This document shows positions 1 through 45,162 of a stretch of 45,162 nucleotides of DNA, one piece after another; position 1 is the first letter of the stretch, and each line of letters begins with the position of its first letter. Both the position numbers and the translations under genes were made by a program. A model generated the notes under the pieces. The model had not been told where the DNA came from. It was given only the letters and a program-made list of their open reading frames with translations, and did not search any database. The DNA comes from Anaerovibrio sp. JC8 (GTDB lineage Bacteria; Bacillota; Negativicutes; Selenomonadales; Selenomonadaceae): the NCBI RefSeq assembly GCF_002100115.1, contig NZ_ANBM01000015.1:1-45162 (forward strand). The letters run 5' to 3'.

Positions 1-1015
1 ATCTTGCTTGACAACCACACCAGCCGTCGTGATTGTCGCTTTCGCAGTCGCTCCCGTAAACACTTTAAGCGTGTCGGGAAGCGCGTTCGTACTTGAAATC
101 AGCGTTGTCGTGCCCGTTGTCGGGGCACCAGAAAAGGCGACGTTTTGGGTATTGATGGTCGCGTAAGTGCTGCCGTCCACATTCTGGACAATGCCGTCGC
201 CCGTCAATGTCAGGACAGGCGTGCCCCAAGTCGCTTTCACTATGTTGATGGTCGCGAAGTTTTGCACTGCCCCCGCCGTGTTCTCGCCAGAAAGCTTCAG
301 GGTGTTGCCCGTAACGAGATTACCCGTTCCTTCATTTGTTCCACCGCCGTAAAGGCTGCCATTTACTGTCGCGTTGTTCAACGTGACCATGTTGCCCGTA
401 ACATCGCCCGTACCGCTATAAGTATAGCCACCATAAACGTTGTTAGCTGTGGTATTCTCCAACGTAACAGAATTGTTCGTGGCAGTGTGTCCTTCCCCAC
501 CGTAGACATCACTAACTGTTGAGTTTTTCAGCACGACAGTATTTTTGTCGGCTTGGCCATTTGAGCTGTAAGCACCTCGAATCGCTTTAGTCGTTTTGAT
601 ATTTATTCCTTCCAAAGTATTCCTTGAAGCGATGGCATTAGAAGTATTGCCGCCTTCCGCCGAAAATGTTCCCTGTACATTGGACAGCTTCAAGGTATAA
701 CCCTCAACGGCAGATTTATTATTTGCTCCACCCCCCCAAAAAAACCAACTATCCAAAGAAGTGCCCTCGGTAATGGTCAGCGTCTTGCCGGAATAGGAAA
801 CTGTCGCGCCTACCTGTCTTGTGCCGTTATGTCGAAGCGCGTCGTTATTATCAACATCAAGATAAAGCCAATCCGAAGCCGACGCGCCCCCGCTGCTCCC
901 TATCCACAGGGATACAGCCAATGCCAAGGCCATCCGGGCTTTTTTGCTTTTCCATGGGACTTTATGGGTGCTGATGTCCCCCCCCTAGGGGACTTTCATA
1001 CTTCCTTGTATCCAT
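1..1015 (-). CDS. Partial repetitive secreted adhesin (autotransporter-like passenger), phase-variable, OFF
   Basis: The frame is open from the first window base up to a G8 tract near the 5' end, so the gene continues past the left edge. The proposed start is the ATG at 1015, nine bases after GGAGG. With eight G this start runs into a stop after 17 codons. With seven G it continues into a basic leader (KSKKAR), a hydrophobic stretch (MALALAVSLWIG) and an ASAS-type cleavage site. The mature part has Thr/Asn/Gly-rich repeats with recurring VYGGYT and SLYGGGT units, typical of beta-helical passenger domains. The only in-frame ATG after the tract (933) has no good ribosome site and would cut off the basic leader. 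The family (surface adhesin exported through the Sec system) is inferred; the C-terminal anchor lies outside the window. The gene is more GC-rich than its surroundings and is probably host, not phage. Confidence 0.7.
978..985 (-). repeat. G8 homopolymer, candidate phase-variation switch
   Basis: Eight consecutive C on the plus strand are G8 in the coding strand, 30 bases after the proposed adhesin ATG (1015). Losing one G, or gaining two, joins the start to the signal peptide and passenger frame. At eight the product is a 17-residue peptide. A G tract right after the start codon is the classical slipped-strand layout for surface proteins. A sequencing error cannot be excluded. Confidence 0.6.
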
Positions 1016-1075
1016 TTTTCATTCCCTCCATGCATATATACAGTGCCACGAGGCACACATACTTTCTTAGAATAA

Positions 1076-1104
1076 AAAATAGCACGAAAATTCCCAAAAT
1101 TCAA
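1076..1104 (-). promoter_or_regulatory. Candidate adhesin promoter
   Basis: On the minus strand a TTGAAT hexamer (1099-1104) is followed by a 17-base spacer and TATTTT (1076-1081), about 60 bases before the adhesin ATG. The match to sigma-70 consensus is moderate. A small GTGCC/GGCAC hairpin (1042-1055) lies in the predicted leader. Confidence 0.3.
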
Positions 1105-1110
1105 CGACTT

Positions 1111-1150
1111 TGCAAAAAATGATCGATTTTTGCAAAAAGTGGTCGATTTT
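1111..1150. repeat. Two tandem 20-bp repeats
   Basis: Two adjacent 20-base copies, TGCAAAAAATGATCGATTTT and a second with G at positions 9 and 12, match at 18 of 20 positions. They lie between the adhesin and the end of the phage late operon, upstream of the adhesin promoter candidate. Each copy is two helical turns long, which suits an operator. The second copy contains CAAAAAGTGGTC, which recurs at 38012-38023. Confidence 0.6.
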
Positions 1151-1170
1151 TAGACCTTTTGACTTTTCTT

Positions 1171-1190
1171 ATATAACATTTTTGTTATAT
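1171..1190. repeat. Perfect inverted repeat ATATAACA/TGTTATAT
   Basis: Eight-base arms flank a four-base TTTT centre in the same AT-rich intergenic stretch. It could be an operator or part of a recombination site; no gene lies here. Confidence 0.5.
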
Positions 1191-1235
1191 TGCAAAAGTA
1201 AAAAGTATACATGCTAATATTTTTAGAAAGACAAA

Positions 1236-1273
1236 AATAAAAAAAGCCCCATCAGAGAAATCTCCAACGGGGC
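1236..1273 (-). terminator. Intrinsic terminator of the phage late operon
   Basis: On the minus strand GCCCC and GGGGC arms (1246-1250 with 1269-1273), with inner GGAGA/TCT pairing, are followed by a long T run. It sits about 7 bases after the last lysis gene. Confidence 0.8.
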
Positions 1274-1279
1274 CACAAT

Positions 1280-1699
1280 TCATTTACCTATGCAAAAGCA
1301 CAACAGCAGTCCGGCGATAATCCAGGCTGCTGTTTTCTCTTGCTTGGCTCTATTCAGTTTGGCTTGCTCCTCTTTCTCGAACCGTTCTAAGGATGCTCTG
1401 GCAGTCTCTAATGAGTTCTCCTGCTCTATCATTTCCTTCCTTAAGCTGTAGATTTGATTTTGTAGCTTCTCGGACTCCTGCTCTGCCCGACTCAATTTCT
1501 CCTCGGACTCCTGCAGTTGTATCTGCTGCTGATTCAACATCTCTGATTGTCTGCCGTTGAGTTCGGATAGCTCCGTCAAGTTGTTCTCTAACCTCGTCAG
1601 CTCTGACTCCGTTATCTGGTATGTCGCTTCTGAAGCAAAGGACAACTGCGGCACCGATAATAAAACCAATAACAACAACCACCAGTATCTTTTTAACAT
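1280..1699 (-). CDS. Spanin-like lysis protein with signal peptide and C-terminal membrane anchor
   Basis: 139 residues. The N-terminus is a signal peptide (MLKRYWWLLLLVLL, likely cleavage after SFA). Residues 28-118 are a charged Gln/Glu-rich coiled coil, and the C-terminus ends in a membrane segment (AAWIIAGLLLCFCIGK). This two-ended topology resembles unimolecular spanins, which bridge the two membranes, but no lipobox cysteine is seen. The gene overlaps almost completely with another reading frame (1350-1703) whose start is only four bases upstream; both starts share one GGAGG. This start has the better spacing of eight bases. It follows the amidase as the last gene of the late operon. 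The role is inferred from topology, position and the didermic host. Confidence 0.6.
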   Translation of the reverse strand: MLKRYWWLLLLVLLSVPQLSFASEATYQITESELTRLENNLTELSELNGRQSEMLNQQQIQLQESEEKLSRAEQESEKLQNQIYSLRKEMIEQENSLETARASLERFEKEEQAKLNRAKQEKTAAWIIAGLLLCFCIGK

Positions 1700-1703
1700 T
1701 CAT
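1350..1703 (-). CDS. Inner-membrane spanin-like protein in an overlapping frame
   Basis: 117 residues. An N-terminal membrane segment (ILVVVVIGFIIGAAVVLCF) is followed by a hydrophilic, coiled-coil-prone region rich in Arg, Glu and Asp. This is the topology of an i-spanin (Rz-like). It begins at ATGAATG, so its ATG lies four bases before that of the 139-residue frame, and it is read in a different frame over about 350 bases. The amidase stop lies 11 bases upstream and the shared GGAGGG overlaps that junction. In Rz/Rz1 pairs the partner frame encodes an outer-membrane lipoprotein; here it has a signal peptide and a C-terminal anchor instead. Both frames look protein-like, so both are listed. 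Confidence 0.6.
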   Translation of the reverse strand: MNVKKILVVVVIGFIIGAAVVLCFRSDIPDNGVRADEVREQLDGAIRTQRQTIRDVESAADTTAGVRGEIESGRAGVREATKSNLQLKEGNDRAGELIRDCQSILRTVRERGASQTE

Positions 1704-1713
1704 AAGCCCTCCA

Positions 1714-2250
1714 TCACATATAGTCCGTTACACCGCGAGCAATGGCTCTCGCAAACTCATCCTGATTAAACCGTAAAAGCTTCTCATCATCCTCATTGGA
1801 GATAAAGGCCAGCTCCACAAGGATTGCCGGCATATCTGTGTTTGTGAGGACATAAAGACCGTTCTTATGAGGTGTGGCCATCTTCACACCTCTGTTTACG
1901 GTTCCAAGGTGATCTACAATCTGGGACTGGATGCAGTCAGCCAGCTGTTTTCCATACCAGGAGCCATAACAATACCATGTTTCAGTTCCCTCTGCATATG
2001 GGGACTCCACGCTGTTGCAATGAATGGAAATAAAAAGGTCCGCATCAAGGTTATTAGCCTCACTGCAGACCTCATATAAATCATCACTCTGTAACAACAC
2101 AGTTTCAATCCCCACGGCATTTAAGTAATGCTCCACCAGCTTACCTACGTTTAGCGCAACATCACACTCCCTGAGTCCCGTGGCACTGTTGCAAGCCCCC
2201 GGGTCTGGTACTCCATTGGGTGCATGACCCGGATTAATAAATACCTTCAT
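1714..2250 (-). CDS. Endolysin: N-acetylmuramoyl-L-alanine amidase (Amidase_3)
   Basis: 178 residues, a single catalytic domain with no cell-wall binding module. It cleaves the bond between N-acetylmuramic acid and the L-alanine of the stem peptide to release phage. The zinc ligands are visible: His9 in the NPGHAPN motif, Glu28 in GLRECD and His77 in SIHCN. Glu146 in VELAFISN is the catalytic acid. The length suits a minimal Amidase_3 (CwlD/LytC type) domain. There is no signal peptide, so export would depend on the holin-like protein encoded just upstream. It stands between the holin-like gene and the two spanin-like frames, the usual lysis cassette order. Confidence 0.92.
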   Translation of the reverse strand: MKVFINPGHAPNGVPDPGACNSATGLRECDVALNVGKLVEHYLNAVGIETVLLQSDDLYEVCSEANNLDADLFISIHCNSVESPYAEGTETWYCYGSWYGKQLADCIQSQIVDHLGTVNRGVKMATPHKNGLYVLTNTDMPAILVELAFISNEDDEKLLRFNQDEFARAIARGVTDYM

Positions 2251-2251
2251 A

Positions 2252-2425
2252 TCACTTCTCCCCCTTCTTTTCTATATGGTGCTTTCCGGCACCACCAATA
2301 TAACCTAACAGGCCGCTTGCTATACTCATGCTGAGCTCATTGAGATTTGAGTAAATGGCTATGATGAGAGCTGCAGATAATGCCAGCACCACGACCAAAT
2401 CAGTAACATTAATTCTTTCTATCAC
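2252..2425 (-). CDS. Small holin-like membrane protein
   Basis: About 57 residues from a GTG at 2425, preceded by GAGGTGGG. Residues 8-22 form one strong membrane segment (LVVVLALSAALIIAI), followed by a Gly/Ser-rich stretch and a basic tail (HHIEKKGEK). It overlaps the end of the preceding gene by 17 bases and stops one base before the amidase start. Size, charge and position fit a holin or lysis accessory protein. A longer frame to 2467 exists, but its extra N-terminus overlaps the upstream gene and lacks a ribosome site. Confidence 0.6.
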   Translation of the reverse strand: MIERINVTDLVVVLALSAALIIAIYSNLNELSMSIASGLLGYIGGAGKHHIEKKGEK

Positions 2426-2894
2426 TATGCCCACCTCCGACGTCAAAATGGGAAACAATAGGAACATCCTGATCCACTGGGAGGTTCATCATTTCCTCAT
2501 AAAAATACTCGCCATCTCCGTTACCTTTGAATTCATCATGGTAGCATTTGTACATATCACGGATGTTGTTCCTTGCTGTGATGGTTATACTTCCCCGCTC
2601 AATAAAGGCACGACAGGACTGGATAATCCTATCCCTAAGTAAGACAAGACCGCCCTTACAGATGCGGTCTACTCCTAGCTGGAGAGCCCTTATCTCCTTT
2701 TTCATCTCAGCATTCTGATTGTTGATTTCTTCCTGCCAGGCTATAAACTTCTTCTGATTTTCCATCATTTCCATAAATAGCTGTTCTTTCTTTGCCACTG
2801 CCTCATCATGCTTATTGGCCATGCTCTGGGCACGACCGGAAAAGAAACTAAGCACTGCCGTAGCCAGCATAATGAGAATCTGCTCTGATGTCAT
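2409..2894 (-). CDS. Phage protein with N-terminal membrane segment and coiled coil
   Basis: 161 residues. Residues 6-19 (ILIMLATAVLSFFS) can span the membrane. Residues 25-75 are a coiled-coil-like region rich in Glu, Lys and Gln. The C-terminal half is soluble and I do not recognise it. The gene sits between tail and lysis genes, where haemolysin XhlA-like or holin-partner proteins are often found, but the sequence does not prove such a role. Confidence 0.55.
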   Translation of the reverse strand: MTSEQILIMLATAVLSFFSGRAQSMANKHDEAVAKKEQLFMEMMENQKKFIAWQEEINNQNAEMKKEIRALQLGVDRICKGGLVLLRDRIIQSCRAFIERGSITITARNNIRDMYKCYHDEFKGNGDGEYFYEEMMNLPVDQDVPIVSHFDVGGGHSDRKN

Positions 2895-2898
2895 TTAA

Positions 2899-3129
2899 TC
2901 ACGCTCCTATAATTACTGCTTGTGAATTTGATGTAAGCTGACACCATACCATTGCCCCCGGATACATATTTACCTGAGTTCCTTCAATGGCATGGTATGT
3001 CTTTCCCTCAATTAGGACAGTATCTCTGGATACCATGGTTCCTCGCAAGGCACCAATATTGGTAGGCTTCTTATTTGCAGCATCCAATATGGCTTTAACG
3101 GTGGTCTGGAGTTTTTGAATATTATCCAT
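2899..3129 (-). CDS. Small phage tail-region protein, function unknown
   Basis: 76 residues. An N-terminal helix (IQKLQTTVKAILDAANKK) is followed by a short beta-rich part (GTMVSRDTVLIEGKTYHAI, then MVWCQLTSNSQAVIIG) that could be a small OB- or SH3-like barrel. It lies three bases after the long tail protein gene and four bases before the membrane coiled-coil gene, so it is in the same operon. No family was recognised. Confidence 0.5.
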   Translation of the reverse strand: MDNIQKLQTTVKAILDAANKKPTNIGALRGTMVSRDTVLIEGKTYHAIEGTQVNMYPGAMVWCQLTSNSQAVIIGA

Positions 3130-3132
3130 AGC

Positions 3133-4536
3133 CTACACCTCTTTTAGCAAATCCTTAAGTTTATTGATGTTCTTCAAATATTTAAGTCTGTAATTCCTAC
3201 AATTACCTTCCAACCATTTAATTTCACCCTTTTCGATGGTATAAACATCATGATTAGGTAACCAACGGTAGAACCCCCGATAGTTGTGTAAGAACAAACC
3301 CGAATTATCACTTACAGAATAATAATCAGATGCCAAAATATAAGAATCAGAAGCCAAACCTTCACTAAGACGCATACTATTGTTATTTGTTATCGTTGCA
3401 TTGTATTCGTCTAAATTCCACATTACTGACTGTCGTGCTTCTGAGTAAGGTTGAGGTTGAGCAGTATAAGGTTGATAAAATTTTGAATATGTTTTACTGC
3501 CAGCAAAAGGTTGAAAATAAATGTTTACATTATTGTTAGAGGCTGTTGCCTTTAATAGTGTTTGCTTATTATGCAGAAAAATTTGGGTGTTATTTTGCGA
3601 GTCAAAGACTATGCTTGCCCCAGCTATTCCTTCAACCTGGTCGACAATAACCCCAGCATCGCGTATTTTGCGTTTTGGATTACCCTGAGCGTCTAAGTCG
3701 TTAAAATCAGGAAAGACTTCATACATTTTGCTGTCATTTTCCCCTTCGTCACTTACACGGTCATGAATGATGTCATACTCAGAAACTACTGATAACAGCC
3801 TGTGATTTGATTTCGTTGTTATCCAAACATTCCACGAGCCGTCAGGGTGAACATTGCCGCTAATTAGGTCGGTGCGTATTTCGTCTCTTTGCCTTGTAAC
3901 TCTTGTCTTTTCATAGTATGGGTTACCTTGCAGCATTGATAGGCCTATAGATGACAAGTTTTTGGCTTCACTGCCATATTTGTCATAAAACCCTTTCCAA
4001 TCTACTTCACCTATAATCTCACCATTCTTCCGAATATAAACGGGTGCAGGATTTTTGTGGTCATTATATGAATCGAGAAAAGGCATCGAACCCATCTGGA
4101 GATTGTCACGAGTATCAAAGCCGAGCTCAAGCAAATCACCTTTGTCATTAACGCAAGCATCAAGTGTGTACCAATTATCGCCTGCATATTCTACAGTCTT
4201 CTCACCGTACCAATGCTTATCTTTACAGACATAGACATATTTGTCATTATTAACAATGTTCTCTACTCCACTACACTCAATGGTTTTATAATTTTTGAAT
4301 TTTCTATTGTATATGCGAATAATCCCCTTTTCACTATCAGTCAGATAAGGGATACCACCCGTGATGATTGGAATATAACTTTGACTGCCTGTATATGAAT
4401 TTCCATAAAGGATTTTGCCATCAGTCCATACCTGCTGCCCCGGTACTATAACACCACTGCCAGCAACATAGAAAGAGCGGCCGTTAACATCGGCCGCCAT
4501 GTTTCCATTTACGGATGAAATTGTCGTTTGATACAT
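3133..4536 (-). CDS. Tail tip or receptor-binding region protein
   Basis: About 467 residues from the ATG at 4536, which overlaps the stop of the preceding tail gene as TGATG, a sign of translational coupling. GAGGTGGT stands just before it. The sequence is rich in Asn, Tyr, Ser and Asp with short beta-strand patterns, as in phage fibre and baseplate proteins, and has no membrane segment. Its place after the DT-repeat tail protein and before the lysis genes is where host-recognition proteins of siphophages lie. I do not recognise a named domain; a role in adsorption is inference. Confidence 0.5.
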   Translation of the reverse strand: MYQTTISSVNGNMAADVNGRSFYVAGSGVIVPGQQVWTDGKILYGNSYTGSQSYIPIITGGIPYLTDSEKGIIRIYNRKFKNYKTIECSGVENIVNNDKYVYVCKDKHWYGEKTVEYAGDNWYTLDACVNDKGDLLELGFDTRDNLQMGSMPFLDSYNDHKNPAPVYIRKNGEIIGEVDWKGFYDKYGSEAKNLSSIGLSMLQGNPYYEKTRVTRQRDEIRTDLISGNVHPDGSWNVWITTKSNHRLLSVVSEYDIIHDRVSDEGENDSKMYEVFPDFNDLDAQGNPKRKIRDAGVIVDQVEGIAGASIVFDSQNNTQIFLHNKQTLLKATASNNNVNIYFQPFAGSKTYSKFYQPYTAQPQPYSEARQSVMWNLDEYNATITNNNSMRLSEGLASDSYILASDYYSVSDNSGLFLHNYRGFYRWLPNHDVYTIEKGEIKWLEGNCRNYRLKYLKNINKLKDLLKEV

Positions 4537-6551
4537 CAATACCACCTCACAAGCTGAATACTCTGCTTCAGCTCTCTTGTTGTCTGGCTAACAGTATTGC
4601 TTACCAGATAATACTCATGCTTCCGGAATCTGACTCTTTCAGAAAAATCAATCACATGACCATAGTTATAGATATCCATGGTGACTGTTTCCTTGACCTT
4701 CCTATTAAGCCATTTTAGCTCACTGAGATAAGCCTCCAATTTATCCGTGTCAGAGGTTGGTACTTCCACAGATTCCTTCAGCCTGTTCCCTTTACCCAGT
4801 GGATTGTCTTTGTCACCATAGTTTGCGCCACCCAATGTTATGGATTCCTGGTTATGAAGATATCTGGATGCAGCTGCAGCTGGGGATCCAGTTCCTATGG
4901 AGCTACCAGCAAATTCCCCGTCAACATAGACTGATGTGCCGTAAAATCCACCACCCAGAGGAGCATGAACTGTCTTTCTGACACTCTCTTTGCCATCCTT
5001 GTCAGTAGTAATTTCTACTTCCTGCCCCAGGACTAGGACACCGCTTTTACTATTGGAATAATCATAGGTTGTAACAGTTTTGCTACCATCAGTATGCTGG
5101 GTACTTTTCCTTGATAGATACTTGCTTATTCCAAACCCGTCCCCGGTATAATCATATGTGGTTATCTCTCCATTGTTTTCCTCACTGCGTAAATACCCTG
5201 ATTCGTAAGAACAGGTGGCATCGCCAAATTTTAATGTTCCCCAAAACGGAAGTGGCTCAACATAAAGTCCCCAGCCAGGATCATTACCGCTATCTATGCT
5301 GTTACTGGAGTAATTAATCATGCTTCTTTCCAGAGTACGATTAATAACTGGGCGGGTGTGTGCTGTATCAGTGATGTCAATGGTTCTGCTCTCATGTCCC
5401 CTCTGGATAACATTTAAGGAGTTATCATTGGTCCTCATGAACACATTTATAGCTTTGTGAGGAATAACACTAGACCACCCAAACAGACTGGATATAATAT
5501 TTTCATAGGTCTGGCCATCACCAATCCATGTTCCAGAATGAACGAAATCATCACAGCGATAAACCAGCTTCTTTCCCAATGCTCCGGCTATACGCGATGC
5601 GTGTTCAGACAGCTTGTGAGTTTGCTGACCAAATCCATAGTTGATGCTACGATACAGAATTTCATCCACATCATACATCCCCTTGGCCGTAATAATCCTG
5701 TCCTGTTGCATGGTTTCCCCTACCCGATAGAGATAAGGAAAATCCAGTATCTTACCACTGACATAATCAAGGATACTTATATCATCCGTTGTCTCAAGAG
5801 TGAAGGTATCTGCCAGGGTTAATTCTTGAAGATTCAAAGATATGGATACCATGCCAGACTTTTCCTTTTGCACTACAGGCCGAAACGGATTACTGATAAT
5901 TGTATCCATTGGAATTGTTGTGCCACGTGGAATGCTGATACAGGTATCGAAGTACAGCCTACTATCAGCCAATGTGCCGATAAGGATGTCATAATGTCTT
6001 GTTACCTTCTGAGGAACTACAACATCAACAACGGTATCATGATAATTTATAAAGTCACTTTTAATACCCGTGTATATATCATAATAATGCTCTATACCGG
6101 CTTTTAAGTTGATATTGGTATCATAATTTTTTTCCAGAGCCTGCTGAATATTGGCATAAGTATCAAAGCAATAAGACTTCAGATCTTTAGGTTCAATTTC
6201 CAACGCTGTATCATAACACTGATTTACGTCTTTTTTTATAGTTATATCTGTATCATAGTTATGTTTTGTATCAGCCTGTAAATTAATACCAGTATCAGCA
6301 TTAATATTTACATCCTGCTGCACAATTAAAGCAGTATTATGATGTTGTGCTATGTCTGCACTGGCATTTACAGTAGCATCAAAGTAATAGCTTTCAGCCG
6401 TGGACGGTACAACTGTTACAAGTATTCGAGGCGTGGTAATACTAGATTTATTTATAATACCCGTTGCCAGTATTCGCGGAGTACTTATGGCAGAATTTTT
6501 TACAACTGCTGTCGTTAATATTCGTGGGGTGCTTATTCCACTTGTTGACAT
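4536..6551 (-). CDS. Modular tail protein with N-terminal STPRIL and DT repeats
   Basis: 671 residues. Residues 6-48 contain three copies of a 16-17 residue unit centred on STPRIL or TTPRIL. Residues 55-220 hold about eight imperfect units with a recurring Y-D-T followed by an alternating hydrophobic strand and D. The remaining 450 residues resemble a phage tail-tip protein: a segment with LDFPYLYRVGETM, then a Gly-rich stretch, and a C-terminus ending in VSQTTRELKQSIQLVRWY. The repeats would make an elongated beta stalk. The following gene is coupled through TGATG. This is probably the tail-tip hub carrying a stalk; the exact role is not proven. Confidence 0.6.
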   Translation of the reverse strand: MSTSGISTPRILTTAVVKNSAISTPRILATGIINKSSITTPRILVTVVPSTAESYYFDATVNASADIAQHHNTALIVQQDVNINADTGINLQADTKHNYDTDITIKKDVNQCYDTALEIEPKDLKSYCFDTYANIQQALEKNYDTNINLKAGIEHYYDIYTGIKSDFINYHDTVVDVVVPQKVTRHYDILIGTLADSRLYFDTCISIPRGTTIPMDTIISNPFRPVVQKEKSGMVSISLNLQELTLADTFTLETTDDISILDYVSGKILDFPYLYRVGETMQQDRIITAKGMYDVDEILYRSINYGFGQQTHKLSEHASRIAGALGKKLVYRCDDFVHSGTWIGDGQTYENIISSLFGWSSVIPHKAINVFMRTNDNSLNVIQRGHESRTIDITDTAHTRPVINRTLERSMINYSSNSIDSGNDPGWGLYVEPLPFWGTLKFGDATCSYESGYLRSEENNGEITTYDYTGDGFGISKYLSRKSTQHTDGSKTVTTYDYSNSKSGVLVLGQEVEITTDKDGKESVRKTVHAPLGGGFYGTSVYVDGEFAGSSIGTGSPAAAASRYLHNQESITLGGANYGDKDNPLGKGNRLKESVEVPTSDTDKLEAYLSELKWLNRKVKETVTMDIYNYGHVIDFSERVRFRKHEYYLVSNTVSQTTRELKQSIQLVRWY

Positions 6552-6565
6552 TTAAGCCACCCCCT

Positions 6566-7424
6566 TTATTTTGTAGTTGTCACAGTTATTTTATTAATAT
6601 TTGTAGTTGGCAGTCCGTCAAAGTACATCCCATTGCCTGTTGCGGGTATTTCTTTTGTTTTAGAATAAGCTCCCATATCCAATTTTACATTTTTTATTGT
6701 GTCACCTAATACAGTCGAACCCATACCAACATTTACTGCCGTTACTTTATAACCATTCAATACAGACAAATCGGTAGTTACTTGCAAGGTGCTGTTTTCT
6801 GTTTCTGTAGAGTACAGATTATTTGAACTATTAAAGTCAAAACCTTCAGCCTTTACTGTTGCGGGTACCATAATAATCGACTCATTCATCGGAAAATAAT
6901 GGTCGGAAATTATTATATTTCTCATTCGTGTTTGGTATGAGCTGCCGCTTTGTTTATCACAATCAATTTTTGCAGATATGGCTTTGACGCCTGTTTTTAC
7001 ATAGCCAGTATAAGTGCCTACCTTATCGCCATTAAGGTAAAAATCTATTGTGCCAGCTTCTGAATCTATAGCTAAATAGATTTTATTCCATTTTTCTTTG
7101 GTTATTGGAGTTTGTAAGCGAGTGGTATCATTTGTTCTCAAATATAAAATGCCATAATTTCCTGAATTATTGTAATTATAATAAATTTGTGCGGTTGAAT
7201 TTTTGCTACTGTTATATGCTCCGTCGCTCATATAGACCTGTATTACCCATGCGGAGCTAATGTTTTTCGGATACAATTCCAAGCTAACATATAACTTTGT
7301 AGTTTCAGCTGGAATTGTGATTTTTTGCACGACCATTATAAAAATACCCGCCGCCGTTTGAATCATTGTAAAAACTTAAATCATGGTCGTCAAACAAACT
7401 GTACTTGGAATTTATGTATTTCAC
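6566..7424 (-). pseudogene. LamG-like tail protein, frame broken at an A6 run
   Basis: The start is probably GTG 7424 behind AAGGGGTGG. Reading from there gives MKYINSKYSLFDDHD, then GGGYFYNGRAK, and a stop 39 codons in. At the A6 run (7321-7326) dropping one A gives GRAKITIPAETTKLYVSLEL and continues for 250 more residues without interruption. The downstream frame has its own ATG at 7366 but no ribosome site there. The long part shows a concanavalin A/LamG-like pattern (WNKIYLAIDSEAGTIDFYLNGDKVG), which suggests carbohydrate binding by the tail. It could be a true indel, a sequencing error or a slippage switch. Confidence 0.6.
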
Positions 7425-7437
7425 TTATAACCACCCC

Positions 7438-7875
7438 TTACACAGCTTCAACAGTGGTTTTTAAACATACGGCGGTGCTAGTGTCATTTATCGGCGTGGT
7501 TTCATTGGTGGCGTCATACTTTACCCACAGAATAACATTTGTATCTGTTACATCTGCCGTAATATCTGCACTGTGGCCCCATTTCCCCTTACTAAGAGCA
7601 TCCTCAGCTGTGGAATAATTATTATCCATGCATACATACCAGTTACCAATATTTCCACCAGTAGTCTGGTATTCTGCACCATCATAATATGCAAAGGAAA
7701 TATTCACGCCATCTACGGTTTTATAGCCAGTATCAGTACGGATTGCACATTTTACAGCTTTTTGCTCCTGTAATTTCAATGTTACCGCTAAAGGTGCAGT
7801 CTGTGTGTTATCCTGAGAAATGGCTGTACCGTCCTTTTTCCCAGCGGTCGGGTTATTACAATATAGATTAATCAT
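7438..7875 (-). CDS. Phage tail-region protein, function unknown
   Basis: About 145 residues. Start ATG 7875 is chosen because GGAGG lies eight bases upstream; the preceding gene stops three bases before. The protein is beta-rich with many Thr and Asp and several Cys (YVCMDNN, AVCLKTT), and has no membrane segment. The middle (ISFAYYDGAEYQTTGGNIGNW) looks like an immunoglobulin-like or fibre domain. Its place between the distal tail protein and the LamG-like gene suggests a tail decoration or fibre part. Confidence 0.5.
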   Translation of the reverse strand: MINLYCNNPTAGKKDGTAISQDNTQTAPLAVTLKLQEQKAVKCAIRTDTGYKTVDGVNISFAYYDGAEYQTTGGNIGNWYVCMDNNYSTAEDALSKGKWGHSADITADVTDTNVILWVKYDATNETTPINDTSTAVCLKTTVEAV

Positions 7876-7877
7876 AG

Positions 7878-8213
7878 TCATATCCTCCATAACTCAATCT
7901 CACAATTAATGTAATTCTCAAATCGTTCCTTGTAGCCATAGGCAAGAATCCTCACCCTCATCTGGGGCCACACCACACCGGAACTATCAGTAAAATCTAC
8001 CAGCTCCCGGCTCTGGTAATAGGTCCAGACTTTCAGGAACTCATCCCTTATAAACACAGCATTTAGTGTTATCTTGTCCCCGCTGGCTACACTTCCAAAA
8101 TCTTGCACCACATTTCCGCCATCAGTCTGTACCAAAGTTTGGCGATCATCTGGATGGAACTTAAAATCTGTTGGAGTAGTCAAAGAGACTGCATCACCTA
8201 TCCTGATTTTCAT
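7878..8213 (-). CDS. Distal tail or tail-assembly protein
   Basis: About 111 residues from the ATG at 8213, eight bases after GGAGG, which overlaps the Gly codons ending the tape measure gene. The sequence is short and beta-rich (MRVRILAYGYKERFENYINCEIELWRI at the end). A small protein right after the tape measure is commonly the distal tail or a connector to the tip in siphophages. No catalytic motif is seen. Confidence 0.55.
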   Translation of the reverse strand: MKIRIGDAVSLTTPTDFKFHPDDRQTLVQTDGGNVVQDFGSVASGDKITLNAVFIRDEFLKVWTYYQSRELVDFTDSSGVVWPQMRVRILAYGYKERFENYINCEIELWRI

Positions 8214-8217
8214 CTGC

Positions 8218-10605
8218 TTATCCTCCTCCATAGCTGATATTTACATTGTTGTTTTGTGGCAACATATCCAGTATCTTCTTGGCAGCCGTATTGGCCACCT
8301 CATGGGACACATCCTCAAGGCCATGAACCTCAACATTAAGGTTGTAGTTTATATCCTCCATGGGAGCCGTTGCAGGAGCAGGTGCCGAGGTATTCCCCAG
8401 CTTGCTCATAACTCCTTCGTTATAATCAGGTGGAAACATAGGAATCATATCCATCCCCTTCTGAATCCATCTGGTAGGCATCTTGTCATAGATAGGGACA
8501 ATGTTTTCCTTGGCGTTCTTCAATATCTGTTCAAAGCCAGCTATTTCCTCTCTTGAGGTCCAGGCATCAGCAGGAAGGTTGGCGTCTTTTCTAAGCTGAG
8601 CAACAATGGCCTGCATGGCATTGGCCTGCTTTTCCTCCATACTTCCGCCCCCGGCCATAGCTCTACGATAAAGCTTGAGATATTTATAGTTTTCCTTGAA
8701 CATATGAAGGGCGGTTTCCTGTTGGAGTTGCCTTTTCTGTTCCTCCGCCCATTTCGTTGCCTTGACCTCATCCAAGCCCTTTTGCTTCCATGCTTCTTTT
8801 TCACGGTCAATTTCATCCATTCTATTCTGGAAGGCTGATTTCCATATAGAATCTATGCTTCTTGCCACATCATCATTGAATTGCTTAATAACCTTGGCTT
8901 TTTGAGTCTCGGTAGCCCTTGCAATCTCGACCTCTGATACACCAGCATCCTTGTATTTTTGCATGGCCACATCGATGGAATGAAGCTGTGTTTCAAGTTC
9001 CGTATGCGTGAGACCATAAATGCTCTCCTGCATTTCCTGGCTTGCCTTGGCTATACTCTCAAGACGACTTTTCTCAGCCTGCTCAGATGCCTTTATCTGA
9101 GCCACTTCTTTTTGCCGGGCCTTGGTTCGCTTTTCAATATCCGCCCAATATTCCTTCTCAGCCTTGCTGGATTTTTCAGCATCGTCATTCCTGGAACGTT
9201 GCTCTTTAACATCACCCTTTAAGCTCAATGCACCTATAAGAGGAAAATTAGCAGGAGAACCCATTGCTGCCATAACAGCCATGCCATAACCTGCATCAAA
9301 CTCAGCCTTTATATCCCGTAATATCTCACCTACATTTTTAGCATTTACACCAATGGCATCCAAGCCGCTGGCCACCAGGTCAATAGCTTTTCCAGCCTCA
9401 TGCATTACATCAATGAGGATTTCCCCCATGAGCCTTATTTCTTCCTTGTTATCTGAAATCAGCTTTATCCAGGACACGAACATTTCTGTTATCTCTGGAA
9501 GAAGCTCTCTGGTTACCGGAAGAAGTGCCGCCCCCAAGGCAAGTTTAAGCTGACCTACCTCCATCTCCATTTTCTGCCATTCAAGATAAGTTTCATGCGC
9601 TTCTGCCGGGTTCAGGAGTCCTGTAGTCTTTATGCTTTTGGATATTGCCATCAAATCATTGTAGGATTCAAGGACAGGAATGAGAGCCGCCCCTCTGGCA
9701 CCAAGGATTTCAGCAGTAAATGCTTCAGTTTCCCCAGCCTCGGCAGCATTTCTGTATCCCTTGGCTAACTGCTCCAACTGTTCATTAATCTGAAGGAGAT
9801 TGCCGTTTTCATCAGTAATAGTGACACCAAATTTCTGTAGTGCCTTTGATGTGGCATTCCCGGATGCACCGGCAGATAACAACTGCTTATCTATCCTTGC
9901 AATAAAAGGTGTAAGGGAATTAATATCTGATCCAGCCAGCGAAAAAGCCCTGCTCAGCTCTGCTGCTTCACCAGTTGTCATATTAAGACGTGTCTGCAGC
10001 TTGTATAAGTTATTACCAGCCATCATGGCATCCTTGGTAATATTAAAAAGACCAGCACCAGAAGCAGCTACCGCCATAAATGCTGCCAGCTTTGCATTAA
10101 GAAGGGTGTAGCCTTCGGTCAGCTTACCAATTCCTGCTCTTGCCATTCCAGCCCCTTTGGATATGGAGCTAAAAGCTCTATTGGACTTTGGCGGTATGGC
10201 ATTTAAGGAATTACCAAGGGTTCTGAGCTGTGCCTCAAGGCCAGCGATATTCTTCTGCTGATAGAGAAGATTCATCTCAGCCCTTTGTGTGATTCCATGA
10301 CCAACACCATGGTCTTTTACAGACCTCTGGTACTGGGCCTGAAGAATCGCCTCCTTCTGTCTTTGGATATCCAACTGACGATTAATTGCTTCATACTTTA
10401 CTCGGATTTTATCCAGCTCACTTCCGACACCTTCCAGTTTGGAAAGGTCCACATCCGTCTTAAGCTGTATTTTCTTGTTCTCATTATTGAGCTTGATGAT
10501 GGCCTGATTGACTGTTTTCCCGGCAGTATCAAAGCCAAGTTTCAGGTCATTAATATTAAGCCCAAGACTGATATAAAGTTCCTCAATTTCCTGCCCCTTG
10601 GCCAT
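8218..10605 (-). CDS. Tail tape measure protein
   Basis: 795 residues. The N-terminal 150 residues are coiled coil (LDKIRVKYEAINRQLDIQRQ). A hydrophobic Ala/Gly-rich section follows near residue 175 (LLNAKLAAFMAVAASGAGLF), then the tape-measure core with LGAALLPV and EITEMFVSWIK. Long Glu/Lys helices follow from residue 440. It sets tail length and is ejected with the DNA; this size predicts a tail of roughly 120 nm by the usual rule. Its ATG overlaps the stop of the frameshifted chaperone (TAATG). Clearly a non-contractile, siphovirus-type tail. Confidence 0.92.
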   Translation of the reverse strand: MAKGQEIEELYISLGLNINDLKLGFDTAGKTVNQAIIKLNNENKKIQLKTDVDLSKLEGVGSELDKIRVKYEAINRQLDIQRQKEAILQAQYQRSVKDHGVGHGITQRAEMNLLYQQKNIAGLEAQLRTLGNSLNAIPPKSNRAFSSISKGAGMARAGIGKLTEGYTLLNAKLAAFMAVAASGAGLFNITKDAMMAGNNLYKLQTRLNMTTGEAAELSRAFSLAGSDINSLTPFIARIDKQLLSAGASGNATSKALQKFGVTITDENGNLLQINEQLEQLAKGYRNAAEAGETEAFTAEILGARGAALIPVLESYNDLMAISKSIKTTGLLNPAEAHETYLEWQKMEMEVGQLKLALGAALLPVTRELLPEITEMFVSWIKLISDNKEEIRLMGEILIDVMHEAGKAIDLVASGLDAIGVNAKNVGEILRDIKAEFDAGYGMAVMAAMGSPANFPLIGALSLKGDVKEQRSRNDDAEKSSKAEKEYWADIEKRTKARQKEVAQIKASEQAEKSRLESIAKASQEMQESIYGLTHTELETQLHSIDVAMQKYKDAGVSEVEIARATETQKAKVIKQFNDDVARSIDSIWKSAFQNRMDEIDREKEAWKQKGLDEVKATKWAEEQKRQLQQETALHMFKENYKYLKLYRRAMAGGGSMEEKQANAMQAIVAQLRKDANLPADAWTSREEIAGFEQILKNAKENIVPIYDKMPTRWIQKGMDMIPMFPPDYNEGVMSKLGNTSAPAPATAPMEDINYNLNVEVHGLEDVSHEVANTAAKKILDMLPQNNNVNISYGGG

Positions 10606-10841
10606 TATCCCATCACATCCTCAATGTAAGTTTGTTTATGATTCCTCTTGGAAAGAATAACCATCTGATCCAGCAAAACCTCAAGGTCGGACTCGTCAAT
10701 TTCGCTTATGGTCCACCCGTAGGCTGACTGGAGCCGTTCATAGTAATTCAATATGTGTTCATACGGAGAAAGCTCTACGCCTCCTCCGTTTCCCCATTTG
10801 GGGAGCTTGCCAGCTTCGTGAAGGTCATAATCTGAATCCAC
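10605..10841 (-). CDS. Tail assembly chaperone, frameshift extension (gpT-like)
   Basis: This 78-codon frame overlaps the end of the upstream chaperone gene and ends at the tape measure start. It has no convincing ribosome site. Its natural use is as the C-terminal part of a -1 frameshift product, entered at CCCAAAT (10796-10802). The fusion reads from SSPN directly into WGNGGGVELSPYEHILNYYERL. The extension has a helix-rich pattern with YGWTISEIDESDLEVLLDQM, typical of T-type extensions that bind the tape measure during tail assembly. Confidence 0.8.
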   Translation of the reverse strand: MDSDYDLHEAGKLPKWGNGGGVELSPYEHILNYYERLQSAYGWTISEIDESDLEVLLDQMVILSKRNHKQTYIEDVMG

Positions 10842-11089
10842 TTGAAGAGTTTTCTTACCATCGGTACCACATCAGCGATTTCCAGATTTTCATCAATGGT
10901 GCTTTCATTGACCACATCAGGCTTACCAAAGGCAAGTACAATAAGGTCAATCTGCTCTTTCAAAAAATCATCCAGCTGTTCCTTGCTTCTGTCCCTGTCC
11001 GCAGACTTCAAAAAAGCCCGCCACACCTTCATTTTAGGTGCGGCGGGTTCGATTTTTTCTCCGTCAATTATGATAAAAGGTGTCTCCAT
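10775..11089 (-). CDS. Tail assembly chaperone (gpG-like)
   Basis: 104 residues, acidic and helical, starting METPFIIIDGEKIEP. It follows the major tail protein by three bases. In siphophages the G protein coats the tape measure with the help of a frameshifted G-T fusion made in smaller amount. The slippery heptamer lies near its 3' end, in the zero frame as C CCA AAT. A strong terminator-like hairpin lies inside its first 30 codons. Confidence 0.82.
   Translation of the reverse strand: METPFIIIDGEKIEPAAPKMKVWRAFLKSADRDRSKEQLDDFLKEQIDLIVLAFGKPDVVNESTIDENLEIADVVPMVRKLFKWIQIMTFTKLASSPNGETEEA
10796..10802 (-). promoter_or_regulatory. Programmed -1 frameshift site CCCAAAT
   Basis: The heptamer fits X XXY YYZ exactly in the zero frame of the G-like gene (C CCA AAT). 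A -1 slip moves reading into the overlapping T-like frame, open for about 65 codons to the tape measure start. A GC-rich stretch follows downstream. This is the expected position for the siphophage G/GT frameshift. Confidence 0.82.
11010..11047 (-). terminator. Intragenic intrinsic terminator in the chaperone gene
   Basis: On the minus strand, arms CCCGCCGCACCT and AGGTGTGGCGGG pair over twelve positions with one G-U wobble around a seven-base loop. A six-T run follows one base later (A6 at 11010-11015 on the plus strand). It lies within codons 14-28 of the G-like gene, 45 bases after the major tail protein stop. It should let only part of the transcripts continue into the downstream tail and lysis genes. 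Confidence 0.75.
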
Positions 11090-11092
11090 AGT

Positions 11093-11671
11093 TTACACCT
11101 CCGCATACCATGCAGCGGCAGCTTCGGCAGTAAAGCCAGTAGCTTCCTCATCAGCCTGACGATAGGAAAGGCCATCGGCAGTACGATAAATAGCCTTGGC
11201 ACCGAGAGTTGGTGTATTATAGCTGATATTCTCTGCCTTGGTCTGTGGGTTCTCATCCGGCTCATTGAACTGAACCTTGAAGAACTTGCAGAAGCGCTTC
11301 TTCCCATTCTTCTTGGTGGACTCAAACATCACCGCAAAGTATGGGGACACATCGTCTTTGCTGGCGGTCATAACACCATCCTTAAGCTCATGGCCAAGGA
11401 GGTATGCCTTGTACTCCAGAGGAAGTGTGGCAATATCCACGGTCAGTTCATATTCACTGGTTGTGCTGGCGGTGTCCACTGCCTGGTTATCTGCATAAAG
11501 GGTTGCAGAAGAATTTTGTGGCTTAATCGCCACCTGCCTGATATGAGGAATGGAAATAATATCCTCATAGGTTGGTGTACCGTCCTTTGGGTCATCGATG
11601 AGCTTTGCTACATGAAATCCCTTAAGTCCAATAAAAGGGGAATTTGTAAGTCCGGTCCGTGGTGCTGTCAT
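11093..11671 (-). CDS. Major tail protein (phi13 family)
   Basis: 192 residues with the phi13-type major tail pattern: GLTNSPFIGLKGFHVAKL at the start, a central TSEYELTVDIATLPLEYKAYLLGH segment and PYFAVMFES before a C-terminal part. It forms the tail tube. A Glu/Ala-rich C-terminal end (EEATGFTAEAAAAWYAEV) follows the tube fold. The gene is abutted by the tail terminator-like gene upstream and the chaperone downstream, the standard HK97/phi13 order. An intrinsic terminator just after it fits high expression. Confidence 0.9.
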   Translation of the reverse strand: MTAPRTGLTNSPFIGLKGFHVAKLIDDPKDGTPTYEDIISIPHIRQVAIKPQNSSATLYADNQAVDTASTTSEYELTVDIATLPLEYKAYLLGHELKDGVMTASKDDVSPYFAVMFESTKKNGKKRFCKFFKVQFNEPDENPQTKAENISYNTPTLGAKAIYRTADGLSYRQADEEATGFTAEAAAAWYAEV

Positions 11672-12006
11672 TACGAATCAACTCCTATTCTGTAATCTGT
11701 AACCTTAATTTTAAGGCCATCTTCCATCATATCTATGGTCTGGGCTCTCATAAAACCCAGGTCAATCATTGTCCTGTTAAGCCGCCTATAAATATCGCTG
11801 TCGTTTCCGTCCTTTGTGACAATATGTACTCTCACAGTCACTCTGGACTGAAGCTCCCTATCGTCTCCATGAAGTGCGGGGACATCGGATATTACCTTAT
11901 AGACGATATTTGGATATTTACATCCATGAGGGCTGAGCTGATGATAAATCCCCCTCACGCATGGAAGGATATCTCTCCTCAGAGCCTCAATCATTTTTTC
12001 AATCAT
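11671..12006 (-). CDS. Tail terminator / tail completion protein
   Basis: 111 residues. The pattern MIEKMIEALRRDILPCVRGIYH, then YPNIVYKVISD, RVTVRVHIVTKD and a C-terminal YRIGVDS fits the small tail-terminator family that sits between HK97 gp10-like and major tail proteins. It caps the tail tube and joins it to the head. Its stop overlaps the start of the major tail gene. The family call rests on size, strand pattern and position. Confidence 0.65.
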   Translation of the reverse strand: MIEKMIEALRRDILPCVRGIYHQLSPHGCKYPNIVYKVISDVPALHGDDRELQSRVTVRVHIVTKDGNDSDIYRRLNRTMIDLGFMRAQTIDMMEDGLKIKVTDYRIGVDS

Positions 12007-12010
12007 GCCA

Positions 12011-12355
12011 TCACCTCTTTAGGCTGTCCTGCACAGCTTTGGCTATGTTTTCCCTTATGGTGTTTCTAAGTGCATCCATGGCCGGGTACAAAAATGGCTC
12101 ATTAATCATCGGGGAAAACTCAACAAATCTGCCATAGGGAACACCATTAGCATTGGTGGCATCAGCTACAACTTTTATTTTAGTTCCGCCCCGCAAAACC
12201 ACTTTATGTATGGATTCCTTGAGAGCCCCAGTTCTTACTGGACACCTTGATTTTGCATCATTCACTACCATATCCGCCCCGTGACTGAGTGCGTCCTTGG
12301 CAGCCCTGGTAGCTTTCTCGCCAATGTCCTGAAACACATCAGATAAAGAACTCAT
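12011..12355 (-). CDS. HK97 gp10-like head-tail protein
   Basis: 114 residues with the typical HK97 gp10 pattern: ATRAAKDALSHGADMVVNDAKSRCPVRTGALKESI followed by a beta segment with YGRFVEFSP and EPFLYPAMDALRN. The CPVRTGALKES motif is characteristic of the family. It acts at the head-tail junction during assembly. It overlaps the head closure gene by four bases. Confidence 0.9.
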   Translation of the reverse strand: MSSLSDVFQDIGEKATRAAKDALSHGADMVVNDAKSRCPVRTGALKESIHKVVLRGGTKIKVVADATNANGVPYGRFVEFSPMINEPFLYPAMDALRNTIRENIAKAVQDSLKR

Positions 12356-12666
12356 ACTATCACCTTCACCATAAGAGTAAGCATTCCGCTTCTTTTATCT
12401 CCAAGAACCGTCAGTATTTCGTATGCCACATTTCCATTTAGCACACGCATCTTTGGAGTAACGCCATCAAGATACCGGATATAGATTTTAAACTGTGTTT
12501 CTGACATAGCCTGCTCAGCGGCAAAGTATTCTCTGCCGCTTACAGGAACTATATCCGCCCAGACTTCCTTAAAATCTGTCCATTCATCCTTGGGATTGGC
12601 ATACATATCCGTTTCCTCTGAAGGTTTTTGGAGTGTTATACGATACCGCATTTTTCCTACCTTCAT
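12352..12666 (-). CDS. Head closure / head-tail adaptor protein
   Basis: 104 residues with the SPP1 gp16-like pattern: RYRITLQKPSEETDMYANP, WTDFKEVWADIVPVSGREY and AEQAMSETQFKIYIRY. Such proteins form the stopper ring below the connector and hold DNA in the capsid. It overlaps its neighbours on both sides by one to four bases. Confidence 0.85.
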   Translation of the reverse strand: MKVGKMRYRITLQKPSEETDMYANPKDEWTDFKEVWADIVPVSGREYFAAEQAMSETQFKIYIRYLDGVTPKMRVLNGNVAYEILTVLGDKRSGMLTLMVKVIV

Positions 12667-12941
12667 CAGAATCCCTCCCGGCGAAGCCCAGTCAAAAGGT
12701 CACGGAGGGTTAATGCTAACCCTCTGTGATCTGCTTCATCACGGTGCTCATAGAGATAAGTCACCGCATAAAAAATAGCCGTCTTCAGCCGGGGATTTTC
12801 CCCGTCCAATTCCGACTCGTCCTGTCGCAGAATTGCTATGCATAAATCATTCGCTGTGGCCATAAGCCCTTTAATAAGCTCATCATCATAATCGCCATCA
12901 ATTCTGAGATATTGTTTTGTTTCCTCAAGAGTTACCAGCAT
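12666..12941 (-). CDS. Head-tail connector (gp6-like)
   Basis: About 91 residues. The ATG at 12941 is preferred over GTG 12950 because GGGG lies eight bases before it. The pattern MLVTLEETKQYLRIDGDYDDELI and LKTAIFYAVTYLYEHR is that of DNA-packaging gp6-like connectors. It binds under the portal as a ring and lies directly after the capsid gene. Confidence 0.88.
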   Translation of the reverse strand: MLVTLEETKQYLRIDGDYDDELIKGLMATANDLCIAILRQDESELDGENPRLKTAIFYAVTYLYEHRDEADHRGLALTLRDLLTGLRREGF

Positions 12942-12955
12942 CTGCCTCACCCCTA

Positions 12956-14155
12956 TCAGTTCCCGGCGCTGGCAGTACCCTTCATCTTCATAATCTGAAC
13001 AGCCTCTGGGAGAATCAGCCGACCGTCAACACGCTCCTTCATCACATAACCTACCATACCGTTACCAGCAAAGAGCTCCTTGAGTTCCTGCATGGAACGG
13101 GAGCCACGGTCACCGATGTTGTAGTAGGAGAAATCACCGAAGGCCATGACAGGCTTTCCAGTTGCAGACTCAGGTGCAAACTCGGAAGTGTGTACTGCAT
13201 AACCCATAAGGCGGTCAGGCTCACCTGCAGTAAGTGCTGGCTGCCACATATACACACCATTGTTGTCCTTCAGCTTACGAATAGAAGCCAGGGTCTTGTC
13301 ATTGGTGATAAATGCTGCATTCTTACGATATGGACGCTTGAGGTTGTAAATAAGGGTGATGATATCATCTGCGCTGATGGTGTTGCCGGAAGTCGTGGTA
13401 TTTACCTGACCGCCCTTTTCAGTATCAAAGATACCAGCTGGCTTGCCCTTGCCATCACCATTAAGAAATGCGTCCTCCTCGGCATTGGCCAGTGCCTTAC
13501 CGAACTGCTCAATGATGTAGCTTTCGAGATTGAAAGCATTGTCGTAGAGAAGCTCCTCGGTAATCTTGATGGCAACATGGAGCTTATAGGCATCCATCAT
13601 AATCTGGTCGAAGGTTGCCTCACCAAAGGTAAGTGCCTCGCCTTCTTCAATCCACGCAGCCGCTGGCTTGGTGGCAGCAATGTTAATCTTATGCTCGCCG
13701 GAAGTGGTAATCTTGGTAGCAAGGCCACGCATGATGTTTTCCTCGGTCAGCACATCAATGAGACGCTTGTCGTACTCTTCCGGTACCAGATAACCGCCCT
13801 GCTGATCATTACCCTCCTGGAGCACATTGCTGATGGTACGGAAACGGGTACGCATTGCAGTCAGCATATCCTTGGCATATTCATCAGTTGCACGAATGTT
13901 TACAGGCTTGCCTGCGGTAGGCTCATTGGTGATAGGCTTGCTGGTAGGCTTATTTAGCTCATTATCAATGACAGCCTGACGCTGCAGACGGTCAATAGAC
14001 TTTTTCATATCCACCACATCAGCCTCCATCTTCTCATAGGTGGCGGCATCCTCGGCAGAGAGCTTGCCATCCTCATCGGTGTGGGTATCGAGGAAATCCT
14101 TGGCCTCGGCCCAGAGCTTTGCACGTTTTTCAATCAGTTCATTAATCTTATCCAT
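12956..14155 (-). CDS. Major capsid protein (HK97 family)
   Basis: 399 residues. The N-terminal 75 residues are a coiled-coil delta domain (scaffold) that the neighbouring protease would remove. The HK97 fold follows, with GGYLVPEEYDKRLIDVLTEEN near residue 125, AWIEEGEAL, a FINGDGKGKPAGIF-like loop (FLNGDGKGKPAGIF) near 225, and GDFSYYNIGDRGSRSMQ near the C-terminus. It starts behind a consensus AGGAGG. It forms the icosahedral shell; I cannot see from sequence whether subunits cross-link. Confidence 0.95.
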   Translation of the reverse strand: MDKINELIEKRAKLWAEAKDFLDTHTDEDGKLSAEDAATYEKMEADVVDMKKSIDRLQRQAVIDNELNKPTSKPITNEPTAGKPVNIRATDEYAKDMLTAMRTRFRTISNVLQEGNDQQGGYLVPEEYDKRLIDVLTEENIMRGLATKITTSGEHKINIAATKPAAAWIEEGEALTFGEATFDQIMMDAYKLHVAIKITEELLYDNAFNLESYIIEQFGKALANAEEDAFLNGDGKGKPAGIFDTEKGGQVNTTTSGNTISADDIITLIYNLKRPYRKNAAFITNDKTLASIRKLKDNNGVYMWQPALTAGEPDRLMGYAVHTSEFAPESATGKPVMAFGDFSYYNIGDRGSRSMQELKELFAGNGMVGYVMKERVDGRLILPEAVQIMKMKGTASAGN

Positions 14156-14156
14156 T

Positions 14157-14852
14157 TTACATTCCTCCTAAAATAGCTAAACGCTTCTGAAGTTCAGAAG
14201 CGTCAATACGATTATCTGCTACCTTTTTGGCAGCCTTAAATTTATCCAAGAATGAATTGGTCACCGCAGCCCTTGAAAAAATCATGGCCTCCGGCTCATC
14301 ATCCTCATCGGTGTCATAAAGAATGCTGTCAGCAAATCCAAGCTCCACAGCCTTTTTGGCATTGAACCAAGACTCGGCATTCATCATGTTGGACAGCTGC
14401 TTTCTTGGAAGCCCGGTCTTTAACTCGTAGGCATTGATGATGGACTCCTTTACCTCGGAAAGCATCTCTATGGCTTTCTTCATTTCCCGCTCATCCCCAA
14501 TGGAGACGGTTGCAGGATTATGAATCATCATCATGCCAACTGGGGATATGGCTACATGACTTCCAGCCATGGCGATTACCGAAGCTGCTGAAGCAGCAAT
14601 GCCATCAATGTGAACATCAACGCATCCTGGGTATTCCATGAGCATGTTATATATCTGTGCAGCAGCAAAACAATCCCCGCCAGGAGAATTAATCCAAACA
14701 GTGACTTTACCCTGGCAACTGTTAAGCTCGTTTCTAAATTCCTGAGGTGTGACTTCATCCCCGAACCAAGTCTGGTCAGAGATTTCACCATTGAGCATAA
14801 GTATTCTTTCATCATTATCATTCCTCACCCAATTCCAAAATTTACGACTCAT
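14157..14852 (-). CDS. Capsid maturation protease (ClpP-like)
   Basis: 231 residues. It shows the ClpP-fold pattern INSPGGDCFAA near residue 55, the catalytic serine Ser88 in GIAASAAS and His111 in MMIHNP; an Asp should complete the triad. It cuts the delta domain from the capsid protein in the prohead. The first bases overlap the portal gene by eleven bases. The C-terminal 40 residues are variable, as usual for these proteins. Confidence 0.92.
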   Translation of the reverse strand: MSRKFWNWVRNDNDERILMLNGEISDQTWFGDEVTPQEFRNELNSCQGKVTVWINSPGGDCFAAAQIYNMLMEYPGCVDVHIDGIAASAASVIAMAGSHVAISPVGMMMIHNPATVSIGDEREMKKAIEMLSEVKESIINAYELKTGLPRKQLSNMMNAESWFNAKKAVELGFADSILYDTDEDDEPEAMIFSRAAVTNSFLDKFKAAKKVADNRIDASELQKRLAILGGM

Positions 14853-16095
14853 CTAAATCATTCCTTTCAGCAGGCTTGGCAAAAAGGCCCGCGTCTTTTA
14901 ACTTTGTAAGATTTCCGTTGATAAGGTACAGATTACCTCCCTCCTCATCAGGGATTGGATTCATGTTCTCCAGCTCCCGTATGTCGTTTGCTGACATCCA
15001 GCCATTCTGCCTTGCCACCGCATAACCATTCATACGGCTCTGATAGTCCCCACGAAGAAAGCCATCAACATTGAACCTAAAGAACAGCTGGCTCTTTTCC
15101 GATGGCAGCAACAGTGCCTGTTGCATTGCCTGTTCCCAGCGAACTATCCAAGGATTAAGGGTGTACATCACGAAATCCAAGGACTGCTGCTCAATATTAG
15201 AAAAGCTCGACTTTTCAAGGTCCCCTACCATGTGTGGTGGTACTCTGAAAATTCGAGCTATCTCATTGATTTGAAATTTTCTTGTTTCAAGGAACTGTGC
15301 TTCATTAGGCGGTATGGCCATCTGTTTGAAGGTCATGCCTTCCTCCAGCACAGCAACGCTATGGCTGTTTTTCCCAGTAAACTGCGACTTCCAGCTCTGG
15401 CGGAGTTTCTCAGGGTCTTTTACAACTCCCGGATGTTCAAGAATTCCTCCCGGTGTGGCACCATTGGCAAAGAAAGTAGCCCCGTATTCCTCTGTGGCTA
15501 TTGCCATACCTATGGCATTCTTGGCCATGGCAATAGGGCTGTATCCTATAAGGCCATCAAAGCCAAGTCCCGGGATATGAAGTACATCCTCTCGTTTGAG
15601 AACGACCTCTTCATCCTTCTTCGAACCAGCCTCATCAGAATTGCGCCTATAGGTGTATATAAGCCGCCCAGCCTTGTTACGGCTTACATCCATCTTGTTT
15701 GGAAGAAGCGGATAAAGGCCAATAACCTCGCCTTTGCCATTCCTTATAATCTGGGCATAAGCATTTCCCCAGAGAAGCAAATGGCTCATCATAGTCTCCC
15801 TAAAGATAAAGCTGGTCATCTCAGGGTTCGGCTCATCATGCAGAAGGTGGTAAAGCGGATGGGTGTAGAGCTTTTCCTTGCTGCCCTCCGCCCCGTACTG
15901 GTACACATTAAGCGGCAGACTTGCTATTGCCTCGGAGAGAATTCTGACGCAGGCATAAACTGCCGTAACCTGCATGGATGTCCGTTCATTGACATTTCTC
16001 CCTGCGGTAGTACTGCCAAATAAAAAAGGCCAATGAACTGAAAGATAGTCCTTTGGCTTATCCCTTGAACGGAACAATTTAGAAAATAGATTCAT
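14842..16095 (-). CDS. Portal protein (HK97 family)
   Basis: 417 residues with clear portal blocks: TAVYACVRILSEAIASLPLNVY near residue 45, HPLYHLLHDEPNPEMT near 80, LLWGNAYAQIIRNGKGEVIGLYPL near 108 and RIFRVPPHMVGDLEKSSFSNIEQQ near 290. It forms the twelve-subunit ring through which DNA enters and leaves. It starts behind GGAGG at ten bases. The preceding transcription unit (16162-16482) has its own terminator-like hairpin, so the portal may need readthrough or another promoter. Confidence 0.95.
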   Translation of the reverse strand: MNLFSKLFRSRDKPKDYLSVHWPFLFGSTTAGRNVNERTSMQVTAVYACVRILSEAIASLPLNVYQYGAEGSKEKLYTHPLYHLLHDEPNPEMTSFIFRETMMSHLLLWGNAYAQIIRNGKGEVIGLYPLLPNKMDVSRNKAGRLIYTYRRNSDEAGSKKDEEVVLKREDVLHIPGLGFDGLIGYSPIAMAKNAIGMAIATEEYGATFFANGATPGGILEHPGVVKDPEKLRQSWKSQFTGKNSHSVAVLEEGMTFKQMAIPPNEAQFLETRKFQINEIARIFRVPPHMVGDLEKSSFSNIEQQSLDFVMYTLNPWIVRWEQAMQQALLLPSEKSQLFFRFNVDGFLRGDYQSRMNGYAVARQNGWMSANDIRELENMNPIPDEEGGNLYLINGNLTKLKDAGLFAKPAERNDLDES

Positions 16096-16125
16096 AGGCT
16101 GATGCCTCCTTTTATATTACAATCG

Positions 16126-16155
16126 AAAACACCGCCCTTACGAGCGGTGCTGTTT
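16126..16155 (-). terminator. Hairpin after the 106-residue gene
   Basis: CACCGC (16130-16135) pairs with GCGGTG (16144-16149), flanked by A4 and T4 runs. On the minus strand the hairpin is followed by TTTTCG. It lies between a small accessory gene and the portal gene. Confidence 0.5.
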
Positions 16156-16161
16156 TCCTTT

Positions 16162-16482
16162 TTAGAATTTCTCGCTGTAGGAAAGGTGCAGTTCCTGCAG
16201 TTCTCTTGCCAATTTGGCTCCCCGCTCAATCTCCTCAGCGGCTGCCAAAAGTTCCTCTGGTGTGGTTTCTCCCCCCATCCGACAAATGCTGGCTTTTACC
16301 TCAATGTTCATCCAGCCGATTTTGTTTTCCCAATCTGTTTTCTCCAAATCAGAGGTTTCAAAAAACTGGATGCTGATGTAATTCCTTTGACGTATTCCGT
16401 AAACCCTGCTATTCGTATCTGCTTCAAACCCATAAGTCTCTGCCTTTTCCTTGATAATGTTGTTAATTTCCTGTCTAGTCAT
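16162..16482 (-). CDS. Accessory phage protein, function unknown
   Basis: 106 residues from the ATG at 16482 behind AGGAGG. The first half is mixed alpha/beta (GFEADTNSRVYGIRQRNYISIQFF). The second half is a helix rich in Glu, Leu and Ala (TPEELLAAAEEIERGAKLARELQEL). No known domain is recognised. It has its own promoter of the shared accessory type (16526-16554) and a hairpin after it, so it is an independent unit inserted between terL and the portal gene. Confidence 0.65.
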   Translation of the reverse strand: MTRQEINNIIKEKAETYGFEADTNSRVYGIRQRNYISIQFFETSDLEKTDWENKIGWMNIEVKASICRMGGETTPEELLAAAEEIERGAKLARELQELHLSYSEKF

Positions 16483-16525
16483 TTTCTTTTCCTCCTTAGT
16501 ATGTTTGTTCCCTTTCGGTATGTGT

Positions 16526-16554
16526 ATATTCGCTCTAAAGAGGATATATAGCAA
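16526..16554 (-). promoter_or_regulatory. Accessory promoter P1
   Basis: TTGCTA (16549-16554), 17-base spacer, GAATAT (16526-16531). The spacer ends in AGAGC next to the -10, as in P2 and P3. A GTATAC lies 11 bases upstream of the -35. It drives the 106-residue gene. Confidence 0.65.
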
Positions 16555-16572
16555 GTTATATCTGTGTATACT

Positions 16573-18165
16573 TCAAATAAACAATACACCTCGCTCATCG
16601 TACACACTTTCACCGTTATCCAATCCACAGCGGATTGCCCGGTCAAGAGCCATTATCGTGGCCACAACACCGTCAATCTTCTCTGTGGATTTTTCTTTGT
16701 CCGGCTTTATGTTTCCGGCTGGATCCGTCTTTATGAAGATGTTATCCATCATCCATCTAAGAACCGGATGGCCGCCATGAGCCAATTTCTGCTCCAGAGT
16801 CAACTTCATCAGCTCCTTGGTTGGTGGGTTCATATCCTTGAAGCCCTGGCCAAATGGAACCACAGTAAAGCCCATACCTTCAAGGTTCTGCACCATCTGC
16901 ACAGCACCCCAGCGGTCATAGGCAATTTCCCGGATATTGAACCTTTCATTCAGCTTTTCAATAAACTGCTCAATGTAGCCGTAATGGACCACATTGCCCT
17001 CGGTTGTAAGAAGTGTTCCCTGCTTCTCCCACACATCGTAAGGCACATGATCTCGCCTTACCCTGAGGTCAACATTGTCCTCCGGAATCCAGAAATAAGG
17101 AAGAATGTAGTATTTATCCTCATCATCCAAAGGTGGGAACACAAGCACAAAGGCAGTAATATCTGTGGTGCTGGAAAGGTCAAGTCCTCCATAGCATACC
17201 CGCCCTTTGAGCTCATCCTCATTTACGGCAAAAGCACATTTATCCCACTTGTCCATTGGCATCCATCTGACAGCCTGCTTTACCCATTGGTTTAAGCGAA
17301 GCTGCCTGAAGGAGTTCTCCTCTGCCGGGTTCTGCTTGGCTGACTCACAGGCCGCCACCACCTTATCTATTGTGATTGTTTCACCAAGGGAAGGATTGGC
17401 CTTCTTCCACACTTCTGGGCTCGTCCAGTCCTCGGATTCTGCAGCACCGTAGATAACTGGATAAAATGTTGGGTCAAACTTCCGCCCCTCAATAATATCC
17501 AATGCCTTCTGGTGAAGCTCATAACAAATGGAGTTGGTATCGTTCCCAGCTGTGGTAATCAAAAAGTACAGAGGCTGTTCTCTTGCATCGCCGGAACCCT
17601 TTGTAAGAACATCGTAGAGCTTTCTGTTTGGCTGGGTATGAACCTCATCCAGCACCAGCCCTGAAACATTCAGGCCATGCTTGGTCCCTACTTCTGCAGA
17701 AAGCACCTGATAAAATCCATTATTCAGATGAGACACAATACGCTTATTTGCCCCAAGGCTCTTGGAGCGTTTGGAAAGTGCCGGGGTCAGTTTCACCATC
17801 TGATTGGCCACATCAAATACAATGGCTGCCTGCTGGCGGTCAGCTGCCGCTCCATAAACCTCCGGGGCTGCCTCCCCATCGGCAAACAAAAGATATAAGG
17901 CAACAGCGGCTGCAAGCTCACTCTTACCATTCTTCTTTGGGATTTCAATATAGGCCGTGGTAAACTGCCTGTGCCCATCTTCCTTTAAGGTTCCGAATAT
18001 GTCCCTTATAATCTGCTCCTGCCACGGCAGTAACTTAAAGGGCTTACCAGCCCATCTGCCCTTTGTGTGGCAAAGGCACTCAATAAAGCCTACCACAAAG
18101 TCAGCCTGCCCTTTGTCGTAGTGGGATGTATCCAGTTTGAATTTTGTAGGTTTATAACCTTCCAT
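16573..18165 (-). CDS. terL: Terminase large subunit
   Basis: 530 residues from ATG 18165 behind GGGGG. It shows the packaging ATPase of HK97-type terminases: an adenine-binding region (FKLLPWQEQIIRDIFG), the Walker A variant PKKNGKSE near residue 76, Walker B LVLDEVHTQ near 170 and a coupling TTAGN motif near 207. The C-terminal nuclease has GGLDLSSTTDITAFV near 320 and a late EKIDGVVA Asp. It cuts concatemers and pumps DNA into the prohead. Unusually, the small subunit lies 8 kb upstream, separated by accessory genes and methyltransferases. Confidence 0.95.
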   Translation of the reverse strand: MEGYKPTKFKLDTSHYDKGQADFVVGFIECLCHTKGRWAGKPFKLLPWQEQIIRDIFGTLKEDGHRQFTTAYIEIPKKNGKSELAAAVALYLLFADGEAAPEVYGAAADRQQAAIVFDVANQMVKLTPALSKRSKSLGANKRIVSHLNNGFYQVLSAEVGTKHGLNVSGLVLDEVHTQPNRKLYDVLTKGSGDAREQPLYFLITTAGNDTNSICYELHQKALDIIEGRKFDPTFYPVIYGAAESEDWTSPEVWKKANPSLGETITIDKVVAACESAKQNPAEENSFRQLRLNQWVKQAVRWMPMDKWDKCAFAVNEDELKGRVCYGGLDLSSTTDITAFVLVFPPLDDEDKYYILPYFWIPEDNVDLRVRRDHVPYDVWEKQGTLLTTEGNVVHYGYIEQFIEKLNERFNIREIAYDRWGAVQMVQNLEGMGFTVVPFGQGFKDMNPPTKELMKLTLEQKLAHGGHPVLRWMMDNIFIKTDPAGNIKPDKEKSTEKIDGVVATIMALDRAIRCGLDNGESVYDERGVLFI

Positions 18166-18201
18166 CAAATTCCCCCAATAAAATAAGCCCCAATCGGGGC
18201 C

Positions 18202-18251
18202 GATACTTTAGTATAGTAAAACTTTCAAATCCAACACACAGAGTATACTGT
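18202..18251 (+). promoter_or_regulatory. Flanking element, left copy
   Basis: GATACTTTAGTAT (18202-18214), exactly 28 bases, then GTATACTGT (18243-18251). The same two boxes with the same spacing occur in inverted orientation at 22765-22814. The first box contains the palindrome ATACT-TT-AGTAT and the second a TATACT that could be a -10. It marks the left edge of the accessory block. Confidence 0.5.
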
Positions 18252-18267
18252 GCTCAGTCGTCATCGG

Positions 18268-18327
18268 GCGAAAGTTATTACCATACCATAACAAATGGTA
18301 TTCTTATTGTATGGTAATAATTTTCGC
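18268..18327. repeat. Long inverted repeat with a competing inner hairpin
   Basis: Arms of 19 bases (18268-18286 and 18309-18327), GCGAAAGTTATTACCATAC and its near-complement, match at 17 positions. An inner hairpin ATACCAT/ATGGTAT (18283-18301) uses the last bases of the left arm, so the two structures exclude each other. The stretch from 18169 to 18371 has no gene. Confidence 0.65.
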
Positions 18328-18334
18328 TACGACC

Positions 18335-18358
18335 AAAAGGCCTCCGAAGAGGGCCTTC
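18335..18358 (-). terminator. cUUCGg hairpin after the 76-residue gene
   Basis: On the minus strand AAGGCCCTC and GAGGCCTT flank a TTCG loop. A short T run follows. It is 14 bases downstream of the gene stop. Confidence 0.5.
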
Positions 18359-18371
18359 CGGCTTTTTTGTT

Positions 18372-18602
18372 TTAATCCTCGCTGTTTTCCATGCTGGTCA
18401 GGATTGTGGCGGCTGCCATCAACCCCTGTGCCAAGGCGAGCTGCAGGTCTTTAGGCGGTATCGTGTCCCAGCCCTTCATCAAGGCTTTATCAATCTCTTC
18501 CAACACCGCTTTTTGGTTGCTGAGCCGTGGTCCGTCCCAAAGGATCAATGCTATCTCCTCGGTTGCCAGTTTGATTTCTTCCAAAATTTCCTGCTTTTCC
18601 AT
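18372..18602 (-). CDS. Small accessory phage protein, function unknown
   Basis: 76 residues from the ATG at 18602, behind AGGAGG. It is helical and acidic (MEKQEILEEIKLATEEIALIL), with a conserved-looking DTIPPKDLQLALAQGLMAAATIL near the end. No known domain. It is a single-gene unit with promoter P2 upstream and a UUCG hairpin after it. Frames upstream of the chosen start run through the promoter and are not used. Confidence 0.6.
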   Translation of the reverse strand: MEKQEILEEIKLATEEIALILWDGPRLSNQKAVLEEIDKALMKGWDTIPPKDLQLALAQGLMAAATILTSMENSED

Positions 18603-18651
18603 TTTCTTGTTCCTCCTTTGTTTTTGGGGCTGTTCCCCTTTGGTTGTGTAC

Positions 18652-18680
18652 ATATTAGCTCTGGTCCGGAGGTATAGCAA
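18652..18680 (-). promoter_or_regulatory. Accessory promoter P2
   Basis: TTGCTA (18675-18680), 17-base spacer, TAATAT (18652-18657), with AGAGC just before the -10. The upstream ATGTACTAAATAAC is shared with P3, and a GTATAC lies 22 bases before the -35. It overlaps the end of the preceding unit. Confidence 0.7.
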
Positions 18681-18721
18681 GTTATTTAGTACATTTGTTT
18701 TTGTATACTTTTCGTGTGGTT

Positions 18722-18946
18722 TCAATTAAATCTGCTTTTGAGAATTTCCAGGGCTTTGCAGGCGAGTTCCGTCTGTGGCTCAATGTCCCAACCCCGCTCG
18801 TAATGGAGAATAATCTCCCCGTCTGCCCGGCAGTCCAGCTTGGAAATCCTGCCCTCATCGATTCCGAATTCGGAGCCTTCCTCATAATGCTTTACCCAAT
18901 ACTCTACCTTGGTTCCATCGATTTCAAGTGTGCCATTGTCCCACAT
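18722..18946 (-). CDS. Small DUF7678-like phage protein
   Basis: 74 residues. A compact beta-rich protein: WDNGTLEIDGTKVEYWVKHYEEGSEFGI, then GRISKLDCR and EIILHYERGWD, ending in a helix. The pattern recalls small DUF7678-type phage proteins; that assignment is from memory and tentative. It starts behind GGAGG and follows the 64-residue gene by 15 bases, so P3 should drive both. Confidence 0.55.
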   Translation of the reverse strand: MWDNGTLEIDGTKVEYWVKHYEEGSEFGIDEGRISKLDCRADGEIILHYERGWDIEPQTELACKALEILKSRFN

Positions 18947-18961
18947 TACTGTTTCCTCCCT

Positions 18962-19156
18962 TCAAATCATCTCGTCCAGCTCGTTGTATTCTCTCCGTCT
19001 GCGTTCAATTTCCTGCTGAAGGCACTGGGCTCTAAATCCGTTACGGCATTCCCTGAGCTGCTTCTCCAGCTTTCTGAGTTCCTCTTTTCTCCCAGCCATC
19101 ACCTCGCGGCTGTTGCCTGCCAAAATCTCCTGCTTGTCTTTTTGAAACCTTGTCAT
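18962..19156 (-). CDS. Small coiled-coil accessory protein
   Basis: 64 residues, very basic and acidic helix (RKEELRKLEKQLRECRNGF, then EIERRRREYNELDEMI), with one or two Cys. It starts behind GGAGG and promoter P3. Function unknown; a small dimeric regulator or scaffold would fit but nothing proves it. Confidence 0.55.
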   Translation of the reverse strand: MTRFQKDKQEILAGNSREVMAGRKEELRKLEKQLRECRNGFRAQCLQQEIERRRREYNELDEMI

Positions 19157-19189
19157 TTTCTTGTTCCTCCTTTTCCTTTGGTTGTGTGT

Positions 19190-19218
19190 ATATTAGCTCT
19201 GGTGCGGAGGAATAGCAA
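19190..19218 (-). promoter_or_regulatory. Accessory promoter P3
   Basis: TTGCTA (19213-19218), 17-base spacer, TAATAT (19190-19195) and AGAGC before the -10. It is nearly identical to P2 from the upstream ATGTACTAAATAAC to the leader GTTGTGT. It starts right after the cyclotransferase gene. Confidence 0.7.
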
Positions 19219-19245
19219 GTTATTTAGTACATTTATTCTGTTTTA

Positions 19246-19701
19246 TTATTTGCTGTAATCCAAGGCTTCATAAAGGATTTTTAGGTCCAGCCCAAAGCGA
19301 TGGTAGCCTTCCACCAAAACATCAAAGTACCTTTGGCTTGGAAGTCCGAGGGTTGACTCGTCCGGGGGCATAATATACACCATTCCTTCGCCTTTTACCC
19401 TTCTTCCTGGGCGGTCACTGATGTAATCGAACTCCACGGTTTCCTTGACATAAAAGTGTGGCCAGCCTTCGTAGCGGTCGAGGCGTTCCTCGTCCTTTTC
19501 GCTGATTGCCCAAACTACCACCGGAACTGTGCAGCCTTCCTCTTTTTCGATTGTGGCATAGTTCCCGCTTTGGGAACCCTTGAACATCAGCCGCCATCCT
19601 TTTATAATCCCCTTGCCGACTGGCTCGGCATCAGGGCAGCGGTGGTACATCTGCTGAAGGCTCATGTTACTTCCGTAGGCTAAATAAATTGATTTTTTCA
19701 T
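19246..19701 (-). CDS. Gamma-glutamylcyclotransferase family protein (AIG2-like)
   Basis: 151 residues, the usual length of this fold. The substrate-binding motif YGSNM is at residues 9-13, and LDRYEG near residue 74 carries the likely catalytic glutamate (Glu78). HFYVKETVEF follows as in the family. These enzymes cleave gamma-glutamyl amide bonds to release 5-oxoproline. It lies just downstream of the amidoligase gene, separated by a UUCG hairpin and with no promoter copy of its own. Ligase plus cyclotransferase would allow a gamma-glutamyl-type bond to be made and removed. The real substrate is unknown. Confidence 0.85.
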   Translation of the reverse strand: MKKSIYLAYGSNMSLQQMYHRCPDAEPVGKGIIKGWRLMFKGSQSGNYATIEKEEGCTVPVVVWAISEKDEERLDRYEGWPHFYVKETVEFDYISDRPGRRVKGEGMVYIMPPDESTLGLPSQRYFDVLVEGYHRFGLDLKILYEALDYSK

Positions 19702-19753
19702 AATCTGAAACTCCCTTCCTAAAAGAAATCACTATCGGCTTCTACCACCCCAA

Positions 19754-19769
19754 GGCCCCCGAAGGGGCC
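19754..19769 (-). terminator. cUUCGg hairpin between amidoligase and cyclotransferase genes
   Basis: GGCCCC and GGGGCC with a UUCG loop in the minus-strand RNA, outer CCAC/GTGG pairs, but no T run. It is more likely an RNA 3'-end stabiliser or partial terminator. Confidence 0.45.
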
Positions 19770-19784
19770 GGTTTGTGGTTTCCT

Positions 19785-20675
19785 TTAGGAAAGGCGTCTC
19801 CATGCTGAGTTTCCTTCAAGGTTCTTCAAAAGGTGGTGGCGGCAAGTCTTGAACTCGTCACCGTTAAGGCCAAGGCGGAGGAGCCAGCATCTGAAGGTGT
19901 ATTTTTCGTTGTCGCTTACGCTTGGCTTGCTGGATGCCTTGGAGGTGTTTATTGCCTTTGCGGTAACCGCCAGGCAAAACTGTATGTAGGCTTTAAGCTC
20001 CCCTGCGTGGAGGGTGCTGTTGAAAAGCCTGAACTCGACCGTTCCCTTGGTGAAGTAGGCGTGAAGGTTAAGGCCGTGGTATCTGCTCTCGTTGTAATGG
20101 CGGTCCCTTCCGTAAGGTGCTTCTTGGTACCAAAGGTCTGCCAGCTTTTCCCTTGTTGTTGGGCGGTGCTTTTCAATCATTTCAATCAGGGCTTGGTTTG
20201 TTTTCTTGCAATAGTATACTCTGGAATTCTTTACCTGGATGGCTTTGTAAAGGATGTCCTCCTTGCTTCTGATGTTCTTCAAAAGGTTGCAAAGGGTGGC
20301 TGGGGTGAAATTCTCGGCTCCGATGTGGATGTGAATTCCTGTGCTTTCGTTTACAATGGCCCCTGCCTTTCTGAGCCTTCTCAAAACTTCCTGCAGGTCT
20401 TCAATGTCCTCGTATCTGAGGATTGGGGTTACAACCTCTGTTTTGTAAAGGTCGCTTGCCCGCCCGCCGTTTTTCTTTTCTGCCTTGATGCTTGAGTCGC
20501 TCATGGCCTTCCAAGTTCTGCCCTTGCTGTCCCCGGCCTGGTAGGTGTCGTAAGTCCCGCCGTAGTGGATGCTTTCTTTTCCGAAGTAGGCTGCGATTGT
20601 CTTTGCTGCCTTGCTTCTCGTAATCCCTGTCATCTCAATTTCTACCCCGAAGGTCTGTGCTCTTAAATCCATCAT
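19785..20675 (-). CDS. Putative amidoligase (COOH-NH2 ligase family)
   Basis: 296 residues. The N-terminal FGVEIEMTG motif, YHGGTYD-like segment (SIHYGGTYDTYQ), KTEVVTPIL and STGIHIHIGAENFTPATLCNLLKNI fit the Amidoligase_2 family, which is related to glutamine synthetase and joins carboxyl to amino groups using ATP. The later RYHGLNLHAYFTKGTVEFRLFNST is the second family block. The last 45 residues form a separate module (NEKYTFRCWLLRLGLNGDEF and LLKNLEGNSA) that also ends the protein at 21378-22094. It is driven by promoter P4. The pairing with a cyclotransferase is known from comparative genomics of this family. Target unknown. Confidence 0.85.
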   Translation of the reverse strand: MMDLRAQTFGVEIEMTGITRSKAAKTIAAYFGKESIHYGGTYDTYQAGDSKGRTWKAMSDSSIKAEKKNGGRASDLYKTEVVTPILRYEDIEDLQEVLRRLRKAGAIVNESTGIHIHIGAENFTPATLCNLLKNIRSKEDILYKAIQVKNSRVYYCKKTNQALIEMIEKHRPTTREKLADLWYQEAPYGRDRHYNESRYHGLNLHAYFTKGTVEFRLFNSTLHAGELKAYIQFCLAVTAKAINTSKASSKPSVSDNEKYTFRCWLLRLGLNGDEFKTCRHHLLKNLEGNSAWRRLS

Positions 20676-20724
20676 GTTTTGTCATCCTTTCTGCTTTTTG
20701 CCTTGCTTTGCTTTTGTTGTGTGT

Positions 20725-20753
20725 ATATTGCCATACATGTGTTCTAATAGCAA
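20725..20753 (-). promoter_or_regulatory. Accessory promoter P4
   Basis: TTGCTA (20748-20753), 17-base spacer, CAATAT (20725-20730). The AGAGC box is missing here. AATAAC before the -35 and GTGTG after the -10 match the other copies. A GTATAC lies 32 bases upstream of the -35. Confidence 0.6.
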
Positions 20754-20828
20754 GTTATTTACAGAAAGATTATGTGTTTATTTTTGTATACTTAAAGCCT
20801 TGGTATTGCTGGCTTTTCGAGAGGAAAT

Positions 20829-20844
20829 GCCCGCCGAAGCGGGC
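20829..20844 (-). terminator. cUUCGg hairpin after the DUF5049 gene
   Basis: GCCCGC/GCGGGC with a UUCG loop in the minus-strand RNA, five bases past the stop. T residues follow it better on the plus strand. Confidence 0.45.
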
Positions 20845-20849
20845 TGTTT

Positions 20850-21023
20850 TTATTTGCCGGTAAGAATGAAATTCACATACTCGGCCTTGTTTTCAGGAAG
20901 GAACTCCGCCAGCTCGGTAAATTCCATAAGTTCCGCGATTTCCTTCACCTTTACGATGTCGAACATGTTTGTTGCCCCGGTCTGCCTGATGGCCAGTATC
21001 TGGCTTTTGATTTCCTCGGTCAT
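20850..21023 (-). CDS. DUF5049-like small phage protein
   Basis: 57 residues, MTEEIKSQILAIRQTGATNM, then FDIVKVKEIAELMEF and ENKAEYVNFILTGK. The I-x-x-I-R-x-T-G-x-x-N-M-F-D pattern is that of DUF5049, a small helical family found beside DUF4314 in phages and mobile elements. It starts two bases after the DUF4314 stop, so both are one unit under P5. Function unknown. Confidence 0.75.
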   Translation of the reverse strand: MTEEIKSQILAIRQTGATNMFDIVKVKEIAELMEFTELAEFLPENKAEYVNFILTGK

Positions 21024-21025
21024 GC

Positions 21026-21253
21026 TCAGTCCTCCTCTACCAAATGGCAGCTGTCTTCGCCGTAGACCACATGAAGGCCGCTGCCGTTGTCCCAGGCAAC
21101 CATGATGCTGCCGATGTCATCAACCCCCAGCACCGTCCCCCTGGTGCCCCGTGGCGGAGCCTGTGGGTCATCCATGGAGTCCAGCTCCACCCGGCTCCCT
21201 TTGGTGTAAACCCTCCGCATTTTTGCAATCAGTTCCCTGTTTGGCATACTCAT
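21026..21253 (-). CDS. DUF4314-like small phage protein
   Basis: 75 residues. RVELDSMDDPQAPPRGTRGTV followed by VDDIGSIMVAWDNGS is the DUF4314 signature, a small SH3-like beta barrel. It is paired with the DUF5049 gene. It starts behind GGAGG at nine bases, and promoter P5 lies 46 bases upstream. Function unknown. Confidence 0.85.
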   Translation of the reverse strand: MSMPNRELIAKMRRVYTKGSRVELDSMDDPQAPPRGTRGTVLGVDDIGSIMVAWDNGSGLHVVYGEDSCHLVEED

Positions 21254-21298
21254 TTTCCGAATCCTCCTTAAATGTTGTATTGCCTTTTGGCATTTACA

Positions 21299-21327
21299 TA
21301 CATCACTCTAAAGCACATTATTATCAA
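21299..21327 (-). promoter_or_regulatory. Accessory promoter P5
   Basis: TTGATA (21322-21327), 17-base spacer ending in GTGCTTTAGAGT, GATGTA (21299-21304). The spacer end is identical to that of P7. A GTATAC lies 12 bases upstream of the -35. Confidence 0.6.
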
Positions 21328-21349
21328 GCAATTTTGAAAGTATACATAA

Positions 21350-21369
21350 GGCCGCCCCGAAGGGCAGCC
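21350..21369 (-). terminator. cUUCGg hairpin after the 21378-22094 gene
   Basis: GGCTGCCC and GGGCGGCC with a UUCG loop and one mismatch in the minus-strand RNA, eight bases past the stop, without a T run. Confidence 0.45.
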
Positions 21370-21377
21370 CTTGATTT

Positions 21378-22094
21378 TTACTCTGGTTTACCAGCCTTGA
21401 ATGCGCTGGAACCTTCCAGTTTGCTCAGGAGGAGTTTTCTGTGCGGTTTGTAACCGTTGCCTATTAATCCAAGTCTCAGAAGGAAACATCTGAAAGCGTA
21501 TTTCTCATTTGTTACCTCTTTTTCTTTGGCGTTTATGCGCTTCTGGTTTTTTGCCATTTCCGCCAGTTTTGAAATAAAGGTGGTATAAATTACCGTTTCA
21601 TCATTATCCAATGTGGTTTTAAACCAAGGGAATTTTATCTCCTCGCCTTGTACTTTTATTGGAAGTTCATCAACCCCAAGGGCCTTCTTTATCAGACTCC
21701 CCTTTGCTTTTACAAGGTTATCCAAATTCTGAAGGGAGATCTCATCAAATCCCTCATATGGAATCGAAATGGTAAGTTCCATTGCATTCTCCTTTTCCTC
21801 TTCGCTGTGGGCCTCCTGGGGCTCCTGTTGCGGAATTTTGACTGTTCCTTCAGACGTCATATCCTCCATCTCCCCGTTAAAGCCAGCCGCCATAAGCTCC
21901 AATATAATCTGACCAATCTGCGGTACTTCATTCTCGTCATATTCTACAGTACCGCTCTTGTCCAAGTGGAATGGGCCAATCTGGTAGGCGCAACTTGGCA
22001 TTCCAAGGTACTTTGCTTTTTCCCCGGTAATATTGCTGATTGCCTTAACCAGCTCCTTGCGCTGTGCGCCTGTTCTGTTGTAATGAATCTTCAT
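21378..22094 (-). CDS. Phage protein of the 'virulence-related' type with C-terminal FRCFLLRLG module
   Basis: 238 residues. The N-terminal MKIHYNRTGAQRKELVKAIS and KYLGMPSCAYQIGPF pattern is common in Firmicutes phages under the uninformative label virulence-related protein. The middle is acidic, followed by MELTISIPYEGFDEISLQNL. The last 45 residues (NEKYAFRCFLLRLGLIGNGY, LLLSKLEGSSAF) match the end of the amidoligase protein closely, suggesting a shared small interaction domain. Promoter P6 drives it. Function unknown. Confidence 0.7.
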   Translation of the reverse strand: MKIHYNRTGAQRKELVKAISNITGEKAKYLGMPSCAYQIGPFHLDKSGTVEYDENEVPQIGQIILELMAAGFNGEMEDMTSEGTVKIPQQEPQEAHSEEEKENAMELTISIPYEGFDEISLQNLDNLVKAKGSLIKKALGVDELPIKVQGEEIKFPWFKTTLDNDETVIYTTFISKLAEMAKNQKRINAKEKEVTNEKYAFRCFLLRLGLIGNGYKPHRKLLLSKLEGSSAFKAGKPE

Positions 22095-22137
22095 TTTTTG
22101 TTTCCTCCTTTTTAGTGGTGTTTATTTTGGTATGTGT

Positions 22138-22166
22138 ATGATTACTCTAAATGACATTTATAGCAA
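22138..22166 (-). promoter_or_regulatory. Accessory promoter P6
   Basis: TTGCTA (22161-22166), 17-base spacer ending in TAGAGT, AATCAT (22138-22143). It faces left, back to back with P7; an AT-rich ATTATTTATT stretch lies between them. Confidence 0.6.
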
Positions 22167-22210
22167 GCTGTTTTTTAATAAATAATAATTATTTATTTTG
22201 CACATATCAC

Positions 22211-22239
22211 TTGCTATTTATGTGCTTTAGAGTGATATA
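22211..22239 (+). promoter_or_regulatory. Accessory promoter P7 (plus strand)
   Basis: TTGCTA (22211-22216), 17-base spacer ending in TTTAGAGT, GATATA (22234-22239). It is the only copy facing right and stands 45 bases before the only clear plus-strand phage gene. Confidence 0.7.
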
Positions 22240-22283
22240 TACAGTACCGAAAGAAAAGCACACCTTTGAAGGAGGAAAACAGC

Positions 22284-22712
22284 ATGATTAAGGATTTTTA
22301 CAACGAACTCAAGGACCTGAGAAACCGCTTCAACGAGGCAACCACCGAGGAAGAAAAGAACCAGCTCAAAGACGATTACAAAAACCTTGATGCAAGAATC
22401 AAGGAACGCGGCGAAGGCTTCGCCTGGGTGTTCAGCCTTTACGAAACAAGCCAGGAAAGGGAAAACAACCTCCTCGACATTGGCGAGAACTGCATTTGGG
22501 AAAAAGACATCCCGATGCTTTTAAAGGGCCTTGAGGATGCGGGCATCAAGGAATTTACCTTCAGCTCGACTTGGAGCAGCTCCAACGAAACAGCCTTTGA
22601 ATTTTACAAAGCAGGCTGGAAGCTGGAAGGAATGACCTTGGTGAACACCCACAAGGCTTGGCCAGGCGAAGAATACGCACAAAAGCCAGCCTTCATTTTC
22701 ACACGCGGCTGA
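22284..22712 (+). CDS. Accessory phage protein (DUF7698-like), function unknown
   Basis: 142 residues. Start ATG 22284 follows GGAGG by nine bases. An N-terminal helix (FYNELKDLRNRFNEATTEEE) precedes an alpha/beta domain with EKDIPMLLKGLEDAGIKEFTFSS, TAFEFYKAGWKLEGM and PAFIFTRG. The pattern recalls small DUF7698 proteins of phages and plasmids; the assignment is tentative. It is the only plus-strand gene in the phage, divergent from the 21378-22094 gene, and has its own promoter and hairpin. Confidence 0.7.
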   Translation: MIKDFYNELKDLRNRFNEATTEEEKNQLKDDYKNLDARIKERGEGFAWVFSLYETSQERENNLLDIGENCIWEKDIPMLLKGLEDAGIKEFTFSSTWSSSNETAFEFYKAGWKLEGMTLVNTHKAWPGEEYAQKPAFIFTRG

Positions 22713-22725
22713 AAAGCCGCCCCCC

Positions 22726-22741
22726 GCCCCCGGAAGGGGGC
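22726..22741 (+). terminator. GGAA-loop hairpin after the plus-strand gene
   Basis: GCCCCC and GGGGGC pair around a GGAA loop, 14 bases after the stop, followed by CTTTCCTTGTCTT. Stem strong, T run poor. Confidence 0.55.
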
Positions 22742-22764
22742 CTTTCCTTGTCTTATGGGAATAT

Positions 22765-22814
22765 ACAGTATACGCATACTTTTAGACTTCCCAAGTTTGC
22801 CATACTAAAGTATC
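22765..22814 (-). promoter_or_regulatory. Flanking element, right copy
   Basis: Read on the minus strand: GATACTTTAGTAT (22802-22814), 28 bases, GTATACTGT (22765-22773). Both boxes and the spacing equal the copy at 18202-18251, in inverted orientation, at the other edge of the accessory block. Confidence 0.5.
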
Positions 22815-22823
22815 TGGGCCTAG

Positions 22824-24857
22824 TCAGTCTGAAGCATAATGGGCAATGCCGTTCATCACCAGCCGAACGCATGGCAGAGCCACACCATTGCCCCACAGCT
22901 TGTATTCAGCTGAATCGCTGTGAGGATTTTTCAGCCACTTCTTAATCTGTGCATCACTTTTTGGCTTTGCTGACTTTCCCATTATCCTGTTGTACTCGAG
23001 GAAAATCCCTCGCCACTTTTCAATTTCATCCTTTGTCGGATTATCCGTCCCAAGACCGCTGCACCACCAATCAGGAAATCCCTGCAGTCTGGCACATTCC
23101 TTCGGTGTAAGTCTGCGGACAATGTACTCGTTCCCGGGGCGGTCATTTATTATATTGGGGTCCTTATAATCCCTTGCCTCAAGGGTCGGACTCTTTTCCT
23201 TCTCAACCTGAGTAAAACTTCCGGCTGTCATTGCATAAGTCACTGCATTCTGATAGCCGGGATTTGTTCCATTAACAAGTGTTTTGCAGGTTCCATCGTT
23301 GCGGTAGCACTGGCTTTCAGCTTTCATCATCGGATAGAAACTTCCAACCGCCACTGCCCCCGGCCCACTCGAAAGGATTGTCGGTTCAAGTTCTTTCTCA
23401 ATGGCAAAATCATACTTGGCATTTTTCCCCTGATTAAAAGAAGCCCTGTCAAGACCGTAGGCAACTGTACTGTTCCCCTCGATAACCGCTATGCCACCTT
23501 GGTTGCATCCCGGGTTACCACCGTTGGCATCAAGGGTTCTGGCTGTTTTGGCTTCGTATATCCCAGCCTTTGGGTTATCCGATTTCATGGAATTGCTGTC
23601 ATAGGAACTGATTCCATAAGTCTTAACCTCAAGAACAAAGTTTTCTTCTGGATTTCCCAGTGCCTGACTTGATGGTCCCTTGGGGCCTTCCTGGGCAGAA
23701 AGACATGCTGTTTTATCTGTCATGGCTGCACTTGTTTTCTGCACAAACAGAGTCTGGTCATTGTTGCATCCAAGGGTTGCAGATTTATCCACCTGAATAA
23801 GTGCTCCCTTGCCACCGCCTTCACACCCGCTTCTTATTTTCAGGGTGCGGGGCGGTTCTACTACCAGTCCTTGGTTATTGCCTCCAGTTCCCCACTTTGC
23901 TTCAATGGTCTGTGTTGTTTTGTTTGGCCCTGTGTATCTTGCAGCAGACATTCTGTTTTCAAATACAAGAGGCGGATGATTGGCCTGAGCCCTGAGTGTG
24001 TTGGTCTGGTTATCACTTACATCCATGCGCTGGCCGCCTTGGTCATTAAGACACATCACACCGTTTCTTCCGGTAGATATACCACAATTAATACCAAGAG
24101 TCGCGGCAGTTTCAGCCATGGAGCCATTATATCCATCTATGCCAATGCCTGACGCTCCAGTGCCAGCTTCAGCACCTGTGGCAGTTCCTTCCCTCTGGCA
24201 GCTGCCCGTCTGAGAATTCCCTGGCAAGCCCTCTGACTCAAATAATATTTTTCCTGCACATCGACCTCCAAAATCTGCGACAAGGTAGATTCTACGGCGT
24301 CTTTGGGGAACTCCCCAATACTGTGCGTCAACAGTTCGGTACGCAATGCTCCATCCGTCACCCATGAGAATGTCTGCGTAGGGCCATCTGCCTTGATCAG
24401 GCATAGGCACCTCGGGAGCCTGCGGATTTTTGATTTTAATGATTGAGTCAAGGACTGCCTTGAAGTCTTCTCCCTTGTTACTGGAGAAAGCCCCGAAGAC
24501 GTTTTCCCAGACGATGAATCTTGGATATTTGCCATTTGTAGCTTCCCTCATTTCCTTTACAACACGCATATACTCAAAGAAGAGATTTGACCGCTCGCCC
24601 TTGATAAGCCCGGCTCTTTTCCCGGCCACAGACAGGTCCTGGCAAGGGCTGCCCCCTGTTATGATATCCACCGGCTCAATCTCCCCGCCATTTATTTCCT
24701 GTATATTTCCCAAATGCTTCATGTTGGGAAATCTCTTTGTAGTAACCATAATTGGAAAAGGTTCAATTTCTGATGCCCACCTTGGCTCAATATCAGCAAG
24801 GCAGGCCCCAAGTTCAAATCCACCACTTCCAGAAAACAGACTGCCTACTTTAAGCAA
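22824..24857 (-). CDS. DNA (cytosine-5-)-methyltransferase with a long repetitive recognition region
   Basis: About 677 residues from TTG 24857, nine bases after GGAGG. Motif I is SLFSGSGGFELG, motif IV is GGSPC with the catalytic Cys near residue 72, motif VI ENV near 118 and motif VIII QRRRRIYLV near 186. The C-terminal motifs (RLTPKECARLQGFPDWW and WGNGVALPCV) follow at about 578 and 660. Between them lie roughly 375 residues, where typical enzymes have 100-150, with about ten imperfect units of a T-L-x(6-12)-V/I type. It transfers a methyl group to C5 of cytosine and probably protects phage DNA from host restriction. No partner endonuclease is seen. Confidence 0.92.
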   Translation of the reverse strand: MLKVGSLFSGSGGFELGACLADIEPRWASEIEPFPIMVTTKRFPNMKHLGNIQEINGGEIEPVDIITGGSPCQDLSVAGKRAGLIKGERSNLFFEYMRVVKEMREATNGKYPRFIVWENVFGAFSSNKGEDFKAVLDSIIKIKNPQAPEVPMPDQGRWPYADILMGDGWSIAYRTVDAQYWGVPQRRRRIYLVADFGGRCAGKILFESEGLPGNSQTGSCQREGTATGAEAGTGASGIGIDGYNGSMAETAATLGINCGISTGRNGVMCLNDQGGQRMDVSDNQTNTLRAQANHPPLVFENRMSAARYTGPNKTTQTIEAKWGTGGNNQGLVVEPPRTLKIRSGCEGGGKGALIQVDKSATLGCNNDQTLFVQKTSAAMTDKTACLSAQEGPKGPSSQALGNPEENFVLEVKTYGISSYDSNSMKSDNPKAGIYEAKTARTLDANGGNPGCNQGGIAVIEGNSTVAYGLDRASFNQGKNAKYDFAIEKELEPTILSSGPGAVAVGSFYPMMKAESQCYRNDGTCKTLVNGTNPGYQNAVTYAMTAGSFTQVEKEKSPTLEARDYKDPNIINDRPGNEYIVRRLTPKECARLQGFPDWWCSGLGTDNPTKDEIEKWRGIFLEYNRIMGKSAKPKSDAQIKKWLKNPHSDSAEYKLWGNGVALPCVRLVMNGIAHYASD

Positions 24858-24875
24858 AGCTGAACACCTCCAAAT

Positions 24876-24905
24876 AAAAAATGCCCTGCAACCATGCAAG
24901 ACATT
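24876..24905 (-). terminator. Intrinsic terminator between the two methyltransferase genes
   Basis: On the minus strand AATGTCTTGCA and TGCAGGGCATT pair over eleven positions with two G-U pairs around a four-base loop, then TTTTT. It begins at the stop of the upstream gene and would reduce expression of the cytosine methyltransferase. Confidence 0.6.
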
Positions 24906-26199
24906 ATTTTTTACCTTTCTGTTTATCTGTTACTGAGGATTCCTTGAATTCAAGTTCCTCGTCTGTCGGGATATACACATCGTTGCAAGGAAGCTCCTCA
25001 CCATCCCTGATTACCCGCACATCATCTGTTCCGTAGCTTGCAACAAATCTTCTGACAATGGCAGATGCATATTTGGGATCGAGTTCCATGAGGTAGGCTT
25101 TTCTGTTCAGCTGTGCAGCTGCCATCATGGTGGAACCGCTGCCACCAAACAGGTCAAGCACTATGCCGTTCTCCTGGCAGGAGTTCTGCATCGGATAAGC
25201 TATCAATGGCAATGGTTTCTGTGTCGGATGAAGCTTTGATTTCGTTGGCTTATCAAATTCCCAGACCGTGGTCTGCTTACGGTCACCATAGAATTTATGC
25301 TTGGCTGTGTCCTTAAAAGCATAAAGCACTGGCTCATGCCGCATCTGATAATCCATTCTCCCAATAACCAGAGCATTCTTTACCCAAATACAGGTCGTGG
25401 AATAATGGAACCCGGCATCCACAGAAGCATTGAAGAAGTTACATTTTTCTGCATCCGAATGGAATGCGTAAAATGCACCGCCATCAACCAGGCTGTTATA
25501 GGCATTCTTGAATGCGTCCAAAAGGAAGTGATAGAAGGCTTCTCCATCGCTCCATTTATCATTCATGATGGTCATTCCGGTACCTCCTTTATAAGCACAG
25601 TTATAAGGCGGGTCGGTAATACACACATTTGCCTTCTGGCCGTTCATAAGTGTAGCTACATCTTTTGGATTGGTGGAATCACCACACAAAAGACGGTGTT
25701 CCCCCAAGAGCCAAAGGTCACCAGATTTAACAAAGGCTGCTGCATCAAGGGCAGCATTTACATCAAAGTCATCGTCCTCGGTGTCTTTATCATCTGTGCC
25801 AAAAAGATCGGCCAGTTCCTTTTCATCAAAGCCTGTAAGGCCAATATCGAAGCCCTCACTTTCAAGGGACTCAATCTCAATCTTTAAAAGCTCATCATCC
25901 CAGCCAGCATCCAAAGACAATCTGTTGTCTGCCAGGATATAAGCTTTCTTCTGTGCTTCAGTAAGATAAGCAGCGGAGACACATGGTACCTGTTTCAAAC
26001 CCAGTTGCTTTGCAGCGGCAATTCTGCCATGTCCTGCCAAAATGCCATGTGCTCCGTCAGTAATTACTGGATTAATAAACCCAAACTCTTTGATAGCACT
26101 TGCCAGCTTGGTCACCTGTTCAGGCGAGTGTGTTCTGGCATTGTTCACATAAGGAATAAGCTGGTCAACATCGACCAGCTCGTATTTCAGTTCTCCCAT
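24904..26199 (-). CDS. ParB-like domain fused to N6-adenine/N4-cytosine DNA methyltransferase
   Basis: 431 residues. Residues 5-100 form a ParB/Srx-like domain (LIPYVNNARTHSPEQVTKLA, GILAGHGRIAAAKQLG). After an acidic linker near residue 140 comes the methyltransferase: DPPY near 196 and the SAM-binding LDLFGGSGST near 365. DPPY before the FGG motif marks the beta class. It methylates an exocyclic amino group of adenine or cytosine. Such ParB-methyltransferase fusions are frequent beside terminase genes in Firmicutes phages. It follows the small terminase gene by 15 bases. Confidence 0.93.
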   Translation of the reverse strand: MGELKYELVDVDQLIPYVNNARTHSPEQVTKLASAIKEFGFINPVITDGAHGILAGHGRIAAAKQLGLKQVPCVSAAYLTEAQKKAYILADNRLSLDAGWDDELLKIEIESLESEGFDIGLTGFDEKELADLFGTDDKDTEDDDFDVNAALDAAAFVKSGDLWLLGEHRLLCGDSTNPKDVATLMNGQKANVCITDPPYNCAYKGGTGMTIMNDKWSDGEAFYHFLLDAFKNAYNSLVDGGAFYAFHSDAEKCNFFNASVDAGFHYSTTCIWVKNALVIGRMDYQMRHEPVLYAFKDTAKHKFYGDRKQTTVWEFDKPTKSKLHPTQKPLPLIAYPMQNSCQENGIVLDLFGGSGSTMMAAAQLNRKAYLMELDPKYASAIVRRFVASYGTDDVRVIRDGEELPCNDVYIPTDEELEFKESSVTDKQKGKK

Positions 26200-26214
26200 T
26201 ATTTTTCCTCCACA

Positions 26215-26793
26215 TCATTTCCGTTCCCTTGCCCTGAGGAGACGCTCCATCAAATCATCAGATGGTGTGTCTCCTTCGTAGCCAGTAACGCAGTTCTCTT
26301 TTACGATTTGGAATATCTCATTCCACAGCCTGTTGGCCTGATTCATGTAGTTAATGCCGATGTTTATAAACGGTGAGGTTATTGGCTTGCCGGAAGTCGG
26401 GTGCTTACTGAGCATACCCATACGGCTTGTCAGTTCCTCGCACTGAATCCAACGAGCAGAGCACATGGCATAACGCTCCAGGAGCTGTTTACTAATCTTG
26501 GTATGCATACCGAGACGTTTCAGCCAGTTCCATGTTTCTGTATAAATTTCCTTGGCCTCGAGTTCACTTCCATCACGCTGCTGAGCAGATAGGAACTCTC
26601 TTGGCTCTGGCATATCCGCGCCTTCCAGTTCCACCGGCTCAGGCATATCCGGGATATCCAGCACTACTAACGGTCTGCCGCCTGGATTGCCTGTGGCCAC
26701 CTTGTCTGCCAGTGCCTTTTTCTTTCTCCCGGCACCCGCCCTGGCACCGCCACGGCCTCCAATATTATTTGATTTTGTCGGCAAACCGAACAC
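26215..26793 (-). CDS. terS: Terminase small subunit (P27 family)
   Basis: 192 residues. An N-terminal Gly/Arg-rich GGRGGARAGAGRKKK segment is followed by the P27 core: AKEIYTETWNWLKRLGMHTKISKQLLERYAM near residue 90, then a helix with GKPITSPFINIGINYMNQANRLWNEI. It binds the packaging site and loads the large subunit. It lies just right of the methyltransferase and 8 kb from terL. Confidence 0.93.
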   Translation of the reverse strand: MFGLPTKSNNIGGRGGARAGAGRKKKALADKVATGNPGGRPLVVLDIPDMPEPVELEGADMPEPREFLSAQQRDGSELEAKEIYTETWNWLKRLGMHTKISKQLLERYAMCSARWIQCEELTSRMGMLSKHPTSGKPITSPFINIGINYMNQANRLWNEIFQIVKENCVTGYEGDTPSDDLMERLLRARERK

Positions 26794-26814
26794 TCCTTCC
26801 TTTTACCCTTCTGA

Positions 26815-26892
26815 AATCGCACTTTTTCTGCGCGAGGGGGCTGACCGCTGGACAAGCGTCCGCTCCACAGAGATTTTTGGCCCCCCTCCCCC
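26815..26892. other. Candidate cos packaging region
   Basis: The 100 bases between the HNH and small terminase genes are not coding. They hold a GC-rich stretch with a CGCGCAGA box (minus strand), a GGAC-GCTT-GTCC dyad and runs of C. In HK97-type cos phages the cohesive-end site is usually here, cut by terminase with help of the HNH protein. The position supports it; the exact nick sites cannot be read. Confidence 0.4.
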
Positions 26893-27258
26893 TCAATATG
26901 TGTATTCCTTCTTCTTGTTCCACCTATCGCCCATGAGTGCTGTAATACGACTGTGACAAGCCTTACACAGACTCATGAGGTTCAGTGGATTATGATTACC
27001 ACCGTGATCCAGTGGCAGGATATGATGCACTTCCTCGACAGGTGTTATCCGCTTATTTAACAGACACATCTCACAGACAGGGTGTGCAGCTACATATCTC
27101 TTACGAGCCTTCTTCCATTGATAGCCGTAACGTTTACGCTCCTCGGGAGTTCGCTCGTAGTCTTTCTGATGCATGGCTTCATGAGCCTTGCAGTAGTTCC
27201 CATCAGTCAGCTTAGGACAACCAGGGTGCTTGCAAGGCTTCATTGGTTTCCTTGGCAC
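26893..27258 (-). CDS. HNH endonuclease
   Basis: About 121 residues from GTG 27258, eight bases after GGAG. An N-terminal zinc knuckle (CKHPGCPKLTDGNYCKAH) precedes CEMCLLNKRITPVEEVHHILPLDHGG and NPLNLMSLCKACHSRITA, the HNH finger with its two Cys pairs. It nicks or cuts DNA at cos together with terminase in HK97-like phages. It lies directly left of the late promoter region. Confidence 0.92.
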   Translation of the reverse strand: MPRKPMKPCKHPGCPKLTDGNYCKAHEAMHQKDYERTPEERKRYGYQWKKARKRYVAAHPVCEMCLLNKRITPVEEVHHILPLDHGGNHNPLNLMSLCKACHSRITALMGDRWNKKKEYTY

Positions 27259-27332
27259 ATTAATCACTCCAATAGAAAAGCCACCAAGGATTGCTCCCTG
27301 ATGGCTTGTCTTATCTTACTTTGTCCACTCTA

Positions 27333-27378
27333 ACTATATCAAAAACTTGACATGACATTCTATGACATGGTGTGACAT
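27333..27378 (-). promoter_or_regulatory. Candidate late promoter with helically phased ATGTCA repeats
   Basis: TGACAT (plus strand) occurs at 27348, 27353, 27363 and 27373, the last three exactly ten bases apart. On the minus strand these are ATGTCA boxes upstream of a TATAGT -10 (27333-27338). At 17 bases from this -10 the sequence is AGAATG, a poor -35, so activation by a bound protein is likely. It overlaps the end of the regulator gene and faces the HNH-terminase genes. Confidence 0.5.
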
Positions 27379-27788
27379 GTTTTATTAATAATTCTAATTG
27401 CATTGTCATGAAACCGTTGCACCTGCCGTTTTTCATACCCCATGTCAACCGCTATCTGCTCCCAGCACTTGTTGAACAGATATCTCTTAACAAGTACAAT
27501 GCGGTGCTCCATTTTGGGTAACTGATTAATTATCTCAATCATGCTATGCTTCAAGTCTACCAAGTTGTCAATTTTGCTGTTGATTTCTCTGTTGTAGTCT
27601 GCCAGTTTTACCAATGTTTCCTCATACCCATCGTTGTTCTTCAATGGAGAACCAGGCATATCTGTCATAACTGAAGTGACCTTTGTTGCCATGTCGCGAA
27701 TGGACTGAGCTTCCTCTATCAAAGTATTAATTTCAACATCAAGCAGCCTTGCCTGATTAAAATACTCTATCGCTGTCAAATTAGTCAC
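27360..27788 (-). CDS. DUF1492/ArpU-like late transcription regulator
   Basis: About 142 residues from GTG 27788, which overlaps the stop of the preceding gene; a TTG at 27779 is an alternative. The N-terminal two thirds are helical (ARLLDVEINTLIEEAQSIRD, INSKIDNLVDLKHSMIEIINQL). The C-terminus is a sigma-region-4-like helix-turn-helix (CWEQIAVDMGYEKRQVQRFHDNA). Such proteins end the early operon of Firmicutes phages and activate late genes. The phased repeats at its 3' end are the likely target. Confidence 0.8.
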   Translation of the reverse strand: MTNLTAIEYFNQARLLDVEINTLIEEAQSIRDMATKVTSVMTDMPGSPLKNNDGYEETLVKLADYNREINSKIDNLVDLKHSMIEIINQLPKMEHRIVLVKRYLFNKCWEQIAVDMGYEKRQVQRFHDNAIRIINKTCHTMS

Positions 27789-27975
27789 CTGCCTTAAGTC
27801 TACCAAGAACCATCTCACCATCAAGCCCAGTGAGGTCACTGAACCATTTGGAAAGGAAAAACTCCTCCAGCTTATCCTTTTCGTATGATTCCTTCTCGTA
27901 TCTGATGTCTCTGTAATCCTTGGCTGCCTGTTTTACGATAGCCTGCACGAGGTTAAGAACACCACTCTCACACAT
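27781..27975 (-). CDS. Small conserved-looking phage protein
   Basis: 64 residues, helical: LVQAIVKQAAKDYRDIRYEK, then EFFLSKWFSDLTGLDGEMVL. It starts immediately after the helicase stop and overlaps the regulator start by eight bases, so it is part of the early operon. Similar small proteins stand at this place in other Firmicutes phages. Function unknown. Confidence 0.65.
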   Translation of the reverse strand: MCESGVLNLVQAIVKQAAKDYRDIRYEKESYEKDKLEEFFLSKWFSDLTGLDGEMVLGRLKAGD

Positions 27976-29313
27976 TTATATCACCGCCTTAACAGCATCA
28001 ATGAGTGCTGACTGTGTTGTGTCCTTATCCTTAAGGGCCTTGAGGATTCTGCCATCAACTGTGTCCTTGCAGATGATGTGCTGGATAACAACAGTACCTG
28101 CTGACTGTCCCTGCCGCCAGAGTCTTGCGTTGGTCTGCTGGTAAAGTTCCAAAGACCAGGTAAGACCGAACCAGACCAGTGTGTTTCCTCCTGCCTGAAG
28201 GTTCAGGCCGTGACCAGCTGAAGCTGGGTGGATGACAGCCACAGGGATTTTACCTTCATTCCAGTCAGTAATATCCGCACTGGTCTTTATCTCTCGTACC
28301 TTGAACCGACTGCTGATTGCTTCAAGGTCATGCTTAAACCAATATGCAATTAGCAGGGGCTGGCCGTTGGATGACTCGATGATGTCTTCAAGGGCATCCA
28401 GCTTACGGTCGTGTATTTTCACCACATTCTTACTCTCATCATAGATCCTGCCATTGGACATCTGACACAGCTTGTTGGTAAGACTTGCAGCATTGGCGGC
28501 AGTAATAGCTCCATCCGGGAGTTCCATAACCATCTCATCTTTGAGTTCATCATATTTGGCTCGTTCCTTTGGACTCATCTCAACCTCAATCTCATTTGTG
28601 ATGAGTTCAGGCATATCAAGGTGGTCAATGGCTGACATTGATATTGTAATGTCCGAGATTTTCTCATAGATTTCCTTTTCAGCAAATGGAAGTGGCTTGT
28701 AAGAATACACTATATATCCGTTCATCTTGTCCGGGCGGAAATACCACTCACGGTAGTTTCCGATGAACCGCCCCAATCTCTTTCCATAATCCAATATCTT
28801 GAACTGCGCCCAAAGGTCCATCAGTCCGTTACTAGAAGGTGTACCAGTAAGACCTACAATCCTTTTAACAAACGGCCGCATCCTGCACATTGCCTTGAAC
28901 CGCTTGCTTCTATGGTTCTTAAATGAACTCAGCTCATCTATGACCACCATATCAAAGTTCCAATCGCAGTTTTTTACCAACCAATCCACATTTTCCCTGT
29001 TGATGATAACTATCTGGGCAGAGCTGTCATTAATGGCTGCCAGTCTCTCCTTGGTGCTGCCAACTGCAACAGTGTGTCGGAGCCCACGTATATGATCCCA
29101 CTTCTTTATCTCTGCTGGCCATGTATCTCGTGCAACTCTCAGTGGTGCTATTACAAGAACACGCTTCACCACTCCTTTATCCAGCATATCCTTTAATGCC
29201 GTGAGGGTTATTGCTGTCTTGCCCAAGCCCATATCAAGCAGCAGGCAGGATATTTCATTGTTTTCAACAAAGTCGATGGCATATTGCTGATAGCCATGCG
29301 GTTTAAACTCCAT
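27976..29313 (-). CDS. SNF2-type DNA helicase/ATPase
   Basis: 445 residues. Motif I is LLLDMGLGKT near residue 25 and motif Ia VLVIAPLRVARDTWPAE near 73. Motif II is VVIDELSSFKN near 122 and motif III LTGTPSSNG near 153. The second RecA domain has HPASAGHGLNLQ near 365 and QTNARLWRQGQ near 392. It uses ATP to move along or remodel DNA. It overlaps the VRR-NUC gene by eleven bases, and the two commonly work as a pair in phage replication modules. Confidence 0.94.
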   Translation of the reverse strand: MEFKPHGYQQYAIDFVENNEISCLLLDMGLGKTAITLTALKDMLDKGVVKRVLVIAPLRVARDTWPAEIKKWDHIRGLRHTVAVGSTKERLAAINDSSAQIVIINRENVDWLVKNCDWNFDMVVIDELSSFKNHRSKRFKAMCRMRPFVKRIVGLTGTPSSNGLMDLWAQFKILDYGKRLGRFIGNYREWYFRPDKMNGYIVYSYKPLPFAEKEIYEKISDITISMSAIDHLDMPELITNEIEVEMSPKERAKYDELKDEMVMELPDGAITAANAASLTNKLCQMSNGRIYDESKNVVKIHDRKLDALEDIIESSNGQPLLIAYWFKHDLEAISSRFKVREIKTSADITDWNEGKIPVAVIHPASAGHGLNLQAGGNTLVWFGLTWSLELYQQTNARLWRQGQSAGTVVIQHIICKDTVDGRILKALKDKDTTQSALIDAVKAVI

Positions 29314-29581
29314 CGGCTATCACCTCCAGCATCGGCTTAATCTGCTCTGCTCCATCAATCACATAACACTTAAAGCCCAGCTTCTTAAGCTGTTTCATTC
29401 TTATCTGTTGCAGTTTTCTTGGTTTTTCCCCGGGAGCCTTAAGCTCCACAAAGGCACACTTGCCATTTGGGAGAAGCACCAGTCTGTCGGGAATACCAGC
29501 CAGTCCAGTCTGCTTTAAGCACATACCATTTTTATTCTTAACTTCATCACAAAGTTTTCGTTCAATCTGCTTTTCAAGCAC
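29303..29581 (-). CDS. VRR-NUC domain nuclease
   Basis: 92 residues, a stand-alone VRR-NUC domain of the PD-(D/E)XK group. The active-site pattern GIPDRLVLLPNGKCAFVELK and the later Q in KLQQIRMKQL are present. It is a DNA nuclease, possibly for branched structures, coupled to the SNF2 helicase. Confidence 0.92.
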   Translation of the reverse strand: MLEKQIERKLCDEVKNKNGMCLKQTGLAGIPDRLVLLPNGKCAFVELKAPGEKPRKLQQIRMKQLKKLGFKCYVIDGAEQIKPMLEVIADGV

Positions 29582-29908
29582 CTAAATCACCTCAATTTAT
29601 AGTTTTGTCACGAAAAAACAGGCTTCTGTCAAAGGCTGTCTTGTTTTCAAAAAAGTGGCCTTAAGCTCCGACATCAGTGTTTTAAAGCCTGATTTAGTCA
29701 TTTTGGCACCCATAGTCCTGCGAATATATAAATTTTCCGATATCCTAATATCTAGAAAATTAGTAAATATATATATATTTAAAAAAGGGTTTTTATATTC
29801 TCTATAAGCGACAAAATGACAATAATCAGACATCATAGAATTGATGCGGTATGAAGTGTCAAAATCATGTCTTGCACAAGCCAGACAAAAACTGACACAA
29901 GCCCATTG
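29582..29908. other. Non-coding AT-rich gap with clustered TGTCA/TGACA boxes
   Basis: 327 bases between the primase and VRR-NUC genes. I accept no gene here. TGTCA or TGACA occurs at 29606, 29627, 29817, 29857, 29893 and 29907, six times where about 0.6 is expected. A TATATATATATTTA stretch lies near 29768. The composition and its place beside the primase gene suit a replication origin or a regulator site. Confidence 0.45.
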
Positions 29909-32128
29909 TCACACCTTAGGGTTGACTAAATAAGACGGCAATGGTGGACGCCCGTAATACTTGACTGTGACTGGTTCCTGCCGAATATATCCGTAATCAT
30001 CGAGGAAGTTCAAAATTGGCTGGATGACCTCTGTACGCTTAAATCTGGAACAGTACCGCATCATATCCCTACGGGTAAAACGTTCCAACTTCTTTTCACG
30101 AATCTTGTCCAATATTACTTTTGCCTGTTCCCTAATCTGTTCCTCAGGCATTGCCGAAAAAGCCACCCTTGCGTGTACCAGAAAATAGTTAGCCAACCTG
30201 ATGGCTCTGCTCATGGTAGCTTTGCTTACCACCAATGGCACATCCTCATCTACCTGATCACCCTCATACTGCTCACAAAAGTCATGGCATACATACTTCT
30301 CTGCCCTGCAAAGGAGACCAGCTATTCTCAAGGTCGTACCGCCCAGCTTACCTACCCATGCAGAAAACTCGGTGTATTCCTTAAGAAGGTCAGCTTCGAG
30401 GTTCATGGAAAACTGATAGAATAACTCCCTGGCAGCATCAGAAAGTGTGATGATTTTATTGCCGTAAGGGTCATCAAGCATATTGGTAATGAGTGTCTCG
30501 TATCTTGCTTTAACATCCTCTGGGACAGCCTTACTGTTGATGTTTCTCTCACCCAGCCTTGAACTTGGAATGCAGTAGAGAAATCTTGCGGTAAGACCAC
30601 GCCCCTGGAAATTCTTATTGCCTAACACCTGCGATGCCACACTTGGCTGTGCCATCAGCATCACCGTAAGAGCCGGGTTGAGGACATACTCACTGTCCCT
30701 GCCCACGCGGTCAACCTTGATTGTGTCCCCGGAGTATGCTTTCAGCATGACATCAATATTTACGGTCTTTGTATAAATACCAGCCAAGGTGTCAAAAATG
30801 CCACCCTCACTTGAGATGATGGCTGCATGGCCATCGTTTTTGGCCAGAATGGATACCAGCTTTTCAGTCGTAACATCATCTACATAAAGCTGCAGAGGAT
30901 TGATTTCCTTGAAGCTGGCAATCTCCTCGGTTACATTCTCCAGTTCATCCATGGTAGCTTTGCCCATGGCAATTCTGTCCTCTATGGATTTCTGCTGTTT
31001 CTGCAACATTCTCAAACGGGACTTGTTCTTTTCCACAGTGGCTGCATGAACCCTGTTGTACTCAATCTCATAAAGACAGATGGCGTTACACATGAGTTTT
31101 ATAACTGCCGACTTTCGCTCTGACGGCTGTGCTACCTCAAGTGCATAAATGTTAAGTGGTTCAATCCAGTCAGATTTGCCTGCAATCGAGTATTTTCCCT
31201 GTATGCACACAGCGATTGCGGGAAGTGCCAGAACACCTGCCATATCAAGAGGTGTCTGCGTACTTTCAGATACCGCCAGCACATAATCTGCTATTGGCTT
31301 TGGCAGTGCATCAACCGGAAATGGTGGCATAATATATTCCTCAAAAGGAATAGGGTCATCCCACTCGTTATCACCGTATTTCTCCGGGGGAACATAGGCA
31401 GGGTCTGTCAGTACCTTCTCGTTATAAAACTTGATGGCACTTCTCCATATAGTCCTGAGCTCCTCTTTCTCTAATGGAGGAACACACTCGTCATTTGCCT
31501 TAAGGAATAAATCCCTCGCCTCGTCTGTGTCACCATAGCGTTTAAGGAGACTGGCGGCCTTCCTGGAAAGTGAGCTGTTACGGGAACCCTCACGCACCGA
31601 GTCAAAGTCGGCATCATTGAATATCTGGTCAATGGTCATGCTGCCTTTATTCCAATAAATGTCCTCAGATTCCGTTGCATAGATGAACCTCGCAGCTCCC
31701 AGAGCTTCTGGGTCAAAGAAAGGGTACATCTTCTGAAGTCTCTTCTTTAAAGATTCATAGGTATCAGCTGAACTGGTCTTGGTAATCCTAAAATAGATAT
31801 GCCACTTTGGACGGGCTGACTTCCCGTCCTTTTCCTTCATGTGATTGCGGCTGGGGACCAGTATGAACTCGTATTCTTTGAAGGTTTCAATAATGCGCTC
31901 CTGGGTCATCCACATGACGGGATTATCTGAACCACTGTTATCAATATCCATGGGAATGACATCAGCCTCGATGAAATTATCCTTGCTGCGATAATTATTT
32001 GTGTAGTTGGCACACACATGGTCAAAGGCAATTACCTCTTTCATCCCCTCAATGTCATTGACCTCAACACTGTATGGGTATCTGCAGTTTTTCTGTGCGT
32101 ATTTTACGCCCGCTCTGTTAAATATCAT
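29909..32128 (-). CDS. Primase-helicase: AEP-like primase with DUF3987 helicase domain
   Basis: 739 residues. The N-terminal 190 residues resemble an archaeo-eukaryotic primase: the DxD motif in VIPMDIDNS near residue 60 and the His of PKWHIYFRI near 110. Then comes a short helical linker (SSLSRKAASLLKRYGDTDEA). From about 280 the DUF3987 helicase-like domain follows, with PSERKSAVIKLM as the altered Walker A and ALTVMLMAQPSVASQVL. A winged-helix end (KKLERFTRRDMMRYCSRF) closes it. It primes and unwinds DNA at the origin. Confidence 0.88.
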   Translation of the reverse strand: MIFNRAGVKYAQKNCRYPYSVEVNDIEGMKEVIAFDHVCANYTNNYRSKDNFIEADVIPMDIDNSGSDNPVMWMTQERIIETFKEYEFILVPSRNHMKEKDGKSARPKWHIYFRITKTSSADTYESLKKRLQKMYPFFDPEALGAARFIYATESEDIYWNKGSMTIDQIFNDADFDSVREGSRNSSLSRKAASLLKRYGDTDEARDLFLKANDECVPPLEKEELRTIWRSAIKFYNEKVLTDPAYVPPEKYGDNEWDDPIPFEEYIMPPFPVDALPKPIADYVLAVSESTQTPLDMAGVLALPAIAVCIQGKYSIAGKSDWIEPLNIYALEVAQPSERKSAVIKLMCNAICLYEIEYNRVHAATVEKNKSRLRMLQKQQKSIEDRIAMGKATMDELENVTEEIASFKEINPLQLYVDDVTTEKLVSILAKNDGHAAIISSEGGIFDTLAGIYTKTVNIDVMLKAYSGDTIKVDRVGRDSEYVLNPALTVMLMAQPSVASQVLGNKNFQGRGLTARFLYCIPSSRLGERNINSKAVPEDVKARYETLITNMLDDPYGNKIITLSDAARELFYQFSMNLEADLLKEYTEFSAWVGKLGGTTLRIAGLLCRAEKYVCHDFCEQYEGDQVDEDVPLVVSKATMSRAIRLANYFLVHARVAFSAMPEEQIREQAKVILDKIREKKLERFTRRDMMRYCSRFKRTEVIQPILNFLDDYGYIRQEPVTVKYYGRPPLPSYLVNPKV

Positions 32129-32447
32129 GCTTCTCCTCCAGCTCTTCTGTGAAATAACGAATTGTCATGCCAGCTTCCTTGGCAAAATTAATCTCCTGCC
32201 GCATTCCTTCTGAGATAAAACTGCCAAACACCCAGAGCTGGTCGCACCAAGCAAGAAGCTCCCTGTTCATCTCCAGAGCCTTATCCCGCTCTTCCGGGAT
32301 ATAATCCCTTAAAAACTGTGTGAAATAGATATGCGGTGCAATTGGAAGATAGCCAACCTCCATCACAAACCTTGCATACCACTGGGCCTTTGAAATATTG
32401 GCCTTGATGTTCCCACGAAGGGGACTTGCTACATAAACCTTAGTCAC
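32118..32447 (-). CDS. DUF4406-like (nucleoside deoxyribosyltransferase fold) protein
   Basis: About 109 residues from GTG 32447, nine bases after AGGAGG. VYVASPLRGN at the start, a central YLPIAPHIYFTQFL and MNRELLAWCDQLWVFGSFISEGM match DUF4406-type proteins, which share the nucleoside 2-deoxyribosyltransferase fold. A role in nucleotide turnover or modification during phage growth is inferred. It overlaps the primase start by eleven bases. Confidence 0.8.
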   Translation of the reverse strand: MTKVYVASPLRGNIKANISKAQWYARFVMEVGYLPIAPHIYFTQFLRDYIPEERDKALEMNRELLAWCDQLWVFGSFISEGMRQEINFAKEAGMTIRYFTEELEEKHDI

Positions 32448-32655
32448 GATGATTCCTCCTATAGAGTTTCCTTGAACATTCCTCGCAGAGCACTGCACTC
32501 CCAAAAAGGTCCAGGCCTTCATCGGTATGTGACAGTGCCTCAAGGTCCACATTTGTTTCTCCGCCACATTCAGGGCATTTGCAGAAAACATTCAAATAGT
32601 TGATCTCAATGCTTACTGCCATCGTGTCACTGACTTTTTCTTTTACATAGAACAT
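32440..32655 (-). CDS. Small zinc-ribbon protein
   Basis: 71 residues from ATG 32655, behind GAGGT. Two Cys pairs (CKCPECGG and CEECSRK) about 33 residues apart form a zinc ribbon. It overlaps the next gene by eight bases. Such small ribbons are common in phage early operons; the partner is unknown. Confidence 0.7.
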   Translation of the reverse strand: MFYVKEKVSDTMAVSIEINYLNVFCKCPECGGETNVDLEALSHTDEGLDLFGSAVLCEECSRKLYRRNHRD

Positions 32656-32742
32656 GTCTACCTCGCTTTCTGGCACTTTGTGCCTGTTAAAAATTGCCTT
32701 CCAGTAGTAAAAGGACAGATACCCTGCTTTTTAGAACTAAAA

Positions 32743-32782
32743 AGGCATTTTTCTCCCTAATTACCACTGGAGAAAAATGCCT
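32743..32782 (-). terminator. Intrinsic terminator after the DNA polymerase gene
   Basis: Perfect 14-base arms AGGCATTTTTCTCC and GGAGAAAAATGCCT with a 12-base loop, followed on the minus strand by TTTTT. It starts eleven bases after the stop of the polymerase gene. Confidence 0.85.
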
Positions 32783-32792
32783 GATTTGAGCA

Positions 32793-34742
32793 TTACTTTT
32801 TATAAAATTTTCCTTCGTATCCTTCAGCCTTAAGTTGGAGACCAGCCGCCCAAGGTGGGGTCTTGCTCATCAGCTGACAAATACTCTCAACACTTACCTC
32901 CTCAGGGCACTCCACTATAATTTCATCATGCACATGAGCTACAATGCGGTATTCCTCAAATGCCGCCATGGCATACATCAGAATATCCCTGCTCATGCCC
33001 TGCACTATGTTCTCTACAAACTTAGGGCCATAGCTTTCAAGCCGCTCCCACTTCTTTGTGGTACCATTTGAACCTTCATAGGTAACAGACTCACTGCCAA
33101 ATTTGTTGACTCCCATTTTAGGCTTCACATAAGACAGCCTTCTTCCGCTTGGAAGTTCAATAAAGAGCATACCGCTCTTGCAAATAAACTTAATTCCATG
33201 TGTGCTTGTTGTGGTATGCTGGAGGACAGCTTCTTTTACGGCCCTATCAACGGCCCACCAGAAATTTACTATATTTGGATTTGCCTTTCTCCACGCATCC
33301 ACCAAAGGCTGGAGTTCTTCTTCCTTCATACCTGACTCCAAGGCTCCCATAGCTATAAGAGCACCTACAGACCCGCCATATCCGCAGCTCAAAGTTGCCT
33401 GTTTCCCTTTCTGCCTGAGTTCTCCGTTCTTGCCATTTTTTACGACCGTACAATGAAACATTCTTGAAGCCGTAGCACAATAGATATCTTCCCCACGAGC
33501 AAAGGTATCCAGCACCCATTGTTCTCCAGCAAGATAAGCCAGCACTCTTGCCTCTATGGCACTAAAGTCAGCCACTATAAACTTATACCCTGCCTGGGGA
33601 ACAAAGGCTGTGCGGATGAGCTGTGAGAGCGTATCCGGGATGTCATCGTATAAAAGCTCCATTACTTCAAACGGGGCGGCTTTTACAAGCTGCCTTGCTT
33701 CTGCAAGGTCGCTGATATGGTTCTGGGGAAGATTCTGCAATTGAATCAGCCGCCCCGCAAAACGGCCAGTCCTGTTTGCCCCATAAAACCTGAACATTCC
33801 CCTGGCTCTGCCATCACTGCATACTGCATTTTCCATAGCCTGATACTTCTTTACAGAGGACTTTGCCAGCTTCTTCCTTATTCCCAATACCTTCTGTACA
33901 TTGGGCGGTGCTGTCGGGAGCATTGCACTTACAGCCTTTTTATCCAGGCTGGTAACCTCCATCCCCTGCTCAATAAGCCAGTCTTTTAACTGCATAACGC
34001 TGTTTGGATTCTCGAGGCAGGTTATTTCCTTAATCTCGTTCATCAAAGATTCACGGGACTTGGCATCAAAGGATATTGCATTTTTTGCAAATTCCATATC
34101 CACAGCGATACCCCTGTCGTTTATCTGCTGATCAAGCCAAAACTCCTCCCACACAGAATCTGGTACCGGGAACTTTTGAAGCCTGTCCTGTATGGCCATC
34201 TCGACCTCTACATCACGGATATTGTATTTCTTGAACCTATCCCACTTATCCTTATCATGCATCGGCAGATTCCGGGTGCGGCCCCCATTGGCCTTAGTAG
34301 GCTTGCATGGGACACAAAAATACCTTATAAGCTCCTTACCCTCGGTTATTTTCTGCTGCTCTAATCCCAGCACCGCCCCGGCACCTGCAAGAGACATGGG
34401 AAGTCCCATATAAGCACACCATGTCATGGAGCACTTCCACGATACAGGGCTCAGATAGTGTGTAGCAAGCGAATAATGTCTGTGAAGGTACTCGGAAAGA
34501 CAGATACGTTCAAACTGGCTATTAAACGCCCACTTAGTAATACTCGGGTCAGATAAGGCACTGATTATCTCATCCGGGATTTTCTCCCCTTTGGTGATAT
34601 CAATGACGGTCACATCAGAGTTATCTACTGAGTAAGCAAACAGCAAGATTTCAAAATTGGGGGACTCCGCATACTTGTAGACACCACATTTTCCAATATC
34701 TACATCAGAATACGTTTCCAAATCGATACTGATTGTATTCAT
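32793..34742 (-). CDS. Family A DNA polymerase with 3'-5' exonuclease
   Basis: 649 residues from ATG 34742, right after GGAGGAGCTAT. The exonuclease domain has SIDLETYSD (Asp7, Glu9) and FNSQFE near residue 75. The polymerase has motif A DFSAIEARVLA near 392, motif B RQKGKQATLSCGYGG near 445 and motif C HVHDEI near 603. The size is that of phage replicative PolA enzymes, without a 5'-3' exonuclease. It copies the phage genome together with the primase and SSB-like protein encoded nearby. Confidence 0.95.
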   Translation of the reverse strand: MNTISIDLETYSDVDIGKCGVYKYAESPNFEILLFAYSVDNSDVTVIDITKGEKIPDEIISALSDPSITKWAFNSQFERICLSEYLHRHYSLATHYLSPVSWKCSMTWCAYMGLPMSLAGAGAVLGLEQQKITEGKELIRYFCVPCKPTKANGGRTRNLPMHDKDKWDRFKKYNIRDVEVEMAIQDRLQKFPVPDSVWEEFWLDQQINDRGIAVDMEFAKNAISFDAKSRESLMNEIKEITCLENPNSVMQLKDWLIEQGMEVTSLDKKAVSAMLPTAPPNVQKVLGIRKKLAKSSVKKYQAMENAVCSDGRARGMFRFYGANRTGRFAGRLIQLQNLPQNHISDLAEARQLVKAAPFEVMELLYDDIPDTLSQLIRTAFVPQAGYKFIVADFSAIEARVLAYLAGEQWVLDTFARGEDIYCATASRMFHCTVVKNGKNGELRQKGKQATLSCGYGGSVGALIAMGALESGMKEEELQPLVDAWRKANPNIVNFWWAVDRAVKEAVLQHTTTSTHGIKFICKSGMLFIELPSGRRLSYVKPKMGVNKFGSESVTYEGSNGTTKKWERLESYGPKFVENIVQGMSRDILMYAMAAFEEYRIVAHVHDEIIVECPEEVSVESICQLMSKTPPWAAGLQLKAEGYEGKFYKK

Positions 34743-34765
34743 ATAGCTCCTCCATATAAAGCAAA

Positions 34766-34790
34766 GCGGTAAAGGATAATCCTCTACCGC
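34766..34790 (-). promoter_or_regulatory. Hairpin in the polymerase leader
   Basis: GCGGTAGAGGAT pairs with ATCCTTTACCGC on the minus strand with one mismatch, 24 bases before the polymerase start. No T run follows, so it is more likely a leader structure than a terminator. Confidence 0.4.
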
Positions 34791-34828
34791 CGCCTTCATA
34801 TAATCATTTATATTCCATATTGGATGCC

Positions 34829-35392
34829 TTAATTCAGGAAATCTTCATTAGACTCAGTCGCAAAATCGTCCTCAGCACTACTACGACCACCAAGAGGCTC
34901 GCCATCCTTAATCTTCTGCAGGTTGTTAAGTCCGCAAGCAATCCCCTTATTGCCGTTCTTGTTATAAGCGTAGAAGTTGATGCTGGCACGGCCATAAACA
35001 CCACTGTAAACTTCGCTGCGGTCGATAATAGGCTGGCAAGACGCATCTACAATCCCTGGTGGATTTGGGCTGTTAGCATTAACAAAGTAGCTGTTGGCAT
35101 AGGCCGCATCATCAGGACGCTCAGTATCTCCATCACGAAGTGGTGTTTTTATTGCAGAAAGAGCCGGAACAGTACGGCCATTGCCCTTGAGCTTACCAGC
35201 ACCTTCGGTATAAGCTGCCTGAATAGCCTTTTCGATTTTCTCAACTGTCTCGGTATCATCCTTTGGGATAATAAGACTTACGGAACACTTAGGAGCACTG
35301 CCATTGATTGACTTAGGCTCCCACACATTTGCGTAGCTCCAACGAGTACGCTCACCAGTAATTACCTTCATTGGATTGTTAACTTTTGCCAT
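34829..35392 (-). CDS. DUF2815 (single-strand DNA-binding-like) protein
   Basis: 187 residues. VITGERTRWSYANVWEPKSI, CSVSLIIPKDDTETVEKIEKAI and YSGVYGRASINFYAYNKNGNKG match DUF2815, an OB-fold family found next to phage polymerases and thought to bind single-stranded DNA. The acidic end (SSAEDDFATESNEDFLN) resembles the acidic tip of SSB proteins. It follows the DUF2800 gene by two bases. Confidence 0.9.
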   Translation of the reverse strand: MAKVNNPMKVITGERTRWSYANVWEPKSINGSAPKCSVSLIIPKDDTETVEKIEKAIQAAYTEGAGKLKGNGRTVPALSAIKTPLRDGDTERPDDAAYANSYFVNANSPNPPGIVDASCQPIIDRSEVYSGVYGRASINFYAYNKNGNKGIACGLNNLQKIKDGEPLGGRSSAEDDFATESNEDFLN

Positions 35393-35394
35393 GA

Positions 35395-36516
35395 TTATTT
35401 TTCCTCCTTAAAATCACTGTTCATTGCTTCTCTTTTGTCACTTTCCGGTACCAGGGTAGGTTTACCTGGTGGCTTAGCTACATACTGCCCAATAAGCTCA
35501 TTGAACTTGGTCTTACCGAGCAGTTTCTCAAGGGCCGTAACGCCCAGGAGTTTCTTTTCAAATGGGTCTTTCCCCAGAGCAGTTACTGCTTCAATGACCG
35601 CTTCTTCATTGGAAATCTTACGGTTGGAACGTCCTTCCACCAATTTCCAGCCCTGCCATTCCTTTCCGGCTATGGCCATCTGCAGAGCATAGGCCTTGAT
35701 ATCATTTGCCCAAGATACCAACTCATCGACTTTACCTAATATAACTGCAATCTCCGAATCACTCAGGGTAGGTGGCATCTGGAAATCGTATTGTGCAAGG
35801 AGCAGATTAGCCTCGGCTCTCGCCCGGCACTCCTGCTTTGCCTTACAGAACCTGCACCACTGACCGCAGGAATAATCCCCCTCGCCTTTATATGCAAGCT
35901 CAGCTCGTGGGTGGAGTTCCTCTTCAGCCCATTGGTATAGAGCATCCTTGCTTATATCAAACTCTGAGATATTTTCTCTGCGTGGCTGGTAGATAACCAG
36001 GTGGACAGTATCAATATCATAGATACTGTCAAACATTGCCAAAGCTCCCAATGCATAGCATTTAAGCTGGGGATTATCGGTAGCCGATACAACTAAATTT
36101 TTCCCAAATTTAAGGTCAATAATGGTAAGTACACCATCTGCAACTATCAGGGCATCAGCTGTACCGAATCCCTCCGGTACCCAATTAGAAAAATCTACTC
36201 TCTGCTCCACCATGATTAATGGGTCCTGGCATTTCTCCTTCGCCATTCTGACCAGTTCCATGACAAGGTCCCGGTAACCATCAGTACAATTTTCCATTTC
36301 CTCGTTGAAGTATTTCAGCTTCTTGGTAGGGTTGGTTGCTTTACGCTTAAGTGCTTTAAGCACCTTGTATTCGCCAAGGGCATGTGCTTCTGTACCCTCT
36401 GCTGCATATTCACTTGGCTGGTCTTGATAGGACTCTCCCAGCCTGGCTGATGGCGGACAGTGAAGCCACCTTGGAGCAGATGAAGCGGATAATAATGCGT
36501 GTCCTTTAACTGGCAT
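35395..36516 (-). CDS. DUF2800 RecB-like nuclease with iron-sulfur cysteines
   Basis: 373 residues from ATG 36516, behind GGAGGG. HALLSASSAPRWLHCPPSARL near the start is the DUF2800 signature. The nuclease core has GTADALIVADGVLTIIDLKFG near residue 125, with D and DxK as metal ligands. CGQWCRFCKAKQEC near 220 is the Cys cluster of iron-sulfur containing RecB/AddB-type nucleases. It is probably a 5'-3' exonuclease used in replication or recombination, next to the SSB-like protein. Confidence 0.9.
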   Translation of the reverse strand: MPVKGHALLSASSAPRWLHCPPSARLGESYQDQPSEYAAEGTEAHALGEYKVLKALKRKATNPTKKLKYFNEEMENCTDGYRDLVMELVRMAKEKCQDPLIMVEQRVDFSNWVPEGFGTADALIVADGVLTIIDLKFGKNLVVSATDNPQLKCYALGALAMFDSIYDIDTVHLVIYQPRRENISEFDISKDALYQWAEEELHPRAELAYKGEGDYSCGQWCRFCKAKQECRARAEANLLLAQYDFQMPPTLSDSEIAVILGKVDELVSWANDIKAYALQMAIAGKEWQGWKLVEGRSNRKISNEEAVIEAVTALGKDPFEKKLLGVTALEKLLGKTKFNELIGQYVAKPPGKPTLVPESDKREAMNSDFKEEK

Positions 36517-36820
36517 TTCCGATTCCCTCCGCTTCTTTAATAAGCTGGTTGTAGTTCTCAGGGTTGATATCTGAGAGCTTCTTGGCACCATGTTTATCAA
36601 GAAGGGCTTTAACCTCATCTGATAAACCAGAAGCCGCCTTTTGTGCCAGAACAGCCCGAACTTCTTCCATGGAAATTTGCTTCTCCTCAGATACTTTGTT
36701 TTTTTCTTCTTGCCTTAATTCTACTTCCGGCACAGATAAAGCCTCTGCCAAAGCAATCAATACTTCACCACACCGCTTCAGTTCCCGGACAATTGACATT
36801 ACGTTCTTCTCTTTTGCCAT
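36506..36820 (-). CDS. Small phage protein, function unknown
   Basis: 104 residues from ATG 36820. Helical with MAKEKNVMSIVRELKRCGEV at the start, an acidic middle, then VRAVLAQKAASGLSDEVKAL and KKLSDINPENYNQLIKEAEGI. This last part resembles the helical tail found in single-strand annealing or rIIA-like phage proteins. No firm family. It overlaps the DUF2800 gene by eleven bases and belongs to the early operon. Confidence 0.6.
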   Translation of the reverse strand: MAKEKNVMSIVRELKRCGEVLIALAEALSVPEVELRQEEKNKVSEEKQISMEEVRAVLAQKAASGLSDEVKALLDKHGAKKLSDINPENYNQLIKEAEGIGNAS

Positions 36821-36926
36821 TTGTTTTTTCACCTTCTTTGTTTTCAACTTTGTCTGCCAACATTCTGGATACCACGCTGATGGCAATGAGCACATCACGC
36901 AGTTCCCGGTCAATGGTTGCCTCCAT
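36765..36926 (-). CDS. Small phage protein, function unknown
   Basis: 53 residues from ATG 36926, behind a consensus AAGGAGGT at eight bases. MEATIDRELRDVLIAISVVS is a helix, the rest is basic and polar. It overlaps the next gene by 56 bases. The strong ribosome site is the main support for it. Confidence 0.5.
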   Translation of the reverse strand: MEATIDRELRDVLIAISVVSRMLADKVENKEGEKTNGKREERNVNCPGTEAVW

Positions 36927-37006
36927 AACTAGGTACCTCCTTTCCAAAGGACATCTCTTATCCTTTTCATAAGTACAAGGACAGGAGCACGCTACTTTAG
37001 AACCGC

Positions 37007-37609
37007 TCAAATCATTTTTTCTAAAATTTTTCTGAGCTTTGCTAGCAGCACTGGTTTTCTCTTGTTCACCCCCCGCTGACTCATGCCTACCAACTCACCT
37101 ATAACGGCATCCTTAAATTCATTGGAAAATAGCTTCATTATTTTCTTATCCCTAGCTAACAGTGAGTCCAATGCCACACGCAATTCAGCCAGCAATTCCT
37201 TATTACAAATTATGTTTTCTGGATCTTCTGCCTGACCGTACTCATACTGCATACTGTCGTGGTAATCACCTACAGGCATCACCGCTATTCTCCGGAATTC
37301 CTTATGAGATGTGGATTTATCAAAGGATTCCTCTATTGCTTTTTTATTACGTTCTTTTCTCTTTGCCTCGCGCCAATCATCCTGCTTAATTGCACGGTAG
37401 ACATCTTCAGAAACGATACAATAGCACCCATTTATACCAGTCTTCTCATCTCCATCAAGGTATACGATTTTCTTACCGCTACTGTCAGCCAATCTGTACA
37501 TCTCATCCTTAGTTATTACACCAAGGTATATGTCATCCATATATACTCTGCACTTTTTCCCCCCATTTTCACTGCGCTGATACAAACCATTCTTGTCTTG
37601 TTTTAGCAT
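37007..37609 (-). CDS. Sigma-70 region 4-like phage regulator
   Basis: 200 residues from ATG 37609. The N-terminal 75 residues are a beta-rich domain (CRVYMDDIYLGVITKDEMYR, KIVYLDGDEK). A long helix follows (REAKRKERNKKAIEESFDKS). The end is a helix-turn-helix (DAVIGELVGMSQRGVNKRKPVL) of the sigma-factor region 4 kind. It is the first gene of the replication operon and may set early or middle transcription. The upstream extension to 37708 has no ribosome site. Confidence 0.7.
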   Translation of the reverse strand: MLKQDKNGLYQRSENGGKKCRVYMDDIYLGVITKDEMYRLADSSGKKIVYLDGDEKTGINGCYCIVSEDVYRAIKQDDWREAKRKERNKKAIEESFDKSTSHKEFRRIAVMPVGDYHDSMQYEYGQAEDPENIICNKELLAELRVALDSLLARDKKIMKLFSNEFKDAVIGELVGMSQRGVNKRKPVLLAKLRKILEKMI

Positions 37610-38063
37610 TGTCTTGTCCTTTCTGCCCGATTGCAGCAGAAGGACGAAGAGATATAATATGGGCCGGTGCTTATAGAAGTACCGGCCTGTAGTGCCTGAT
37701 TTGGGCATAGGAAATAAAGGGTACTTCTATCACATCCCCACAGAGCTTTCTGTAGGTAATGCCGATATCAGTATCCCCGCGCCCTATAGCTAATCAGGCT
37801 GGGAAATATTTTTTTATGTTTCTGACACTTAGCTGAATGCACTATATGTTCTCAACTAAAAGTCAGAGTTTAAATGAGATTGGAGAAACGACAGTTGTCA
37901 CTCCATAGTTGCTAATTGTGATTATGAACCATTTTTAGGCTTGGTCGGTTCCAAAAAATTAAAACTTTTGCTTTTTCACATAAAAAAATGTTGAATTTGG
38001 AACCTCCAACCCAAAAAGTGGTCCAATTTGGACTACTTTTTTTCTATTTGCCAAAAACAAAAA
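37610..38063. promoter_or_regulatory. Early control region with operator-like palindromes
   Basis: About 450 non-coding bases before the replication operon. GGTTCCAAA (37947-37955) and TTTGGAACC (37996-38004) are exact inverted copies 40 bases apart. AGTGGTCCAA-T-TTGGACTACT (38017-38037) is a 21-base palindrome with one mismatch. Both share the CCAA/TTGG core, so one DNA-binding protein could bind several sites here. CAAAAAGTGGTC at 38012 recurs at 1133. Confidence 0.45.
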
Positions 38064-38103
38064 CCCGGCAAATAAAGTACTATAAAGTACCTTACTTGCC
38101 GGG
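38064..38103 (-). terminator. Intrinsic terminator after the 38137-38328 gene
   Basis: CCCGGCAAATAAAGTAC and GTACCTTACTTGCCGGG form a long, nearly perfect stem with a short loop. On the minus strand it runs into TTTTTGTTTTTGG. It isolates the zinc-ribbon gene from the early control region. Confidence 0.85.
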
Positions 38104-38136
38104 CTCGTATGTCGGTATGTTGCATCGTGCTCCGTG

Positions 38137-38328
38137 CTAAGCGGATTTGTTTATTTTTATGTCAAGCATTTTCTTACATTTTGGGCAAGGCTGTTGTATA
38201 TCATACTTTGCAACCATTCCGTCATGATGCGGCCAAATGAGCATTGATTTCTTAATCTCTTGAGAGCCCGCATCAAACAATCTCCCTCTCTTGCAAACTG
38301 GACAAACTACTGAGTTTATATTTTTCAT
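38137..38328 (-). CDS. Small zinc-ribbon protein
   Basis: 63 residues starting behind GGGAGG. Two CxxC pairs (CPVCKRG and CPKCKKM) separated by about 37 residues form a zinc ribbon; IWPHHDGMVAKYDIQ lies between. A monocistronic gene with its own terminator. It may be host or prophage. Function unknown. Confidence 0.65.
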   Translation of the reverse strand: MKNINSVVCPVCKRGRLFDAGSQEIKKSMLIWPHHDGMVAKYDIQQPCPKCKKMLDIKINKSA

Positions 38329-38465
38329 CTATTTTCCTCCCCCAGGTATTTTTAGTTAGGATTAGTTACCACTCTTTTAATATAACACTTTATTAATAAA
38401 GTTACAAGCAGTTTTTATTTAATGTAATATGCAATATCTTTTGTAATACTTAATATTTTTCACAT

Positions 38466-38503
38466 TGTTTCATTTTGTCTCGTTTTGTTTCATGTTGTTT
38501 CAT
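38466..38503. repeat. Four direct repeats of TGTTTCAT at exact 10-bp period
   Basis: TGTTTCAT at 38466, 38486 and 38496 and the variant TGTCTCGT at 38476 keep a strict ten-base period, so all face the same side of the helix. They lie 140-180 bases upstream of the zinc-ribbon gene start and just after the XRE regulator stop. A multi-site operator is the simplest reading. Confidence 0.6.
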
Positions 38504-38515
38504 TATGAAAAATAT

Positions 38516-39556
38516 TTAAAACGGAATTTCATCATCGGAAACAACACCAACAACATCGTCCTCCAGGTCTCCATTCATAAAGGCATCAATCGCATACATA
38601 ACATCCTTATTTAATTTTGGATGCTTCATTCGGTCCTTTACGGTTGCAAAAAGCGTCTCCAAAAGAGGTGCCAGAGGAGTATCATCTTGAGAAGTAAACA
38701 AGAATTGCCGTCCATTAAACGGAATAGAAATCCATGCTTCTTTTGCATATGGGGCAGAAAAGTCGTTACCACTTCCACATGCCTCAATATCCATTAAATA
38801 AAGTCTTGTACCGTTCTTAAGCCTAAGATTAAAACAATCACCAGCAATAGATGTTTCACGGCCAAACGATTTTGAATTAAAAACAATACGAGTTACTTCG
38901 TTAGGATAAGCAGAGCCATTCTCCTCACGGAAGGTTTCAAAACTAAACAATGGATGTTCTATGTCACCATCACGATCTACATCAATGTGATTAAGATCAT
39001 CTACAGTTTCTCTAACCCAATCCAGCTTATCTGCAAGTGTATCCTCTTTCAACTTATCAAAAAATTTAGCAATATATTGTTCTGTTGGAGTTAAATCAGT
39101 AAGATCGACAGAAATCAAAGTGTCAATACTTACATGAAGCAATTTTGCAGCGGAAACAACAAACTCCACACTTGGTTCGGCAGTGTTTCCCTCTTTTTCT
39201 AATCGCGACATATACCCTAGACGGACACCTGCTTCACGTTCAATTTGGCCAATCTTAACATCGTTATTCTTACTGATAAGCTCACGAATATTTGAGAAAC
39301 AAACTTTTTTGTCGAAATTCTTATAATCCTCAAGTAGTTTTTTCAAGGAAGAAATAAGCTGACGTACCTTATTGAGCTTCTTAGCTGATACATCATCATC
39401 CTGTTCACCAGAAGTTATAGCAGCATCGAGGTCTATTTCATCATTTATTCTAGTTTCCTCTTTCTCAAGTTCTTCAAGCCGGTCGATTAATTCCTCTTTG
39501 GTGTAATCAAAAAACTCCGCGAATTCAATATCACTTTCCATCTCTTCTAAATCCAT
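38516..39556 (-). CDS. XRE-type transcriptional regulator with acidic N-terminal extension and unknown C-terminal domain
   Basis: 346 residues. ATG 39556 is preferred because GAGGGG lies nine bases upstream; ATG 39565 is too close to it. Residues 1-85 are acidic coiled coil. The helix-turn-helix is near residues 88-145 (IRELISKNNDVKIGQIEREA, GVRLGYMSRLEKEGNTAEPS). The C-terminal 170 residues are an alpha/beta domain I do not recognise (SFGRETSIAGDCFNLRLKNG, KEAWISIPFNG). The extension before the HTH is unusual. It lies after hsdR behind a terminator and has its own promoter, so it may control the RM locus or the neighbouring repeats. Confidence 0.75.
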   Translation of the reverse strand: MDLEEMESDIEFAEFFDYTKEELIDRLEELEKEETRINDEIDLDAAITSGEQDDDVSAKKLNKVRQLISSLKKLLEDYKNFDKKVCFSNIRELISKNNDVKIGQIEREAGVRLGYMSRLEKEGNTAEPSVEFVVSAAKLLHVSIDTLISVDLTDLTPTEQYIAKFFDKLKEDTLADKLDWVRETVDDLNHIDVDRDGDIEHPLFSFETFREENGSAYPNEVTRIVFNSKSFGRETSIAGDCFNLRLKNGTRLYLMDIEACGSGNDFSAPYAKEAWISIPFNGRQFLFTSQDDTPLAPLLETLFATVKDRMKHPKLNKDVMYAIDAFMNGDLEDDVVGVVSDDEIPF

Positions 39557-39587
39557 AGCAGTCATCCCCTCGTATCATTATGCAATA

Positions 39588-39616
39588 ATAGTACATTTTT
39601 TATAATCATTTGTCAA
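39588..39616 (-). promoter_or_regulatory. Promoter of the XRE regulator gene
   Basis: TTGACA (39611-39616), 17-base spacer, TACTAT (39588-39593), close to sigma-70 consensus and 32 bases before the start codon. Confidence 0.7.
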
Positions 39617-39619
39617 TAT

Positions 39620-39655
39620 ATGCAAAAATTTTATTTGACATTTTGTTTTTTGCAT
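39620..39655. promoter_or_regulatory. Inverted repeat upstream of the XRE promoter
   Basis: ATGCAAAAA (39620-39628) and TTTTTGCAT (39647-39655) are exact inverted copies 18 bases apart, directly upstream of the -35. A likely binding site for the regulator itself. Confidence 0.45.
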
Positions 39656-39713
39656 TTTACAAATATTTTTTCATCTATTTTTCATATTTGCATATACGTA
39701 AATTTTTTTGTCC

Positions 39714-39741
39714 AAAAATAAAAAGCAGCCCGAAGGCTGCT
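39714..39741 (-). terminator. Intrinsic terminator of hsdR
   Basis: AGCAGCC and GGCTGCT with a UUCG loop (minus-strand RNA), followed by TTTTTATTTTT; 34 bases after the hsdR stop. Confidence 0.85.
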
Positions 39742-39774
39742 TTAATACCTCTATAGGTATATCTCTTGATACAA

Positions 39775-42700
39775 TCAATCTCTATACTTCTTGAAATTCT
39801 CAGCTTGCTCCAGCACCTCTTTATATGCTTCATCAATTGCAACAGGTGGGTACCCGTTGTCATCAAGAACTATAATGAGGTCGGCCTGGAGTTCTGCCTT
39901 TATATCATCACGGGTGAAACAATCGGCATACTTGGATTTATCATCAACAATCTTCTTGATTTCCTGGGCCAAGAAAATCATTTTATCATGCGGATATTCG
40001 AATCCGAACTTCTTGGCCACAGCATCCAAAATATCATAAAATGCCTTTTCCTCGAAATTTATCCCCATATTTTCGTATGAGTTTTTCTCTGCTTTCAGTT
40101 GCTGTAACAAATCAGCCAATTGGTCAGCCACATCTCCAAGTACTTCATTGGCAAATGCCTCATCTCCGCTACGGTCATTATAACTGTTAACGACCTGCTG
40201 CAAACGCTCTGAAAACTCAACGCCTTTAATCTTGTTTACCTTTTTAAATTCCTCAATAGCCTGAGACAATAGCTTTTGCAGTAGCTTAATCTTAGTATTA
40301 GGGAATTTAATATGCGAAATTCTGTCCATGTATTCATCAGAGAACAGGTCAATGGACACATTTTTCCCGGCTGAGAACAATTCCTCTATTCCATCTGATA
40401 AGATAGCTTCTTCCACCATTTTCTGAACATGAGCATTCATTTGGGAGATATCCGGGGCATCACCCTTGGTCAACTTAAACAAAATAGAGCGAATGGCTAT
40501 ATAAAAATGAATCTTATCCCGCTCATCATCTGTTATATCTTCACTGGAGGTGCAAAGGCTAAACGCCTGCTTTAGTCTTTTGACCGCTGCCATAAACCGA
40601 AGTTCCAAATCTTCAGTCATTTGAACATACTCTACGGCTCTATTAAGACAGTATAGCTGTTCTTTAGGTGATCCTTTGAAATAGTCACTCGCATTAAAAG
40701 AGTAGAACATTTTGTTAAGTACATCCAGTTGATCCTTAACAATAGTTACAGACTGCTCTATCCCCTCAAAGGAACCTCCTTGGAAATTGGTATACTTAGC
40801 CAAAGCATTATTCATGTTTTTCCTTATACCAATATAATCAACAATAAGCCCCTTGTCCTTTCCGGCATAAACCCGGTTAACACGAGAAATGGTCTGTATA
40901 AGAGTATGCTGTTGGATAGGCTTATCAATATAAATAGCATCAAGGAAAGGTACATCAAAACCAGTTAGCCACATATCGACAACAATAGCTATTTTAAAAT
41001 TCGACTTGATATTTTTAAACTGCCTATCCAGTTCCTTCCTATCTTCCTTTTTTCCCAGCTTATTAAATAGGTCGGGTTCATCGTCCTTATTGCGTGTCAT
41101 TACCATACACACTTTTTCTATAGGTTTTAACTCCTTAGCTTCTTTTTCGGAAAGTTTAATACCATCAGGGGCAAGTGCCTTCTTTCCCCATTCAGGACGA
41201 AAATCCAATAAAATCTGGTACAACTGGAAAGCAATTTTACGATTTGCACATACAAACATAGCCTTGCCAGCTACAGTTGCACCTTCCTCAACTCGTTTTT
41301 CATAATGTTCAATAAAATCCTTGGCAACGGCATTTAGTCTATCAGGATCCCCCAATATTGCCTCTAAATGAGCAACTGCCTTTTTACTTTCTTCTATTTG
41401 GTATTCATTGGCACCTTCTTCTGCACAACGAGAATAGTATTCCTCAATCTCCTTTACCTTGGAGCTGTCCAAGATAACCTTAGCCGCACGTCCCTCATAT
41501 ACCAAATTAACTGTTATGCCGTCTTTAACGGCCTCAGTCATAGTATAAGAATCTACCACCTCACCAAATACATTGATTGTGGCATCGATAGGGGTTCCAG
41601 TGAATCCCACATAAGTTGCATTCGGTAAAGAATCATGCAGATGCTTAGCAAAGCCATACTTTTTCTGTACGCCTGTTTTTGTGACTACAACTTTTTGGTC
41701 CAAATTGACCTGAGAGCGATGTGCCTCATCAGAAATGCAGATAATATTGCTACGTTCGGAAAGCAAAGAAATATCCTCAGAAAATTTCTGTATAGTTGTA
41801 AGGAAAACACCGCCACTCGTCCGGCCATTCAGTTCATTACGCAATGCATCCCTGGAACTAATGCTAACCACCTTTTCGTCACCAATAAAAATTTTAGAAG
41901 CTGTAAATTGCCCAGAAAGCTGGTCATCCAGATCAGTCCTGTCAGTGATGATTATGATAGTAGGGCTATGAAAATGTGAATCCTTCATAATCATACGGAC
42001 AAGAAATAGCATTGTATAACTCTTGCCGCAACCCGTAGCACCAAAATAAGTACCACCCTTACCATCTCCAACTGGCTGCATATGAAGTTTTATATTATCC
42101 AATAGCTTAGTTGCAGCAAAAAATTGAGGGTAACGACACACTATTTTTAATTCCTTGTGTGACTGGTCAGGGAAATAAATAAAATTCTTCACTACAGATA
42201 GCAGTCGATCCTTGCGGAATAACCCCTGAACCATTGTAACTAAAGAATCAATACCGTCCAAGTCATTGTCTGTAGGCTCTACCTTTCGCCATGCATAGAA
42301 AAAATCATACGGACTAAACAGGGAACCATATTTATTGTTTACTCCATCACTAATAACTACGAACGCATTGTAAATGAACAAGTTTGGAATATCCCTTTTG
42401 TAACGAACTGTAAGCTGGGTATATGCGTCCATAATGGTAGTATTTTCATTTGACGCCGTCTTAAATTCAAGCACCACCAATGGTAATCCATTTACATATA
42501 CAATTGCGTCAGGAATGCGAGTCTGCTCATAGCCTTGTATCTCCACCTGGTTCACTATTTTAAAAATATTGCTATCTGGCTCCTCATAGTTTATCAGACT
42601 GACATAAATATCTTTTTGACTACGGTCATTACGAGTAAATATAAATCCGTCCATCAAAAGCCTAATGAACGCCTTATTGGCTTCATATAAAGAACCAGAA

Positions 42701-42909
42701 ATAGCATTTATTTTATGGATTATAGCTTCAATCTCTCCGTTAGTTAAACCATCAGAACTGTACCTAGTTGCCAAGTATTGCCTAATATCATCTTCCAGTA
42801 AAACGACAGACTTATCCCTATGTATATCCGTACCAGGTAAATAGGTATAATTTTCTTCTTTAAAAAGTTCTATTATAGAATTTTCCAAGGCTTGTTCATT
42901 GAATTTCAT
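39775..42909 (-). CDS. hsdR: Type I restriction enzyme, restriction/translocase subunit HsdR
   Basis: 1044 residues, full length. The nuclease (DAIVYVNGLPLVVLEFK near residue 135) carries the D and ExK of the PD-(D/E)XK fold. Helicase motifs follow: GATGCGKSYTM near 290, ITDRTDLDDQL, DEAHRSQ near 390, VGFTGTPI near 435, and a second RecA domain with DMWLTGFDVPFLDAIYIDKP and QTISRVNRVY. It translocates DNA and cuts it when HsdS meets unmethylated sites. GGAGT lies nine bases before the start. The gene stands downstream of the hsdS halves on the same strand; hsdM must lie past the right edge. Confidence 0.96.
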   Translation of the reverse strand: MKFNEQALENSIIELFKEENYTYLPGTDIHRDKSVVLLEDDIRQYLATRYSSDGLTNGEIEAIIHKINAISGSLYEANKAFIRLLMDGFIFTRNDRSQKDIYVSLINYEEPDSNIFKIVNQVEIQGYEQTRIPDAIVYVNGLPLVVLEFKTASNENTTIMDAYTQLTVRYKRDIPNLFIYNAFVVISDGVNNKYGSLFSPYDFFYAWRKVEPTDNDLDGIDSLVTMVQGLFRKDRLLSVVKNFIYFPDQSHKELKIVCRYPQFFAATKLLDNIKLHMQPVGDGKGGTYFGATGCGKSYTMLFLVRMIMKDSHFHSPTIIIITDRTDLDDQLSGQFTASKIFIGDEKVVSISSRDALRNELNGRTSGGVFLTTIQKFSEDISLLSERSNIICISDEAHRSQVNLDQKVVVTKTGVQKKYGFAKHLHDSLPNATYVGFTGTPIDATINVFGEVVDSYTMTEAVKDGITVNLVYEGRAAKVILDSSKVKEIEEYYSRCAEEGANEYQIEESKKAVAHLEAILGDPDRLNAVAKDFIEHYEKRVEEGATVAGKAMFVCANRKIAFQLYQILLDFRPEWGKKALAPDGIKLSEKEAKELKPIEKVCMVMTRNKDDEPDLFNKLGKKEDRKELDRQFKNIKSNFKIAIVVDMWLTGFDVPFLDAIYIDKPIQQHTLIQTISRVNRVYAGKDKGLIVDYIGIRKNMNNALAKYTNFQGGSFEGIEQSVTIVKDQLDVLNKMFYSFNASDYFKGSPKEQLYCLNRAVEYVQMTEDLELRFMAAVKRLKQAFSLCTSSEDITDDERDKIHFYIAIRSILFKLTKGDAPDISQMNAHVQKMVEEAILSDGIEELFSAGKNVSIDLFSDEYMDRISHIKFPNTKIKLLQKLLSQAIEEFKKVNKIKGVEFSERLQQVVNSYNDRSGDEAFANEVLGDVADQLADLLQQLKAEKNSYENMGINFEEKAFYDILDAVAKKFGFEYPHDKMIFLAQEIKKIVDDKSKYADCFTRDDIKAELQADLIIVLDDNGYPPVAIDEAYKEVLEQAENFKKYRD

Positions 42910-42929
42910 ACGCTCACACTCCTTTTCAA

Positions 42930-43595
42930 TTGTATCTGAAACATGAGGGTATATTAAATGATAATTTAGAAGCTACAATACAAGCAATATTTACGGAATT
43001 TTACATGAGAAACTGTCATATCCAGTGCCAGTTATCAGATTTATGTACCTTGTGTTCAAGTAAGCGGGTTTTTGCTGATGATTATGTTGATAATGGTATT
43101 CCATTTTATCGTGGAGGCGAAATAACGCTAAAACAAAAAGGGCAGCCTGTTAATGATCCTTTATTTATATCAGATGCTCATTTTAAAGAACTTAAAGAAA
43201 AATATGGAGCACCAATTAAAGATGATATTTTGATAACTGCTGTTGGAACAATAGGAAATAGTTATCTTGTTGATCGTGAGAATTTTTATTTTAAGGATGG
43301 AAATATCATTTGGCTCAAAGACTTCTCCAAATATGAATATAGGTTTTTTATATATGACTTTATGCAATCTAGTTTATTTCAATCTTCTCTTGAAGCAATT
43401 AGCATAGGTTCTACACAAACAGCATTAACCATAGCAGCACTTTCTGATATAAAAGTTTTGGTACCAATTTTTGACAAACTTAAAAGCTACGCTAAACAAA
43501 GTTCGATGATTCGTAAAAATATACAACAAAATAATATGGAGTTAGAAGAATTACACCATATGTCCGAATTTATTTTGTCATCATTAAACCGCTAA
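42930..43595 (+). CDS. hsdS: Silent HsdS C-terminal half-cassette (second target recognition domain)
   Basis: Open frame of 221 codons with no proper start; only a TTG without a ribosome site opens it. The meaningful part begins at NDNLEATIQAIFTEFY, the conserved central helix of HsdS, then a target recognition domain (GIPFYRGGEITLKQKGQPVN, DILITAVGTIGNSYLVD, STQTALTIAALSDIKVLVPI) and a C-terminal helix (NNMELEELHHMSEFILSSLN). The repeat at each end is exact and inverted (42955-42969, 43592-43606). The stop codon TAA lies inside the right repeat. Inversion would join it in frame to the N-terminal half at 43606-44078, giving a 370-residue HsdS. In the current orientation it is not expressed. 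Confidence 0.85.
   Translation: MYLKHEGILNDNLEATIQAIFTEFYMRNCHIQCQLSDLCTLCSSKRVFADDYVDNGIPFYRGGEITLKQKGQPVNDPLFISDAHFKELKEKYGAPIKDDILITAVGTIGNSYLVDRENFYFKDGNIIWLKDFSKYEYRFFIYDFMQSSLFQSSLEAISIGSTQTALTIAALSDIKVLVPIFDKLKSYAKQSSMIRKNIQQNNMELEELHHMSEFILSSLNR
42955..42969 (+). repeat. Recombination repeat, left copy
   Basis: TAAATGATAATTTAG, coding the NDNL of the HsdS central helix on the plus strand. Its exact reverse complement is at 43592-43606. Confidence 0.85.
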
Positions 43596-44078
43596 ATTAT
43601 CATTTATCTTTTGTTTAAGCTTAATTCGGTCATCTATTATACGACTATATCTCACCAACTCTTTTTGCCGTTCCATTGAAGGTAAATCTATAGGGTATTC
43701 AGCAATATTAGCATACCTACAATACTCCCGCACTGACCCCGACCCAACAAAAGCGCAAAAACGTCTAAAGTTATCAGTTTTTACAATCATTTGAAGATAA
43801 TCCGGTAAAACCAAGCTGCTCTCTTTCACATAAAAAATTTCATAAAGTGACGAACAAATAGCTTTATCATAATTATCATTTAATGCTATTGAATTAAGCT
43901 CCATTCTGGCGGGATTAAAAATAAAATCGTTATGATACAGGACATTGTATATTGAAATATCTGCTTCCTGCTGTTTGGGAGGTATTATTCCATCCTTGGA
44001 GACACCACATATTGGTAATTCCCCACCTGAATATTTTTCTCTTCGTTGTTCTGTCAAGTCTCCCAATTTATAAATCAT
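43584..44078 (-). CDS. hsdS: Expressed HsdS N-terminal half (first target recognition domain)
   Basis: 164 residues, less than half of a normal HsdS (about 370-420). It has one target recognition domain (MIYKLGDLTEQRREKYSGGE, VLYHNDFIFNPARMELNSIA, FVGSGSVREYCRYANIAEYP) and the central helix (ERQKELVRYSRIIDDRIKLK). It stops two codons past the repeat motif NDNL. The start has GAGGTG seven bases upstream and follows the recombinase stop by nine bases, so they are coupled. In this orientation the subunit would recognise only half a site; some half HsdS proteins work as dimers. Inversion of the downstream segment restores a full gene. Confidence 0.85.
   Translation of the reverse strand: MIYKLGDLTEQRREKYSGGELPICGVSKDGIIPPKQQEADISIYNVLYHNDFIFNPARMELNSIALNDNYDKAICSSLYEIFYVKESSLVLPDYLQMIVKTDNFRRFCAFVGSGSVREYCRYANIAEYPIDLPSMERQKELVRYSRIIDDRIKLKQKINDNLAV
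43592..43606 (-). repeat. Recombination repeat, right copy (inverted)
   Basis: CTAAATTATCATTTA, the exact reverse complement of 42955-42969. It codes NDNL for the minus-strand hsdS half and holds the TAA stop of the plus-strand cassette. Confidence 0.85.
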
Positions 44079-44087
44079 CGTAACACC

Positions 44088-45071
44088 TCATGATATATAT
44101 TTTCTATGTGCCAGTTTAACATTACTTTGCTTAACCATTGCATATTGTAAGGTAGTATCTATTCTCTGATGCCCAAGAAGCTTCTGGAGTTGCTCAATGG
44201 GCATCCCCTTATCTATAGCCATAGTGGCTAGTGTTCGTCTAAATTTATGTGGATGAACCTTATCCACTCCCAAATTCTTCCCTAAATTTCGCAATCTCAC
44301 CTCAATTCCGCCTATATTCATACGATTGTATGGAGCATTAAGGCTGACAAACAATGCCACATTATCATCAACTCTACTATCAAGATATTTCTGAAGATGC
44401 ATTTTTGTGCGAGCGTCAAAGTACACCACTCGTTCCTTATCGCCTTTACCCAAAACAATACACTCACGTTCGTTAAAATCTACATCATCACGATTTAGAT
44501 TTACCATTTCTCCCACACGCATACCAGTTGAGGCGAGCATATCTATCATAGCCAAATCCCGTATTTCTCTGCACCCATCCCTCATACATTCCAAATCCTC
44601 GTCAGAATAGGTTTCCTTTACAGTTTTAGCCGTCTTGACCTTATGAATACGCCGCACTGGGCTTTTTATTATATAATCCTCATCTTCCAGCCAGCTAAAA
44701 AAAGACGATAATATACGCCTAATATTATCAATAGTAACCTTGCTGGAATTGTGTCTGCTCTGATAATCTGACAAATACCCCCGCAGGTCATCAGTAGTAA
44801 TATGTTTTACACTTTTCTCAAGCATTTCAAGCATCTTTCGTATTGTATTCTCATAATATGAAAGGGATTTGGGTGAGCAACCTTCGATACGCTTGGCTGC
44901 AAGAAAACAATCAACATACTCTATTTCATCATCCTGAAGTTGTCCACTTTCCTGAACATCGTAATTACCTAAGCAAACGCATAATGTACTATGTAACACC
45001 TGCAACTGACTGTTATCAATTACTTTTAACATTTGCTGTTCAATATCCGCTATAAGTTTCTCTTTCATCAT
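44088..45071 (-). CDS. Tyrosine recombinase, probable hsdS invertase
   Basis: About 327 residues; ATG 45071 or 45068, behind GGAGGGCG. An N-terminal SAM-like DNA-binding domain (YVDCFLAAKRIEGCSPKSLSYY) precedes the catalytic domain. Arg185 in TGMRVGE, Lys209 in VLGKGDKER, His275-x-x-Arg278 in HPHKFRR, His301 in LLGHQ and Tyr310 in LQYAMV form the complete active site. The size and XerC-like order match recombinases that invert hsdS genes in other Firmicutes. It lies directly before the hsdS half and beside exact inverted repeats. It could instead be a phage integrase, but phage integrases are usually beside the phage end. Confidence 0.88.
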   Translation of the reverse strand: MMKEKLIADIEQQMLKVIDNSQLQVLHSTLCVCLGNYDVQESGQLQDDEIEYVDCFLAAKRIEGCSPKSLSYYENTIRKMLEMLEKSVKHITTDDLRGYLSDYQSRHNSSKVTIDNIRRILSSFFSWLEDEDYIIKSPVRRIHKVKTAKTVKETYSDEDLECMRDGCREIRDLAMIDMLASTGMRVGEMVNLNRDDVDFNERECIVLGKGDKERVVYFDARTKMHLQKYLDSRVDDNVALFVSLNAPYNRMNIGGIEVRLRNLGKNLGVDKVHPHKFRRTLATMAIDKGMPIEQLQKLLGHQRIDTTLQYAMVKQSNVKLAHRKYIS

Positions 45072-45148
45072 TCGCCCTCCAATCATAATTAGAGAACGAA
45101 TTTCATAGGCTTTCTATTAAGTGGCTGTCACCATTACCAAATGAAGTA

Positions 45149-45162
45149 AAATGATAATTTAG
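45149..45162 (+). repeat. Third copy of the recombination box at the window edge
   Basis: AAATGATAATTTAG, identical to the core of the left copy and in the same direction. The plus strand beyond this edge probably holds another half-cassette. With the copy at 43592 it is inverted, so a second inversion including the recombinase gene is possible. Confidence 0.6.

Follow-up and report, generated by a model that had tools for sequence, protein, structure and literature searches.

The type I restriction-modification locus at the right end of the analysed DNA is very probably a four-site shuffler, with two fixed hsdS 5′ halves, two mobile 3′ cassettes that they have in common, and inverted sites. 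The locus is predicted to change which DNA sequence the restriction enzyme recognises, via swaps of half-genes. The stretch analysed, called the window below, comprises 45,162 bp and is the entire contig C15 of a 2.68-Mb genome of Anaerovibrio sp. JC8 in 33 contigs.

Repeat pair, cassette 2 and hsdS-B in the window

The original prediction had described a single invertible hsdS pair, in which exact 15-bp inverted repeats surround an HsdS half-cassette without a start. Such repeats were found as site 4 at 42955–42969 (+), with the sequence TAAATGATAATTTAG, which has hsdR on one side and the open end of cassette 2 on the other, and as site 3 at 43592–43606 (−), an exact copy of TAAATGATAATTTAG that lies at the end of the hsdS-B 5′ half. 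The arms are 622 nt apart and enclose cassette 2 (x; 42970–43591, +), a 3′ recognition domain of hsdS (Methylase_S, E 1.7e-9). Past the repeat, the cassette frame lacks its own start codon; the ORF called mechanically opens at a TTG at 42930, ahead of the repeat. Its forward stop, TAA at 43593–43595, lies within site 3, so the repeat supplies the stop of the silent half as expected.

The hsdS-B 5′ half (43584–44078, −; 164 aa) is an ORF with a Pfam Methylase_S match (E 7.1e-5). It has its own ATG, with GAGGTG 5 nt upstream, and starts 9 nt past the recombinase gene. Cassette 2 is reversed relative to hsdS-B, which is consequently a half, with N-D-N-L-A-V as its C-terminal end in the present state. 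The inverted repeats are placed so that inversion would link the recognition domains in frame; fusion of hsdS-B with cassette x gives a frame of 370 aa, exactly the length foreseen, and fusion of hsdS-A with the same cassette gives 379 aa.

The restriction subunit gene hsdR (39775–42909, −; 1044 aa) was identified as an ORF by Pfam (HSDR_N, SWI2_SNF2, T1RH-like_C), PADLOC (REase_I, 1223.5 bits) and NCBIfam (hsdR, above cut-off). A repressor-like gene at 38516–39565 adjoins it, and the minus strand of positions 1–38500 is prophage-like, with matches to endolysin, tape measure, portal, terminase, helicase and DNA polymerase. The IMG/VR viral record that covers this contig includes the restriction locus of about 5.4 kb at its right end.

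The recombinase gene (44088–45086, −; 332 codons plus stop) encodes a tyrosine recombinase of 332 aa (Phage_integrase, E 1.3e-31), which also scored above the NCBIfam XerA-type cut-off. Residues R190, H280, R283, H306 and Y315, which we take to be the catalytic residues of the recombinase, were invariant across 14 relatives. This enzyme is likely to be the one that shuffles the locus.

Probable remaining part of the locus on contig C9

The exact 14-mer of the repeat was present in four copies in the readable genome, that is, the assembly apart from contigs C26–C33 (517–1429 bp), eight contigs which read as N. A control pattern, the 14-mer read backwards, gave no copies. Besides the site pair in the window, copies were located at the end of C15 and at the end of C9. 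Site 2 (45149–45162, +) consists of the final bases of C15 and covers 14 of 15 bases, differing from the 15-bp repeat at one base. Site 1 lies at 85990–86004 of C9, whose end is at 86004, and follows hsdM and hsdS-A. In the locus record of this contig (L016), hsdM occupies 3934–5508 (+; 524 aa), and the hsdS-A 5′ half starts from an ATG at 5492 (+), overlaps hsdM and is open into the repeat, with 171 aa up to the contig end. A search of solved structures with hsdS-A gave no match at E 0.1.

Because the ends of C9 and C15 enter the repeat in the same sense, they do not share a common copy, and a site-bounded cassette is expected between them. We infer that the two contigs are adjacent with one cassette between them; this cassette 1 was not found in the readable assembly, C26–C33 reading as N. 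With that adjacency, the type I gene set is complete: the window contains hsdR and hsdS halves, and C9 ends with hsdM followed by hsdS-A. Both contigs break on sites, and the locus is larger than the window, in which hsdS-B alone of the two hsdS genes can be seen. The original prediction of a single inverted pair gave way to four sites and probably two cassettes. The half-subunit state that it assigned to the locus holds for hsdS-B, though not for the locus as a whole, given the hsdS-A 5′ half next to hsdM on C9. Nor is the 5′ half in the window the only candidate for the expressed one, as hsdS-B follows the recombinase gene and hsdS-A overlaps hsdM. Among comparable relatives, 78 of 83 combine a half B with a full A or the other way round, and hsdS-A is on this basis predicted to be full in the strain of the window, with hsdS-B half.

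The same genome carries a second type I system on contig C5 (L007, 4047–9345), with a 498-aa HsdS in one frame, an HsdM and, recognised by eye, a 781-aa HsdR-like protein.

Survey of related loci

Among 552 recombinase relatives in genome_contigs, the best 80 showed 68–78% identity in the best segment. Firmicutes supplied most of these 80, alongside some MAGs under the labels Prevotellaceae, Cyanobacteria/Gastranaerophilales, Spirochaetia and Oxalobacter. Further loci were taken from IMG/VR and whole-genome searches, while a search of 398 Bacilli genomes at E 1e-130 returned the starting genome as sole match. The locus region of an Anaerovibrio slackiae record (L096) was identical to the one on contig C43 of G001, a genome of the same genus as that of the window.

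The 219 loci comprised 97 distinct ones with the site order + − recombinase + −, 11 duplicates and 111 without two sites on each side, some of the last being truncated by contig ends and others being distant relatives in which the site pattern fails. The most likely gene order in the genome of the window runs from hsdM and the hsdS-A 5′ half through cassette 1 and the recombinase to the hsdS-B 5′ half, cassette 2 and hsdR. Where found, hsdM was mostly upstream and hsdR mostly downstream on the strand of the recombinase. Median lengths in the 97 loci were 668 and 673 nt for the cassettes, 100 nt from site 2 to the recombinase and 542 nt from the recombinase to site 3. The start of hsdS-B was at most 40 nt from the recombinase stop in 92 of the 97 loci, and it was preceded by a Shine-Dalgarno-like stretch in 65.

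The site was TAAAYNNNAATTTA in most loci and encodes I-N-X-N-L. The central codon X varied between loci (D, N, E, K and, more rarely, others) and was constant among the copies found in each locus, a constancy partly built into the search, as the site pattern demanded one identical centre per locus and would miss unlike centres. A site centre shared within a locus and variable between loci is, as we assume from tyrosine recombinases in general, the look expected of a strand-exchange centre. A pattern-free repeat search returned the same four positions in most of the first 80 loci; the repeat-based search gave no result in most of the more distant relatives.

Several variants of the layout were noted. 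Enlarged versions were represented by L040, with six sites and two recombinase genes, and L111, with five sites. A minimal version occurs in Latilactobacillus sakei plasmid pRV500 (L281, 6389–8921), where the recombinase and hsdS-B face hsdS-A and hsdM over one shared cassette with two sites; B is full and A half, and a single inversion would pass the cassette from B to A. Two whole contigs, L085 (3222 bp) and L090 (3240 bp), have a site at each end, a site directly after the recombinase and an hsdM that runs in the opposite direction, which is another layout. In L177, L181, L183 and similar distant loci, two copies in direct orientation were seen, one of them close behind the recombinase, perhaps by chance and perhaps as a tvr-like arrangement. 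Methanosphaera plasmid pNP174 (L279, 7004–8002), an archaeal plasmid, carries a 57% identical recombinase with no restriction genes annotated nearby.

The hsdS-B of L034 matches the hsdS-A of L037 at 95.2%, indicating that 5′ domains are exchanged too. No second repeat pair at the hsdS 5′ end stood out in the window, yet L034 and L037 have their A and B domains exchanged.

Rearrangement between identical flanks

The locus family rearranges, as is evident from four Lactococcus plasmids that are 100% identical in hsdM (1460 nt compared), hsdS-A, the recombinase, hsdS-B and the downstream DNA (1489 nt) and carry the cassettes in three arrangements. In pJM2A and pUC073A, cassette P is forward behind A and cassette Q reversed behind B, and in pUCCL627F the forward cassette behind A is Q and the reversed one behind B is P. 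In pJM1A a reversed P follows A, a second P follows B in forward orientation and Q is missing; this record could be a collapsed assembly. Opposite cassettes were kept in all four. Together with an intact recombinase and relatives in the same layout, these plasmids support the proposal of a recombinase-driven hsdS switch.

Of the Ligilactobacillus salivarius megaplasmid loci, two had B full, one had both genes half (BNS11) and one had three sites and extra genes; Enterococcus faecium pW142 and MT835621 had B full. None of the Lactococcus, L. salivarius and E. faecium plasmid records entered the Fisher table given below.

Twenty contig ends fall inside the region among the first 80 loci, and five of them lie within 5 bp of a site. 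Of these five, two belong to one contig (L083) and two to L085 and L090 with their other layout; breaks of this kind may also arise in other ways. The contig L083, from Roseburia inulinivorans (3051 bp), starts and finishes on site copies and so spans sites 1 to 4.

One full and one half hsdS gene

In 86 loci the recombinase points away from hsdM, and 83 of them were callable (all except L047, L132 and L255). A was full and B half in 39, A was half and B full in another 39, both were full in one (L046) and both were half in four (L037, L087, L211 and L238). Exactly one full and one half hsdS gene were therefore observed in 78 of 83 loci (Fisher p 7e-18). In L211 the same cassette occurs twice (616 nt, 100%), which may reflect an assembly error; no alignment over 300 nt was obtained between the two cassettes of a locus in the other 96 loci. 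No internal stops were detected in the recombinases of the five exceptions, nor in that of L098, the single reversed-module locus whose cassettes are alike.

The pattern is not explained by relatedness. A quick recombinase tree of the 83 loci requires at least 32 changes of state. When pairs placed on separate supported branches were compared, the second cassette had changed in the opposite sense in a median of 10 of 11 cases and in no case in the same sense (sign test, median p 0.002). A set of 23 four-site loci was picked by hand on contigs longer than 1 Mb: 18 were called recombinase-forward, nine in each state and with no exceptions, two had the module reversed and three were not fully called.

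The module was reversed relative to hsdS-A in 8 of the 97 loci. One full gene is automatic there, and the cassettes were still opposite in seven of the eight, the call for L125 being doubtful. Opposite cassettes were present as well in three loci whose hsdS-A escaped recognition.

Termination of the half subunit

In 154 of 191 cassettes the reversed reading runs for six codons, the first N of N-X-N-L being codon one, before it meets a stop, and the commonest ends are N-X-N-L-A-A and N-X-N-L-V-A. The usual spacing, with the forward stop 7 nt before the site core, was found in 144 of 191 cassettes. With this spacing, the stop of the reversed reading requires a pyrimidine at the end of the cassette's last sense codon, which was present in 144 of 144 cases, where codon use in the rest of the cassettes predicts 92.5; the nominal p-value of 2e-28 is inflated by the common ancestry of cassette ends. 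The last amino acid of the cassette was nonetheless varied (L, I, D, F, V and others). The cassette in the window belongs to a rarer class in which the stop overlaps the site (an offset class of 15 among the 191 cassettes), so that a stop inside the repeat is the minority form.

Judged by these sequence features, the half subunit looks intended. It might act, for instance, as a dimer, for which EcoR124I is cited in the tvr paper (PMC6265443). An apparent dimer of half subunits in that same paper was considered and set aside, being ascribed there to another methyltransferase.

Proposed mechanism and what may maintain the pattern

In the proposed mechanism, the fixed 5′ halves would be hsdS-A, overlapping hsdM, and hsdS-B, behind the recombinase gene. 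Each cassette would lie between inverted sites of 14–15 bp, which also encode the I-N-X-N-L at the joint. A cassette facing its 5′ half would yield a complete HsdS, and with a reversed cassette the half would be cut short a few codons on. Recombination among the four sites, presumably performed by the recombinase of the locus, could produce A-y, A-x, B-y and B-x as well as the two halves.

Enumeration of moves between the sites gave exactly one full gene in every recombinase-forward state when 1x2 and 3x4 were left out, and none, one or two full genes when they were included. It follows that either the reaction avoids flips of single cassettes or selection removes the resulting products. Of these two, selection is somewhat ahead.

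An even chance is given to the reading in which any opposite sites recombine, single cassettes flip, and cells with zero or two full genes are lost by selection. The contigs of the genome of the window break at both joints of cassette 1 and leave the joints of cassette 2 intact, as would be expected from cassette 1 flipping in place in the culture. The same cassette is flipped within the same slot between the relatives L131 and L152 (99.2%), and loci with both genes half or both full do occur (4 and 1 of 83), BNS11 being a further case of the former. However, selection for a working enzyme should purge the both-half state and not the both-full state, and both are rare; the opposite cassettes of the reversed-module loci, where a full gene is guaranteed anyway, also speak against it, with the reservation stated for L125.

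The pattern could instead be built into the reaction, with recombination almost only across the recombinase gene (1x4, 2x3, or 1x3 then 2x4 via a circle) and rarely by 1x2 or 3x4, a reading that is plausible and falls short of even probability. The outcome of the enumeration agrees with it, and the change from pJM2A to pUCCL627F requires just two moves, 2x3 and 1x4. Cassettes have changed slot and kept their sense in L080/L093, L041/L171, L062/L071 and L105/L171, and excision followed by reintegration is known for pneumococcal tvr (PMC6265443). Against a built-in rule, the four sites have one core and no site feature was found that would bar 1x2 or 3x4, and the contig breaks and the pair L131/L152 mentioned above suggest flips in place.

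Two further ideas were rejected. With the matched-end inversions 1x4 and 2x3 as sole moves, a reversed module is predicted in half of the loci, against 8 of 97 observed, and no change between A-full and B-full is predicted, at variance with the number of changes on the tree. A longer repeat between matched sites was likewise discarded as the cause, since the added identity between sites 1/4 and between sites 2/3 reflects how the cassettes are oriented.

A broader form of the built-in reading is put forward tentatively and is rather doubtful: the reaction itself would keep the cassettes opposite in a widespread shuffler whose sites fall below the 20-bp limit of a published survey, and one complete subunit and one deliberately terminated half would always be present. 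The locus would then be an exclusion device and not an on/off switch, with the half as a product itself. Its probability was lowered because of the contig breaks in the window's own genome.

It is unlikely that the locus is locked in the strain of the window, as a former switch with cassette 1 lost or the recombinase silent. The absence of cassette 1 from the readable assembly and the one base by which site 2 deviates would fit such a state, whereas hsdM, hsdR, the recombinase and all hsdS halves seen are open frames, and contigs that terminate exactly on sites fit several arrangements in culture. A still weaker proposal, that the recombinase is the integrase of the prophage in the left part of the window and has nothing to do with the repeats, draws on the IMG/VR listing of the entire 45162-bp contig as viral and on the lack of another integrase noticed by eye among the ORFs (some of which were scanned against family libraries), and it is very improbable, given that relatives with about 70% identity sit between hsdS halves and that hsdR separates the recombinase from the phage-like genes.

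A switch of type I specificity alters phage defence and can alter methylation-dependent gene expression. Were exactly one full subunit retained as its partner domain is exchanged, a cell could take on a new specificity without a gap or a doubling. Such loci are easily overlooked, as their sites measure only 14–15 bp and short-read contigs may break right on them, as was the case here.

Comparison with known systems

Recombinase-driven hsdS shuffling is well known (PMC4948785, PMC7096588, PMC6265443, PMC4783014, PMC6122466, PMC7394358). In the literature searched, with subscription papers mostly outside it, no account was found of a four-site layout that pairs one full with one half gene.

The pneumococcal cod/Spn556II (SpnIII) locus with PsrA shares with the present family a tyrosine recombinase in the locus, a 15-bp inverted repeat (IR1) and the exchange of the hsdS 3′ part by inversion (PMC4948785, PMC7096588). 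It has three hsdS genes, three repeat types (15, 298 and 85 bp) and one functional hsdSA. The family of the window, unlike SpnIII, has one site type in four copies and two 5′ halves with their own starts, either of which can be full, as found for A and for B in relatives. The parallel with SpnIII drawn in the original prediction is sound in kind, but hsdSA alone is described as functional in SpnIII (PMC7096588).

The pneumococcal tvr/SpnIV locus with TvrR resembles the family in having hsdM, hsdR and a tyrosine recombinase flanked on each side by hsdS segments, two and two (PMC6265443). Its repeats all run in the same direction and its segments move by excision and reintegration; expression was found for the upstream hsdS only, and a toxin-antitoxin pair lies beside tvrR (PMC6265443). 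By comparison, the sites alternated as + − + − in the 97 relatives, and those in the window lie at 42955 (+), 43592 (−) and 45149 (+).

In the hsd locus of Listeria monocytogenes ST8, a tyrosine recombinase lies between two hsdS genes, and four arrangements occur among strains (PMC4783014). That hsdS pair is oppositely oriented, with two different repeat pairs (16 and 29 nt) placed at the 5′ end and the centre (PMC4783014), whereas A and B are usually co-oriented in the present family and the sites lie at the centre and past the 3′ end. LreRMII of Limosilactobacillus (Lactobacillus) reuteri, with lsrA, likewise combines hsdR, hsdM, two hsdS genes and a recombinase, and rearranged clones were obtained; each hsdS is listed with two recognition domains in the strains shown, and two conserved repeats are reported (PMC6122466).

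A REBASE survey of duplicated hsdS genes with inverted repeats counted 875 of 22,107 hsdS genes (PMC7394358). Repeats of at least 20 bp were required and shorter ones were missed by the survey's own statement, whereas the core here measures 14–15 bp; some loci of the four-site family may nevertheless be included in it. Gut inverton group 145, from Bacteroidota and Firmicutes_A, has inverted repeats over restriction subunit S genes and a tyrosine recombinase (PMC11892184), and it may include the four-site family. Taken together, the family is of the PsrA/tvr/Listeria hsd kind and is not identical to any of the three.
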